Source: Glaciozyma antarctica PI12
Lineage: Eukaryota; Basidiomycota; Microbotryomycetes; Kriegeriales; Camptobasidiaceae
Direction of reading: 5' to 3'
NCBI GenBank assembly: GCA_002917775.1
Contig: KZ627148.1
Coordinates: 1,790,183 to 1,854,182 of the forward strand
DNA: 64,000 nucleotides
Shown here: in pieces, positions 1 to 64,000 of the stretch
Numbering within the stretch: position 1 is the stretch's first letter
Layout: each line of letters begins with the position of its first letter
The notes under the pieces: model-generated
Told to the model about the DNA's origin: nothing
Database searches by the model: none
Seen by the model: only the letters and a program-made list of their open reading frames with translations
Position numbers and translations under genes: made by a program

Positions 1-352
1 CGGAGCTGGACTCATGTGCCAGGGAGTCGGACCGCTTTATCCAGGGAGCTCTCGCCGACGCCAAGGGCACCAAAACCCCCTACATCATCCCTTCGATCGG
101 TTTCGTCGCCGTCGCCATCTACGGAGGTTCGTTTGCATTCCTCACGCTGCTCGCTTGGCACTCGCTGATCTCTGTTCTTCCCGCTTCGCAGCTGTTATGC
201 GCGTGTACAACGCTCGCCTTGATGCCGACGAGAGCGGACGAACACTCACCAAGACCGGGTCTCTCGGATCCGAGTCGGACGACGACAAGCTCGACTCGGC
301 GAAGCCCGTGCACTGCCAGACGTTTTTGGCTTGTGGGGCTCAGGGGGTTTAG
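1..352 (+). CDS. FHS-family MFS sugar permease, C-terminal end (partial)
   Basis: Only the last two exons lie in the window. Exon 1 reads, in the frame opening with ELDSCARESDRF, a hydrophilic loop and a last membrane helix ending PYIIPSIGFVAVAIYG. A GT-AG intron at 127-191 (branch CTGAT) joins it to a basic and acidic cytoplasmic tail that ends at a stop at 350-352. The loop-plus-helix form (ALAD, then IIPxIxFVxVxxYG) resembles the C-terminus of L-fucose/glucose-galactose permeases (FHS family, 12-helix proton symporters of the plasma membrane). The assignment rests on this short stretch, so another 12-TM MFS carrier is possible. The 5' part of the gene lies outside the window. Confidence 0.55.
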   Translation, partial: GAGLMCQGVGPLYPGSSRRRQGHQNPLHHPFDRFRRRRHLRRFVCIPHAARLALADLCSSRFAAVMRVYNARLDADESGRTLTKTGSLGSESDDDKLDSAKPVHCQTFLACGAQGV

Positions 353-1381
353 GTATCTTAGGGCTTGGGGAGAGGGAGAAGGTCACACATCGCATTAATG
401 TACCACATTCACACCTTCGTCGTTCCTGTGCACCTGCTCTGCCATTCTTCACCTGCTTTTTCCCCCGTGACCTTTTCGCACCCACGCTCAAAGCTAACAC
501 GAAGTACTCACTCGCATTCCCAAGTTTCCTGTCGCGGTCGGTGGGTTGGGAAGAATAGTTTCGGCAGCTAGAAAATAAGAGCTGCGAAAGAGGAACATTA
601 AGCCGTCCGAAGCCGACCAGCTCCATGGATAACTCCTCCCCTTCTCGACACAGTCTCCTTGAATCGCTGATGGAGTCATGGGAACTTGGGAAGGAAGCAT
701 CTGGCCAGGAGATTGACCGACTGGGCGGGGGATTTGGGGGAGATACCGACCGCAAGGTGCTCAAAGCGCCTGGAAACGACGTTCCTTTGTCCTTAGATTA
801 CTCGCAGTGGTCCCTGATCAAGCTCACCTTCAATATCCCAACACTACCCTGTGAAGGGGGCATTGTTGTCGGAGAACTCGGAGTTCCGGAGTCCGTACCT
901 CGGATTCTGGGCCCACGCGCCCAGATATTTGGCCTGCTCGAACAGGACAAATGCTCATCGAAGGACGCTAGTGGCTCGCACCTGCCGACGACCAACCAGC
1001 GGTCCTGCTCCCTCCTGTTTCGTCGGCGAGTCGAGCGAGGACGACCCCCCGGCGATTATCTCCTGGGACGCTCGAAGAAGCAGTTCTCTCCTTTTGGAAT
1101 CGACTGCGAGTACTTTAGTAGCTCTTGCTCCCTTTGTTCCATTCCCTCCCTTTGTTCCATTCCCCTGGAGGAACTGAGAGACTAGGTCACTCCGAGCGAG
1201 ACCGGGCGGAGGCTCCCTTCACCCACTTTCTTCAGTCCTCGGCGGTTCTACTCCTCCTCGCCGTCTATCACACCTTTCCTGTCGCATTCCCAACCCTCGG
1301 GTCACCCAAGGGCTGGCGACAACCACCAGGCGGTTCAGCCTGAAAAGCGCCCTCGCGTTCAATCGCGATTCGGCCCAACTC
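353..1381. other. Intergenic region, no gene supported
   Basis: About 1 kb between the permease stop and the HSF-domain gene. A 186-codon open frame on the plus strand (625-1185) has no recognisable domain and does not look like its coding neighbours, so I do not call it. The stretch holds an 18-bp tandem duplication near 1128-1163 and otherwise probably carries the 3' UTR of the permease and the promoter of the HSF-domain gene. Confidence 0.5.
1128..1163. repeat. 18-bp tandem duplication
   Basis: Two adjacent perfect copies of an 18-bp unit (CTCCCTTTGTTCCATTCC) begin at 1128 and 1146, upstream of the HSF-domain gene. It is pyrimidine-rich and probably arose by replication slippage. Confidence 0.85.
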
Positions 1382-2438
1382 ATGGAGCAGCTGCCACCTT
1401 CCTTCGCAACAAGCACACCACATTCCTGCCCTGAGCCATCTCCTCCCCTTGCACGTCCCGAATACCCAGCAATCTTCCCTCCCATCTCCTCCGCCTACTC
1501 CATCTCCTCGCCTTCAACCTCCGCCAGCTCCTCCTATCTAACCTCCTACGCCTCCACCTCGTCGCAAGCACATCCGTTTACTTCCGAGCACCATCTTCCT
1601 CCTCTTCAACTCGGAGCCCTTCCCATCCCGAAACGATCTCGCAGTCCCGCCCTTCCTGAAGACACCTACACGCACCACTCCTCAACCTCTCGCAGCCCAG
1701 CAGCATACTCACCGGATTGGAGCACTGCAGCTCGCTCGCTGAGCGAGCACCCTCCTTCAGGTCTCCCAGATACCTCGGTGAGTACTCCCCTCGCTGCCTT
1801 CGTGTCTCTTTTCTCACGACGCGTTCCTTCCCCTCCTCAGGCCTTGAAACCATTCATCTCGAAGCTCTGGTTCCTGTTGAGCAATCCTACACGCTACAGG
1901 GATCTTATCACCTGGGACGCTTCGGTACGCAATCCTCGCCTCCGAGGCTCGCTACAGGAGGTCCAGCTAACTTCGCACTCGAACCAGGGCACCACGATCC
2001 TCGTCGCGCACCAACAGCCTCGCTTTATCAACGAGCTCCTCCCCCTCATTTTCTCCCACTCCAGCGTCTCTGCCTTCCGACGCACGTCCCTCCCTTCCTC
2101 CTCTTCTCCGCACCACTAACCCTCCTTCGCAGGCCAGCTAAACGTGCGCTCCCTCTCCTCCTCCCACTCCCACTAACCCCTCTCGAATAGATATATCCTT
2201 CACCCACCTCACCTCCACCGATATAATTCCTTTCGTCACTCATTCCTCCCTCGACGTCTCGGATCGCCCGGCGGAGGTGGCGGGGTGGGCTCATCCGAAT
2301 TTTACGAGGGACGACCCGTCGACGTTGCTGTTGTTGGTGCCGAGAGTAAGTAGGGCGAGGAGACTGTTGCAGATGGCCAAGGGTGGGAAGAGGGAGAGGC
2401 GAGGCGAGAGGGAGGAGGAGGAGGGAGAGGTCGAGTGA
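1382..2438 (+). pseudogene. HSF-type DNA-binding domain gene, probably frameshifted
   Basis: A Ser/Pro-rich N-terminus of about 130 residues is followed by an HSF-type winged-helix domain split over several exons: FISKLWFLLSNP, then LITWDAS, then GTTILVAHQQPRF, then LLPLIFSHSSVSAFRR, QLN, and finally GWAHPNFTRDDPSTLLLLVPR with a basic/acidic tail. Introns at 1778-1840 and 1925-1987 are ordinary GT-AG. The recognition helix FRRQLN is restored only by a GC-AG intron (2082-2132) followed by an 11-nt exon (2133-2143) and an intron at 2144-2190. The next exon then sits one base out of frame: the paralogue at 60834-61854 reads VYSF here, while this copy would read IY and then lose the frame. A one-base loss, a sequencing error or an unusual splice would explain it. 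If intact it would be a nuclear transcription factor; otherwise it is a decaying paralogue. Confidence 0.6.
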
Positions 2439-2620
2439 GGGGGCAGAGGGGAGCAGCGACGTGATGAGAGAAGTCTTCAGTTTTGTGTACCCTGCCAAGA
2501 AGTGATTATAGACGCGCAGTGCTTGTCGAGATTCGGAGCGCAGGAGGGAAGCAGTGGAGAGCTAGCGAGGCGCGACCGTGTCAGCCCTCACGCTGCCAAC
2601 CCCTTTCTCCATTCCTCAGC

Positions 2621-4246
2621 TCAGCAAGGGTAGATCTCCCTAAAGCAGTCCTGCATATCCTCCGCAAACGTAGCGGGCGTCTCGAGCGCCGCGAAATGGC
2701 CTCCCTGCTTACAACTCGATCAGCTCGCTCGCATTCCACAAGACGAAGAACGCACCCGTTCGTGATAGCGGTAGAAAGCGAGGTTACCAGTCTGTGCGGC
2801 CCAGGAGCGAGGAGCTGAGGCGATTTCGTGGGCGAAAGAGGAGAAGCCGAATGGCTTGGTGAGGAAGAGAGCGGGGTCGCGGTGCCAGGCGCCGACGCCG
2901 GTCGTGAGCTGAAGGAGAGGGTTCGTCAGGTTCGTCTCGCTTGAAAGGAGTATTTTATGGGGAGCAGGTATATCAAGGAAAGGGAGGAGGGGGAGAGAGG
3001 GGGAGAGAGGGGGAGAGAGGGGGGGAGGAAGACGCACCTCCGAGTAGGCGTAGATCGCTTTCGGGAACGATCCCAGCAGCCACCACATCGTCACAGTCTC
3101 GAGCACCACATCCAGCGAGGGTTCCTCGTCCGTCCAATCGCGAAACTTCTCACCCACTGCGTAAGAGAGCATCAGCTCACGCATAAACCTTCGCAAAGCC
3201 GAACCGCAAACTCACGCCAGGCGAGGAGAGCGACAGGCGAGCTCCCAACGACGATCCCGATAGTCGCAGGCTTGGTCCCGTGCATAACACCGTACCCTCG
3301 TCCAGTAGCTGCGAAATCGAAAGCCTTGCGCGCGTTGGATATCTCGAGCGAATTGAGACCCGCCGTGGCGGGAGAGCCGAGGAGGGGAGTGGCGAGAGTC
3401 GTGAGGAGGGAAGAGACGGCGGTAGGGAGGTACGAGTGGAGAGTAGGAAGGAGTGAGGGGGGAGGGAGTAGGGGCATGTAGTTGATGTTGATCGCTTTGC
3501 AGGAGGCGTACTTGACTGACATGATGCGAGCGAGGACGCTGCCGATATCTCCTCCCTGTCGCTTTCGTTTAGCTCCAGCATCGCGAGAGTTTGTAGATGT
3601 ACTTGCCTGAACAGCGTAGCCGCTTTCAAAGCCTAGCCCGCACATCAGAGTGTTCATCATTCGCGCGACGTCGTACATTCCGAATCCGCGATCCAGCGGC
3701 GGGTCGTCGGAGAACCCAAAGCCAGGCTGACTCGGGCAGATAATATGGAAGGAGGCATTGATGCTCGTCTTGAGGATCTTGATCACCTCGATAAATTCGA
3801 GGAAGGAGCCCTGCGAGAGAGGTTAGCGGGCCACAGGCGGACGGACGAAGACTTGCAGGCCAGCCGTGCAGGAACAGGAGAGGGATCGCCGAAGGATCTT
3901 CAGAGTAGTGTCCCACGAAATGGAGCTTGAACGGAGCGCCAGAGTCTTCAATCGTCGTGTGGAAGTGGTCAACCGAGTGAATGATCTCTTCGCGCTTTCG
4001 CCTTCGTGTCGCAAGGTCAGCGGTCGCAGGTAAGCTCCAGACTAGCGGAACTCACCAATCAAAGTCGTTTTCCCAGTAGCGAAGAGCAGTGGCCATCCAC
4101 TCGTGGGTAATCCCGTACCGGGGTTGACGAGACGCGTAGGTCGCAGGAGGAAGCTGGGAGCTCGCCAGGGTCGTTCTGAGAGCAGCAAGCTGAGAGTCTG
4201 AGAACGAGGGAACAAACGGGGTCGAAACGAGCGTCGGCTTGAGCAT
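2621..4246 (-). CDS. Epoxide hydrolase (alpha/beta hydrolase, EHN family)
   Basis: Hydrolyses epoxides to vicinal diols. The N-terminal EHN-like lid segment (MLKPTLVSTPFVPSFSDSQL, then YGITHEWMATALRYWENDFDW) is followed by the oxyanion motif HGWPGSFLEF, CPSQPGFGFSDDPP, the nucleophile elbow GGDIGS (Asp is the catalytic nucleophile), a cap region, the GVGAWHRDP-KPFGFSSF block, and the catalytic His in GGHFAALETP. The stop is at 2621-2623. The gene has at least seven introns. Two are GC-AG (3811-3856 and 3556-3606) and are needed to read HGWPGSFLEF and YAVQGGDIGS. One long intron (about 2.9-3.05 kb) carries a purine-rich tandem repeat. The start ATG at 4246 gives the usual family N-terminus. 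A decayed second copy lies at 13.8-14.0 kb. The gene diverges from the Slm-like gene across a 965-bp spacer. Confidence 0.93.
2991..3020. repeat. 10-bp purine tandem repeat inside an epoxide hydrolase intron
   Basis: Three perfect copies of GGGAGAGAGG with further G/A-rich flank on both sides. On the coding (minus) strand it is a pyrimidine tract near the 5' end of the intron, so it probably does not disturb splicing. Confidence 0.9.
3556..3606 (-). other. GC-AG intron in epoxide hydrolase
   Basis: On the minus strand the donor is CAG|GCAAGT, the optimal GC-donor context, with GCTAAAC as branch region and GACAG as acceptor. Removing it joins YAVQ to GGDIGS, the nucleophile elbow. No GT donor restores this frame. 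Confidence 0.85.
3811..3856 (-). other. GC-AG intron in epoxide hydrolase
   Basis: Minus-strand donor CCT|GCAAGT, branch GCTAAC, acceptor CGCAG, 46 nt long. Removal reads HGWPGSFLEF, the exact family motif. A GT two bases inside the donor (GCAA|GT) would break the frame. Confidence 0.85.
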
Positions 4247-5211
4247 CCTGAAACGCGTTCGAGGTGGGAGAGGAAAGAGAGCGCGGGGGAGAGCTGCTCA
4301 AATAATATGCGGGGATTTAATTATTGACCAAGTACTTCTTTGACCCGATTTAAATTTTGGCAGGAGCTCGCTTCTCTGTGCGAGTCCCTCCTCTCCTCGT
4401 CTGAAGACTGCTTCAGGAACACGCTCCACCTCTAGAGCATCTCTTTGCAGGCAGGCAGAAGAGCAGGAGGTCTAGGATCGCATCCCTCTCGGCTTCCGCG
4501 GACGACCGCACGACAAAAAGGAGTCGACGTGGCTTTGCTCTGGGGACGAAAGGACTGAAGGGCTAGTCGAGTGCGGATATCCCTTCTTGCGAGGTGGCTC
4601 CTCGAGCTCTGGAGATTCATTCACGCCCCTGCTCACTTCGGCCGCCTTCGCTTCAACGAATTCTGCGCGATTTCGTGCACGAAGACTGACTAGGAGATGC
4701 TTTGATTTCTGCTGCTCCTGCGCAAGGTTTGCGTTGGATCATTCATGCGTCCGAATCGCGACTGGGTTGCGAAGGAAGCTCGGATTCCGGCGACGATCCT
4801 GCTTGAACTCGCCAGATCGCTTCGCAAATGAGTGGATAGCTCCTCACCGCAGCTCTCTCTACTCGTGCGGCGTTGTCGTCTCACTCTCACTCGCCCTCGA
4901 CCCAGGCTTTCCTGCAGCTTGCCAACTTCGCGGTTCGCGTTTCGGACCACCGCGGAATTGGTTCATCTCCTATCTCGGTAGAGACGCCCTGCTCTCTCCT
5001 CTCTATTTCTTCAACGTACACAAGCGGCGCAGGTCCCCGTCCCCCTCGGACCTCTGCTATCATCAGGCGACGATTGAGGACGATTGTCATCGACAACTCG
5101 GACAAGCGTCGATCCTTTTTCGTCTCCGTCGCGCGTCATCTTCAACTTTCAATCTTGCCCTTCTCCGGGCTTCAGCCTTTCTTCCTTCTCCATCTCACTC
5201 AATCGACAACA
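4247..5211. promoter_or_regulatory. Divergent promoter region, epoxide hydrolase / Slm-like gene
   Basis: A 965-bp gene-free stretch between two divergent starts. Just upstream of the epoxide hydrolase is an AT-rich patch (about 4290-4360) in otherwise GC-rich DNA. The last 100 bp before the Slm-like ATG are pyrimidine-rich, typical of fungal 5' leaders, and the start context is ACAACAATG. A long plus-strand open frame (4587-5318) shows no domain and overlaps the real start, so it is not called. Confidence 0.5.
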
Positions 5212-7409
5212 ATGTCGACTCTCCTCTCCCACAAGAGCATCCGCGTCAAGAAGCCTACTCGCGGCCACGCACCCAACAGCGCAGGCGAAGAGCTACGTCC
5301 CTCCGACACCTTGATTGATCGCTGCCAGGTACGCTTCACTTCGAGATCAGAGCGAGGGAAGGGCTGAGCTAACGTGTCACCTCTACAGCAATGGAAGCAC
5401 ACGACCAAGAGTCTGCTCCACTACTACCAGGGCCTCGCCAACATCGAATCCGCCATTTCCAAGTCCACCTTGGCCCTCATGGAGACGATCCAAGTCCCGT
5501 GAGCAGCCCAGCCTTCTCGCTCAACACGTTCAGGCAGCTGACGGTCCTCACAGCTTCCACGAAGGTCACCAGTTCCTCGGCGAGGGAGGGTGGCAAGCGG
5601 TTCTGTACGAGGTGCGGGACAACACCAAGGTGCTCGCCGACCACCACTCGGCGTTGGCTCTCACGCTTGAGAAGACTGTCGTCAAGGAGTTGGAGGTACG
5701 CTTTTCCTTTTCAGACTATAGTCGACCCAGACCCAGCTAACGTGTGAATCAAGGGTGTGCGCAGCGAGCTCAAGGCTCACATCCTCGCTATCGAGAAGGA
5801 GGCGGGCATCATCGCGGACGAGGTCGAGAAGGAGGTGCGCTCGTTCGCTACAATCACTAAACGGCGAGCTGACGAACGATATCACAGAGGAGCGTTAGCG
5901 CGACCCACCTCGCTCAGCTTCAGGAGGGCATCAACACCTTCGAGACTTCCAGCGTGCACATGCTCCCTCAACACGATCCTTACGTGACCCACACACAAGT
6001 CCTCAAGCAGCTCGCCAACCAGGTTCACAAAGAGAGTGTGTCTTCCTCCTCTACTCTCACTCGAACGCAGCTAACCTCCCTCGCTCCCTAGACGAGCTTC
6101 AGTCCTCCCTCATTCGCTTCCAGCAGCAGCACCCTGCCTTCGAGGCTGGCATTTCCAACTCGATCCAGTCCGCGTGCAAGCTCTACGACGAAGCCAAGGC
6201 TCTCAAGGACAAGGAGATTGCTGCCGTCGAGGAGCAGATCAGCCAGGCTCTCCAGCGCGTCGCTGCCGACGCCGAGTACAACTTTGTGAGCTGCCTCGCG
6301 TTCCTGCCAGCGTACTTATTGCTAACAGGCGTCGTTATCAGTACGCTTCGAAGCCTGGAGCTGTCATCGACCCCAACACGCCCTACCGCACCGTCGACGC
6401 CGTCACGTTCCCCGGCCTCAACCACTCTTCGACCAAGTCGATCAAGGAGGGCCCGCTCGAACGCAAGAAGCGCTTCACAAAGTCCTACAAGGAGAGCTAC
6501 TACGTTCTGACCCCTTCGGGATACCTTCACGAGCGCAAGTCCAAGTACGTCCTTACCATCTCCCATCGCGTCGAGGAATGCGACTGACCCCTGCCTTCGC
6601 AGCGACGCTACCAACGACCTCGTTCCCACTTTCTCCCTCTTTCTCCCCGAATGCTCCCTTGGCCTCCCTGCCAAGGAGACCGACAAGAGCCACAAGTTCC
6701 GCGTCGAGGGCAACAAGGCCGTTCGGTCGTCGTTCGAGTCCAAGATCAAGAACACGCTTCGCTTCGGCGGCAAGGAGATTAGCTACAGCTTCCGTGCGTT
6801 CCCTCGCTCTCGCTTCTGGGGCTCTTCTAACGCGATTGAACAGGCGCTCGCACGCACGCCGAGATGCTCGGCTGGTGGACTCCTCTCGACACCCTCAGCC
6901 GCGACACCAAGCTCGAAGCTCACGTCGCCCCCACCTCATCCTCCAGCGTCTCTCCCATCGCTTTCGCCGTCTCGAACGTCGGCTACGCTGCACCCGAACA
7001 GGCTGCCGCTCCCGAGGTCGTCGAGGCTCAGCTCGTCGAGGAGGAGGAGGAGGATGAGGAGGGAGGATCGTCTGCGGAGGAGGAGGATGATGAGAGGTTC
7101 CAGGCTATTACGGCGCCTTCTACGCCTGCCGTCGGGGAGATGATGACCTCTCCTCTCGATTTGCCTCAGGCAGAGGCTTCGTCGCCTGCAGAAGTCTTGC
7201 CGGTGTACGCTGGGGACGGGAATGTCGTGAGTCCGATTCCCGCTTTCGTCTCGAGCAGGAGCTGATTCGTGTGTGTGCAGGCGGTGGAGAAGACGGCATT
7301 GCAGGAGAAGGGAGCCCCACCGGCGGGGTTGATGAGCTACCTCTGGCCTGCGTCGCCTGCGAAGGAGGGAGCGGAGACGTCGGCGAGTGCGCCTTCGACG
7401 AGCGCTTGA
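5212..7409 (+). CDS. Slm1/Slm2-like BAR and PH domain TORC2 effector
   Basis: Slm proteins bind PI(4,5)P2 at eisosomes/plasma membrane and link TORC2 to Ypk kinases, sphingolipid synthesis and actin. The N-terminal helical region (WKHTTKSLLHYYQGLANIES, then HEGHQFLGEGGW, ADHHSALA, long Lys/Glu-rich helices, then LIRFQQQHPAFEAGISNS) is the F-BAR-like part. After it comes a PH domain (KEGPLERKKRFTKSYKESYY, VLTPSGYLHER, TFSLFLPECSLG, HKFRVEG, then ARTHAEMLGWWTPL). The C-terminus is acidic and low complexity, ending SASAPSTSA. About nine short GT-AG introns are visible. The start ATG has context AACAATG. It is co-directional with GCV2 downstream. Confidence 0.85.
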
Positions 7410-8249
7410 GCGGCGCTCAAGGGACACTTTTACTCGTACTGTGATGGGTGTAATTGTTTCTCTCGCGAACGTGTGCGGGTCGAGGAGGAGAGACGATCTG
7501 GCGAGAGGACCTCGCTACCGAGATTTGGCTGAACTCGTGCGGTGTGGAGGACGCTCGCTCCAAGGAACCGAATCCGTAGCGATTCAAAACTTATCTCGCA
7601 CTCCCAAGCTTCCCAGTAAGGTCGGTGGGAGCCAGCCCCACACGTGGAGGACGGAGAGCCCGCTGCCGAGATTGCTCACCTTGTACGGTCCTGGAGGAGT
7701 CTTGCTCCCAAGCTCGGGCGCTTGTCTCCTCCGCAAGCGGTTTAGAGCTTATTCTGCGCTCGACGCCCCCCAATGCAGTCGGCGGAAGCACCACATGAGG
7801 AGCGGAGGAACGGATCCGCAATCGAAAACCGCGGAGGTCTGAGCTTTGTCTTCGCAAGGAACGCGTTTAGTCGTTCTCGCTCCGGATGGCTCAATACTCC
7901 AGCACGCTACAGGTACTCCTCGAACATTGCTGTTCAAGCTTCAGGACGAAGACAAACCCCATCTCGGGACCCCGCACAAGGGCCGACGCGAGTTCGCGTC
8001 CTCCTCTCTCTCTGCGGCCGGGAGAGGACCTCTCTCGAGTCCGACCCGATCTCCAAGGACAGGATCGCGATCTCAAAGGTTGTCCTTGCTCTCCCTGTAC
8101 ACGCTTAGATCAGGAGACACGCTCTTATAGCTTTACCCCTCTTGCCTTTTGAGTCGAAGAAGGAGCGAACGACTCGAGCAGGGTTTTCTTCCTACCATAC
8201 GCTCGAACTTCGGCACTTGGTCTATCCCTACCAAAGCCTCCGCCCAGTC
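7410..8249. promoter_or_regulatory. Intergenic region upstream of GCV2
   Basis: 840 bp with no supported gene. Overlapping frames on both strands (for example 7387-7842 +, 7591-7857 -) share no family features. It presumably holds the 3' end of the Slm-like transcript and the GCV2 promoter. I see no clear TATA box or named operator. Confidence 0.45.
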
Positions 8250-11200
8250 ATGTCAGCGTTTGTCCTGCGCCGAACCGCCAACGCCGCCACGAGGGGGTCC
8301 TTCTCCTCCCTCCCCGCTCGCTCTCTTCACTCGGCTAGCCGTCCCACCCGCACCCTCACTCCCAGTCGCCAGCCCTCCCGATCGCTCGCGACCGCCCTCT
8401 CCCCCGTCACCGCCGGAGTCCCCAAGACGTCAGTGTTCGCCCCCCTCGACTCTTTCACGCGCCGCCATGTTGGACCTCAGCCTTCGTCCGTCAACACGAT
8501 GCTCGAGTACCTCGGCTTCAAGACGATGGACGAGTTCATTGCCGAGTGCGTGCCCCCGTCGATTAGGATCGGGGAGGAGGTCGTCTCGGAGGTCGGCCCC
8601 AGTGGAATCGCGGCGCTCAGTGAGCAGGAGCTCCTCCGTCGGGCAAAGGAGCTGGGATCGAAGAACCAGGTCTTCCGATCGTTCATCGGAATGGGTTACC
8701 ACCAAGCTGTGAGTAGCGCGTGCCTTGCGTGGAGAGGAGGAGGAGCTGACGGGCTCTGCAGGTCGTGCCTCCTGTGATTCTCCGCAACATGGTCGAGAAC
8801 CACGCGTGGTTCAGTCAGTACAGCCCCTACCAGGTACGTTGATGTGGGCGTGGCTACTCTCAGAGCGCGAGCTAACTCGTGTTCCTCTCCTCCAGGCTGA
8901 GATCGCGCAAGGTGAGCCGCTTGACAAGGTGTGAAGGAGCACGAGGAGCTAGCTAACTTCAGCTCTGTGATCAGGTCGCCTCGAGTCCCTCATCAACTTC
9001 CAGAGTCTCACCACCTCCCTCACCGGCCTCGACATTGCCAACGCCTCTCTCCTCGATGAAGGTACCGCCGCCGCCGAAGCGATGGTCATGGCCTACGGAC
9101 AGCTCAGGAGCGCCAAGCACACCTTCTTCGTCGACCGTGGTGTCCTTCCCCAGACCCTCGCCGTCGTGCAGACCCGCGCCGCTCCCTTTGGAATCAAGGT
9201 CGTCGTCGGCAACGTCAAGAAGCTCCTCGCCGAGGGCGGAGACGCCGCTCAGCAGAAGGACCTCATCGGAGTCCTCCTCCAGTACCCCGACCTGCGAGGA
9301 GAGGTTACCGACTGGAAGGCGGTCGCGGATCGCACCCACGAGCTCGGCGGATTCGTCACTTGCGCCACCGACTTTCTCGCCCTCACGGTCCTCACTCCTC
9401 CCGGAGAGTGGGGAGCCGACATGGCGTTCGGAAACAGTGCTCGCTTCGGAGTCCCGATGGCGTACGGAGGACCCCACGCTGCGTTCTTCGCCTGCACCGA
9501 CGCGCTCAAGCGCAGGATGCCTGGACGCCTGATCGGACTCTCCAAGGACGCCGAGGGACGACCTGCGTACCGCCTCGCCCTCCAGACGCGTGAGCAGCAC
9601 ATTCGTCGCGAGAAGGCGACGAGCAACATCTGCACCGCCCAAGCCCTCCTCGCCAACGTCGCCGCCATGTACGCTGTCTACCACGGTCCCGAGGGACTTC
9701 GCCAGATCGCCGAGAAGATCCACGGCCTCGCACGCGTCGTCAAGGCCGGCGTCGAGAAGCTCGGCCACAAGGTCATCAACGAGACCTTCTTCGACACTCT
9801 CACCATTCGCCTCAACGGTACCGCCTCGTCCGTCGTCCACCAGGAGGCCGTCCGCAAGGGCATCAACCTTCGAAAGATCGACGGCGACCACGTCGGCGTC
9901 TCGTTCGACGAGAGCAACTCGCTCGAGGACATCGTCGACCTCCTCAACGTCTTCGTCACCATCAAGGCCGCCGCTTCGTCCCGCAGCAAGAGCATCCCTT
10001 ACACCACCTCGTCCCTCATCAAGTTCGCCGACGCGCTCAACATCGCCGCGCCTCGCCCTACCTCCGCCTCGCAGGGCTTCCTCTCGACTGGCAAGGACCT
10101 TCCCCCGATTCAGTCCCCCGCCATCCCCGCCCACCTCTCTCGCACGTCCGAGATCCTCACTCAGTCGGTCTGGAACTCGTACCACTCGGAGACGGACATC
10201 CTTCGTTACATGCACCACCTCCAGTCGAAGGATCTCTCGCTCGTTCACTCCATGATGTGCGTTGTCGTTCGTTGTTTGCATGCGTTAATTGCGGCTCGCT
10301 GACGTTGGTTCGCGTGCAGTCCTCTCGGAAGTTGCACGATGAAGGTGGGTCTTTCGCTTGCGAAGCTTTTCGGGGGATTCTCGCTGACTCCTTTTCTTCA
10401 CAGCTCAACTCCACCGTGCGTAGAGCTCGTTCCTAGTGACTTCACGCCGCCGCTGACCCTTTTTTTTCTCGACAACCTCAGACTTCCATGACCGTGAGTG
10501 ACCTTTCTCGGACCTTTCGAGCGAGAGCTAACTTCTCCCCGCTCCAGCCATTCACCTGGGCCGAGTTCTCGAAGATGCACCCCTTCGCACCTGTTGAGCA
10601 GGCTCAAGGCTACAAGGAGATGATGGAGGCAAGCTAGCCGTTCCTCCTACGCCGTACCTCTCACTGACCGCTCTCTCGTCGCAGGAGCTCGCCAAGGACC
10701 TCAGCACCATGACTGGCCTTCCCGGCTGCTCCCTCCAGCCCAACTCTGGAGCTCAGGGCGAGTACGCCGGTCTCTCCGTCATCCGCGCCTACCACCACTC
10801 TCGAGGAGACGAGAAGCGCGATATCTGCCTCGTCCCCGTCTCTGCTCACGGCACTAACCCCGCCGTGCGTTCTTCTTCGCTCCTCCTTGCTTCTCCTCGC
10901 TAACGTGCTGCTTTAGTCCGCCATCATGTCGGGCATGAAGGTCGTCTCCGTCAAGGTTCACGATACCGGCTACCTCGACCTCGAGGACCTCCGCCTCAAG
11001 GCCGACCAGCACCGCGACAACCTCGCTGCTTTCATGATCACCTACCCGAGCACGTACGGAGTCTTCGAGGGAGAAGTCGAGGAGGCTTGCGACATCATTC
11101 ACAAGGCTGGAGGACAGGTCTACCTCGATGGCGCCAACTTCAACGTGCGTCGCCCTTTCACGTCTTCTCGATGCGATCTGACTGACTCGTCGACAGGCCA

Positions 11201-12422
11201 TGATCGGACTTACCTCTCCCGGACGCGTCGGCGGCGACGTCTGCCACCTCAACCTTCACAAGACCTTCGGAATGTTCGCGCCGTTCGTTACGCTTGACGG
11301 AGCAGCTCGCTGACTTTTCCTTTACGCAGTCCCCACGGAGGAGGAGGACCTGGCCAAGGGTGCGTCTTCGTTCGTCTCGCTTTCACCAAGCTCTGATCTG
11401 ACGCTCTTCTCTTCCAGCCCCATCTGCTGCGCAGAGCACCTCAAGCCTTTCCTCCCCGGCCACCCTCTCATCCGCACTGGCGGCAAGGAGGCCATCGGAC
11501 CCATCTCGGCTGCGCCCTTCGGAAGCGCGAGCATTCTCTCCATCTCCTGGTTCGTCGCAACGAGAGTCTCTCCCTCGCGACCTCGCAGCTAACCTCGGCA
11601 TCTCCCAGGGCGTACATCAAGATGCTCGGAGGTGACGGCTTGACGCACTCGTCCAAGGTCGCTCTTCTCAACGCCAACTACGCCATGGCTCGCCTCAGCG
11701 ACCACTACCGCGTTAGGTTCACGAACGAGAAGGGTCGCTGCGCTCACGAGTTCATCATCGATCTCGCCGAGTTCGACGAGAGCGCTGGATTGAAGGTCAT
11801 GGACTTTGCCAAGCGTCTCCAGGTGCGTCCTCCTCGCCGTCGCTTTCACGTCGCGGTCGCTGACGGCATCTCCCAGGACTTTGGAATTCACCCTCCTACC
11901 TGCTCGTGGCCTCTTTCGACCGCCATGCTCGTGCGTCTCATTCTCCAGCTCAGCTCGACCTGCGACTGATTCCCAACTCGCGCGCAGATCGAGCCCACCG
12001 AGTCTGAGGGACTTCGTGACATCGACCAGTTCTGCGACGCCATGATCAAGATCCGCCAGGAGGCCGACGAGATCATTGCTGGCAAGCAGCCCCGCGGCAA
12101 CAACATCATCACCAACGCTCCTCACACGATGCAGGTCGTCACCACTGCTGAGTGGGACAGGTGCGTCTTCGCTTTCGTTCCCCTCCTCCTTTTAAACGTT
12201 GACGTGCTGCTTGCAGGCCTTACTCGCGCGAGGAGGCTGCGTACCCTGTTCAGCGTCTCCGTCGCTCCAAGTTCTGGCCTACCGTCAGCCGCGTGGACGA
12301 CTCCTACGGCGACAGGAACTTGGTCAGTCCTCGTCGCTCGTTCCTTCTCTGCACGCGCTGATGCCAACTTTATTTCCCAGGTGTGCGAGTGCGGAACAGT
12401 CGAGGAGTACTCGTCGCTCTAG
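8250..12422 (+). CDS. GCV2: Glycine dehydrogenase (decarboxylating), P-protein
   Basis: The PLP enzyme of the mitochondrial glycine cleavage system: decarboxylates glycine and passes the aminomethyl group to the lipoyl H-protein. The first 50 or so residues are Arg/Ser-rich ([26 protein letters not shown]), a mitochondrial presequence. Family blocks follow in order: [23 protein letters not shown]-like [108 protein letters not shown], and the PLP-lysine motif [15 protein letters not shown]. The last visible residues are [10 protein letters not shown]. The gene is very intron-rich, with two consecutive 12-nt exons and a 16-nt exon. HIS2 follows 209 bp downstream on the same strand. Confidence 0.97.
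8896..8911 (+). other. GCV2: 16-nt microexon in GCV2
   Basis: Flanked by GT-AG introns 8834-8895 and 8912-8974. It contributes AEIAQG, reading through to QAEIAQGRLESL, which is conserved in P-proteins. Confidence 0.9.
10404..10415 (+). other. GCV2: 12-nt microexon in GCV2 (LNST)
   Basis: Lies between introns 10345-10403 and 10416-10481, both GT-AG with CTGAC branch sites. It encodes exactly LNST of the conserved MKLNSTTSM motif. Confidence 0.93.
10482..10493 (+). other. GCV2: 12-nt microexon in GCV2 (TSMT)
   Basis: Immediately follows the LNST exon, bounded by introns 10416-10481 and 10494-10547 (branch GCTAAC). It encodes TSMT and joins to PFTWAEFS. Confidence 0.93.
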
Positions 12423-12631
12423 ATTCGTGGAGGAGGAGGGGGAGAGCGGAGCTTTGCATGTTAGGATTAGACTTGTACACCAGAGGGCCAGCAAACTTCA
12501 ACAGCGCTGGCGCATCCCATCTACCTTCGCTATCCTCGAGAGGACCTGAGTCGAGAGTATCTCAAGAGGCCTTCTCTGCGAAAGCGACTCGCGCGGCGAA
12601 GTGTGCGTCTTGGTTCAGTTCCTCCCGCTCG

Positions 12632-13675
12632 ATGACCGTCAGCCACCACTCTCACTCTGGCGAGTTCTGCTGCCACGCCAAAGGAACGCTCGCGGAGGTT
12701 GTGCAGGCTGCGATCGAGCAGGGCTTCACCACGTTCGGGCTGTCGGAGCATGTCCCTCGTTATCGCGTCCAGGACCTCTATCCGGAGGAGGTGCGTCCCG
12801 CCTCTCTCTCCCACTGCTTCGCCTTCTCAATCCGCTTCTACAGGAGGAGCTTGGAGTGGAGCAGCTCGCTACCATGTTCGAGGCGTACGTCGTCGAGGCG
12901 CACCGGCTGAAAAGCCTGCACGCGTCGAGCCTCACCCTCCTGGTCGGGCTCGAGACGGAGTACATCGACGACGCAGGACTGGACGCCCTTGTCGCGCTCG
13001 TGGAACGCCACGGTAGCTCGATCCAGTACCTCGTTGGCAGCGTGCATCACTGCCGCGAGCTTCCGATCGACTTTGACAAGGCGCGCTTCGACGGTGCCTT
13101 GTCCTTGTTCGACGGCGAGGAGCGGGAGCAGTTTTCGGCGCTGTTTGAGGCGTACTTTGATGCGCAATATACCCTCCTCGACCGCCTTCGACCGGAGATC
13201 GTTGGCCACTTCGACCTCTGCCGACTTTACTACCCCGACCTCGACTTTCGCTCCTTCCCTGCCGTCTGGACGAAGATCGAGCGCAACATCAAGTTCGCCG
13301 TGGAGTACGGAGCGCTGTTTGAGCTCAACGCTTCGGCGTTTCGCAAGGGTTGGAGCACGGGCTACCCCGGAGTCGAAGTATTCGACGTACGTTCTTCCTC
13401 TCCCTCCCTCATCGCAACTAACGCTCTCCTCGCAGGAAATTATCAAACTCGGTGGCCGATTCACTCTCTCGGACGACTCGCATGGCCCTTTCGCGGTCGG
13501 GCTACACTACGACAAGGCGTACAACTACCTCCGGGAACGAGGAGTCGAGCAGATGTGGTACCTCGCTGAGGCGGAGGAAGGAGATGCGGGACGATCACGA
13601 GGGGTGGTGGCGAGGGAGGTCGAGGGGAAACCGTGGTTGGACGCGTGGCCGAAGCTCCTGCTGGACAGGAAATAG
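12632..13675 (+). CDS. HIS2: Histidinol-phosphatase (PHP family)
   Basis: Removes phosphate from L-histidinol phosphate in histidine biosynthesis; cytosolic. The start at 12632 gives MTVSHHSHSGEFC, the metal-binding HxH motif at the N-terminus as in fungal His2. Then come FTTFGLSEHVPR, LVGLETEYID, YLVGSVHHCRELPIDFD, VGHFDLCRLYYPD, ALFELNASAFRKG and FTLSDDSHGP, which are further metal ligands of the PHP barrel. Two introns are seen (12791-12843, and one near 13387-13435). The frame is open well upstream of the chosen ATG, but that sequence overlaps the GCV2 end and lacks family similarity. Confidence 0.95.
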
Positions 13676-13758
13676 GATCGCTTTCTTGAGGGGATTGATT
13701 AGGCTTCGCAAGGCCTACTCCCGCTGCTGCTCTTGTTCCTCCCTCGATCGCTCCCACC

Positions 13759-13981
13759 CTAAGCTACTTTAGACCACACTGCGCCGAAGAACTCCTTCAC
13801 ATCCTCCGCCAGCGCCTCGGGCCGTTCCAGCGCTGCAAAGTGGCCTCCCGAGTACGGAGAGGGAGAGGGACGAGCCTTTGCCGTGGAGGAGGAGAGGCAT
13901 CGCATTGAGAAGCTTCAGCTGCGTGAGCTGAGTGTCGGTCAAGCTGACCGTGAAGGGAGTAGGCTGGAGGAGGTCGGGCAT
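13759..13981 (-). pseudogene. Relic of a second epoxide hydrolase, internally deleted
   Basis: Minus-strand fragments match the epoxide hydrolase at 2.6-4.2 kb in order but with most of the gene gone. They are an N-terminal piece (MPDLLQPTPFTVSLTDTQL, compare MLKPTLVSTPFVPSFSDSQL), a degraded oxyanion block (AMPLLLHGKGSS, compare AIPLLFLHGWPGS) and a C-terminal piece (SGGHFAALERPEALAEDV, compare GGHFAALETPATFAEDM). Only about 220 bp remain of an expected 1.6 kb. The nucleophile elbow and cap are missing, and the pieces are not in one frame. It lies just downstream of HIS2 and about 350 bp upstream of the P450 start. Confidence 0.85.
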
Positions 13982-14327
13982 GGTGTGAGGATGGAGAGGA
14001 AGAAGCAGTCTCGCCAACTTTGAGCGACTCCGGAGCTCCGGATCTCACTAAACCCGGTCGTTAAATTTCTTTCTCAAGGAGAGCTGCTCTCTGCGCATTT
14101 GCTGGCCTTCCCAAAGCTGTACAGAGTGGATCGTATTGCACAACTCTGGAGCAAAAAAGAAAAAAACAAACTTGCGCCGGTGAGGTTCACGGCGAACCCC
14201 TCCTCCCCGCTGCCGCTCTCCTCCTCGTTGACCCCGCTAGCCCGAAGCCCAGCTCGCCTTGGACACCGCTCTGTTCAAATTCTCGCGCTCAAGGCTTGTC
14301 TGCAACCCACCACCACGACCCCACTCG
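13982..14327. promoter_or_regulatory. P450 upstream region
   Basis: Non-coding stretch between the epoxide hydrolase relic and the P450 ATG. An A-rich run occurs near 14150-14170, followed by a pyrimidine-rich leader. An in-frame upstream ATG at 14259 could extend the P450 by 23 residues, but the 14328 start gives a better membrane-anchor N-terminus. Confidence 0.4.
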
Positions 14328-16745
14328 ATGAGCCTCCTCGACCAACTCTTCTCACACGTCCGCGGCGTCGACCCTCTGCTCCTCGCCGGAGGAGCTCTAG
14401 TGCTCTACGTCGCCTATCTCCTCGCCTACCACTCAGACGGGAGTGCTCTTGGTACGCACCTTTGCCAGTCCTCGAAGGCAGAGCTGACTCCAGCACTTGC
14501 AGGCACCTACCGTCGGCCGGACCTCGCGTCCTGGCCTGGTGGAATCCCCTTCCTAGGCAACACTCACCAAGCCGCAGGTTCATCTTCTGCAGTGTCGGCC
14601 AAGGATCACGCTGACGCTCGTTGAATGACCGCAGGCGAGAAGCGGTTGCTCGAAGTTTGGGCGAAGGCGAACGCCGAATCGAGGCTCACCAAGGATAGGA
14701 AGCCGTTCTCCCTCGTTCTCCCCTGGATGAGGTTAGTCTTGCGGGCACTATGAGTGGAGAGCGATGGAGAAGGGAAGCTGACTAGAGGTTCTGCACCAGG
14801 TGCATTGATAGTGCGTCTTCCTGCGTGGAGCTAGCCGACGTCGGTTCCTAATCGCTTCTGTCCTCGCAGTTTCGAAGCCCGAGTACCTCCAGCACGTTCA
14901 GAAGGACAACTTCCAGAACTACGTCAAGGGGAATCTCCAGGCAAACGTTATGAAAGATGGTGCGTTTCGAGCGAGTCTCGTTACGAAGGGAGCGGCGAGC
15001 TGACTTTGCGTTTTGTTTCTGCAGTTCTGGGAGAAGGCATCTTTGCAACTGATGGCGAGAAGGTCAGTATTGTGACTTGCCCGAAGCCTGTGGCGATTCC
15101 AGATCTCTCGCGCTGCTGCTGATCTCGTCCTGTCTCCAGTGGAACGTCCAGCGCAAGGCCACCTCCAAGATTTTCTCCGCTGCTAACTTCCGAGGCTGCA
15201 TCACCAACTGTATCGACGCCGATATCGCCAAGCTCCGCACCATCGTCGGGAACCACGCCGACGCTGGAGAGGGTGAGTCTCGGTCGGCTCGCTAGGCTTC
15301 ATCTTTGCTGATCTTGTCGTCTCCGACCAGCTTTCGATCTCAGTGTTCGCTTTCTGCCTCTTCAAACACTTTCCAAGCTGACGATTGCGTCTCTAGGCTC
15401 TCTTCTTTGCCTTCACTCTATCCTCGTTCACCTCGATGGCATTCGGGATCGACATTGGCGCGCTCAAGGTCGACGACGACACCCCAGTTCCTTTCGCTGT
15501 TGCTTTCGACTACGCTCAAGGCCGTATGGACGCCCGCATCTTCGAGCCAACCTGGCCCATCACGGAGCTCTTCAGCGCGGAAGGTCGTAAGATGCGGAAA
15601 GCGACCAAGACCATTTCCAACTTTGCGTACGGGATTATCGACCAACGCGCCAAGGACGTCGAGAGCGGATATACGAGCGAGAAGGGAGCGGGGTCGACGG
15701 ATCTCCTCACGCTTTACATGGCGTTGCGGGACGAGAAGGGCGAGCCGATGTCGCGCAAGTCTCTTCGTGATGCGTGCGTGATTCTCTCCGAGCTCTGCTC
15801 TGTTTGCCTGCTGAGCTCGTTCAATCCGCAGCGTAATCAACCTCATTATCGCGTGCGTGCCTGCGACTCCCAATGCCCGTACCTCGCTGACCGCCTTCCC
15901 CATTCCAGAGGACGCGATACCACCGCGCAAGCTCTCAGCTGGACCTACTTCCACCTCATCGACCGCCCCGAGCTCGTCGAGCCTCTTCGCAAGGAGGTCG
16001 ACGAATTCGAGACCGTCGACTACGACAACTTCAAGGACTGCAAGCAGACGCTCGCTGCGTTCCAAGAAGGTCTTCGTCTCCACCCCTCTGTGCCCAAAGT
16101 TCGTACTCCCACTCTCGACGCCATTCCGAGGTACTGACGAAGCGACGCAGAACATCAAGACGGCTCTCGCAGACGACCAAATCCCTCACGGCGGACCGTT
16201 TATTCGCAAGGGCGAGAAGGTCGTTTGGAACGATTGGGAGATGGGGAGGAACGACGAGATTTGGCCGAACGCGAGCGAGTACACGCCTTCGCGCTGGATC
16301 GATGGCGAGAACAAGCTCACGAAGGAGACGCAGTGGAAGGCTCACTAGTGAGTCGTTCGCGGGTGACTACTCGGCGAGCTTCTCGCTGACTTGATTCGCG
16401 CGCAGCTTCAACGGTGGACAGCGGCTTTGCTTGGGTCAGAATCTCGCACTTTACGAAGCGACGATGGGTGCGTCTCTCTCGCTTTCTTCCGAGGCGCGGA
16501 ACTCACGATTCGACGCTTGCAGTCATGACGACCCTCTCGCGCGAGTTCGACCTCACTTTCGCTCCCGGGTACCGCGAGAACGTCGAGATGATCGACTTGG
16601 GAACGAAGGAGCGAACTCCGCTGTATCTCTCCTCGCTCACGCTTCCCATGGTTCGTCCTCGTCCTTACCTCTCGTCCTTTCGCAATGCTGACGAGCTTCG
16701 CAGAACGCACCTCTCATGGTCAAGGCCACTCGGCGAAAGCAGTAG
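14328..16745 (+). CDS. Cytochrome P450, CYP52/CYP63-like
   Basis: A microsomal monooxygenase; related fungal families hydroxylate alkanes and fatty acids. The N-terminal anchor helix is LLLAGGALVLYVAYLLAY, followed by a linker with PGGIPFLGNTHQA. Visible P450 features in order: C-helix WNVQRKATSKIFSAANFR, I-helix VINLIIAGRDTTAQALSW, K-helix AFQEGLRLHPSVPK with the ExxR motif, a PFIRKGEKV strand, the PERF-like region ASEYTPSRWID, and the heme loop FNGGQRLCLGQNLALYEA, in which Cys is the iron ligand. The C-terminus is basic (MVKATRRKQ). At least 12 introns, including a 14-nt exon. The substrate cannot be told from sequence. The family guess rests on the AFDL..LFFAFTL and GGQRLCLG patterns. Confidence 0.93.
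15331..15344 (+). other. 14-nt microexon in P450
   Basis: Acceptor ACCAG before and donor GTTCGC after. It supplies AFDLS and is the only exon choice here that keeps the frame into ALFFAFTL. Confidence 0.75.
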
Positions 16746-16882
16746 TCTGCGTTCGCTTCGATCTCGCTTGTACAGTTCCCTCTCTGTAATCTACACGCTT
16801 TTCGACAACATCTCGCGAAACCGCGCTTTCATCAAAACAAAGCGAGAGCCTCGTTACAACAAAGCTTCCTTCCTCCAGCGTC

Positions 16883-19800
16883 CTAAAAGACCGCCTTCTC
16901 CATCGCCATACAGACCCTATTCCAACTGAGCACCTCAATCTACTCGCCCCTCATCAGCCCCGCTCCAAACGAAACGAAAGAAATAAGGACTCACCCCTTG
17001 CTTCGCACACTTGTCCGCCAACGAAAGAGCGACCTTATCCACCGCCACTACGAACCTCCTACACGTCGACATCTTCGAATCCCTCATCACGACCAGCGCG
17101 CGTTCAATCTGCGGGATCTCCGTTCCTGCTCCATATCAGCTTCGTCCCTGGACGAAGAAAGGGGAGACGAACCGGTCGTGACGTGCGGGAGGGAAGGGTA
17201 CCCTTTCCCTCGCGGAGCGGTAAGTTGCGCGAGCCCTATATGGCGGAACGGAAAATCGAAAGGAACGCTCTCGCAGGGGAGGACTTCGATCGCTCCCATG
17301 CGGATGTAGCCCTCGAGAGTTGGCCAGCTGCGCGTTTCGAGTTAGCAGAGTTGAGGATAGGGGAGGGCGACGGACTGGCCGGCGGATTTGGAGAGGGCGA
17401 TGGTGGAGGGGTGGATGAAGACGTTTGCGGTTGGGTGGCGAGATTGGAGCTTCCTGAATGCCGAAAAAGCGTCGGTAGACATGAGGGCCGCGAGAGTTGG
17501 GATGACGGTGAATCCTACTCGCAAGCCTCCATCAGCTCCTCGCCCCACGCAGGCCGAACAAACTCACCACTCGCAAGAATATCCTTCATCGGTTCCTTCC
17601 CCCCAAACGTGTAAAACTGTACGTCCCCACCCTTCCTCCCGACCAACGACCCCAACGCCCCGGAGAGGACCTCAAAGCTCTGCTCGCGATGAATAAAGAC
17701 GACATCAATATCATCGACGTTCGTAGGCGTCTTCGCCTCAAGCTTGATGAGCAGCACTCCGAGCGCCCAATTCTGCCCATCCCTATCCGCCGGAACAGCA
17801 CTCGGAGCACCCTGAATGATCGTACACGCTTTCCTGCATCACACATCAGCCCCTCCCTCCCCATTAACGAAAAACACAACAACGCACCCCCGCATAGTCC
17901 TAGCAAGCGCAGCCGTCATCCCCAACGCCTCCGCACAAGCTAACGCCATCGTCATCCTCTCAAACAACGATCTATGCGATTCATAGAACGTCGATCCGCG
18001 TAATCGGCGCTCAAGGTCCGCGGAACTTTGCACGGAGGAGGAGGTGTCGACGGCGGGAGGGACGGGGAGAGGGGTCGGAAGGCGGGTGGGAGGGACTGGG
18101 ATCTGCGGGAGAGTCGGAGTGGCGGGGACGGTGGCGGGAAGGCGGGAGGGGGGAGGGACGGTGGGAGGAAGGCGTGAGGGCTGGACGGTGGCGGAAGGAA
18201 GGCGGGAGGGGAGAGGACGGCGGGTCTGGCGGGTGGGGAAAGGACTGGACTACCTCTGCGCGGTGCGCGCGTGCTCCCAGCTGGCGATCCCTCTCGCGGC
18301 GGCGGTAGGCGACTCGGTAATCGGGAAGCAGGGAGACGAGGGGTGAAGGGACCGCTAGGGACGTTGGCGGCGCGGAATTCGTGGATGTTGGGGATTGGTT
18401 TAGGGGTTGAAGAAGGAGGTGGGGTACTGGAGTTGGAGGATTGGGAGGCGATGGCGTGAGAGATGGCGAGGGAGGAGGGGATCGACGTGGTCGAGGGCGG
18501 AGGAGGGGGAGGGAGGACGGGAGCTGGTGGGGAGATTGAGGCGCCACTTGGCCCAAGAACTGCGTTCGCTGCGAGGCTGACCATTGGCGACGGTCGACGC
18601 GGGTCCCTCGTCGCTGTCGCCGTCGGTAGCGGCGATTTCGGCTTCGGCATGAAGATACTCCCCTGCGGACGGGGTTGCGGGAACGCGATGGGGGGCGCCG
18701 TATTCGCTCCTTGCGACGCTGGTCCTACGATCGCGTTCGACGGTACAGCTCCGTTTGTCGGAGGCGCGGCGGCTGGTGCGGGAGTGTCAGTGGACGCTGA
18801 GGGCGCGGCTGTGGACGGCCCGCGCTTGGAGGAGGGAAGGGCGTAGATTGCTGACCCTGCTCCGACTGCCGAGCTTGCTCGGAAGGGTGGAGAGGTACGT
18901 CGAGCGGAGGAAGTGGAGGGTGCGGCGGAGGAGGTGTTTGGGGGGTGGTTTGGGATCAGGCTTGCGAGGCGGAGATTTGAGCGCGTGTCGGGTGGATGCC
19001 GTCGAAGGGACTTTGGACGTGGAAGCGGCTTTGGAGGATGAGGGGCGGTAGGCCTTGTCGAGGTCGGGATCGGAGCTGCGAGGGGAGGTTAGTTCCGAAC
19101 GGAAAAGGTACGGTAGGAATCGACGCACTCGTCTTGAATGGATGCAATCAGGCGCTTCTTTTTGGGGTACGGTGCTGGAGCGAGCGGCTGCACCTGGGTC
19201 AAAGACTGATCAGTACAGAGTCTACCAGCTCGCCACCGAGAACGAAGCTCACCGAGGGACTCCTGTCGTCTGTTTTCCGGCGCTTCAAGGTCGGTTCATC
19301 CTGAGTGCGCGGGTTCGGAGACTTGCACGGGGAAGCAGAAGACGACTTGGGTGGTAAAGGAGGTAGACCGGCCTTCTCTGCTCGACGAACAGGCGCGTCA
19401 GCTCCGCTCTTCTCCGCCACATAGGGAACAGCTCACCCCTCTTTTCATTGACCTTCCTCTCCCTCGCCTGCAGCTCGTTGATCCCCAGCATCCCATCCTC
19501 GGAGAACTCGGCTTCCTCACTCTCCTCGCGCGCGCCTTGATCTCCTCCCTCTTCTTCCTCTCCTCCTTCTCCTCCAAGTCCGCACGAAACGCCGCTAGGA
19601 TCCCCGGGCATTTCAGGTTCTATCCACGCGCAGAGAGGTCAGCTCCTTCGCTCCCAGTCGATGCGTCTCAAGTACGCACCTCCTCTGGCTCCCACGTGTT
19701 CTGATCCTCATCGTAACCCTCCCATTTGACGTAGTACTTGATCCCCTCCTTGTCGACGCGCCTCCTCACAATCGCTTCGACAACGTAGCTCTCCGACCCC

Positions 19801-19916
19801 GTATCCGAATCGACCGACGAGATGGAACTGCTGTCGTCTTCGTCTGCAAAGTCTTGAGTTGGCCGTTGGGAGCGGATGGTGAGCTGGGGTTCTGGAGTTG
19901 TGGCGCGAGTCGGCAT
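16883..19916 (-). CDS. Chromodomain protein with Pro-rich linker and unrecognised C-terminal domain
   Basis: Residues about 35-85 form a chromodomain: SYVVEAIVRRRVDKEGIKYY, then VKWEGYDEDQNTWEPEENL, with the three aromatic cage positions (Tyr, Trp, Tyr) that read methyl-lysine. A Lys/Glu-rich helix follows (FRADLEEKEERKKREEI), then several hundred residues rich in Pro/Ser. The C-terminal third looks folded: STFYESHRSLFERMTMALA, LLIKLEAKTPTNVDDIDVVF, GGDVQFYTFGGKE, GFTVIPTLAAL, FIHPSTIAL, HWPTLEGYIRMGA. Introns near 17.52-17.57 kb and 17.36-17.41 kb are needed to hold this frame. The stop may be at 16883 or, if the last intron is not removed, at 16935. The order chromodomain, linker, C-terminal folded block recalls Chp1 of the RITS complex, but this is inference. 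Internal splice sites in the Pro-rich part are uncertain. Confidence 0.7.
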
Positions 19917-21474
19917 GCGAGGTGGAGCTGTACTGGAGTGAGGGGGGCGAGGTGGTGGACTGCCGAGAGCGGTGGGAGCTAGACTGGAGGAGGTCGTCTC
20001 CTTCGTTGATCGTCGTCGTCGTCGTCGTCGTCAAGCTTGTCGTCGTTTGCTCAGGTCGTTCAAGTCGCTTCGAGACGGAGAGGTCGACTCTGAGCTGATT
20101 CTGTGAAACTCTGGTTAAAGTAGATTAACCCCTTTCTTTCCCCCTCTTCTTTCTCTTTTTCTTTTTGGCTTCGTTTCACGAGTATTGCCGCCGAGAAGAG
20201 GTGACAAGAGATAGTCGACAACGAGAGGGAGCGAGACGTGAAGGCAAATATTAATTATTGTGGAATGAGACCTCACTCCGGACTCCGGCGTTCGTGTCCA
20301 CCTCGTCCTGCTAGCCTTAGTCAAAGAGAACAGTCCCAGACCAGTCATCTCACAGTATCCATACGTAGAGAGACAAGCGTGACCGCCTGCACGGCTAGAC
20401 AGAGCCATCGCAAAGTCTTTAGCAGTTCGCAGCGCTCGCGAGATTGGCTGAGCGTCTTCCTCCCGTCTCCAGCCTCCGTAGGCACCATTCCCCCGTTGAA
20501 CGTTAGACGCAGGGGAGGCTTTCTCAGCTATCACCGAGAGTGCAAGAGCAGCTTGTACGAAGCGAAAGATGACCGACCTCACGTCCAGCTCCTCCAGCCC
20601 TCTTCGCACCTCGCTACTCTAGCGAGCTTTTCTCAATCAGTGACTAGTGATCGTGCGCGCATCGAGGTATCAGGAAAGTCTATCAATCTGGAATTCACGC
20701 GCAATCCAACGCAATCTAGAGAGAGCGCTCCTCTCCAAAGCCAGCCAAAGCCCTCCCCGAGATTTGCGGTGGGTGCTATCACGGACATTGCCGTCTCGAG
20801 ATAACGACGGGAGTCGTCAAGGTGATCCTTGCAGCGTCCTCCTAATCTGCGAGGCGAGACGAAGTTGTGGAGGCCAGAGGAGAGGCGAAAGAGCAGGGAA
20901 GAAACGGGGGTGCGCACAACCTCGCACAACACCTCGCTGGTGCGCCTGGAAGAAGCCCGCAGCTGCCGCTCTCCGAGCGTCGCATGTAATTCATTAGCAC
21001 GGGAGGGGATAGTTTGGTAGGTCGATCATCGGCGCCCAAAATGAGGCTCTCCCTGGCTTTCCACCTTCGCGGTTGGGCCTGCGCTTCGTACGAGAAGGGT
21101 GAACGTTATTCTACAGCTGGATAATTGAGTGAACAAGAGAGGAAGCTGTGGTCCTTGAAGTGGAATAAAATCTTGCGATGGAGAACTGACGTGGTCGGTC
21201 GAGCCACTCACTCTCCTTTCCGCTGTCTCATCGCGTCCCCGGCGCGGGGTGACGCTCACGATCAAGATTCTCCTTCCAGATCTCGTCTCCTTCGTCATCC
21301 TCCTTCTCCCATTCCCACCTCCTCGACTTGAATTCCTCGCCCCGCCGGCGCCGCGTCGCTAGGTCCTTAGGGCCATTCCACCGCGTCACTTCCGGCTCAA
21401 GTCGTGCGGCTCTTGACTTTTCACGACCTGCGGAACCAGGGTGGAGCACAACCTTCACTCTGGAGAGAGCTCTC
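19917..21474. promoter_or_regulatory. Long divergent upstream region, chromodomain gene / WOPR gene
   Basis: About 1.56 kb, the longest gene-free stretch in the window. It includes a CGT microsatellite at 20011-20032, an A/T-richer patch with pyrimidine runs near 20110-20270, and scattered short open frames on both strands without family features. WOPR master regulators often have long upstream regions or leaders, so this is probably regulatory sequence. Confidence 0.5.
20011..20032. repeat. CGT trinucleotide microsatellite
   Basis: Seven consecutive CGT units about 95 bp upstream of the chromodomain start, with a second short CGTCGT block after it. Probably in the 5' leader of the minus-strand gene. 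Confidence 0.9.
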
Positions 21475-22785
21475 ATGTCGACAGCGTCGGCGACAGCTGG
21501 TTGTGAGTTTCGCTCGCTCGGCCTCCCTTTTCCTACCGCGCCGGACTGCACGCCCTCCTCCTCGCATTCTCCGCATCCTCCGGAGGTGAACGCTAACGCT
21601 CTACTTCCGAACAGACAGCTACTTTGGAGCCATCTCAACGGTCCAGGAAGCTCATGCCGTCCTCGAGGCGAGCAAGCAGGGGGTGAGTCCCGAGCTCCCA
21701 ACCTTGTTTAGAACAGCTCCTAACGAGAGCTCTCCTCTCCGTTCTTCCAGATTCTCCCTCGTGTGACGCGCAGATTGACGGACGAAGAGTGCGTTGCGAA
21801 AGGAGACAGCGAGGAGGAGGAAGCTGATCGCGTTCATCGCAGACGCGTTCGCTTCGTTCGAGCTGGAGCGGTCTTCGTCTGGGAAGAAGAGGAGGCCTCG
21901 ATACGGCGCTGGACAGATCACCTCAAGTGGAGTCGTGCGTCCTCCGCCACTCCTTCGCAACATCTGCTAACCTCGTCGCTCCCCACAGCCTCCCGCGTCT
22001 CAGGCGCGTTCCTGACCTACACCGAACTTCCCGCACGAGACGACGACACGCTCATCAAGCAGTCTTTCTCCTCCATCGACGCGCAAGGCTCCAAGATGCA
22101 CCTCATCGCCTACTACTCCAAAGCAGCCTTCGCAGCCGGCCTCCTCCCCTTCGTCTCTCGCGACCCTCTCCTCGCCCACCTCGTCTCCCAACGACTTTTC
22201 AACTCCACAACTCGACCTCCCTCCTTTCCCTCTAACCTCCCACCTCCCCGAACCCTTTTCCCAACAAACTACTCCCTCGCTTCTCCCGTCCTCCCGTCCT
22301 CCTCCTTCCCACCCCCCATTCCAACCCCACCACATTCCCACACCCCCTCTCCTCGCACCCACTCCCTCCCACTCCCCTCCCTACGCGACCTCCTCGAAAC
22401 TTCCCTCCCTCCCCCGCGACATCACCCCTTCCCCCGCCCTCGTCATTCCTCCCACCCCCTCCCTCCTTTCCCTCCTCACCCCCTCCCTCCTCCACATTCC
22501 ACCTCCCTACCCCCCTCCCTCTCCCCGCCACATATCCCTCTCCCCTCACTCTCCCAGCCTTATATCCCCCTCTCACCACTCCAAATCCCTCACCACTCCC
22601 TCCCCGCCGCCCTCCAACTCCCCTCCCTCCCTGCGCTCCAACTGCCTTCCCTACAAACCGCCCCGCCACTCGTAGCTCCCGGCTCGTTCGCGGAGACGGA
22701 TATACCGTTCGTGGAGACGGTGAGGAGAGGGTCTAGAGGAGCGGAGGACGAAAGGCAGTTGGGGTTGTTGGGGAGGACGTTTTGA
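21475..22785 (+). CDS. WOPR-domain transcription factor (Gti1/Pac2/Wor1 family)
   Basis: A fungal nuclear regulator family controlling morphological switching, virulence and secondary metabolism. The conserved WOPRa block reads YFGAISTVQEAHAVLEASKQ, GILPRVTRRLTDEE, then RAGAVFVWEEEEASIRRWTD and HLKWS. WOPRb reads SRVSGAFLTYTEL, then LIKQSFSSIDAQGSKMHLIA and YYSKA. Introns lie near 21500-21614, 21682-21750 and 21935-21987. The C-terminal 200 residues are Pro/Ser/Leu-rich and encoded by an almost G-free tract. The ATG at 21475 leaves only about ten residues before the domain; the same frame is open upstream to 21328, so a longer protein is possible. It ends 226 bp from the convergent DUG1. Confidence 0.88.
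22200..22660. repeat. Homopyrimidine-rich low-complexity tract
   Basis: For about 450 bp the plus strand is dominated by C and T with some A and almost no G (CCTCCC, CCCCTC and similar). It encodes the Pro/Ser/Leu tail of the WOPR protein. The strand bias is far stronger than in other coding sequence of the window. Confidence 0.9.
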
Positions 22786-23011
22786 TTATCTTTGCTTTGT
22801 GGAGGTCGTTGATTGTTAGATACGTAACTACGGTTCCTTTGCTCGTTGAGCGAGTGAGGCGTACATACTTTGTTCTTTGCGGGAGCAGGGTTTGAAGCAG
22901 AGAGATGGCGAGCAGAGAGAAGCAGATCCAGCGCCGACGCGCGAAACGGGATACCAGCGACTCATTCGCACCTAACTGCACACTGCACAAACCCCCTCGC
23001 CGCACCGCACC

Positions 23012-25167
23012 CTACTCCATCGAAGCAAACTCATGGAGGTATTCTCCCAAGAGAACAGTCCCCCTCACGAGGTTATCGCGATCGATCTTCTCATTGATCG
23101 AATGCGCTCCATCGTCCCCTCGGCCCATAGGGAGCAAGCAGACTGATTTCTTGAGGACGTTGGCGAACGTAAGCGTGATCGGGATCGATCCACCCTCGCG
23201 AGTAAAATCGGGAGTCTTGCCGTAGATCGTTTCGGTCGCCTGCAGAATGCGTCAGAGGGTGCGAGAGAGGAGAGAGGAGAGGAGGGACCTTGGTGGCGGC
23301 GCGATAGTTGGGTGTGTTGATGTCGTCCATCCAGGGCATTCCGCCAGAGAGCATCTCCATCTTGAACGTGTTCTTTGAGCCGAGCTTGGCGAATTCGGCC
23401 TGTGTCGTCGAATCAGTACTTGTTTCGGAACGCGGCGCGAGAGAAGGACGGACGGTGAGGTACTTGGTCGCGAGGACGTTGACGTCCTCGGGGGTGAGGT
23501 CGGGCACGAGGCGAATCGAGAACTTGCCTGCGAGCAGAGGTTCAGCGCGCTGCCGAGCTGCGGTTGAGAGGAAGCGGAAGACGCACCGTGGACGGCGGCA
23601 GGGATGACAGTCTTGGCTCCCGAGGAAAAGAAAGCGCCCTCGATTCCGTGAATGGAGAGACTGCGTCGTCCAAAACTCGTCAGCTCGCGTCCACTCCTGC
23701 GCTCGCAAACAAACACACCTGGGGTAACGCATCCGTCCCATCAAAGCGGTCGCCTTGTCCTCAGAAATCGTGACCTTGCCCCCAGCGGCAGACTCAAAGT
23801 CGGCAACGGTGATGTCGATGACCTCGTAGCGCGCCTTCTCCTCGGCGGTGAGGGGAGCGACCTTGTCGTCGATTCCAGGGATCAGGATCTGGCCAGCGGG
23901 CGTAACGAGCTTCGAGAAGATGGCGAAGAGGTCGGTCATGGGCTCTGCGCGTCGTGAATGGCGTGAGTGACGGAAGGAGGGAGGAGGGAGCAAAGGACGG
24001 ACCGTGGACCATTCCGCCAAAGACTCCAGAGTGGAGATCGGCGCCGGGACCAGAGATGGAGACCTTGAAGTAGGACAGACCTCGGAGACCGTAGGCTGTC
24101 GCAGGCGGGTTAGTCGAATTTCTCGAGGATCGCAGGCGAAGCGAGCTCACTGAGGCAAGGAGAGGTGGTTCCCTGCGCGAAAGCTCGCGTCAGCTAACCG
24201 CATCTACGTCTCAATACGAGGGAATGCACGCACGAGCCAGTAGTTGTCGGAAATGCAGACGGCATCAACGTCGGTGAGGAACTCCTTGGACTCTGCGATA
24301 ACACCTTCGGAGACCATCGGAGCCAGACTCCTCAATTCCTTCAAAGATCATCTTGAGGTTGACAGGCATCTGAGTGTTGGTCTTGGTGTGCGCCTCGATG
24401 ACCTGTTCCTCGCCAGGTCAGCGCCTGCGTCAGGAATCTCCACGAGATGGAGCGCACGTTCAACCATCCGAGAATGGGTCCCTGCAAAGCGAACACGTTA
24501 GCGCAGCTGTGCAGCGGGCAGGGCACAAAGACGCACTTTGTCGTCGGAGGATCCTCGACCGTAAAGGCGTCCAGTCTCCTTGTCCTCGGTGAGCACAAAG
24601 GGGTCGGTGTTCCATCCGTCGGACTTGAGAGCGGGCTGAACGTCTACCGAGCACGCAGAGCTTCGTCAGTACGTCTCTCGCACCGCAAGAAGCGCCGATA
24701 AACGAACCGTAGTGACCTGTGGAGTGACGGACTCGATCAGAAGATTGGGAGAGATAAGAAGCGAGGAGCACTCACCGTACACGAGGACAGTCTTCTTCTT
24801 GGGGTCGCTACCATACTGTCCGATAATAACGGGAGGAAGCTGAACCTCGACGCCCTCCATCATCTGCGGGCCAAGAGGAACCGACCGCACGCTGCCATCC
24901 ATCGTTAGCTCCTCCCCCTCCTGCGCCGGTACGGAACTCACACGACGCCCTGCTTCGTGAGCTCATCCACGAGCCAAGCGCCCATACGGTGGACCTCGGG
25001 GCGGTAGGAAGCGTCGCCCGAGACGGAGGCGATTGCAACGGCCTTTCCGAGGCGCTCGATAAGAGCGTCTTGGTTGGAGATGAGGTACTCGGCGAAAGGG
25101 CGGCTGGCAGGATAGAGGGAGGTGAGTTGAGGCGATAGCGATGGGGAGGCTTAACTCACCTGGACAT
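23012..25167 (-). CDS. DUG1: Cys-Gly metallodipeptidase, M20 family
   Basis: Cytosolic Zn/Mn dipeptidase that cleaves Cys-Gly in glutathione turnover; homologue of yeast Dug1 and human CNDP2. Motifs in order: [57 protein letters not shown] (His and Asp metal ligands), [105 protein letters not shown], and the C-terminus HEFASME. The first exon is only 8 nt (25160-25167), supplying the ATG and two codons in part. About nine further introns. It is convergent with the WOPR gene and 227 bp from the lipase stop. Confidence 0.95.
25160..25167 (-). other. DUG1: 8-nt first coding exon of DUG1
   Basis: Minus-strand ATGTCCAG is followed by a GTGAGT donor. The intron 25104-25159 ends TGCCAG and joins to CCGCCC, giving [11 protein letters not shown]. 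No other in-frame ATG lies before the conserved N-terminus. Confidence 0.85.
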
Positions 25168-25394
25168 GTTGAGTTGTGGGAGGGGAGGAGGGAGGAGGAA
25201 GACCAGCGCGAGGTGGATCTTGGATGAGCGCATGCTCAGGCCGACGGCAGTTCCGTTCTTTGTTCTCGTTCTCTCCTTCCTGAGGCCTCACTTCGAGCAG
25301 CACTAGCAACTCAGAATAAACGATATCGAGCAGTACAGAGCCAGGCACGACTCGAGCAAGCACTTCATTAAATGATGATTACGACGACCCGCCT

Positions 25395-27749
25395 CTACAA
25401 CCCCTCGTTGTGCAGCTTCCTACACACCGCCAACGCCATCCGTTCCAGATTAAACTTCTCCGGCTTCGAGACTGACGTTGGCGCGCCGTACAGCATCCTC
25501 GATTGCTGATTACCCGTCGGCGGCGAGTTCGTTTCGATTCGAGGAGCCGCGGTCGACGAGTCGGCGATGGAGGGAGCTTGTGGTACGGCGGTGATGGAGG
25601 AGTCGTCGGTCGTCGAGGAGGTAGGGTAGGGAATAGGTAGCCTGCGAGTGATCCAAGACGCGAGGCTCGCGACGCCCTTCGCGTCGTCGGTCTTCTGCGC
25701 CTCCCTCTCCGCTCCCTTCCCCTTGCCAACGAGCGCATAAACGTCCTGCCACTGCCAGCTCTTCCCCCTCTCCTTCCCCTTGTCCACCTCCTCCCTACTC
25801 GAAAGGTTCGTCGCCTCAGCCACCATCTTGGCCGTCGCAGCGGCGTTGATCAACCCACTCGACCCGCGCAGCTCCCAATGATCGCAGTTCTCCAACGTCC
25901 CGAGGAACTCTCCCCATTTCGCACTCTCGACATTGACCAGTCCGTCGTTCCCGCGCCATTGAGGGTCCGGAACCGCGCCCTGAGCGATTCGAGCCGCTTC
26001 GGCGCCGTCGAGGACCATCTTGGGTAACCACAAAGGGTGCCAGATGCCGATCTTGTCCGTGCGAGCTGCGATGGAGTAGTACCGAATGTCGGAGCGGTCG
26101 GGAGTAGCGGGGTTGAAGACGTCGCGAAGGAAGTTGGGAGTGAGGTTGGCGTAGGCGGGCGAATCGAGGAGGTCGAGGAGGTAGCCCGAGAGTGAGGTGG
26201 AGAGGTTGAAAGGGAGGCCGGCTGGGACGTTCTCGGCTGCTGCGGCGTCCTTGGCGGCTTGTTGAGCGCGAGAGAGGATGGGGGCGCGGAGGGAGAAGGG
26301 GAGAGGAGGGGAGGAAGGGTCTTCGTGCAGGGCGCGAGCGGCGGCGCCGGATGAGGCGTCGAAATCGGTGCCGATACCGATGTTGGCGCGGCACCAGGCC
26401 ATGAACTCGCTGCCGCGGTGAGGGGTCGAAAGAGTGGTGAGGGAGCGAGGGTGGTAGGTCGTTGGGCGGATGTTGGAGATGAGGTAGCGTGCGTCGAGTC
26501 CCCCCTTTCGTAGCGGAGAGGGTAAGCGTCTGTGAGTGCGAAAAAATCGCGGGAGAAAGACGCACCATGGAGTGCGCCAGGAAGTTTAGATCCCGTCCCT
26601 GCAACTCCTTCGTCTCCTCCAGCAAGTGATGCAGCACGTGTGCGCGCTGCTTGACAGCTCCAGTTCTGTCGTTCGTGAAGACCATCAGCATTGAAGTTTC
26701 GAGCGTGAGCGAGCGAGCGAACGCACCCTGGCACCGCAGTTACAAACACCTCGGCCCCGATCTTTCCGCGCAGGATCTTGAGGAGGTCTCCCCAGTAGTG
26801 CAGTCGGAAAAAGGCTGGCCCTCGTACGTCAAAGCCGTACAGCCCTGCGCACCTACATCAGCTCTTGCCCCACACAAAACGCGACGCAAGTGGACTCACC
26901 ATGGCACAAGACGACGGGAAACCGCGGTGCGAGTACCGGATCATACAGCGCCGGGTGCCGCAAAAGCGAATTCAGCTCATCCACTCCCGGCGTGCTCTTC
27001 CCCTCGCGCGGTTCCTTCGTCTGCTCCTTGATCTCCGGCGGCGGCGCAGGCTCGGTCCCCAACCCTCTCATTACCATCCCTCCGACCACTCCTCCTCCCT
27101 CTCCCGAGCTCCCAAATGCCGGTGGAGCTCCTCCATCGAGTACCGGTCGCTCTTGAGTGTGTAGAGTCGAGCGGAGAGAGGGAGAGGGCCGGAGAGTCGA
27201 GATGGTCCGCGGTTGGGGCTGCTGGCTGCTGAGGCGGAGGGAGGATAAGGAGCCGGCTGGAAGGGACGGTCTTTGAGAGACGCTCGAGCGAATGCGAGGG
27301 GTGGGAGAGGTGCGGAACAAGGTCGAGAGGCGGGAGGTGGAAGGACGGGTGGAACGTGGGCTGGGGGGAGAGTCGAAGAGGGAGGCGTACGAGATGTCGA
27401 GCTCGAGTGGGAGGTGCGAGAGGGTCGAATTGCTGGTTGAAGGAGCTCCTCGTGCACTGTGCGCGCTTGAAAGAGCTGCTGAGTCCCCCTCGTCGGCGGG
27501 TCCTCGTCGAGCTCTCCCTCCGGAAGAACCTCTCGACTTGCCTCCCTCCGCTCCTCCAACTCGTGCGCGGTGCCCGGCAGCTGCGTAGGCTATCGCCGTA
27601 GCGGCACAAGGTTCCGGTTCGAGGTCCCGTAGTGGCGGAGTGGCGAAGAGGGGAATGGGGGACGTTGCCGAGAAGGTTGCGGCGCCGAAAGCGAGTCGTC
27701 GAAGGGAAGTTGCTGTGACGAGTAGGAGGGGGTTGGCTGCTGAAGCCAT
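25395..27749 (-). CDS. TGL2: Triacylglycerol lipase, Tgl2-like (probably mitochondrial)
   Basis: An alpha/beta hydrolase for tri/diacylglycerols. The N-terminus (MASAANPLLLVTATSLRRLA) resembles a mitochondrial presequence and is followed by about 200 Ser/Pro/Arg-rich residues. The lipase core reads FPVVLCHGLYGFDVRGPAFF, RLHYWGDLLKILRGKIGAEV, FVTAVPG, GRDLNFLAHSMGGLDARYLI (AHSMG serine elbow) and SLTTLSTPHRGSEFM. Later blocks include VPDPQWRGNDGLVNVESAKW (catalytic Asp region) and CDHWELRGSSGL (His). These match the bacterial I.2-like lipase group that includes yeast Tgl2. The C-terminal tail (KPEKFNLERMALAVCRKLHN) is helical. Introns are visible around 26.4-26.9 kb. It diverges from the SDR gene across 182 bp. 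Confidence 0.85.
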
Positions 27750-27931
27750 CACCGGAGTGTGACTGCTGAGGGGTGTAGCTGCTTCGTGGTTGAGGTGGAG
27801 AGGAGACTGTTAGCTTCGCAGGGTGGTCGAGAGGGTGACGCGAGGCGATTGGACGCTTCCCTCTCAAGGCGACACCTTGGCTTCCCCTTGAGTTTGAGTT
27901 CGGCCGGCGTTCCCTCCGCGCTTTCATCTTG
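27750..27931. promoter_or_regulatory. Short divergent promoter, lipase / SDR
   Basis: Only 182 bp separate the two divergent ATGs, so the two genes probably share a bidirectional promoter. No TATA box is visible. Confidence 0.5.
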
Positions 27932-29396
27932 ATGCTCTCTCGTTCTCTGTTCAAATCTACCGCACGACACTCGGGAACGCGTTCAATCATGTCTGGAGTC
28001 TTCAACAGCAGCCGTCTAGCAGGCAAAACAGTTCTCATCACCGGCAGCTCAGGCAAGCAAGATGGCGCCTTCCGGACCCGCATCCTGCTAACGTCGTCGT
28101 CCGCTCCTTCGTTGCAGGTGGTATCGGAAAGGAGACCGTACGTACTGCATTGCCTATAAACGCTCAAGCTGATCCACAGCATCTCAGGCGATCCTCTTCG
28201 CTCGCGCTGGAGCCAACCTCATCCTCACGGCTCGCCGGCAGCCTCAGCTCGGTTCGTCCTTCCTACCGCGCGGCAAGACCAGTCTAACCTACTTGGCAGA
28301 CGAGGTGGCCGCACTGGCCAAGATTGCAAACAAGGAGGGAGGAACGGGTCAAGGCGGGGACGTCGCTACCCTCACCCTCGACATGCAAGATCGCAAGGCG
28401 GTTGGCGAGCTGCTGAGTCGGATCCCGGACAAGAAGATTGACATCCTCGTCAACAACGCCGGTGAGCTTTGACGTGACTGGAAGGGAGAGAGGGAGGGGG
28501 CTGATGAGTGTCGCGTAAGGGATGGTATACGGGACTGAGAAGGTGGGGGAGATCGCGGAGAGCGATATCGAGACGATGTTCAGTGAGTGTGATGCTAGAA
28601 AGGACGGCGAGGTAGAGCTAACGGGGCTAGCGCAGACACCAACGTCCTCGGATTGATCACTCTCACGCAGCTCATCGTTGCCCGTGCGTTTTTTGGATTT
28701 CACTGGAGCCTCCCTCTAGAGTTCGGCTTACTAATCGTCTGAATTTGGTTTGGCAGAGTTCAAGAAGCAGAACTCGGGACAGTGCGTTCATCTCCTCTGC
28801 TCGAATCTCCGAATCTCACCCCTCCTCTCCCTTTCGCAGCATCATCAACCTCGGTTCCGTGGCAGGCCGCGAAGCCTACGCAGGAGGAGCTATCTACTGC
28901 GCTACCAAGTACGTCTCGTCGTTCACCTCTTCCGTCAACGGAACCTGACCTCGCTTCCTTCGCAGGGTATTCCTCCGCATCCCCAAGCCTTTTCTTTAGC
29001 TCATTAACGCGTTTAATACAGCACGCTCTCCGCGCCTTCTCTGGTGCTCTTCTCAAGGAGCTCGTCAGCACCCCGATCCGCGTTACCGAGATTCAGCCCG
29101 GTTCGTCGCGTCCCTTCCTCCCTCCGCCTCCGCCTCCCCTCGCTCCGGCTGATGCGGCTGATGCTACAGGGATGGTGGAGACCGAGTTCAGCGTCACACG
29201 CTTCCGCGGCGATCGCGAAGCCGCCGACAAGGTCTACGCGGACCTCCAGCCTCTTGTCGCGTACGATATCGCCGAGGAAATCGTTTGGGCCGCCAGCAGG
29301 CCTGCGCATGTCAACCTCGTTGAGGTGTACGTGATGCCAAAGTGCCAGGCTGGTCCTGGAGTGATTCACCGTGGTGGTTACGGAGATGCGAAGTAG
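27932..29396 (+). CDS. Short-chain dehydrogenase (NADP-dependent 3-hydroxy acid dehydrogenase-like)
   Basis: Similar in motifs to yeast YMR226C/YdfG enzymes that oxidise L-allo-threonine, serine and related 3-hydroxy acids. Rossmann start KTVLITGSSGGIGKET, then FARAGANLILTARR (Arg suits NADP), TLDMQDRKAV, DILVNNAGMVYGTEKV, NTNVLGLITLTQL, IINLGSVAGREAYAGGA, catalytic IYCATKHALRAF (YxxxK), IRVTEIQPGMVETEFS and VAYDIAEEIVWAASRPAHVN. The first ATG gives a Ser/Arg-rich leader (MLSRSLFKSTARHSGTRS), and a second in-frame ATG at 27989 starts MSGVFNSSRLAGK, so dual targeting is possible. Intron 1 is GC-AG. The YCATK-HALRAF joint needs a single-nucleotide exon. Confidence 0.94.
28053..28117 (+). other. 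GC-AG intron in the SDR gene
   Basis: Donor TCAG|GCAAGC, branch CTGCTAAC, acceptor GTTGCAG. Removal restores TGSSGGIGKET, the cofactor-binding motif. Confidence 0.92.
28909..29021 (+). other. Two abutting introns separated by one G (one-nucleotide exon or stwintron)
   Basis: Intron A 28909-28965 (donor GTACGT, branch CTGAC, acceptor CGCAG) and intron B 28967-29021 (donor GTATTC, branch ATTAAC, acceptor ATACAG) leave only the G at 28966. ACCAA + G + CAC reads TK-H and gives YCATKHALRAF. Removing A first creates AAG|GTATTC, a strong donor for B. Removing the whole block as one intron shifts the frame. Confidence 0.78.
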
Positions 29397-29580
29397 ATGA
29401 GGTGATTGAATGCAGTTGCGAGTTGGACGTGTTTTTGAGCACGTCGCGTTGGATTCTTTATGAGCGTATTGAATGACTCTGGACTGTCTCGAACGAGAGA
29501 CTCGGCGAAGAGAAATGAGAAAGGCGCGACGCGACGAACGAGCGCGCCGAAGTCGTCCCAGCCAAAAAAACACGAGTGTG

Positions 29581-32500
29581 ATGGAGCTCTCCCTTCTTCC
29601 TCCTCCCTCCTCCGCTCTTTCGACGGGTGAGAGCGACGACGACGACAGCGATATGACCCACCACCTTCCTTCCGCCTACCTCCCATCTCCTCCCCTCTCA
29701 ACTCCGACCGTCACGAAGCAGCTGCAGTTCCCCCAGACACGCTCGCGACCCTCGTTCCTCCTCCCCTTCCCCATCACGACCTCCCTTCCTCCGAGTAAAC
29801 TCAACTCTACGAGCAAACCCCCATCTACACCGTCCTCCGAATCCCTCGCCGACCCTTCCTCCGACCCCTCTTCCTCCCCCAGCACCACCGCCCCCGACTT
29901 CAACCAAGCTCTCCTCACGCACCTCAAGCCCCCTCGCGCCCTCGCCTCCTCCTCCACCTTTTCCCCCTTCTTCCCTCCGACCGCCAATCGCGCACACGAG
30001 ACCCCCCGGACCCGAAACATCTCTTTCAGCGCGACTCCGCTCGGGTCTCTCAACGCGTCCCCTCGTCACCGACCTTACTCGACCTCGTCCACCAGACGGC
30101 GCGTCCCATCCACTTCCATCTACTCTCACCCTTCCTTCGACCTCCTCCCGCCCCTCAGCGACTTGAGCAACTCGTCCCCCGCCGCGCGCTCCCGCCGTCG
30201 CGCCGAGAAGAAGCCCCTCCCCGTCGTGCAGCCAGACGAGGACGAAGGGCCTACGGACGACGAAGCGGACGAGGATGCAGTCGAGCACCTCCTTCTATCG
30301 CAGGAACAGCTTGCCGTCTCTCCGCTTAGGATTCAGGCGTTCTCGCTACCGTTTCCAGATCGCGCGCCGAGAGGGATTCTCAAGAAGTGGCATCATCCGA
30401 TTCTTAAGGTTGGAGACGCGTTGGAGGGGTGCAAGAGGAATGGAGGGAGGAGGAAGCATACGCTTTCGTTTTGGGACGCGGAGGGGGGAACGGCAGAACG
30501 CGCCTTCACCGCCGCCGGACGCGAGGGACTGCGTAGCGGCGGTGGTGATGCAGGAACTGGCGGGGAGCGGAGGGAAGAGCAGTGCAGCTGGAACGAGTAG
30601 GGGAGGAGCAAGGGAGCTGGAAAGAGAAGGGGAGGAGAAAGAGAGGCGAGGCGACGAGGAGCGGAACGGCTGGCAAGGTCGGGGGAGGGAGCGCCTCGGA
30701 CGACAGGGACGACGACCGACGACCTGGAGGACCGCCTCCGTTTGTTCTCAAGTTTGTCGACCTCAGGGACGACGACCCGATCCACCTTCGCACGCCCCTT
30801 CTCACCCTCCGCGCCTCTCTCCGCAACCTTCGCCGCCGAACCACCAACGACGACCAGCTCTCCCCCGGTCTCGCTTCGAGATCTACGACGTCGACTCGCC
30901 GCGCAATTCCCCTGCACGCGTCGATGCGTCGCTCGCCAACTGGACCTCCCTCACCTCCCTCGCCTCCCTCGCGCCCAAACTTCGACGACCTCGAAGACGT
31001 CGTTGATGACGACCCAGCGAACGCGACCGACGCCCCGAGGACTCTGCACGAAGTCGACACGTCCTACCTTGCGCTCATCCGCGCCCTCATTCGCCTGCCC
31101 GCTACCCTCCCGGACGAAGCGGCAACTCTCCAACCCCTTCGCGAATTCCGCGTCTCCCTCCTACGATGCCTCGAACGCGACCTTTCCAACATCCTCTCCT
31201 TCCCCTCGGCTACGCGACCTTCGCCGATGAGTCGAGACCTCGCTATCCTGCATGGCTCGGCGTCAAGCAGCGGGAGTGGATCGAGCTCTCCTGGGCGCGA
31301 GGACGGGACGAGGAGGAAGAAGACGGGCTTGTCGGACGCCGAGATGCGAAGGCAAAAGGACGAGGTTGGCGCGGCGCAGGCGGCGATCAAGTGCGCTGCA
31401 GCTTTGGTGCAGCAGCATCGACTCTCCTCCATCTTTTCTCGTGAGTCGCATTCCTCCTCCTCCTTCGCAATCTCGCTAACCGATTCGTTTCGCAGCTCAA
31501 GAGCTCTCCACCCTCCTTTCCATCATCCTCCGTATCCCCGGCTCTCCAGGCCTCTCCTCCAGCGTCCACAAAGACATCTACCCCTTCATCTCCTGGTTCC
31601 TCCAAATCCAGCGCCTCCCCCTCCCCCTCCTCGACCCTCACGTCCCCCGAATCCTCTCCGTCCTCCGCACGACCCTCACCACTCCCGACAAGCCTCGGCA
31701 CAACCTCGTCGAAGGCATCTCCGGCATCGGGCGATTCCTCTTCACCCATCCCGAGGCGACCCTCATGCAGTGGGACAAGTGGCTTTGGATCGTCGTCGAG
31801 GGGCTGTGGGAGGTGCCGAAGAAGGGCATGGCGGTGAGGTTGAGAGCGGGCGCGACGCTCGGCGCGGTGGTCAGGGCTTTGGTGACCAAGTGGGATCCGA
31901 AGGCGGAGGGGGAGCAGGCGGTCAAGGAGAACGAGAAGAGGGATGCGTTGGCGATCGATATCAGCAACACGTTCAATGTGAGTTTTGTGAGCGTTGAAGG
32001 GAGATAAAAGCTGATTGGGTGGACGCAGGCGTTCCTCAAGCGTGCGACGAACGATTCCGACTTCCCGACGAGCCTCAAGCAGCTTTTCAACCAGCTCGCC
32101 AACGCGCTGCGAACTGACGAAGGTGCGTCAATTATCGGATATCGCGTCGTCGGAGAAGCACTAATTCAGCGGTTCGCAGCTCCTTGGGCCGCCAACATCA
32201 TCGCCCTCATCCCCGCCCTTCTCAAGCACAACTTTCGCCGTCTCGAGACCGCCGGCGTTCGTCCCTGGGTCTCGCTCGTCAACCAAGTTCGAAGTCACTC
32301 CTACCTCCACGCCCTCGGCAATCGGCAACCACCTTTGGAACCACCTCATCTTCGCCTTCCTCAACACCTCGCACACGAACCCGCTCACCACCGGCACTCT
32401 TCTATGGAGCTTTGGAGAAGGACGTCTCGACGTCCTCGCCGGCGTCTTCCTGACGCAACGGAGCGTCTGGAGCGAGTACGATCGGGTCTCGCAAGTTCAG

Positions 32501-35500
32501 CGCGAGAAGGCGACGGTCCTCGCGCAGGTCCTCGCAGGCGCCGTCTACGGCCTCTCCGTCCTCAACCGCGACCCTCGTGCGCCGTCCTCCCTCGTCGACT
32601 CCGAGGCGCCTGGCGCCAACGATCCTCAATTCGAGCAGTACGACATCCTCTGGGCTCGACTCGTCGCGGGAGGATGGCTCAAGATCGCCCCGCGCGGCAC
32701 GAATGTTGTCGAAGTCGAGGCGGAGGAGCGCCGCAAGTTCGTCGGAGACGACGTCCTCGCTGCGATTCGGTCGCGGTACGAGGAGACGGCCATCATCGGC
32801 TGGTCGATCCTCGCTGCCATCGTCAAGCCCCCTTCCGAGGTGGACCGGTCTGCGGGACTCGAAGCGCTCGTCAACCCCGTCTTCCTCGATGGGAGCGTCG
32901 CGAAGACGAAAGTTCCGACGGCGCAGGCGTTGCTCATTGCGAGGGCGTTGGCGAAGGCGCCGCAGCCGGTCGCGATTCCTGGGTGGAGCACGAGGTGGAC
33001 GGTGGCGAACGGGGAGAAGGTGCTTGAGATGGTGGATAGGTGCTTGGGAGGTGAACGGAGAGCGGACTTGAGCGAGGTATGTCACTCCCTTCTCTCCCTT
33101 CGTGGTGCGTGCTGAGTTGTCCTTCTTGCAGCTATGCGTCGTTCCGTTTTGGCGCAACTTCATGCTCGCGTTTGCTGCCGAGTCAGCGAGCCGTGAGCTT
33201 CCTTTCGCTGAGCGCGTTCGCGATATTCGGAGCTGATCCGACTCATTTTGCCAGCTGCGATGGAAACCGGCGTTCTTGCGATTCTCGAGTGGCTCTTCCG
33301 TCTACCAACACTCGTCGTCTTTGGCGCCGTGAGCGCCTTCTCCCTCGCTCGACTCCTCATCACCACCACTTTTGACGTTCTCGGCGACCATCTCCTTCGT
33401 CTCCCTCTCGGCGCTGATGGCGCCCATCCTTTCCGTAAGTCGTAGCCGCATCTCTCGCTGCGCTCACGTGCTCATTCGTATGGACTCCAGACCGACTGGC
33501 GACTGCGTTCTTTGCGACGGGTGCGATGACCGAGCCAGAGGCGGGTCGCCTCGAATCTTTGGCGACGAAGATGCTCCAATCCGCATTGGCCCTATCTGAG
33601 AACCCCCTTCCGCTCCTCGCCTTTGCGACGAGCTCGTTCGCCATTCGACTTCTTGATCAGCCGCAGAATGACGCGATCGCCCTGCTCGGTTAGTTGATTA
33701 TCTCCGCTGGTCCGGTGCGATGACTGACGCGGCTTCCTCCAGTCTCGCAATGGACCAACGCTCTCGCTCGGCAAGACATTCAGCTAGACGTCGCAGAGCT
33801 GGAACCGCTCGTCAAGCTGCTGCGAAGGTACGTCCTCCCTTCGTGCTGATCTCTCTTCCGAAGCTGACCCCCTTCGCAGCTTTCAACGCGATTTGACCGC
33901 CATGGAAGCCTGGCAGGAGCTCGCGAAGTCAGCGGTCGCCGCCGTCTTTGATCGTAGCGACTCGTCGTCGGGGTTGTCGGACAGCTTTGTCGAGCTTCTT
34001 GGACGTGCCGAGCTCAGCAGGCAAGTTCTTGACGCTCCATTCCTCCTGGCGACGAGCTAACCTACGCATTTCCTTCTCAGCGACCACCACCTCGAGTTCC
34101 TCCTCCTTTCCATCAGCGCAGAGCAGCCTGCGTCGACGCAGGGCGTCATCTCGGACCTCGCTTCCAACGCGCTGTGTTCGCTCGTCAAGGACACCGGCAA
34201 GAATGCTGTCCTCGTTGCGAACATGCTCGAGATCGCACCGGATTCTCTTGTACGTCAGCTATTAGCCGTCGGAGGATTCGCACTGACGAGTTCATTGCAA
34301 CAGCTCATTCCTCTCTACAAGGCCGTCCTCCGCACCCTCAAGAGCGTCGTTACGCCTTCGTCCAAAGCGCTTGAAGCCCTCATCCCCCTCCTCGCTCCTC
34401 CTCTCGACCGCGCGCTTGACAACGTGGATATCTGCGGCGACGCCGTCGTCGCCTTCTACGAATTCTGGGTCGCAACCTTCGCCAATGTCGCGTTGGATTT
34501 CGACCTGCCGGACGACTTTGCCGACCTGCTCGGTATCGTCCGCAGTGCGACGCTCGAGGGACGCCTGGCGAACGTTGGCGAGACGCAGTGCGAGCCTCAG
34601 GCGTCGACACTACCTCCAGCAGGTCAACGCAGTCCCGCTAGTGGGCCAGGTTCGTCTCCGTCCATCGTGCGACCTTGAGAACTAGCTGACGATGTCGCGC
34701 AGACAATTCCTCGGTGACGCGCAGCAGCTTCGAGGCCGAGCAGAGCGGGCGAGGTTACGAAGCCGACATCTCGATGGCGCTCGACTCAACGCGCACCTCG
34801 ATCCCAGTTTCGCACCGTGTTCCTATCTCCCCCTCGTTGCGAGTGCCCGACCCTTCCCCAGACGTCGACCCTCCGCCATTCGAGGAGGAACCGACGACGG
34901 CGCAGATCGACGAAACGCCCCCGGAGGAGCAGGCGAAGGGTTCTCTCCCTTCGCAGAAGCGTCGTGCGTCTGCGAAGCGTAGTCGCTGTGCGTTTTCTCT
35001 TGACGCGTTCCGCTTTGCGCGAGACTGACTTCCCTCGCAGCTCCGTCTCCCTCGCAGCAGCCGTCAAAGTCGCTCGAACGCGTCGCCAGCTCGAGCTCGA
35101 TCATCATCGATGGGAGCGACGAGGAGGACTCGGTCGTCGCTCCTGCTCGTGCCGGACGATCGCAAGCGCGCTCCTCGTCCAATGACAGTGGTTCGCAAGG
35201 TCCGTCCCTGCAGCTCCTCTGACTCGTCGCTTGCTAACCCCCTTCGCACGCAGGTCCATCCAAGTCCAAATCGAAGCGCGCAAAGTCCGCCGCCGTCGTC
35301 CCACCAGCAGCATCGACTTCGAAACCGGCTCGAGGAGAGAAGCGCAAAGCCAAATCGGGACCAGGCTTCGAAGTCGAGGTCGAAGTCAAGCGGCGCGCGA
35401 AGGGCGACCTCACCTCGAGCTCGAAGCGCGCTTCGCCCACCGAGGCCGTCGCAGGACCCAGCTCGAAGCGTCGTCGTACGCCCAAAGGCTCTATCGACAT

Positions 35501-35746
35501 CGATACCAGTACGTTCCTCCCCTCCTCTTCCTCGAGTCCCGCTGACGTGATCTCGTAGACGACGATGCCGACGCTCGCTCGCAATCCCCAGTCGAAGAGG
35601 AAGCAGACGTCTTTCAGCGGCTGCTGACTCGTTCGCCGGACGGTGCGGCCGAGGAGGTCGAGCGGCTCGGGTCGCCGTTGTTGAGGAGGTTGAAGATGCT
35701 GGGAGAACGAGCGACGGCGCAGTTTCTTAAGCGCGGGATGAAGTAG
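29581..35746 (+). CDS. Rif1-like HEAT-repeat protein with PP1-docking motifs
   Basis: Rif1 recruits protein phosphatase 1 to chromatin to delay origin firing and acts at telomeres and double-strand breaks. The disordered N-terminus is Ser/Pro-rich and contains RAPRGILKK (SILK-type) and, about 30 residues later, RRKHTLSFWD (RVxF-like), a paired PP1-docking layout as in fungal Rif1. A long helical region follows (TSYLALIRALIRLPATL, FRVSLLRCLERDLSNIL, SPQELSTLLSIILRIPG, HNLVEGISGIGRFLFTHP, SVWSEYDRVSQVQREKATVL, GWSILAAIVKPPSEVD, PFWRNFMLAFAAESA, METGVLAILEWLFRLPTL). The C-terminus is basic and Ser-rich with KRRRTPKGS and RRLKMLGERATAQFLKRGMK. Many GT-AG introns. The frame changes near 30.53 kb, 30.69 kb and 32.29-32.33 kb have no clear intron. 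The start could be 29473 instead. Confidence 0.62.
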
Positions 35747-36331
35747 GGGTGGCCTCTGGTTCTTGTTGTGGTTATTGTTTTGGGCGTTGTTCGAAATGCA
35801 GGCGCATTCCTATGCAGAAATGGGTTCGCAGCACTTGGAGGGCCAAGCCATGTAGGAGGATTAGGAGAGATTCCGAGAGCAGGAGGTCGAGGGAGGCTGC
35901 GAAGTTTCGCGGAGTGGTCAGGGATTGATGAAGAGGGTCGTCGAGGGACGTGATCTTGCGTAGCCTGTAAGGATGTCGAACAGGAGAGCTTCTCTTAAGA
36001 GCGTTCAGAGAGATTCAGGGCTGCGGAGAATAGGACAAGGAAGGAAGAGGAGCACTGTCGTTCGAGAACGTCCTTGCGCTCGCCTATGCAGCGCTCGCCT
36101 CGACAAGTCCTGGACTTTAGGCGACGGACTGCCAATCCCCAGAGACTCGATTTCATTACTGCCCTTGTAGCTTGTCGCGGGCCGGCGAGCTTCCAGAGGG
36201 AGGCTCGTTCCGACGGAGGGAAGGAGGAGCGCAGCAGACGGCTGAACGCCGAACGGGAAAGAACGTTGAACGTGCTGCTGTTAAAGACCAGCAACGAGCA
36301 GAGTGTTGAAGCTTCCTCTGAAGGCCGAAAG
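35747..36331. promoter_or_regulatory. Upstream region of the GATA factor gene
   Basis: About 585 bp between the Rif1-like stop and the tentative GATA start. Short open frames only. It probably contains the GATA gene promoter and leader. Confidence 0.4.
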
Positions 36332-39300
36332 ATGCTATCCGTAATCAACTGGCCCTCAGGGCGCCGGATAGTACCGATAGCCTCGCGTGGGAGAGGAGAA
36401 TCTCGAGCGAGGAGAGAGCTTGAGGAGGATCCGTCGCTGATCGTGCCAGATCAGAGTAGGGCGCGAGTACGAGCGTGTTATCCTGCAGTCAGGGCGTGAG
36501 TGCGACGAAATCGCGGAAGGAACCGCAGGCAGAGGAGGGGGCGCCTGCGTGGATGTCTCAGCCAATTCGACTTGAGCCTTTTCTCTCTCTCGCTTCCCAC
36601 AGGCACTTCATCGACGACGACCAAGGCGCTCCCCACCGTGAGTCACTCGCTGAGCAGTAGGCGAAGGACTGCAGCCTTACCGTCTCCCTCCCGCAGCTCG
36701 CCGCCTTTCTCCCCCACCTCCCCCTCTCGCGCCGGATCAACCTCCTCCTGGCAAAGCTGGCCGACTACTCAGTGCACGGCGACGAAGGGGAGGTCGACTT
36801 TAGCGACTTCCTCGAGGACGGCCTCTTCTCAGACTTTCAATCCCTGGACGAGCTCGACCGCCAGAGCAGCAACCACCAAGCCGACCAGTTCCTTCAGCCC
36901 GGAGGTGACAAGGGACCGCTCGCAGCCGCCACTTCCACTTCCCGTTACTCGACCCCTTCCTCCACCGACTCTCCAGAAGTCTTTAGCCCCTTCCCCGTCG
37001 AGTCCTCCCACACCTCCGCCAGCACCTCGCCTCCATTCGCCAGTCTCGAGCACCTCCGGGCGAATTCTCTGGGCGGGGCGACGAACGCAGGGAACGCGCT
37101 GGGCAAGGTGGACGGACTGGATCAGCAAGTACCGTACGACTGGCTTACGGGAGCGCAGGGACAGGCGTTCACAGTCGATGGTGGCGGCGGGGGAGGAGAC
37201 GGAACCGGCAGCAACGTCTCAGGATCGTACCCACTCTCCATCAACCCCGCCTACGCTCCTCCCAACTCGTTCTTCCCCACCCTTTCCTCGTCGTACCCCG
37301 TTCAACTCCCCCAGGAATGGCTCCCCACACCTTCCTTCGCCAACTCGTACTCCGGCTCGCCATCATTCCTCCAGACCTATCCCACCTACCCCTCCTCCCT
37401 CTCCCAAACCTCCTCCATGCACCCCTCGCCCTTCCATCACCCCGCCATGTTCTCCCCTCCAGGTCAACTCGAACACTCCCTCCTCAACCTTCACATGAGC
37501 CTCGAAGCTCAGGCTCGCTACACCGCAGCAAGCATGTCTGTCCCCGCCTCTCCCGTCCCTTCGCCCGCTGCCGTTCCAGCGCGTCCGACGGCGGAGCGCA
37601 AGATCTCAACGGGCAAGGTGCGGGGAGTTGCACGTGCCAACGGCGTAGGGGGAGCTCCTGCGAGTCGCACGTCTCAACTTCGCGGCAAGACGCAGCCTTC
37701 ACCAGGTCCTCCTCCTCCGCCGCACTACCTCCACTCGAACGGCGGCTCTCCCATCAACTCCACCCCCGGATCCCCCTCGACCTCTTCCTACCCTTCCGCC
37801 CAGGTCCCACCCTCGTACCAGCGCCCTCTCCCTCCTCTCCCTCCTCTCCCCCGCCGCACGACCGGCTCCTCAGTCAGCACCGTCACTCCCTCTCCCTACA
37901 TCTCCCACCCCGGCTCTCCTTACGCCTCCGCCCAGCACTCGCGCGCCCCCTCCATCGCCTGTCCCACGCCCCCTCTCGTCCCCTCCCGACCTCCCTCTCC
38001 GCGCCCCTCAGCAGTCGACTACGACTTCTCCTCCCTCGAACGCGAGCTCGACACGTTCGCCTCGTCAAGCGGGTTCGCCTCCGCCGCTGCTGCCGCCATG
38101 GCGTCCGTTGCACCAGGGAGGAGCGAGCAGCACAAGGGCTTGGGAGCGTACGGCAGTCCAGGCGGGATGAGCTTCAACGAGGTGGGAAGCCCCAAGGCTC
38201 TCGCGGACGTGCTGGCGGAGAACGCGTTTCCGGTGCGAAGTCCTGGGAGCTCCGGAGCGAGTAGGGTCAACTCCCCTGCGGCCGAGGTGCCGACGTATGG
38301 CGAGGTGCAGGCGAGGAGTGGGAGCGGGAGTGGGGGGTCGAACAGGCCTTCGCCGAGTGGGGATAGTCCGTCGGGGTCGACGGTGATGGATGATGAGACG
38401 GGGGAGGCGCTGTCGAAGAAGGATCCGATCGCGGCGCAGGTTTGGAGGATGTTCAACAAGGCGAAGCAGACGCTGCCGAACGGCGCGAGGATGGAGAACC
38501 TCACGTGGCGGTTGATGAGCATGACGCTCAAGAAGAGGAGGGAGGAGACGGCCGCGGCGGAGGCCGAGGCGCTGAAGGTTGCGATGGCGAGTAGGGAGGC
38601 GGATGCGGCGGCTGTGATTGGGGAGGAGCTCGAGGGGATTGAGGAGCTGGGGAGGTTGAGGGGGAGGACGACGAAGGGGAAGGGCAAGGGGAGGGAGGGA
38701 GTTAGGGAGGTCGGATTCGAGGAGGAAGATGGCGGGAGGGGGAGGAGGGGGAGGAGCTCAACGTCCAAGAGTGCGAGTGCGAGTCCAGAGGCGTTTGGGG
38801 ACGTAGAGTGAGTCGCGCTTTCGCCTTTATTGTTTGCGAGGAGCGTCGCTGACGACCGTAATTCCGCAGGGACGCCATGGACTGGCGCGCCAAGTCGGTA
38901 TCTCGCTCCCGCTCTCGAGTGCCAGGCGATATGTCGATGGATTGGCGTGCGCAATCGCGGTCTCGCTCTCGTGCGCCCGACTTTCGCGTCCGCCCTCCCA
39001 GCCTCAGTCGCCCCGAAGCCTCCTCCGTCACCGCTCAAGTCTCGCGCTTTCACGGCGACACGGGAGGAACGGTCGCAAGTCCTACGGAGGACAACAGCCT
39101 GCAAAGCCTCGCAGAGTCGCTCGGCTTGTCGCCCAACGCAGACCTCTTTGGCGGAGCCGGAGGGTTCGACGGATCGAATCTCGACTACTCCACCGCCTCA
39201 TCCTCGACGTTCGCCTTCCCTCCCGACATTCAAAGCCCGCAGGAATCCACGACCGATCCCAACCTCGCCGAGATCGAGAACACGCTCAACCAACTCATCA

Positions 39301-40861
39301 CCCTCCAGTCCCTCTCCGCCTCCGTCCCCCACCCCATCTCTCCCTGGCCCATCAACACCAGCTCGGCCCTCTCCCCTTCCGCCAACTCCCTCGCCAACTC
39401 TCCTCACACGGCGTTGTCGTTCGCAAGCCCGTCGTACGCGGCTAGTCCATACGCCGACGCGGTGGCGCTGCATAACTTCGAGCAGGCGTCGTTGGGGAGC
39501 CAGCAGACCGATTACGGGTTCTTGCAGAAGCTGAGCATGGGGAACTACGACCGAGGAGTCACTTCACCGGGAGCGATTCAGCAGTTGGTCAGTATTTCTT
39601 CCTCTCCTCGTGCCGTCGCAGGAACTGACGAGACTGGGTTCTGCAGCTCGCGCATCCTTCAAGCGCCAGCTCTTCGCTCCCTCGCCAAGTCTCGACGAGT
39701 CCCTACATCAACGCCGCGAACCTCGCTCAAGCGACTCGCCCTTTCTCCTTCGCCCCCGCCAGCGCCTCGGGACTCAGCCTCGCTCGACCCTCACAAGTCC
39801 TCCCGGAGACTAGCCACGCTTTGTCCCCAGGCCTGAGCCATCCTCCAACTCCGACTCACACCTATCCTTCCTCCGCCCCCGTCCACCAAGGCTTCATTAA
39901 CCCTCCGACGTCCTACTTCGGTGCCCCTACCGAGCCGAACCCCCTCCTCTTCGATTACTTCAACTCGCACGGCTCATCCTCGGGCTACGCCTCCCCCTAC
40001 CTCAGCACCGGCAGCACTCTCGAGCAGAACCCAACGATGCACGTCAACCCCTCGCAACTCCTCAACAACCTCAACATCCTGCCAACGTACGAATCCGACG
40101 CGTCGTCTTGGGGTGCCAGTCCTCGGAGCGGGAACGACTCGTCGAAGAACGGGACGCCCTCACCTCCAGGCGTCAAGGGGAACTCGCTCTCGGCGACGCT
40201 CGAGGCGCTCAAGACCTCCCTCGGCACCGGCGCACGCTCTACCAGCTCGCCGAATCTCGCTGCGGCTGGGAACGGCACGAAGAGCAAGCCGACTTCAGCT
40301 CCGGCGTCGCGCGTTCATTCGCGCTCCAACACGCTCGGCATGACTCCTGCGACGTCGTCGGTGTACGAGAAGCCTCTGGCGGCCAAGCCGGATACGAACC
40401 CGAACCCCAAGGCGGGCGACGAGTCTGTTACGACCTGCTTGAACTGCAGCACGACCGTTCGTCCCGTTTGCAGGTGATTGCGAGAAGCTTGCTGATCTTC
40501 GTTCCTCCGCTACAGAACACTCCTCTCTGGCGACGCGACAACGATGGACGACCGCTCTGCAACGCCTGCGGTCTCTTCAGGAACCTGCACGGCATCGACC
40601 GTCCTGCGGCGCTCAACACGGGCGTCATCAAGGTCCGTACCGCTCCTCTCGCTCTCCTCGACGTAAATTGACGCTGCTTCGCAGAAACGCAACCGAGCTC
40701 GAGGACCCAAGGATCAAGTGCCGAAGAAGGCTGGCAGCGCCGGTCGCGCCGCCGCTCGCAGAAACAGCAGCGGCGCCTCTCCTCCCGCGACGACTGGACG
40801 CGCGACGGCTCGCGCTGGAGCAGGTCCCTACCCTCCCACCTCAGTTCGTGCTCAGCAATAG
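36332..40861 (+). CDS. GATA transcription factor, AreA/Nit2/Gat1-type nitrogen regulator
   Basis: A nuclear activator of nitrogen-catabolite genes. The C-terminal zinc finger reads [20 protein letters not shown], then [17 protein letters not shown] (CX2C-X17-CX2C), followed by a basic arm [18 protein letters not shown]. In the middle is the short conserved block found in AreA proteins (DUF1752): [37 protein letters not shown]. Most of the rest is Ser/Pro-rich and disordered. The N-terminus [20 protein letters not shown] is followed by an acidic stretch ([19 protein letters not shown]), a possible activation region. Exons from 36697 on are clear. The first three (ATG 36332; exon 36450-36495; exon 36603-36637) are my best chain of GT-AG introns in frame and are tentative. 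Later introns include 38811-38869 and one inside the finger. Confidence 0.9.
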
Positions 40862-41037
40862 AGATGGTGTAGCTGTCGATTTTGTGTACCCCTCTTTCGC
40901 TGCATTAGACTCCCTCCCGTCCCCCTTTTCGACGAAGTTTGTTCCCTCCTTCGTCTCCCCTCCCTTTAGTCCCTCTCTGGAGTACCGTTTGAATCCCCGT
41001 GTACACGTCGAATTAATGCTAGTTTCAAAGTGGAGCG

Positions 41038-43338
41038 CTACATGGAGATGGGTTCGCCGTAAAAGCGTCCGCGGAGAGTGAGGATTCGAGCCAATTGAGG
41101 GTGGGCTTCGACCTGGAAGGCGTCGTGCGGAAAGCTCTCGCCGTCGATCGAGATGAAGCCCTTCTCTGAGAAGGGTTTGAGGCGGAAAGCCTCGCACTTG
41201 AAGTCTGCGAGAGTCGCAGATTAGCGAGTGGTGCTCGGGAGCGAGAGAGCGCACGCACACTTCGTCGAGGGATTTCGAAAGACGTCTCCTTTTGCGGCGC
41301 CATCGAGTGCCTGGGCACATCGAAGTGCGTTAGAGGAGAGCGAGAAGCTGGGAGCGAAGGACTCACCGAGAGTGCCTCGAAGCGAGAGCTAGGTCCGACG
41401 ATGGCAAGGTCGATCAAGCCGTCCGCCCGGCCAGACGGAGGGAAGAGCATTGCCTATCCATTCGAACGAGTTAGCCCAGCACTTGTCGTCCAGTGAGAAT
41501 GGACTCACGTCCTTCGAAACGAACGGCAGCATTCCGGCGTACAGGAACAGCAGCGACGTCTTGAACGTATGCCACCCCGGCTCGAGCGACGCGGGAAGAT
41601 CGGCATGTAAGGGTGTTCCCTCCGGCAGCGGCGTGTCGTAGGTCCCAAACCTGAGTTCGGGGATAGCTCCGTCGACAACATCGTCGCTGAGGACGATTGG
41701 CGGCTTCTGGAGCGAGGCGTTGTACGTAGCTGCCATCTCCTTTTTGTCGCTTTCAACGATCTTGATTGAAAGTTCGACGGGGTACTCCCGCCGGGAGAGA
41801 GCGCCCTGAATGTAGCCGACCGTGAACCTCGCATCGCCCATCCAGCGCCAATCCTCCGTACCCAAGTCGATGTCGGCCATCAGGCCGAACGCTTGCGAGA
41901 GGAACGAGTAGGTACGCTTTCCGTTCTGCGTGACCGAGCAAACGTCCAGCGGAGTCGGAGTTCCTGCGGTCCTCAGGTCAGTTCCGATCAGCGAAGCTCG
42001 AACGAAGGGAAGAACCTTTGATGACGGCGAGCGTTGCCCATGCAAGATCGTTCGCCTTCTTGGGTCCTCCACAGTTGACCGAGAGCGCGTTGCCGCTGCC
42101 AGCGGGAATGGGGACTATAGGGAGCTTGAGAGCAGCGAGCGCGTCCGGACGTGATGCGAGACCGTTCAGGAGTTCGTCTGCGAAGGAGTCCATGAGAAGG
42201 TGCTGACGAGGAGCAGAGGACAAACACGTACGGACTACTCCATCTCCTGAGACGCAGACGACTGCGTCCTGCTCGCCGAGGACGAAGGTGCGAGCGAGAG
42301 CAGCGGCGTTCGAATGGTGGTCATCGGGTCCCGTAACTGCAAGATGATCAGCTTGCTGCTCTTCAAACGGCATGTATGTACGCACAGTCTACACGAATCT
42401 CGCATCCAGCAGCTTCGAGGATAGGCAGGACCGTCCGCGTCCACACTTTCTCGGCGAGGCCCTGTCCTCCGAAGGGATTCACCAGCACGCGCAGCCGCCG
42501 TCGACGCTTCAGCTCTGCGTGTCTGTATTCAGCTCTCCTCCCGCATTCCAATCACACTTCAGCTCACCTCCGTAAGCCCGCTTCTCCAGCTCCTCGCACC
42601 ACGCCCGCGCCTTCCCTCCTGTAACCTCTCCCTCAAGCTTCCAGAGTCCCATCTTGGCCGAAGAAGGCTTGGCAGCTATTGCCGCAATGAGAACGTGCGT
42701 CGTAGGAAAGTCGTCTTTTGTTCTTAGAGCGCCGGAGGAATGGGTGGCAGAGAGGACCTGGAGATAGGGGATGACGGTGGTGGAGCTGCTTCGCGCTGTA
42801 GGAGGATCTAAGATCAGAGGACTCAGGAGGACGCGACGTAGCCCACCTTTCATAATCTTCAAGGAAGAAGCAGCGCGACCGAAAGATCCTGGCGACGAGA
42901 GAACGAGCATCAGCACCTGTCACCCCGAGTCTGAGCGCGCTTGTGATCCTGATTCCTAGGCTCCAGACGCCGTAGCAGCCCACTTAGTCGGCCCCGGGGC
43001 ACGCTCAAGCGCCGTCCCAGCACCGCAGAGCTCCGGTCAAGGCCCTCCTCTGACTCCTTCACGTGCGGTTCACATTGCGGACCTCCCAGCCCTCCGAGAC
43101 GCGCCGCCGCCGCCGCTTGTGTCCAAGCACAGAAAAAGAGCTCACCTGTTCTCCGGCGTACGATACTGAGGCCCGTGTCGGTGAGAATGAGGTTCACTCC
43201 CTCGCCGGCCACAAGGAGGAGTTCGTTGTCGCCCACAGGAAGGGGAATGGCTCTAGACCCTGGCGACATCGGCAAAGGGAGGTAGTCGTTTGGCGTGGAT
43301 GATGAAGAGGACGGGAAACAACCGCAGAGGCTCGACAT
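41038..43338 (-). CDS. LCB4: Sphingoid long-chain base kinase (DAGK catalytic domain)
   Basis: Phosphorylates sphingoid bases to their 1-phosphates, controlling ceramide/LCB-P balance. The N-terminus carries a Cys pair (MSSLCGCFPSSSSS) that could be palmitoylated, then a conserved early domain (ELLLVAGEGVNLILTDTGLS). The catalytic domain reads RRRLRVLVNPFGGQGLAEKV (nucleotide loop), AVVCVSGDGV (GDG motif), LPIVPIPAGSGNALSVN, then FLSQAFGLMADIDLGTEDWR and MGDARFTVGYIQGALSRREY. The C-terminus has DGLIDLAIVG, GEPISM at the end, and FISIDGESFPHDAFQVEAHP (acidic catalytic region). About seven introns. Convergent with the GATA gene (176 bp), and its start is 113 bp from the sugar porter stop. Confidence 0.93.
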
Positions 43339-43451
43339 GAGAGTTGGGGAGAGAAAGAGGAGCACGCGCTCTCTCGCGTTGCTCTTGTCTTTCTCTCCGT
43401 TCTTCTTTCGTTTCTTGTTGGCTGCTCTGAACGAATTATATTGCTCTATCG

Positions 43452-45714
43452 TCACTCTGCAATCGCACTCCCCACGACGCTCAGCGCCTTGAGCTTGTTC
43501 AACTCCATGTTCGCCTTGAACTCGGCGCGCGTCTCGCCCGGCAAGGTCGAGCTGCCAGCGCGACTGGCCCTGCGGTTCCTGAGGTCCGACGTCCTGGAAG
43601 AAAGGAACACAGTGGGCCATTTGACGGCGTACGGCGAGCCTTCAAAGGTCTTGTCAATCCTGTGTTGGCGCATTCGGTCAGCGAGCACCCAAAGCCATCG
43701 CAAGAGGAACACACCTCTCCAGCGACTGATCAATCGTCTCCGGCATGTATAGGTAGGCAACAAAAGTCGCAAACGCAGTGAATGCGCCGTAGCAGAGGTA
43801 GGGTCCCTGCGACGCGTCAGCTCCAGCCCAACGTCGACAAATTGAATAGACGTACGAAAGCCGATCTTGCGAGGAAGGCCGGCGCGGTCAGGGCTACGAC
43901 GAAATTCACAGCCTGATTCGCACCCTGTCCGACAGCGGTTGCGGTAGCCCTCGTCCGACTCGGCTGGATCTCTGACGAGTACCTGCGAGCGAAGCCACAT
44001 CAATCAGCTTCGTCCGCCACCCCACATTCCAGCCAACTCACAGACGAATGACCAGCGACCATGTTGCCGAGAAGGAGGCTGCGAATAGCTCGATGAACAC
44101 GATTACGACCCATTTTCCTACTGATCCTCGAGCTGCACCCGTCGCGTACAGAATTCCCAGCACGAGCAGGCAGGAAGAAACCATCATGCCTCCCGTGAGG
44201 AAGAGTGTCCTCCTGCCAGCTCGGTCGATGTAGAGAGTCCCGATGAGAGTCTGCCATTCTTCAGTGAGCTTCGACTGCACTCTGATAGACGAGCGACTCA
44301 CCATCGCGACGAGAACGAGTCCAGTGACTCCGGAAGCGATGAATGCGGCCGTGCTGGGATCTAAGCCTGCTTGACTGCGTTCGATGTTAGATCGTAGCCA
44401 TCACGGGAAGAGAAGTGAGCCTACGCGAAGAGCAGAGGAGCAAAGAAAAGCACGAAATCAATGCCGCTGTAATTCGAGGCGAGGTCAGTCAAATTGGCGT
44501 GTCGCCGACTACTCTCTGAGACTCACGATAGCTGCTGAAACACGTTTAGGAAGATGCCAAGGCACGTCCGACCACGCACACCTGCGAGCGCCATCAGCAA
44601 AACGTCCCAGCGAGCTGAGCGGCCGAACTCACCCTTCGCAAAGATATCTGAAAACGACGCCTTCTTCGCTCCCACCTCCGGACCCGCCGCCAGCAGCTCC
44701 TCTCGCTCTTCGAAATTCTGCGTACCCGCCAGGAGGTCCAAAACAGCTTCGGCTTCCGCGCGGCGTCCCTTTGAGACGAGCCATCTGGGGGAGAAAGGAA
44801 GGAAGGGAGCCGAGATGGCGAGGCTGAGGGCGGTGAAGGTGGATAGGGCGAACGGGAAACGCCAGGAGAGGGATGAATCGATCAGAATCGTGCCGTAGCA
44901 GACGAAGAACCCAAATGCGATCGCACCTGCGTAGCGAGAAGTCAGCGAACTTCGCTCGAAACATTGCGGAAGAGCGCGTACTGGCGGTGAAGAGCTGGAT
45001 GAGGAGAACCATCTTTCCGCGAATGTGCTTGGGTGAGATCTCGCAAATGTAGACTCCAATCACGCTGAGGAACAATCCCTGCGGCAGGCGATCGTCAGTG
45101 CTTGCGCCGTGGTTGAAGGGAGAGACTCGCCTCTCCACATCCGGCGAAGCACCGTCCAAAAATCAGGAGGGGAAGCGAGTTGCTTGCGGCTGAGACGGCA
45201 GAGCCCGCCGCAAAGATGGCGGCACCCAGCGAGATCGTGTATTTCCTCGAGATCTTGTCCGAAACCACGCCTGCATCGTCCAGTCAGCGCGACCCCTCTC
45301 GGCAAAAATGTGTCCTTGCCAGCTATCATCCCAGTCAAGGCGGACGGAGGCAGGATGATCGCAACGACCAGGCCATGTTGTAATGGAGATAGAACACCGA
45401 ATTGACGTTCGAAATATGGCATCTTGGAGAGCGCCGCGATCGTCCCCGTGTCGAAGCCGAATAGCCCAGCGGCTGAGGAGCAGTAGGTGTCGCAGGAGAG
45501 CGGAGGAGTGGTTCGGTGAGAGTTGAAGAGGAGGAGGGAGGAGCAAACGGAGACCAGGACAGAGGAGGAGAGGTTCGGCAAGAGTTGAAGAGGAGGAGGG
45601 AGGAGCGATGCGAGACTCAGCACGCGGCACGGCTGAAAACGAGAGAGACGCACCGACTGACACAACGCACGAGATCCCCACTACCCGCGCAGTTGGCGTC
45701 CAGGTTGAGAACAT
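43452..45714 (-). CDS. MFS sugar porter (hexose transporter-like)
   Basis: A 12-TM plasma-membrane sugar carrier. Family motifs: GLFGFDTGTIAALSKMPYF in helix 1, GKVSDKISRKYTIS (motif A), GRCFAGCGEGLFLSVIGVYI then CEISPKHIRGKMV, FSPRWLVSKGR, FQQLSGIDFVLFFAPLLF in helix 7, GTLYIDRAGRRTLFLTGG, SSEIQPSRTRATATAVGQGA, and MPETIDQSLERID at the end of helix 12. The C-terminal tail is Lys/Arg/Glu-rich with NKLKALSVVGSAIAE. The first intron (45474-45653) is long for this genome at 180 nt and contains a 62-bp tandem duplication. About ten introns. Substrate not predictable; a galacturonate- or glucose-type carrier is equally possible. Confidence 0.9.
45502..45606. repeat. Imperfect 62-bp tandem duplication inside a sugar porter intron
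   Basis: GTTCGG starts one copy at 45511 and another at 45573. They share a 34-bp core, differing by two bases, with related GGAGGAG flanks before each. The duplication accounts for much of the unusual intron length. Confidence 0.85.
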
Positions 45715-46159
45715 GGTGGCGACGGAGGGAGCAGAGAAAAAACGCAAGCGGAAGACGCAGCAAGCTGGAGAGGGCGGAGGCTGTATCAGCTGGTTCTCAG
45801 GCAGCTATAGAGGGTCAACGTACGTGCAGGAGCAGCTCCGGAGTTCTGGTTGAAGAGGGAGGGAGGAGTGCAGGAAAAGAAAAGCGTCAGTCCGACTCAG
45901 CAGCCAAGCTAGCGCTGCTGGCCTGCCGAGATTGCGGCACGGTGGCGACCGGTGTTGATCGCACAGTTTGGATGGAGGAGTGCAGGACGACGCAGAGAAA
46001 GGGTTGGGGGGATAAACGGAGGGAGCAGGAGGGGGGAGGAGGTGCTCTCGCTTGTCCGAAGTTGCGAACCAGAACGGGCTCTCCTTCTTTCGCCGTGATA
46101 TCTCTCGTCCTCGATGTGATCCCTTATAAATGATAGCAAGGTACACGACACGACGGGTT
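45715..46159. promoter_or_regulatory. Sugar porter upstream region
   Basis: 445 bp between the transporter ATG and the SNF5-family stop. On the minus strand a TTTATAAG sequence near 46123-46130 is TATA-like but about 410 bp from the ATG. No gene is seen. Confidence 0.4.
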
Positions 46160-47890
46160 CTAGCGCCTCCTCCCTCCCGTCCTCGAGCCCGTCAGCCGAT
46201 CTCTCTTCGCGCGCCTGCAGAAACACCAATCCATCAGCAACGCTCAACCAACACCAGCACTCCGGAAGACTCACCTAATCGCCCTCTCCCGATCCGCCTC
46301 AACACGATCCATCTCATCCAAACTCAAGATCTCGACTCGCGGCCCGAAGCTCGTCGTCTCGCTCCAGTCCCTCCACACTCCCTCAAGCGTCTTAGCTCCT
46401 CGCTTCCTCCCCGACGCTTCATCCACATCCTCCCCAACGAGTCCCATCTCGAGGCAGTTCTTCTTGTGACGGAAAAGCTCCTCGTGGATCGCGTGCGCGA
46501 TGAGGGGAGAGGCGGAGGAAGAGAGGGAGAGGTCTCGGACGAGGAGGGTTGCGAAAAGTTCGGGGGTGAGGGGAGAGGAGAGGTCCCATTCGACGCGGTC
46601 GACGAGGTGGAGCGTGCCAATTTGAACGTCGAGCTGCGCGAAAGCGAATTGTTAAACGAGGTGACGAGGAAGGAGGATAGGCACGCACGTTCAGCACGAC
46701 GCGCAAGTCCTTCTCGATGTCTTGCTGCTCTTCCTCCTCGCCGCGAACAGCAATTTCGGCGACACCAGTCTGCTCCTCGCACTGCTCGGTAATCTGCTTG
46801 GTGATTTCGGCGGCGTAGGAAGCAGGGATGTCGAGGTCATCGCAGAAGATCTTGGCGAAAGCTTCGGGGGTAATGTGCTTCTCTGGCAGCCAGCAAGCGA
46901 GATCAGCGCGGCTGGAAGGGCGGCAAAGGAGAGAGACCAACCGTTGATGTTCCAAACGAAGGCGTCTCGGATCTTGAACGTGTCCACGTCGATATCAATC
47001 TGAATAGGGACGAGAACGCTGGGTTCAGCCGCTTGCTCCTCCATCTGGTCCTCGGAGCTGCGAAACGCGTGCGCACGCAAGTCAGCTTCGCTCCAGCTCC
47101 CTCGTAGCTTCCCGACTCACACAACGACGTGCTTCGTCACCTTGGCAGGCTGCACGACCACCAAGTTGCCCGGCGGCAACACCCCCAGGTAGCTCTTCCC
47201 ATCTCCCCACACCGACTTGTCCCCTCCACCTCCTCCCTGCAATCCCAATACCCTCTTTGGCACCATCCCACCGTAGATTGCCTTCCTCGCCTTGGCCTCC
47301 GAATCGTTGCCATCGTCGTCCGAATCTTCTAGTCCCTCGAGCTCCGCATAGTTGATCGTCGTCCGCGAACGCTTGTTGACTGCAGTTCCAGGGTTGTTCG
47401 TTCCCGTACCGTTCGCAGCGAGGTAGTTTGGCTGCATCAGGGAGGAAGTCCCCAGTCGCATGCGGGCGGGGAAGGTCGTGTATTGGGCCTGGTACCGCGG
47501 GTCTGCGATGCGCGAGAGGGGAGGGACGGGCGCGGCGGAGGAGGAAAGGGGGATCTTGGTGGGCGGGCGGTAGGCGGCGTTGGGGTTGAGAGAGGAGCCG
47601 CGCGAGAGCTGGCTGGCTTGGGCTGGCAGGGGACGAGGAGTCGCGACGGGGACGGGGGTGCCGTGACTCCTGACGGGGCGGATCGTCCGGCCGCGCGACG
47701 AGGTTTGAGGAGTCGCCATCTGGGAAGGGAGAGTCGAGGTCGAGGGCTGGGGAGTGTAGGAGGCCATGCTGAACTGCTGTTGTTGGGCGCGGTCTTGGGC
47801 GATGAGGGCTTCGACAGCCTGGCGGAGCTGAGCGCTGTTGGGACCGTACTGAGCTGCTGCTGCTGAAATCCTGTCTTGAAGAGTTGACAT
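46160..47890 (-). CDS. SFH1: SNF5/SFH1 chromatin-remodelling subunit
   Basis: Core subunit of RSC or SWI/SNF. The N-terminal half is Gln/Ser/Pro-rich (RAQQQQFSMASYTPQPSTST), with YAELEGLEDSDDDGNDSEAK and GKSYLGVLPPGNLVVVQPAK. SNF5 repeat 1 reads PSVLVPIQIDIDVDTFKIRD, AFVWNING, then ITPEAFAKIFCDDLDIPASY and AAEITKQITEQCEEQ. Repeat 2 reads LDVQIGTLHLVDRVEWDLSS, LTPELFATLLVRDLSL and AIHEELFRHKKN. The C-terminus is basic (RRAKRDRLTGSRTGGRRR). Length and lack of a very long Gln-rich N-terminus favour Sfh1 over Snf5, but basidiomycetes may have a single gene, so the symbol is provisional. Confidence 0.87.
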
Positions 47891-48074
47891 CGACTGGGTC
47901 CAGAGGAAGGAGAGGAAGATGTGTTGTTGCGGGAGAGACAAAGTCAAAGTCCGCTTCGCGACTTGCCTCACGGCATAGGCTGAGAAGCAAGCTTGCTCAT
48001 GCACGCTGCACGCCGTCTTTTCAGAGAAAGAGTACTGTCTATTAAACACCTGCTGCACCAAAATCGACCCCCCA

Positions 48075-50707
48075 TTACTCCACCCTCGCAACCCTCCCAG
48101 GCACCGCCGTCCCCTCGGGCCCAATCGCCGCCACCCGCGTCCAGAACACGCTCTCCTTGAGCTTAACGACCTCACTCCAGCACCTATCCTCCCAACCCGT
48201 CGCGCAATCGACGATCCCTGCTCCCTGTGTCACGCTTTCCGCCTTTGATGCGTTGCGAGGGTGGCGAGGGGGAGGCCGAGGAGGTCCACTGATCTTGGGA
48301 GAGGCGGCGCGAGAGGGAAAAGACGAGGGGCTATCGAGAATGGGGGTTCGAGCGCCGGAGCGGGGAGGGACGGGGGGTTTGACGAGGTTGGCGGTGGAGG
48401 AGGAGGGAGTGGTGATGGGGAGAGGGACGTCGGGGTTGGGTATGGGAGGTGCGGAGACGTCGGGAGTGTGGACGGGAGAGTCGGTGAGCGCGTCGGTGGG
48501 AGCTTCGACAGCTGGAGTGGCGTCTTCGACGGCGACGACGGGCTTCTCGACATCCTCGACCTTCGCGGCCGCGTCCTCGACGATTACTGCCTCGCTGTCG
48601 ACCTTGTCGCCCTCGGCCTGTTTCTCCTCTCCACCCTCCGCCTTGCTCTCCTCCCCCTCGCCGGCGACCTCCTTCGCCTTCTCGTCGATCATCTCCTGCG
48701 GCGCCCCCACCTCAGCAACCTTCTCCTCCGCCTTCTCGACCTCCACCGGGTCCTTTATCGGTACCTCAGGCTTCTCCTCCTTGACCTCCGCCACCTCGAC
48801 GACCGATACGCTCCCCCGTCCTTGAACGAACTTGAACCCCTCCTCGACCAACAACCCCCTCTCCATCGCGCGAACATACGTCCACATCTCGCACACGGCG
48901 CGCAATCTCGGCAGGCAGTACGTCGGGCAGACCGCGTACCGCGTCGACGAGGTATCGTTGACGCGGAAGATGTGGATCTGCTGGTGCGGGACCGCCGGGA
49001 ACGCGAAAGGAGTCTCCGCTCCGCTCGGCGTAGCAGAGGGCGAGGAAGGTGCCGAGGAGTCCTTCTTGCCGCCCGTGAAGGACGAGATGCTCCACCCTCC
49101 ACTTCCGAACGCTTTCCGCATTTGCGTCACCGGCTTCGCAGGAACGACGACCATCTCCTCTCCCGCTGCGCCGTTCCACCATTCCTCCAGCCCGGTCCCG
49201 CAGAGAGTGCACGTGCTCGTGGGAAGACTGGCGCCGCCGTAGGTCGGTTCGATGAGGAGGGTTCCGTCGATAATGGCGGTGCCGACTTGACGGCGGGAGA
49301 GGAAGCCTAGGCCGGGCGCGAGGTCGAGGCGGAGGGAGGGGTCGGAGTCCTCTTCGATGCAGCGCTTCAAAAAGGGCTGGGAGAGGTGGGTGGAGAGAGG
49401 GAGGTGCGGGGCGAGGAGTTGGGCTGGGGAGAGGGGGATGGAGTGGGCGGGGTTTGCGGGAGGGTGAGATGAGGTGCCGAAACCGATACTGGAGAGGGAG
49501 GTGGAGGAGGAGGAAGGGTATTCTGGAGGGCGAGAGAGGATCGAGATGCGGAGTTGGCGGAGATGGGTGACGAAGGCGAGGAATTCGTGGTAGGGGAGAA
49601 CTGAGGTGAGGAGTCGGGGAGCGGGGAGGTAGGTCGAGCCTTGGCGGAGGAGTTTGGGCGTCGACGAGCCAGTTGTCGAAAGAGTGAGCGCGCTGGCGAG
49701 AGCTGAGGCCGCGCTGACATGGCTCCCGTCCGAGAAGAGAACGCCAGGGACCTGACCGTCGACTATCTCCTGCTCCTCTCCGACTTCGCGAGGGGGCCCA
49801 GCGAGTGCGAGATGCCTTCGCAGGTCCCCGACCTCTCCTTCCGCCGCCTCGAGCTTCTCGACCTTCTCCCTCAAGTTGGCCTGCAGCTCCTCGAACAACC
49901 CCGTCATCCCAGCGCCGCTCTCCTCGAGCGAACGCATCTTCTCCTCGGCTCGTGCGCGCGCAAACCGTTCGACTGCGACCATCTTGTTCGCTTCGGTGAA
50001 GAGCGAGGCTGTAAGGTTCTCAATCTCCGTCTCGAGCTGCGAGTGCGCTTCGACAGCCGTTTCCCGCGACTTGGTGTCCTCGACCGCCTGAGCCATAAGC
50101 CGCTGCATCTCGCCTTGAACATGATCCTGCAATCGTCTCCTCGTCAGCTTCCGCGGTCCCGAGCAAAGAGAAGGAAGCGCACCCGCTCGACCCATCCTCC
50201 TCGCTCAATCTCCTGCTCCCACGTAACCTTGTCCTTTTCCAGCGCCACGATCTTGGCCTTAAGCTTCTCCTCCCGGCCACGAGCGTCGTGCAAGTCGTCC
50301 TCAAAGTCGCCGATTCGCGTGTACGACGTCACGAGCTTGGAGTTGAGGGAGGTAACCTGGCTCGTGAGATCGGTGATACGAGAGCGGAGCGTCGCGACGA
50401 GGATGAAGGATGGGGAGTCGAGGTCGAGTTCGTCTTCGCCTTCCACGCCGTGGATAGGCAACGACGAGGAGGAGGAAGCGGCGAGTGCGGCTAGCGCCAT
50501 GTCGTCCTTCGTCCCCAGCGTCCGTTCCGTCTCGAGTGCGGTTTCCGTCGCGATGGAATCTGAGTTAGGCACTTCTGAAGTGGCTGGGAGAGCGGTGGGG
50601 CTATCGTGGGGTGGGGACGAGGGAGTCTCGAACTGGTCGAGTGCCGACTCCTGGCTTGGTTGAGGGCTGTGGCTTGCTTGAGTCTGGTCGGCTGAAGAGT
50701 CGGCCAT
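48075..50707 (-). CDS. SEC2: Sec2-like Rab guanine nucleotide exchange factor
   Basis: Activates the Rab Sec4 on secretory vesicles bound for bud tips. The N-terminus is Ser/Glu-rich. A long coiled coil (about residues 100-260) contains the Sec2 GEF signature LETEIENLTASLFTEANKMV, then AVERFARARAEEKMRSLEES. The central part has a second conserved block with CTLCGTGLEEWWNGA, HIFRVNDTSSTRYAVCPTYC and LPRLRAVCEMWTYVRAMERG, as in fungal Sec2 C-terminal regions. A strongly acidic Glu/Lys/Val-rich segment and a Pro-rich segment (PPVPPRSGARTPILDSPS) lead to the end, CWSEVVKLKESVFWTRVAAI and so on. One intron near 50.13-50.18 kb. The start is 141 bp from the divergent NDUFA12 gene. Confidence 0.87.
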
Positions 50708-50848
50708 AAGCTCAAGCTCTCTCGGTAGCTCTGCAGGAGCAAGTGAGTCTAGGCGAGGGCGAGGTTGAGGGACGGAAGTGAACCCGCTCGACGTCGAGAG
50801 AGCGCAGAGCACTCGCTGCTGGTTGCCCTCCTCCAGCCAACGTCGACG
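50708..50848. promoter_or_regulatory. Short divergent promoter, SEC2 / NDUFA12
   Basis: 141 bp between the divergent ATGs, so the two genes likely share a bidirectional promoter and their 5' leaders are short or overlap. Confidence 0.5.
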
Positions 50849-51489
50849 ATGCCTCACCTCACTCCTTCGATCCTGCGAGTAGTCGAGAACTTCCGCAAGG
50901 TCGGATTCTCAAGTACGTTCTTCTCTCCCAGCCAGACGTTCGAACGAGAGCTGACGGGCTGAACCCGCAGACTTCTGGCGTCAACTCAACAACATCGGTG
51001 ACACCAAGGCAGGCATCCTGGTCGGGACTGACTAGTGCGTAACTTGGGCTATTAGTCGGTGGAGCACAGCTGACCTCGTTGCAGCCACGGGAACAAGTAC
51101 TACCAGAACACCAGCGAGACCCTTTGGCGCCATCGCTGGGTCGACTACGCCTCGGTACGGCTCCCTCTCCGTTCCTCCCTCGAGTCCCCTGCTAAAGGAG
51201 ACCACCGCAGAGCGACTTCAACGCTTCTCAAGTCACCCCGGAGTGGCACGCGTGGTTGATGCACATCCGTAAGGACAGTCCCGACGTCGACCCGGTCATG
51301 ATCGCCTCTCACCAGCCGTGGCAGGTCGTGCGTACCGGTTTTCTATTGCAAGGGGAGACTTCACGCTGACTTTGACCAACGCAGCCTCACTGGGAGAACC
51401 TCACCGGCACGCGCGGAGCTTTCAAGACGTACTCGACCACCAAGCCGAAGATTCAGGGCTGGGAGCCCAAGGTTCAGTCGAGGGTTTGA
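50849..51489 (+). CDS. Complex I subunit NDUFA12 (B17.2)
   Basis: Accessory subunit of mitochondrial NADH:ubiquinone oxidoreductase. Five exons, each joined by a GT-AG intron: SILRVVENFRKVGFSNFWRQ, LNNIGDTKAGILVGTD, HGNKYYQNTSETLWRHRWVD, YAS, SDFNASQVTPEWHAWLMHIR, then PHWENLTGTRGAFKTYSTTK and PKIQGWEPKVQSRV. KAGxLVGxDxxGNKYYxN and PEWHxWLH are the family signatures. About 130 residues, the usual length. Its presence indicates a respiring yeast with complex I. Confidence 0.96.
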
Positions 51490-52333
51490 AGGGAGAGGTG
51501 GAGAGGGTGCAGCGGTATTTCTAGATGGAATGGATGTGAGCAGAGTCGATGCAGCTTGGGGGGAGTGCGGATTGTGCCGGCGGGGATTGGCGGGTGCTGG
51601 TTTTGCGGTGAGGAGTTTGAGGCAGGGGCGAGGAGCTGACAAGGACGTTCTACAGAGAGCGAGGATGTTCGTGGCGTGATGAGCTGGTCCTTCCGCTCTT
51701 GAATCGGCTGCTCGTCGCCCGAAGGCCATTCTCTTCGACCTTTCCGCTTGATGTACTCTCAACCCGCTCCATCAGGCCTGCGTTCAAGGTTTTCTCCGGA
51801 TGTGCAGGTGGCTGACCGCAAGGCGCTCTTGCGCGACAGCAGGCGTTGGTCGGGAGCAGGACTTGGCGGTCTTTGTGGAGGGAAGGAGGGACCGATCACA
51901 AGCGGAAGGATCAACCCCGTCGAGGCAACACACCGTCGTGCGAAATCGACACGACCGCTGCCTCTAGGCTGCGCAGGCTCTCGAGCAAGTTCCTTGGTAG
52001 GATGGGACGTTCAGCGTCTCAGCCGACCCAGGTCGAATCCTTGGGCGGGGCGGGAGAGGCGAGCTTGGGGTGGGACGCGCCGTCGAGTTGGGTGGTCGAG
52101 GAAGGATTGAAGGAAGGTGTTGCAGAAGGAGCGGAGGAAGACGAGGGACGCTCGGGACATGGAGAGCGAGAAGTTGAGGTTGAGGATTCGGGAGTCGTTC
52201 GGCCAGCAGATCGAGTCGTGCAAGCAGTAACAAGGACACTGGAAGTGGCTTGAGTCTTGAGCAGAGAAGGTTCGGAAGAGCAGACCGAGAAGACGAGAGA
52301 TCGTGGCGTCGTGCGTTTCAATAAGTCAAGAAT
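51490..52333. other. Gene-poor stretch between NDUFA12 and YVH1
   Basis: 844 bp between the two gene ends. Apart from the weak open frame at 51846-52253 I see nothing recognisable. Confidence 0.4.
51846..52253 (+). CDS. Possible small hypothetical gene (weak)
   Basis: An open frame of about 135 codons whose second half has codon choice and composition like neighbouring genes (Glu/Gly/Val-rich, with SSWVVEEGLKEGVAEGAEED and an end RPADRVVQAVTRTLEVA). The first in-frame ATG is internal, near 51998, so a complete gene would need an upstream exon that I could not place. No family recognised. It may be the 3' exon of a small gene or chance. Confidence 0.25.
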   Translation: MVGSRTWRSLWREGGTDHKRKDQPRRGNTPSCEIDTTAASRLRRLSSKFLGRMGRSASQPTQVESLGGAGEASLGWDAPSSWVVEEGLKEGVAEGAEEDEGRSGHGEREVEVEDSGVVRPADRVVQAVTRTLEVA

Positions 52334-54162
52334 CTACGCACCGACGAACTCGTCTGTCTTAGCCACGTTGAGCGCAAACCCAGGGCACACCCATGCGCCA
52401 CATGAGCATTCTGCAGCAGCCATTGTCAGCTTCTCATCGACCTTGAAAGAAATCAACGCACGCTGTCCAGCCCAATCGTAACTCCCAAGCTTCGCTCCGC
52501 ACTTTGCGTTCGGGCACACAATCTTGCCCGCTAGAATTCCGCTCTCCAAGATCGGGCTCATCCAGCTCAGCGGCTCGACGAAGTAGGCTGAGCACAGGTG
52601 GGAAGGGAGGAGGGCGGGTTCAGACGCTGCTAGCCCGGCGAGGGATGCGGCGGAGGAGGGAGCGGGTGCCTCGGCGGGGATTGGCGCCTCGATTGGAGTC
52701 GCGGGGAGGAGGGGGGTTGAAGAGGGAATATCGAAGGTTGGTGCGGTAGCTGGGGTGACCTTGGGAGTTGGGCGAGCGACGGCTGCGCGAAGGCCAGGTG
52801 CAGGGCGCGGGACGGCTACGCGGAGGCCGGGGATGATATGGGCGGGCTTGGAGATTCGTAGTGCAGCGAGGCCGGAAGGAAGGCTGGTGGGAGGGGAAGG
52901 GGTGGTCGAGATGGACGTCGTGGCGAGGGGTTCGCCGACGGGTGCGGTGCGGCCTTCGCGCTTCTCGCGATCCATCTCGTCGAGCCGGCGACGCTCAAGC
53001 TCAGCGCGATGGGTCGCCATGTCTCGGCGATTTGGCGCAAAGGCTTGCTGTCCGATACCAGGCTCGTGGAAGAGGATATGCTCCCGAGCTGCGAGCTCTC
53101 GCCTGCGAAGACCAGCCTAGATCAGCTCCCGCCTCCACCTGATGGAAGGACTAGCGCACCTGCACATCTTGCAGCGGATCCGCTTCCCAACAACAACCAC
53201 CTGCTCCTTGGACCCGATCTTCTCCACCACCTTCTTCTCAGGACTCGATGCCTGCGCCTCGACTCCCCGCGTCGTCAACCGCTTCCGCACAGGCATCGAC
53301 GTGCTAGAAGCTCCCAATCCCGTCTCGCCGTTGTTGTCGAAAGGAGGTACGTCGGAAGTAGCGTCACTGCTGCCTTCGCGACGGGACTGACTGGCGGAAC
53401 GAGCTTCGCCACCTTCCACAGGAGTCATCTTGAGGCCAGCGTAGGGGTCGGAGGGAGAGTTGGCTGCTGGGGGAGGCGGCGGGAGAAGGGTAGTAGGCGA
53501 GAACTAGGGAAGGTGCTGTTCCGTCTTATCGAGGCGTCAGCTGGGGACCACTGGAGAGAGAGGAAGCAGCTACTCATGATCTCCTTCTGCGCGAAGTTCA
53601 TGAGGAACCGACGCTGTTCGCTCCACTGGCAAGCAACGCGCGTTAGCTGCGTTCCTACGCACTCCCACCCTAACTCACCTTGACCGGGTCCCATTCAAAC
53701 TCGCACCGCTCGTACATCTCGAGCTGATGAAGGAACGCCTGCGTTGGCTCCACCTCTGGTCTCACAGCCCGCACCATCTCCACTGCCTGCTCCGCGTTCA
53801 ACCCGACCTCCTTCATAAGATAAGCGCAGGCAATCGTCGTACTGCGCGACACGCCTGCCTGGCAGTGGACGAGCACTCCCTCCCCTCGAGCTCGAGCTGC
53901 GCGAATGAAGTCGTTGACAGCCGGGAAGTGGCAGATGATGTTGGTGTTGGAGGTGTCGTCGACAGGAATTCGGTGAAGGGAGAGGGAGCTGTCGTATGGT
54001 TGCCGCACTGAGGAGGAGGTCAGCTTCTCCGGCGGGCGAGAAGAGGGCGGGGAGGAGCTCACTCGCAGAGACGACAGCCTTGATTCCCTCGGCTTCGAGA
54101 GTGGCGACGTCCTGGCTTGCGGCAAAGTCGCCAATGAAGAGATTGGGGATGATTTCCTGCAT
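52334..54162 (-). CDS. YVH1: Dual-specificity phosphatase Yvh1/DUSP12
   Basis: Needed for late 60S ribosome maturation (Mrt4 release) in yeast. The N-terminus MQEIIPNLFIGDFAASQDVA starts the phosphatase domain, with the active-site loop VLVHCQAGVSRSTTIACAYL (HCX5R) and EPTQAFLHQLEMYERCEFEW. The C-terminal zinc-binding half has IRCKMCRRELAAREHILFHE, then LCSAYFVEPLSWM, GKIVCPNAKCGAKLGSYDWA, CSCGAWVCPGFALNVAKTDE. A Pro/Ser/Ala linker of about 150 residues separates the zinc-binding blocks, longer than in yeast. Four or so introns. The upstream frame is open to 54219, but MQEIIPNLFIG is the usual family start. It ends the minus-strand pair with the ABC transporter. Confidence 0.94.
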
Positions 54163-54329
54163 CCGCGCTGAGTGAGGGAGTCGGGAGGAAGAGAGGTGTC
54201 GCCCCGGCCGCCCGGCCAACTTTCGATTCGCTACAGTTCGCTACTTCCTCTCGATGCACACAGTTGGGGCAATAATTGTTCCAAGTCTAGTGCTACAGAT
54301 TAATTCTGGTAATCCCGAGCCGCCGCTCC

Positions 54330-57300
54330 TCACGCCTTCTCCTCCGATGGTGCAGCCTCGACCTTCTTCGTGCGAGAGAAGAGGTGAACCGAAGACCAGT
54401 CGACGATCGTGAAGAGGTAGACGAAGGCAAAGGTGGCTGCAAAGTTGAAGAGGATGTACGCGCTAAAGAGCGTGTGGTGATTAGCGAAGGACGCTTGCGA
54501 GGGTCGAAGGAGCTCACCACATGAATCCGATGTCGCGGTAGCGGTTCGCGAAGCTCATTCCAACGGTAGCGAGGAACTGGTCTCCGTTGGCAAACTGGGT
54601 AGAGAGAGGGTATCAGTGAACGTCGTTCAGCGAGGAGCGAGAGAGGACGGACGGCACAGTATCCGCAGGCTCCATCGACGACTTGCGCGTATCCCGCAAC
54701 CGTCGAGGTGAAGGGCTCGAGGAAGGCAACGCAGTCGATACCGGCGGGAGGGGCGACAAATTGGAACTGCTGAGGAGTGCAGGTGATAGTTACGCCCGAG
54801 AGCGCGTTGACGAGGAGTCCTTCGATCAAGTCTGCGAAGGGCGTCAGGACTCAAAACCCGCTGGCGTTCGGCGATGTCGTACTCACACGTAAAGGGGCTC
54901 AGACGGTACATCCAAACCTGCAACGAGCAGTCAGCGTCTGCGCTGTAATTAGGAGGGGAGCAATAAATACAGCCCAGAAGTAGGGTAGCTGCGTGACAGG
55001 CTGCACGACTCCGTTGAACTGGAAAGGAGCTCGGTCAGCGAGGAGAACGAAAGAGGAAAAAGGAAGGATTAACGATGATGACGAACGAAAAGAAGCAAGA
55101 GAACAGGATGGAGGCGGAGGCGCTGTTGGGCGAGAGAGCTGCGACGAACTGAGCGAACGAAGCGAAGTAGAGCTCAAAGAGCCTGGAGAAGCCGTCAGTC
55201 AAATCATCGACGAGCTTGCGCATAGGAATCAACGCACATGTACATCAGGTACGCGTATCCAGCCCTGGAGCTCTCCGTAGGGAGACCGACGGTCCAGTAC
55301 CAGCAGCAGAAGAAGACCGTTCCACTTGAAAGGATGAAGTCGGTCAGCGAAGGAATCCCCCGTGAAGCGGAAGCGACAACGTACGCGAAAATGTTCCACG
55401 GGATCTCGACGACGATGTTGGCAACGCACATAGCCGGCCACGAGTACATGCGCGAAGGACGTTCGCGAGCCTCGTAGAGCGTGCGGAGGCCTATGAACTT
55501 AGGTTGAAGCTGCTGCGAGAGAGGAGCGGCGAGAACGACGGCCATGAACACCGCAAACAGCTTGTTCTGAAGTCCGGCGATGTCGTTGGGCGAGTTCCAG
55601 AAGGAGAAACCGATGAAGAGACCTGTGGGCGCGACTGTCAGCGTGATACGCATGAAGAGAGCGAAAAGACTCACCTCCGACGACATTGAGCATGATCTTG
55701 GCCATGAGGTAGTCGACGTCCCGCCAGTAGTGCTGGAAGGCGCGTTGAGTGACGAGGAAGAACTGGGTGCTAGTGGGCGCCGCGTATCCGAGTTCGGAGC
55801 CCGGCGTGGCGTCGGCAGCGGAAAGCTTTCCCTGAGACTGAGCGTGGTAGGCGTCGATCTCGTTCTGAAGAACCTTGAACTCGTCCGAGGTCTTCCATAA
55901 TCCGTACCAGTCCTTGTCTGCGTGCGCAAAGTCGGAACGAGTCGCGAGAGGGAAGCGAAACGAACGCACCAGCCTTCGCTCCTGCACCTGCGCCGATGAC
56001 CTCGAGGATGTACTCGGCAGGGTTGTCGTTCTCGCCACACTTGAGGTCAGATCGGGCGCCAAAGTAGTCGATCAGAGTCTGAGAGACCGTCAGCTACGCC
56101 TCATCTCCTCTGCGCGTCGAACGCACCTGGGAATTGTAACCGAGGTCGCCACAGTAGACAGTTTCTCCGCCCTGGAAAGGCGTTAGCGACTAAGCACGGA
56201 AGCGACGACAAACCGCTCACCTTTTTGAGAAGCAGCAGACGATCAAACGTGTTGAACAGCTCTCCACTGGGCTGATGAATCGTAGCGAGGATCGCCTGGC
56301 CGTGGTCGGCGAGCTTGCGAAGGAGCTGAAGGATCGACCAGGAGCTCTGCGAATCGAGACCGGACGAGGGTTCGTCGAGGAAGACGAGGAGGGCGGGCTT
56401 GGCGGCGAGTTCGACTCCAATCGTTAGACGCTTGCGCTGCTCGACGTTGAGTCCCATTCCGACTTCTCCGACGATCGCTTCGGCGTACGACTCCATCTCG
56501 AGGAGAGTGAGAATCTCCTCGACGTAAGCGAGCTTTTCGGCCTTGGGAGTGCTGGCGGGTTGGCGAAGGAGGGCGGAGAAAGTGAGAGCTTCGCGAACGG
56601 TACTGGAGAGCGAAGGAGGCGTCAGTGAATCTGCTCGGCTCGAAGGCAGCTGAAAGAAAATAGGGACTCACGCGGTAGCCATGTGCGTGTCTTGCTGCTG
56701 GCAGTATCCGGTCTGGCGCTGAAAGGAGACGGGGAGAGGCTTGCCGTTGACGAGCATGTCGCCCGTGACGATTCCCATCGTGACGCGCTGAGCGAGGACG
56801 TTGAGGAGGGTAGTCTTGCCTGCGCCACTCTCTCCCATGACTGAGCGCGGAGAGAATGCAGTAAGCTCAAGATCAACGACGGAGAGGGAGAGGAGGACGC
56901 ACGGGCGGTCATCTTGCCGGGAGCGACGTAGCCAGAGACGTGGTTTAGGAGACGACGAGTTTGGCCCTTGATCTGAACGTCGTATGAGACGTCGCGCCAA
57001 GTGAAGATGTCGGACGAAGCAGCGAGCTTCGCAGCGGCCTGGTCCTTCTCCTGGTTCGAGTTCTTGAGATCTCCAACGGTGGTCGCGTCGACGCGAGTGG
57101 CGGCCTTCTCCTCGTCCGATACCGATCCTTCGAGCGCAACAGCGAGCTCCTTGGGCGCTCCACCGCGCTTGAAAATCATGACTCCTCCCGAGGCGGATTC
57201 GTCGAGCTGGTATTCCGTCGTGATGAGGTTGACGGCGAGGAAGAAGACGAAGTAGCCAAAGACGATGCCGCTGCGAAACAAGAGTCAGTTCCTCCCACGT

Positions 57301-60300
57301 CAAGGAGCTCAGAGAAGACTCACAGGTTCCTCCATGTGTTCGCGTAGGTGTACCCAAAGGTTTGCTGGAGGTAGCGAGATCCGACGACAATGGCACTTCC
57401 GGTTTCGGCGCCGGCAGTGGCGCAGACTTGGTTGACGATGTCGATACCGGGGTAAGCAGGTCCGCTGGGGACGAGGCCGGCGCAAGGAACGTTGAGTGTG
57501 CGGACTGGCAACGGGAGAGGTTGTCAGTGCACGTCGCAGGGTAATTAGGTGGGGATACACGCACATTCGTTGGTGAGGAGGGCTTCGAAGGCGAACGAGA
57601 CGGGCTGGGCGTAACTGAGCCAGCGGAACCAGACGACCATGGATCTGACGCGAGCCGTCAGTATGATACTTCAAACACATAAAAAAAAAAAACTTAACGT
57701 ACGGTCTTGGTACCGAGTACCCAACATAGATAGCGACGACAAGAACAAGTATACCGGCGAACCTGCCGCCAAAGAATCAGTCAAGCGAGACGAGGAAGGG
57801 AAAAAAGCGATTGTGCACTCACATGGTGGCGTTAGCTTCGTGGCGGTTCGACGACGCAAGCGCCCGAAATAATGCCAGCATTGCGAGGTTCGCCACAAAC
57901 GTGAAAAGAATGAATATGAAGAATTGTTCGGCGCTAGGCTGCAAGCCCGCCATGAAGTAGAGGATCAGCTGCGAAAAACGCACCGAATCAGTTTTTGTTC
58001 GAAAGCGCTGGCATGGATCTTTACGCACGTCGAAGAAGAAGATCGTGACGAACTTGAAGGGAATGTCGACCAGATTGAGAGCGAGCATGCTGTGCGGTAT
58101 CGTCAGCGCGCGCTCGAATTCGTAAAAGGGGGGGGAACGTACTCGGCCGACGGTCGAAGCATCCCGTATTGGCGATGACGAACGACGATGGGGCGTTGCG
58201 CATAACTCGTCGTAATCTCTGCCATGCCAGTGAAAGAGTTGTACTGTGCGCGAAGACAGGTCAGCAAGGAATGGGAGAGGGGAGGCAAAGAATTTACGCA
58301 CGAGGATAGCGAAGAAGATGAGACCACCGCGAGAAAAGAACCCGGAGGTGTCCTTGGGCATTTGGAAGAAGACGCTGAATAAGATGGAGTGGTCAGCGTT
58401 GCTCGAGGACGAGGCGAGGGCGCAGCAACTCACGATCCCTGGAAGAAAGGGAGGCGTCAGTGCGTGCGCGCAAAGATTGCTCGAGAGTGAAGCGACTCAC
58501 GATGATGAGGGCCTGAAATATTGCGGCGACAGTCGTGATGATGAGCGTAGGGAGTTCTCCCATCTGCATCTGGAAGCGGCGAACCATGGCAAGGCGAACT
58601 TGCATCCTAGTTCGCGAAACGCGATAGATCAGTTCGCGCTCGCATGCCCGCGGAAAGAAAGGAACGAACGGATAAGAAATGAGGTAGCTCGACTCTTTGC
58701 TGAGGTGCTTCGCACGCTCGGCCCGCGCACTCTCGCGGAAAGCGTTGAGCTTGTCCTCTGAGTACTGCTTCTTCTGCGCCGCGACCTCTGCAACGTTGGC
58801 GCGTCCGATCTGGCTGTTCTGGAAGTAGGCCGCGAACTCATCGGCCGTCTTGGGAGCCTTGCTCTCGAATCCCGGGCGTACGAAGCGTCCCTTGGGGTCG
58901 GTGACCGCGACGAGGAAATCTGCAGACGTTTGACGGTTCTGAGGCCTGCGAGAAGATCGTCAGTGCACTTGCGAGCGGTAGGAGAACAGAGACGACGTAC
59001 TGGTAGCCCATGTTGACAAAGTGCTCGACAGCCGATCCCATAGGGCCGAAGTAAGCCATGCGACCCTCGTAGACGACGCAGACCTTGTCGAACAGGGTGT
59101 AGATCTGCTCTCCGCATTGACTGGAAGCAGATTACGTTAGCAAGGAAGATAGAAGCGAGCGAGGCACGTACTAGATGGAGAGAATCGTGGTGAGGTTCGT
59201 CACGTCGGTGGCGATGCGCAGAGCGCGAGTGTACTCGAGAGCAGTCGAGGCGTCAAGTCCGCGAGTCGAGTTGTCGTGGCAAGCGATCTTGGCTCCAGTC
59301 GTCATCTGCTTGCGCGATTAGCTCGCACTCCGACCGTCGAAAAGCGAAAGAAGTCGCACCAGCTCCGCGATAGACACTCGCTTGCGCTCTCCTCCGGAGA
59401 CTCCACGAATCACGTCGTTCCCAACCTTTGTGTTGAGCGTGTGGCGCAGACCGAATAGAGTGATCAGAACCTCGCGCGTATCGTCGATCGCTTCAGCACG
59501 AGTACCGAGACGAGCTCCTGAAGCGGGAGTTCGGGTGGCGGCGGCGAAGTTGAGAGTCTGGCCGACGGTGAGGTTAGGAAGGTGGCGGTCGTCCTGCGCG
59601 AGATAAAGGCATCAGCGAAAGGACAAAGAGGAGGAGTAAGAGAGAACTCGCCTCGGGGAGGTACACGATGTCGCCGGCGTGGGCCTTCCGCATCTCGTCG
59701 GGGGAGGCTCCGTCGTAGCTGATCTCGCCTTCGACGGAGGTGAAGGATTCGGTGTTGTTCGAGAGAACCTTTAAAAATGAACTGCAGCCCGCCCCAGGGC
59801 TGCACAAACGATATCAGCTTCGCGAACCCGATGCAAAATCAACGAACGACTCACCGACCCAGGACCAAGAGCATCTCTCCTGGCCGAACGACGCCCGTAA
59901 AGTCCACCAGGATGTTCTTGCGAGTGAGATGGCGCATCGCCTTGATCGCGCTTCCGATCCTTGTAACGCCCGTGAGGATCTCTCCCATACTCGGTCCGTA
60001 GGCGAGCCCCGATCCATCGCCAGTGACCTTGAGCTGCTCGAACGATACTCCAAGCTCCCGGCGAAGGACTCCCTCCTTCTCCTCCTTGCGGAAGAGGTGG
60101 TTTAGGTGCTGCTTGTAGTTGAAATCCTCCGCGCTGGGGTCCTGGGTGCGGGTCGAGAGGCGGGTCGAGGTGCGCGTGAGGCGGCGCGCAAGCTCTTGTT
60201 GCTCGCTCTTGTCGAAGAAATCGAGGTCTTCGTGGCGGGTGACGGGGCGAGTGAGGCTGGAGGAGCCTTTCACGGTGGTCGAGTCGAGTACGGTGTCCGA

Positions 60301-60357
60301 CGCGCGGGTCTCGTCCGACGACGAGTGGGACGATGGTGGAGGAGGAGCAGGAGCCAT
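54330..60357 (-). CDS. Pleiotropic drug resistance ABC transporter (PDR/CDR, ABCG full-size)
   Basis: A plasma-membrane efflux pump of NBD1-TMD1-NBD2-TMD2 order. NBD1: [20 protein letters not shown] (Walker A with the PDR Cys), [14 protein letters not shown] (signature), [20 protein letters not shown]1 has [40 protein letters not shown] and [16 protein letters not shown]2: [96 protein letters not shown]2 has [30 protein letters not shown] and [14 protein letters not shown], then a Cys-rich extracellular loop and a last helix ending [12 protein letters not shown]. About 25 introns, among them one flanking a 5-nt exon. The degenerate NBD1 and canonical NBD2 motifs follow the usual PDR asymmetry. 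Confidence 0.96.
58434..58438 (-). other. 5-nt microexon in the PDR transporter
   Basis: Minus-strand GGATC lies between an acceptor CTTCCAG and a donor GTGAGT. Joining ATCATC + GGATC + CGTCTTC gives IIGSVFFQMP, the conserved end of a TMD1 helix. Skipping it shifts the frame. Confidence 0.88.
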
Positions 60358-60833
60358 CGGCGATGCTCTGGGCTTGGTTTGGAGGAGAACAAGCAGGAGA
60401 GCAGCTCAAAAAGCCCATCAAAGGAAACAACCTCCTCGGAGCCTCTTCCGAGTTTCTCGTCATCCCCGCCGGTTGAACCGGTGGGCCTGGGTTCGGAACG
60501 AGACGTCGCCCGCCTTCAAGCAGGGCTCAAATCCTACGGCTGGAGGTTCCGTCGAGTCGAACGAGCCGTACAGCGTCGTGGACCTTGGTCGACCGACGAC
60601 CAGGAGTTTTTGACTCGGAGGTCCGGAGGTGCGCTCTCAGCTCGATCGACGGCTGGTTGTTCCTTCTGTTCGCAGGGTTGCGCTGAAACTATTTACGAAC
60701 GTGATGGAACGAAACCAGGTCTGGGAGAGAGCGGAAAGGTGCGAAGCTGCAGGAGGTCGAAAGTCCTCGGAGGCGAAGGGGTCGCCCTCTCTCTTCTTCT
60801 CTCCCTCCTCCCCTCCCTCCCGCGAATCCCACC
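60358..60833. promoter_or_regulatory. Divergent promoter region, PDR transporter / HSF-domain gene
   Basis: 476 bp between divergent ATGs. The strand upstream of the HSF-domain ATG is CT-rich (about 60780-60830). No pleiotropic drug response element could be recognised with confidence. Confidence 0.45.
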
Positions 60834-61854
60834 ATGCAGCCCTACGGATTCGAGGACGCCTTTGACAAGGGACCACCTAGCGAGCCCGTCGCGCTGCAGC
60901 GAGAACGCGGCGCTCCTCGGGACTACCACCACCTCATCAGCTTCTCGCCGCAGGAGCCCTACTCAGGCCTCACCTACGCCCCTTACTCACCTCCACTCTC
61001 CGACTCGACGTCCCTCCCCTCCCCTTACCACCCACACCCTCTCTACCGCTTCCCACCCACGCCAGATCGACGCGCCTCTTATCCTTTCCCTTCGTTCCTT
61101 CCGAGCCCTCCTCCGACGGTAGAACAGGTCGTCCCTTCCATGATCCCGCCGATGCACCACCGCAGTGTCTCCCTCCCATCCACGAGCGGATCGCTGGCCT
61201 CTCTTGAGAACTCGGTGCGTCTTGTTCGGTGCAGTTTGTGCGACTCGGGGAGCTGACTCGCTCGCAGGGGGATTCCTCCCCGCCTGCAGCTCCAACCGCG
61301 CTTCCCTTCATCATTAAGCTCCGGACTCTTGTATCACCCGAGCAAGGCTACCAAGATTGCGTGACCTGGGAGTGAGTCACCCTGCCGTTTCGGCCCTGCG
61401 TTCGCTAACATATTCATTCTCCCCTGCAGCGAGACTGGCACAGTCCTGATCATGGCGCACACGAGTCCTCGCTGGAAAGCTGAGATCCTTCCCACCCATT
61501 TCGGGCACACCAAGTTCGTCCTTCCTCCCTCCGCCCCTCTCGCTCGCTAACTCCACCCTGGCAGCTATCCCAGTTTCACACGCCAGCTGAACGTCCGTCC
61601 TTCCTCCTCCTCCCCTCCACATGCACTAACCCCCTCGAAAACAGGTCTACTCCTTCGAGCGTATCGGCCCCGAACACCTCCTCACCCTCATCGACCAAGA
61701 TCACCCCGAAGCGAAGCCCATTAACGAGTACTCGGCCTGGCGACACCCACTCTTTACGCGCGAGGACGAGAGGAGTTCGTGGGGGATGAGGCCGAGGCAG
61801 AGTAAAGCGAGGCAGTTGAAGAGGCTGGAGAAGGAGAGGGGGAGCGAGGGGTAG
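60834..61854 (+). CDS. HSF-type DNA-binding domain protein
   Basis: A nuclear winged-helix factor of about 260 residues. The N-terminal 130 residues are Pro/Ser/Tyr-rich. The HSF domain reads LPFIIKLRTLVSPEQGYQDC, VTWDETGTVLIMAHTSPRW, then ILPTHFGHTNYPSFTRQLN (recognition helix) and VYSFERIGPEHLLTLIDQDH, ending EYSAWRHPLFTREDERSSW and a basic tail (RPRQSKARQLKRLEKERG). Introns near 61216-61266, 61374-61430, 61516-61563 and 61591-61644 keep one frame throughout. There is no heptad-repeat trimerisation domain after the DNA-binding domain, so this is not a classical Hsf1. It is more like small HSF-domain (Mga1/Sfl1-type or unclassified) regulators. Its closest partner in the window is the broken copy at 1.4-2.4 kb. 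Confidence 0.87.
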
Positions 61855-62434
61855 CGAGGGGTGGGATTGACATGGACAAGGATGGGTGTACGAAGTTGCG
61901 AGGGGGCTTGGATGTGAAATTTGCTTTGAATAGTCTTGTTGATGGAATGCGCTTTTGTGTTGCGATGATCGTCGTGCGAGGGAGGGTGCGAGAGAGCGAA
62001 GAGAGCGAGAGAGCAGTTGGGAGATTCGGGTTGAGCGTCGCTAGGCTATCGCTCGCTCACAGCGAGGAAGGAAGCTGTCAAATATACCTCTCACAAGAAG
62101 GAGGGACGTGGAGCTACGGAGCTCGCTCAGCGAGATCCGAGGTTCAGCCAGATTAAGTGGGCAGCTCTCTTCGCGCATCCGTTCGCACGCATCGCAGAAG
62201 AAATTGTGAGCCACCAAACATTCGTTTGGGAGCAGGGCTTGGGAGCAGGAAGCGAGAGCAGAGAGCGCGAAGAGCAGGACCTTGGCAGGAGCAGCGAGCG
62301 AGACCTCCTCGGCGACGGAGCTACCAAAAGCGTCTGTGCCACCAAAATCTACCTATGTAATGTGCAAAGAGGGGTGCGAAATGGATTTTCCGAAACATGC
62401 GATGCGAAAACTATGCGCGAGAAGCCCGCAATCC
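61855..62434. other. Intergenic region, convergent ends
   Basis: 580 bp between two convergent gene ends. Purine-rich stretches with repeated GAGCGAGAG-type words (about 61985-62020 and 62240-62310) but no clean repeat and no gene. Confidence 0.4.
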
Positions 62435-63050
62435 TCAAGCCGCCACCAGAGCAGCGAGCACGACCACTCCCAGCGCAGCCGCCATCTTTTTAACTCCAAC
62501 ACGCGTTCCTGCGCCAGTCCTGCGGAAACACAGCGCATCAGCTCTATCCGCAGCACCGTAGCCTCCCCGACAAAACTCACGCAGCCGTCGACGTAATCCC
62601 TTCGCTCACGACGCGCACGACGAGAACAGCAATGTCCCCGTCCGACTCGATGTTGTGATTAATCCCGACGCTGCTGTTGGCGGGTAGGAAGCCGGGAACG
62701 AGGGTGGAGGTGGTGGAGAAGACACGGCTCGTGAGAGGGGAGGTGGTGCCGCCTGCGACGGTGGCGTTGTCGACGAGCCAGTCGCGGCCAAGGTCGTAGC
62801 CGTTCGGAATGATCTGAGGAGTAAGAGAGAGCGGGGAGGAGAGAGGGAGCGCACGTCGTGGTTGAGCGTCAGGTTCATCTCGACGCTCAGAGCGAGGAAG
62901 CGAGCGTTCGAGCTGGCGGTGGTGCCGTTCTGAACCCAGTACCGAAAGTGGTTCCTTCGGGGTACGTGTTCTCAGCGAGCGTGAGCCAGCTAGATTCGGG
63001 AGGGCTGATCGCGCTGTCGCTGTCGCCTGTTGCACGGAGCATTCGTGGAG
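62435..63050 (-). CDS. Probable secreted GPI-anchored glycoprotein (hypothetical)
   Basis: Readable on the minus strand from NHFRYWVQNGTTASSNARFL through NLTLNHDIIPNGYDLGRDW, VDNATVAGGTTSPLTSRVF, GFLPANSSVGINHNIESDGD and VVRVVSEGITSTAATGAG to a hydrophobic end KKMAAALGVVVLAALVAA followed by a stop at 62435-62437. Introns at about 62524-62579 and 62814-62854 restore the frame. Four N-glycosylation sequons (NGT, NLT, NAT, NSS) lie in roughly 110 residues. The small-residue site before a short hydrophobic C-terminus is typical of GPI signals. The N-terminal exon and signal peptide are not resolved: MLRATGDSDSAIS at about 63045 is in a different frame unless an intron ends near CCCGAAG. No known family. 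Confidence 0.5.
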
Positions 63051-63236
63051 GAAGAAGAGGAGGTGGAAGCCCAACTTGTGCGAAAGGAGCTCGGCCCGGC
63101 GGCCGGAAATCCGCATCTCGTCCGCGTGCCTCTTTCTCTCCTCCCTTCTCGCTCCTCAGCTCTTTCACCAACCCACAACCCTCTCTTGCCCCTCCCCTGT
63201 CGCTCTCTCCCCTCGACACGAACACGCCCCGAAGCA

Positions 63237-64000
63237 ATGGCAGTCGCCTCAAGGTCCAGGACGCCATCTCCACACGAGAGGACGGCGCTTCTTCGTGGAG
63301 AGCCCCCCGCGCCCAGCAAGGATGAGGATCACCTCAGCGACCCGACCAAGCTCTCCAAGCGGGCGAGGAACTGCGTTCTAGGAGCTATGTGGATCGGAGT
63401 CTTCCTCGGTGCGCTGGATACGACTATCGTTGCAACTCTCGTGTCACAGGTCTCGAGTTCGTTCGAGAAAAGCAACCAGGCTTCGTGGTTAGGCACCTCA
63501 TACCTGCTCTCCACGGCGACCTTTACACCTCTGTGAGCAGCGCCTTTAGCCTTGCAAGCAATGCAGCTCATCGTCCTCGCAGATATGGCCGACGTGCGTG
63601 CTCCGCCTCTTCTCCTGGAGCCCCCAAGCTAACGCTGAGCTCTCGCAAGTGGCCGACATCATGGGCCGACGAGGTGCAGCCCTGCTGGCCGTTACGCTCT
63701 TCACAGTCGGAACAGCTCTCTGCGGCCTGGCTCCCTCCATGCTCTCTCTCATCATCGCTCGCCTCGTTCGTTTGCGCCGCAATACTCCGGCCGAAGCTCG
63801 GCTGACCTTGGCTCGCGCTAGATTGCTGGAATGGGCGGAGGAGGCATGATGGCGGTCAGCAGCATTGTGGCTTCTGACTTAGTGCCTTTGAAGCAGCGTG
63901 CGCTGTTCCAAGGAGTCGGTACGTCCTCTCCCCCCTTTCGCTTTCGCCCGGCCCACTCTGACGCCACTTTCCAGCAAACTTATTTTTTGGTGCTGGATCT
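63237..64000 (+). CDS. DHA2-type MFS transporter (Vba-like), N-terminal part
   Basis: Continues past the window end. The N-terminal cytosolic region (MAVASRSRTPSPHERTALL) resembles vacuolar/plasma-membrane basic amino acid or drug carriers. Helix 1 reads GAMWIGVFLGALDTTIVATL, helix 2 start SWLGTSYLLSTATFTPL, then motif A YGRLADIMGRRG, helix LLAVTLFTVGTALCGLAPSM, and the glycine-rich GMGGGGMMAVSSIVASDLVP followed by LKQRALFQGVANLFFG, typical of 14-helix DHA2/Vba proteins. Three complete introns are seen, plus an 11-nt exon. Substrate not predictable. Confidence 0.85.
63583..63593 (+). other. 11-nt microexon in the DHA2 transporter
   Basis: ATATGGCCGAC lies between a GCAG acceptor and a GTGCGT donor. 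It joins CCTCT and TGGCCGACATC to read PLYGRLADIMGRR, the MFS motif A. Confidence 0.9.

Follow-up and report, generated by a model that had tools for sequence, protein, structure and literature searches.

The window analysed, a 64-kb stretch of DNA from Glaciozyma antarctica, contains at positions 27932-29396 of the plus strand a gene for a short-chain dehydrogenase (SDR) that comprises 11 exons and 10 introns and encodes a product of 292 residues (Table 1). The product matched the Pfam model PF00106 with 159.6 bits (cut-off 26.6), indicating that it belongs to the short-chain dehydrogenases/reductases. Its translation contains the sequences GSSGGIG, NNAG, and YCATK, which we take to be the glycine-rich, NNAG, and YxxxK motifs of this family. 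The best-scoring model, NF007829, describes the YdfG 3-hydroxy acid dehydrogenase equivalog; the score of 195.3 bits lies below its curated cut-off of 411, and the product was not assigned to this equivalog. The top match among solved structures was the yeast oxidoreductase YMR226C (PDB 3rku; 218 bits, residues 22-286), which shares the catalytic segment, including the single residue that separates Lys from Ala. Unlike the catalytic segment, residues 1-21 of the window protein fall outside the alignment. The first 19 residues, upstream of an alternative start at 27989, possibly form a mitochondrial presequence. Homologues aligned over about 93% of the product, and the closest annotated ones among the matches listed were from Sporobolomyces (73-74% identity). 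Two protein searches returned, among the matches listed, no close relative with a possibly mis-annotated copy (best identity 74%, or 76% with residues 1-191 as the query).

Table 1. Predicted structure of the SDR gene and features surrounding its ninth exon (positions in the window).
Feature	Start	End	Strand	Basis or remark
SDR exon 1	27932	28052	+	Open frame and homology; shorter start possible at ATG 27989
SDR intron 1, GC-AG (GCAAGC...TTGCAG)	28053	28117	+	Its removal restores GSSGGIGKET
SDR exon 2, 20 nt	28118	28137	+	
SDR exon 3	28188	28251	+	
SDR exon 4	28300	28461	+	
SDR exon 5	28520	28582	+	
SDR exon 6	28636	28683	+	
SDR exon 7, 25 nt	28757	28781	+	
SDR exon 8, ending ...GCT ACC AA	28840	28908	+	AA, bases 1-2 of the codon for the catalytic Lys
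Intron 8, 57 nt, canonical (GTACGT...ACCTGAC...TTCGCAG)	28909	28965	+	
Branch site of intron 8, ACCTGAC	28943	28949	+	A at 28948
Exon 9, single G	28966	28966	+	Base 3 of the Lys codon
Intron 9, 55 nt (GTATTC...CTCAT or TTAAC...TACAG)	28967	29021	+	
Branch region of intron 9	28998	29008	+	AGCTCAT (A 29003, scored) or TTAAC (A 29007, by eye)
In-frame TAG reached if intron 9 is kept	28997	28999	+	Sequence
SDR exon 10, beginning CAC GCT CTC	29022	29100	+	His-Ala-Leu
SDR exon 11	29170	29396	+	Terminates with TAG

Between exons 8 and 10, a single base, G28966, is placed between an AG and a GT and has a complete intron on either side, the second donor being poor at positions +4 to +6. A sequence-only reading of this DNA had proposed two introns, each with a donor, a branch site, and an acceptor, parted by one G, and both are present at the coordinates it gave. 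Inclusion of G28966 (AA + G + CAC) specifies Lys-His and gives the segment YCATKHALRAF, whereas the frame of this conserved segment is lost if the base is skipped. The cDNA junction expected from a one-nucleotide exon is GCTACCAAGCACGCT. The junctions GCTACCAACACGCT and GCTACCAAGTACCACGCT, or the joining of ...ACCAA or ...ACCAAGTAC straight to CACGCT, would be contrary to it.

The spacing of residues in the family was assessed with 152 homologues, consisting of the best 120 of 6,938 matches and 32 additional ones from the best 120 of 3,802 (E 0.001). By direct count among these listed homologues, the second residue past the catalytic Lys was Ala in 151 and Ser in one, indicating that exactly one residue separates the Lys from Ala or Ser in all 152. 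The residue just after the Lys was His (110 homologues), Phe (23), Ala (15), or Tyr (4), and variant rows included K-A-A-V and K-H-S. The earlier claim that G28966 is required for the motif and the frame was thus upheld both by the family spacing and by the loss of frame upon skipping.

Alternative splice chains were enumerated with GT or GC donors at 28861-29000 and AG acceptors ending at or before 29046; the minimum intron length was 35 nt, and a chain could contain no more than two introns. This gave 192 chains, including the chain without intron, of which 54 were open. The chain containing the one-base exon had both the top profile score (483.6 bits versus 477.5 for the second) and the top summed splice score (24.8 versus 19.1). 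Since summed scores favor chains with more introns, the order per intron matters; the same chain ranked first by this measure also. Products obtained through the acceptors at 28987 and 28999 (463.6 and 468.6 bits) lacked the catalytic Lys, and each of the remaining open chains scored below the chain with the one-base exon.

The product second by profile score results from a single intron of 109 nt (28913-29021) with the donor TAC/GTCTCG, which keeps the frame and yields an enzyme with an extra Tyr, YCATKYHALRAF. Its profile score is just 6 bits lower, and the Pfam and NCBIfam models showed the same preference for the one-base-exon product (159.6 versus 151.9 bits and 195.3 versus 191.2 bits, respectively). 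The donor, however, scored -6.06 and formed no stable pairing with U1 in the register tested, and a second inserted residue was found in 0 of the 152 listed homologues. The sequence-only reading had dismissed this alternative as giving one residue too many for the family, and both the donor score and the spacing agree with it. We regard the single 109-nt intron as very improbable.

Splice signals were compared with usage in the same genome by applying a self-trained ab initio gene finder, which allowed exons of any length, to 264 kb made up of the window and 200 kb of contig C1 (18,692 bases masked). The yardstick introns are predictions of this program on the 264 kb, not annotation, and only those located between well-scored coding flanks were used because the program still merges neighboring genes. 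The 136 confident introns had a median length of 55 nt, which introns 8 and 9 fit; five were at least 100 nt long and none was of 105-120 nt. For scoring, the SDR gene and introns of at least 110 nt were left out, leaving 130 introns, 126 of them with a GT donor. Donor usage in the sample is unusual, as GTGCGT, GTACGT, and GTTCGT dominate and C occupies position +4 in 79% of 128 donors. GC donors, such as that of SDR intron 1, were found in 4 of 132 confident introns.

For intron 8, the donor was at the 61st percentile of the sample, the branch site ACCTGAC was at the 22nd, and the acceptor TTCGCAG was exceeded by none of the 130 sample introns. For intron 9, the acceptor TACAG was ordinary (30th percentile) and the branch site was at the 14th percentile. 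The intron 9 donor, GTATTC, scored -2.11 before removal of intron 8 and -0.92 after, with only 1 of 126 donors scoring lower each time (bottom 1%). This donor has no consensus at positions +4 to +6, whereas G is present at +5 in 95% of 128 sample donors and, in the exons listed for other genes of the window, in all 15 donors of a glycine dehydrogenase gene, all 12 of an ABC transporter gene, and 8 of 9 of a cytochrome P450-like gene. Three sample donors inspected as possible examples of comparably weak sites look like mispredictions. The weakness of GTATTC is the main result against a one-nucleotide exon.

The predicted pairing of the intron 9 donor with the U1 5' end was -5.1 kcal/mol before the first splice and -5.7 kcal/mol after, at least as strong as that of 66% and 75%, respectively, of 126 sample donors. 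This fair value reflects base pairs on the exon side and in GTA. The same estimate gave only -1.4 kcal/mol (29th percentile) for the intron 8 donor, which is clearly strong, and little weight was therefore given to an estimate that contradicts genome usage at that site. The donor AAG/GTATTC, described in the sequence-only reading as strong, is thus moderate by predicted U1 pairing and very low by genome usage; the description was overstated, and the gain that the donor draws from the first splice is small.

We considered that the assembly may lack one base at the exon edge, or that the gene may recently have lost it, the true intron being of about 113 nt and extending from GTACGT to TACAG. The strong GTACGT donor could be joined to the distal acceptor, the two-intron reading depends on a poor second donor, and the 18-contig assembly may contain a one-base error. 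A missing base would, however, leave as coincidence a good branch site and an unexceeded acceptor (0 of 130) at the typical distance of 57 nt, followed exactly by a purine and GT. The likelihood of such a coincidence was estimated by holding the outer donor and acceptor and replacing the interior with dinucleotide shuffles or with random genomic stretches (40,000 each). Among shuffled interiors, 406 of the 40,000 contained an AG-purine-GT site with both halves of 45-75 nt, and none reached the observed combined score. Among genomic interiors, which may contain real splice sites, 1,715 of the 40,000 had an AG-purine-GT site; the acceptor and branch scores together were reached by none and the combined acceptor, branch, and donor score by 12. 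In addition, introns of the length that a missing base implies are absent from the sample, and the other ten exons of the SDR gene and the listed exons of the neighboring glycine dehydrogenase gene are all open. We therefore hold a missing base to be unlikely.

The gene finder predicted 695 internal exons in the 264 kb, including 57 of at most 12 nt, many of them in merged predictions. Twelve of the 695 were of 1 nt, and only that at 28966 lay between two coding-scored flanks. Local alignments of intron 9 with intron 8, the upstream gene, and the next exon were no better than those of shuffled sequences, giving no sign of copying from these sources. No second genomic copy of the intron 8-9 pair was detected at E 0.001, the only match being the pair itself. 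Predicted RNA folding of 28880-29050 was unremarkable (z -1.69). Together, the evidence makes a one-nucleotide exon at 28966 the best-supported reading, and a probable one. The sequence itself shows the base with splice signals on both sides, the reading frame, and the spacing kept in the family, and from these the splicing, its order, and its efficiency are inferred. By the same evidence, the gene probably encodes an SDR-fold dehydrogenase resembling YMR226C, with a constitutive one-nucleotide exon that completes the codon for the catalytic Lys.

Splicing of this pair is expected to proceed by intron definition. Simultaneous occupancy by spliceosomes of sites located one base apart is very unlikely, pointing to sequential removal of the two introns; the authors of the Arabidopsis study also argue against the simultaneous handling of introns one base apart (PMC4674806). 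Either order leads to the same mRNA. Intron 8, a textbook intron with a strong donor, a good branch site, and an excellent acceptor, has the stronger signals and would thus most likely be removed first, bringing AAG before GTATTC. Intron 9 would then be excised from the product of the first splice. If intron 9 were retained, translation would stop at its in-frame TAG, giving a truncated protein.

This sequence of events resembles that of a stwintron, the label used in the sequence-only reading, with intron 8 as the internal and intron 9 as the external intron, removed in an obligatory order. The introns are in tandem, their removal would be sequential, and upon the first splice the bases ahead of the second donor turn from AGG into AAG, with the improvements in donor score and U1 pairing reported above. 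As defined in the literature, the external intron of a stwintron works only once the internal one has been removed (PMC5639578), the internal intron interrupting the donor, the branch site, or the acceptor of the external one. At the SDR locus, however, intron 9 has an intact GT, branch region, and AG before any splicing, the external intron is uninterrupted within its consensus, and only the exonic context preceding the second donor changes, to little benefit. Since both introns have complete ends beforehand, the label does not apply, and a true stwintron with an obligatory order is highly unlikely.

The G+C content of intron 9 (0.44) is the lowest of the ten SDR introns, although introns 2 and 6 are not far above it (0.48 and 0.47, respectively). 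The asymmetry between a textbook intron 8 and a weaker intron 9 is consistent with intron 9 having been gained later, one base past a phase-2 intron that was already old. A different origin, in which a base is lost and a cryptic AGGGT is then recruited, is proposed by the authors of the Fusarium study (PMC12940212). More speculatively, intron definition could be so strict in this lineage that exons of any size, however small, are spliced in, and intron 9 could be a recent gain one base past the older intron 8, leaving a young, weakly marked exon with a donor not yet optimized, and retention of intron 9 could serve as an off state. We offer this as a tentative proposal that is rather doubtful; if it were true, one-base exons should be findable across these genomes.

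Other genes of the window contain very short exons. A gene for a pleiotropic-type ABC transporter has a 5-nt exon, GGATC (58434-58438, minus strand), between introns 58375-58433 and 58439-58500; splice signals are strong on both sides, and the spliced segment aligns without gaps to CDR1 (PDB 9iuk). In the glycine dehydrogenase gene, two 12-nt exons (10404-10415 and 10482-10493, plus strand) encode the eight residues that follow GSCTMK. Eight residues at this place were found by pattern in 116 of the 120 listed glycine dehydrogenase homologues and by eye in 2, the last 2 being without the GSCTMK anchor. With such 5-nt and 12-nt exons in the window, the one-base exon would be the extreme of a local tendency. 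An 11-nt exon (14800-14810, plus strand) was also predicted in a cytochrome P450-like gene, and in the glycine dehydrogenase gene the intron that follows 10628 is of the GC-AG type.

Identity figures for the glycine dehydrogenase were obtained with a query taken from the first version of the gene finder, which merged genes. Among the matches listed, identity was 77-79% to Microbotryomycetes sp. JL221, Meredithblackwellia, Microbotryum lychnidis-dioicae, and Phenoliferia, 73% to M. silenes-dioicae, 72-76% to Sporobolomyces, Rhodosporidiobolus, and Rhodotorula, and 78 and 80% to two unnamed proteins. The SDR is nearest to Sporobolomyces (at most 74%), whereas the glycine dehydrogenase is nearer to Microbotryum lychnidis-dioicae, Meredithblackwellia, and Phenoliferia. 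The two genes thus point in different ways; the source is a Microbotryomycete that has no close relative among the matches listed, and the placement in the Sporidiobolales implied by the sequence-only reading is unproven.

In recursive splicing at zero-nucleotide exons of Drosophila, the first splice creates the exonic flank of the donor used next, as it would at the SDR locus; the introns in Drosophila are long, no exon base is kept, and there is no contribution to coding. In the literature searched, nuclear one-base exons are described for very few gene families, namely plant APC11 (PMC4674806) and VPS55 (PMC8831610) and Fusarium CYP621A (PMC12940212), and a mitochondrial one-nucleotide exon is described for placozoan cox1. 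No basidiomycete nuclear one-base exon was found in the literature searched, in which coverage of subscription papers was thin. Exon 9 of the SDR gene is probably a further case of this known phenomenon and, judging from its DNA, a candidate basidiomycete instance. Such a case would show an independent origin in a second fungal phylum and tolerance of one-base exons by a short-intron genome. It would also provide a small test case for the order of splicing and for how the final bases of an exon influence the choice of donor, in a gene whose catalytic site standard annotation could mis-model.

The pair shares with Pezizomycotina stwintrons two adjoining U2 introns in a fungal gene and consecutive excision by intron definition; in these stwintrons the internal intron lies within the donor, the branch site, or the acceptor of the external one and breaks it up, whereas a single base separates the end of intron 8 from a donor that is intact (PMC5639578, PMC12403724). 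The plant APC11 and VPS55 genes likewise have a one-base exon between two introns, whose successive removal is proposed by the APC11 authors. They differ from the SDR gene in being documented by RNA evidence and, for APC11, by reporter mutants; the APC11 interval is of 422 nt, and the VPS55 donors are conserved as GTRAGT (PMC4674806, PMC8831610). Fusarium CYP621A is also a fungal gene in which a G flanked as AG/G/GT keeps a conserved enzyme motif in frame, and the length of the combined intron, over twice the median, gave a clue there (PMC12940212). That case, in an ascomycete P450, is reported in 20 orthologous genes and has RNA reads (PMC12940212), whereas the candidate SDR exon belongs to a basidiomycete dehydrogenase and was recognized in the sequence of one genome.
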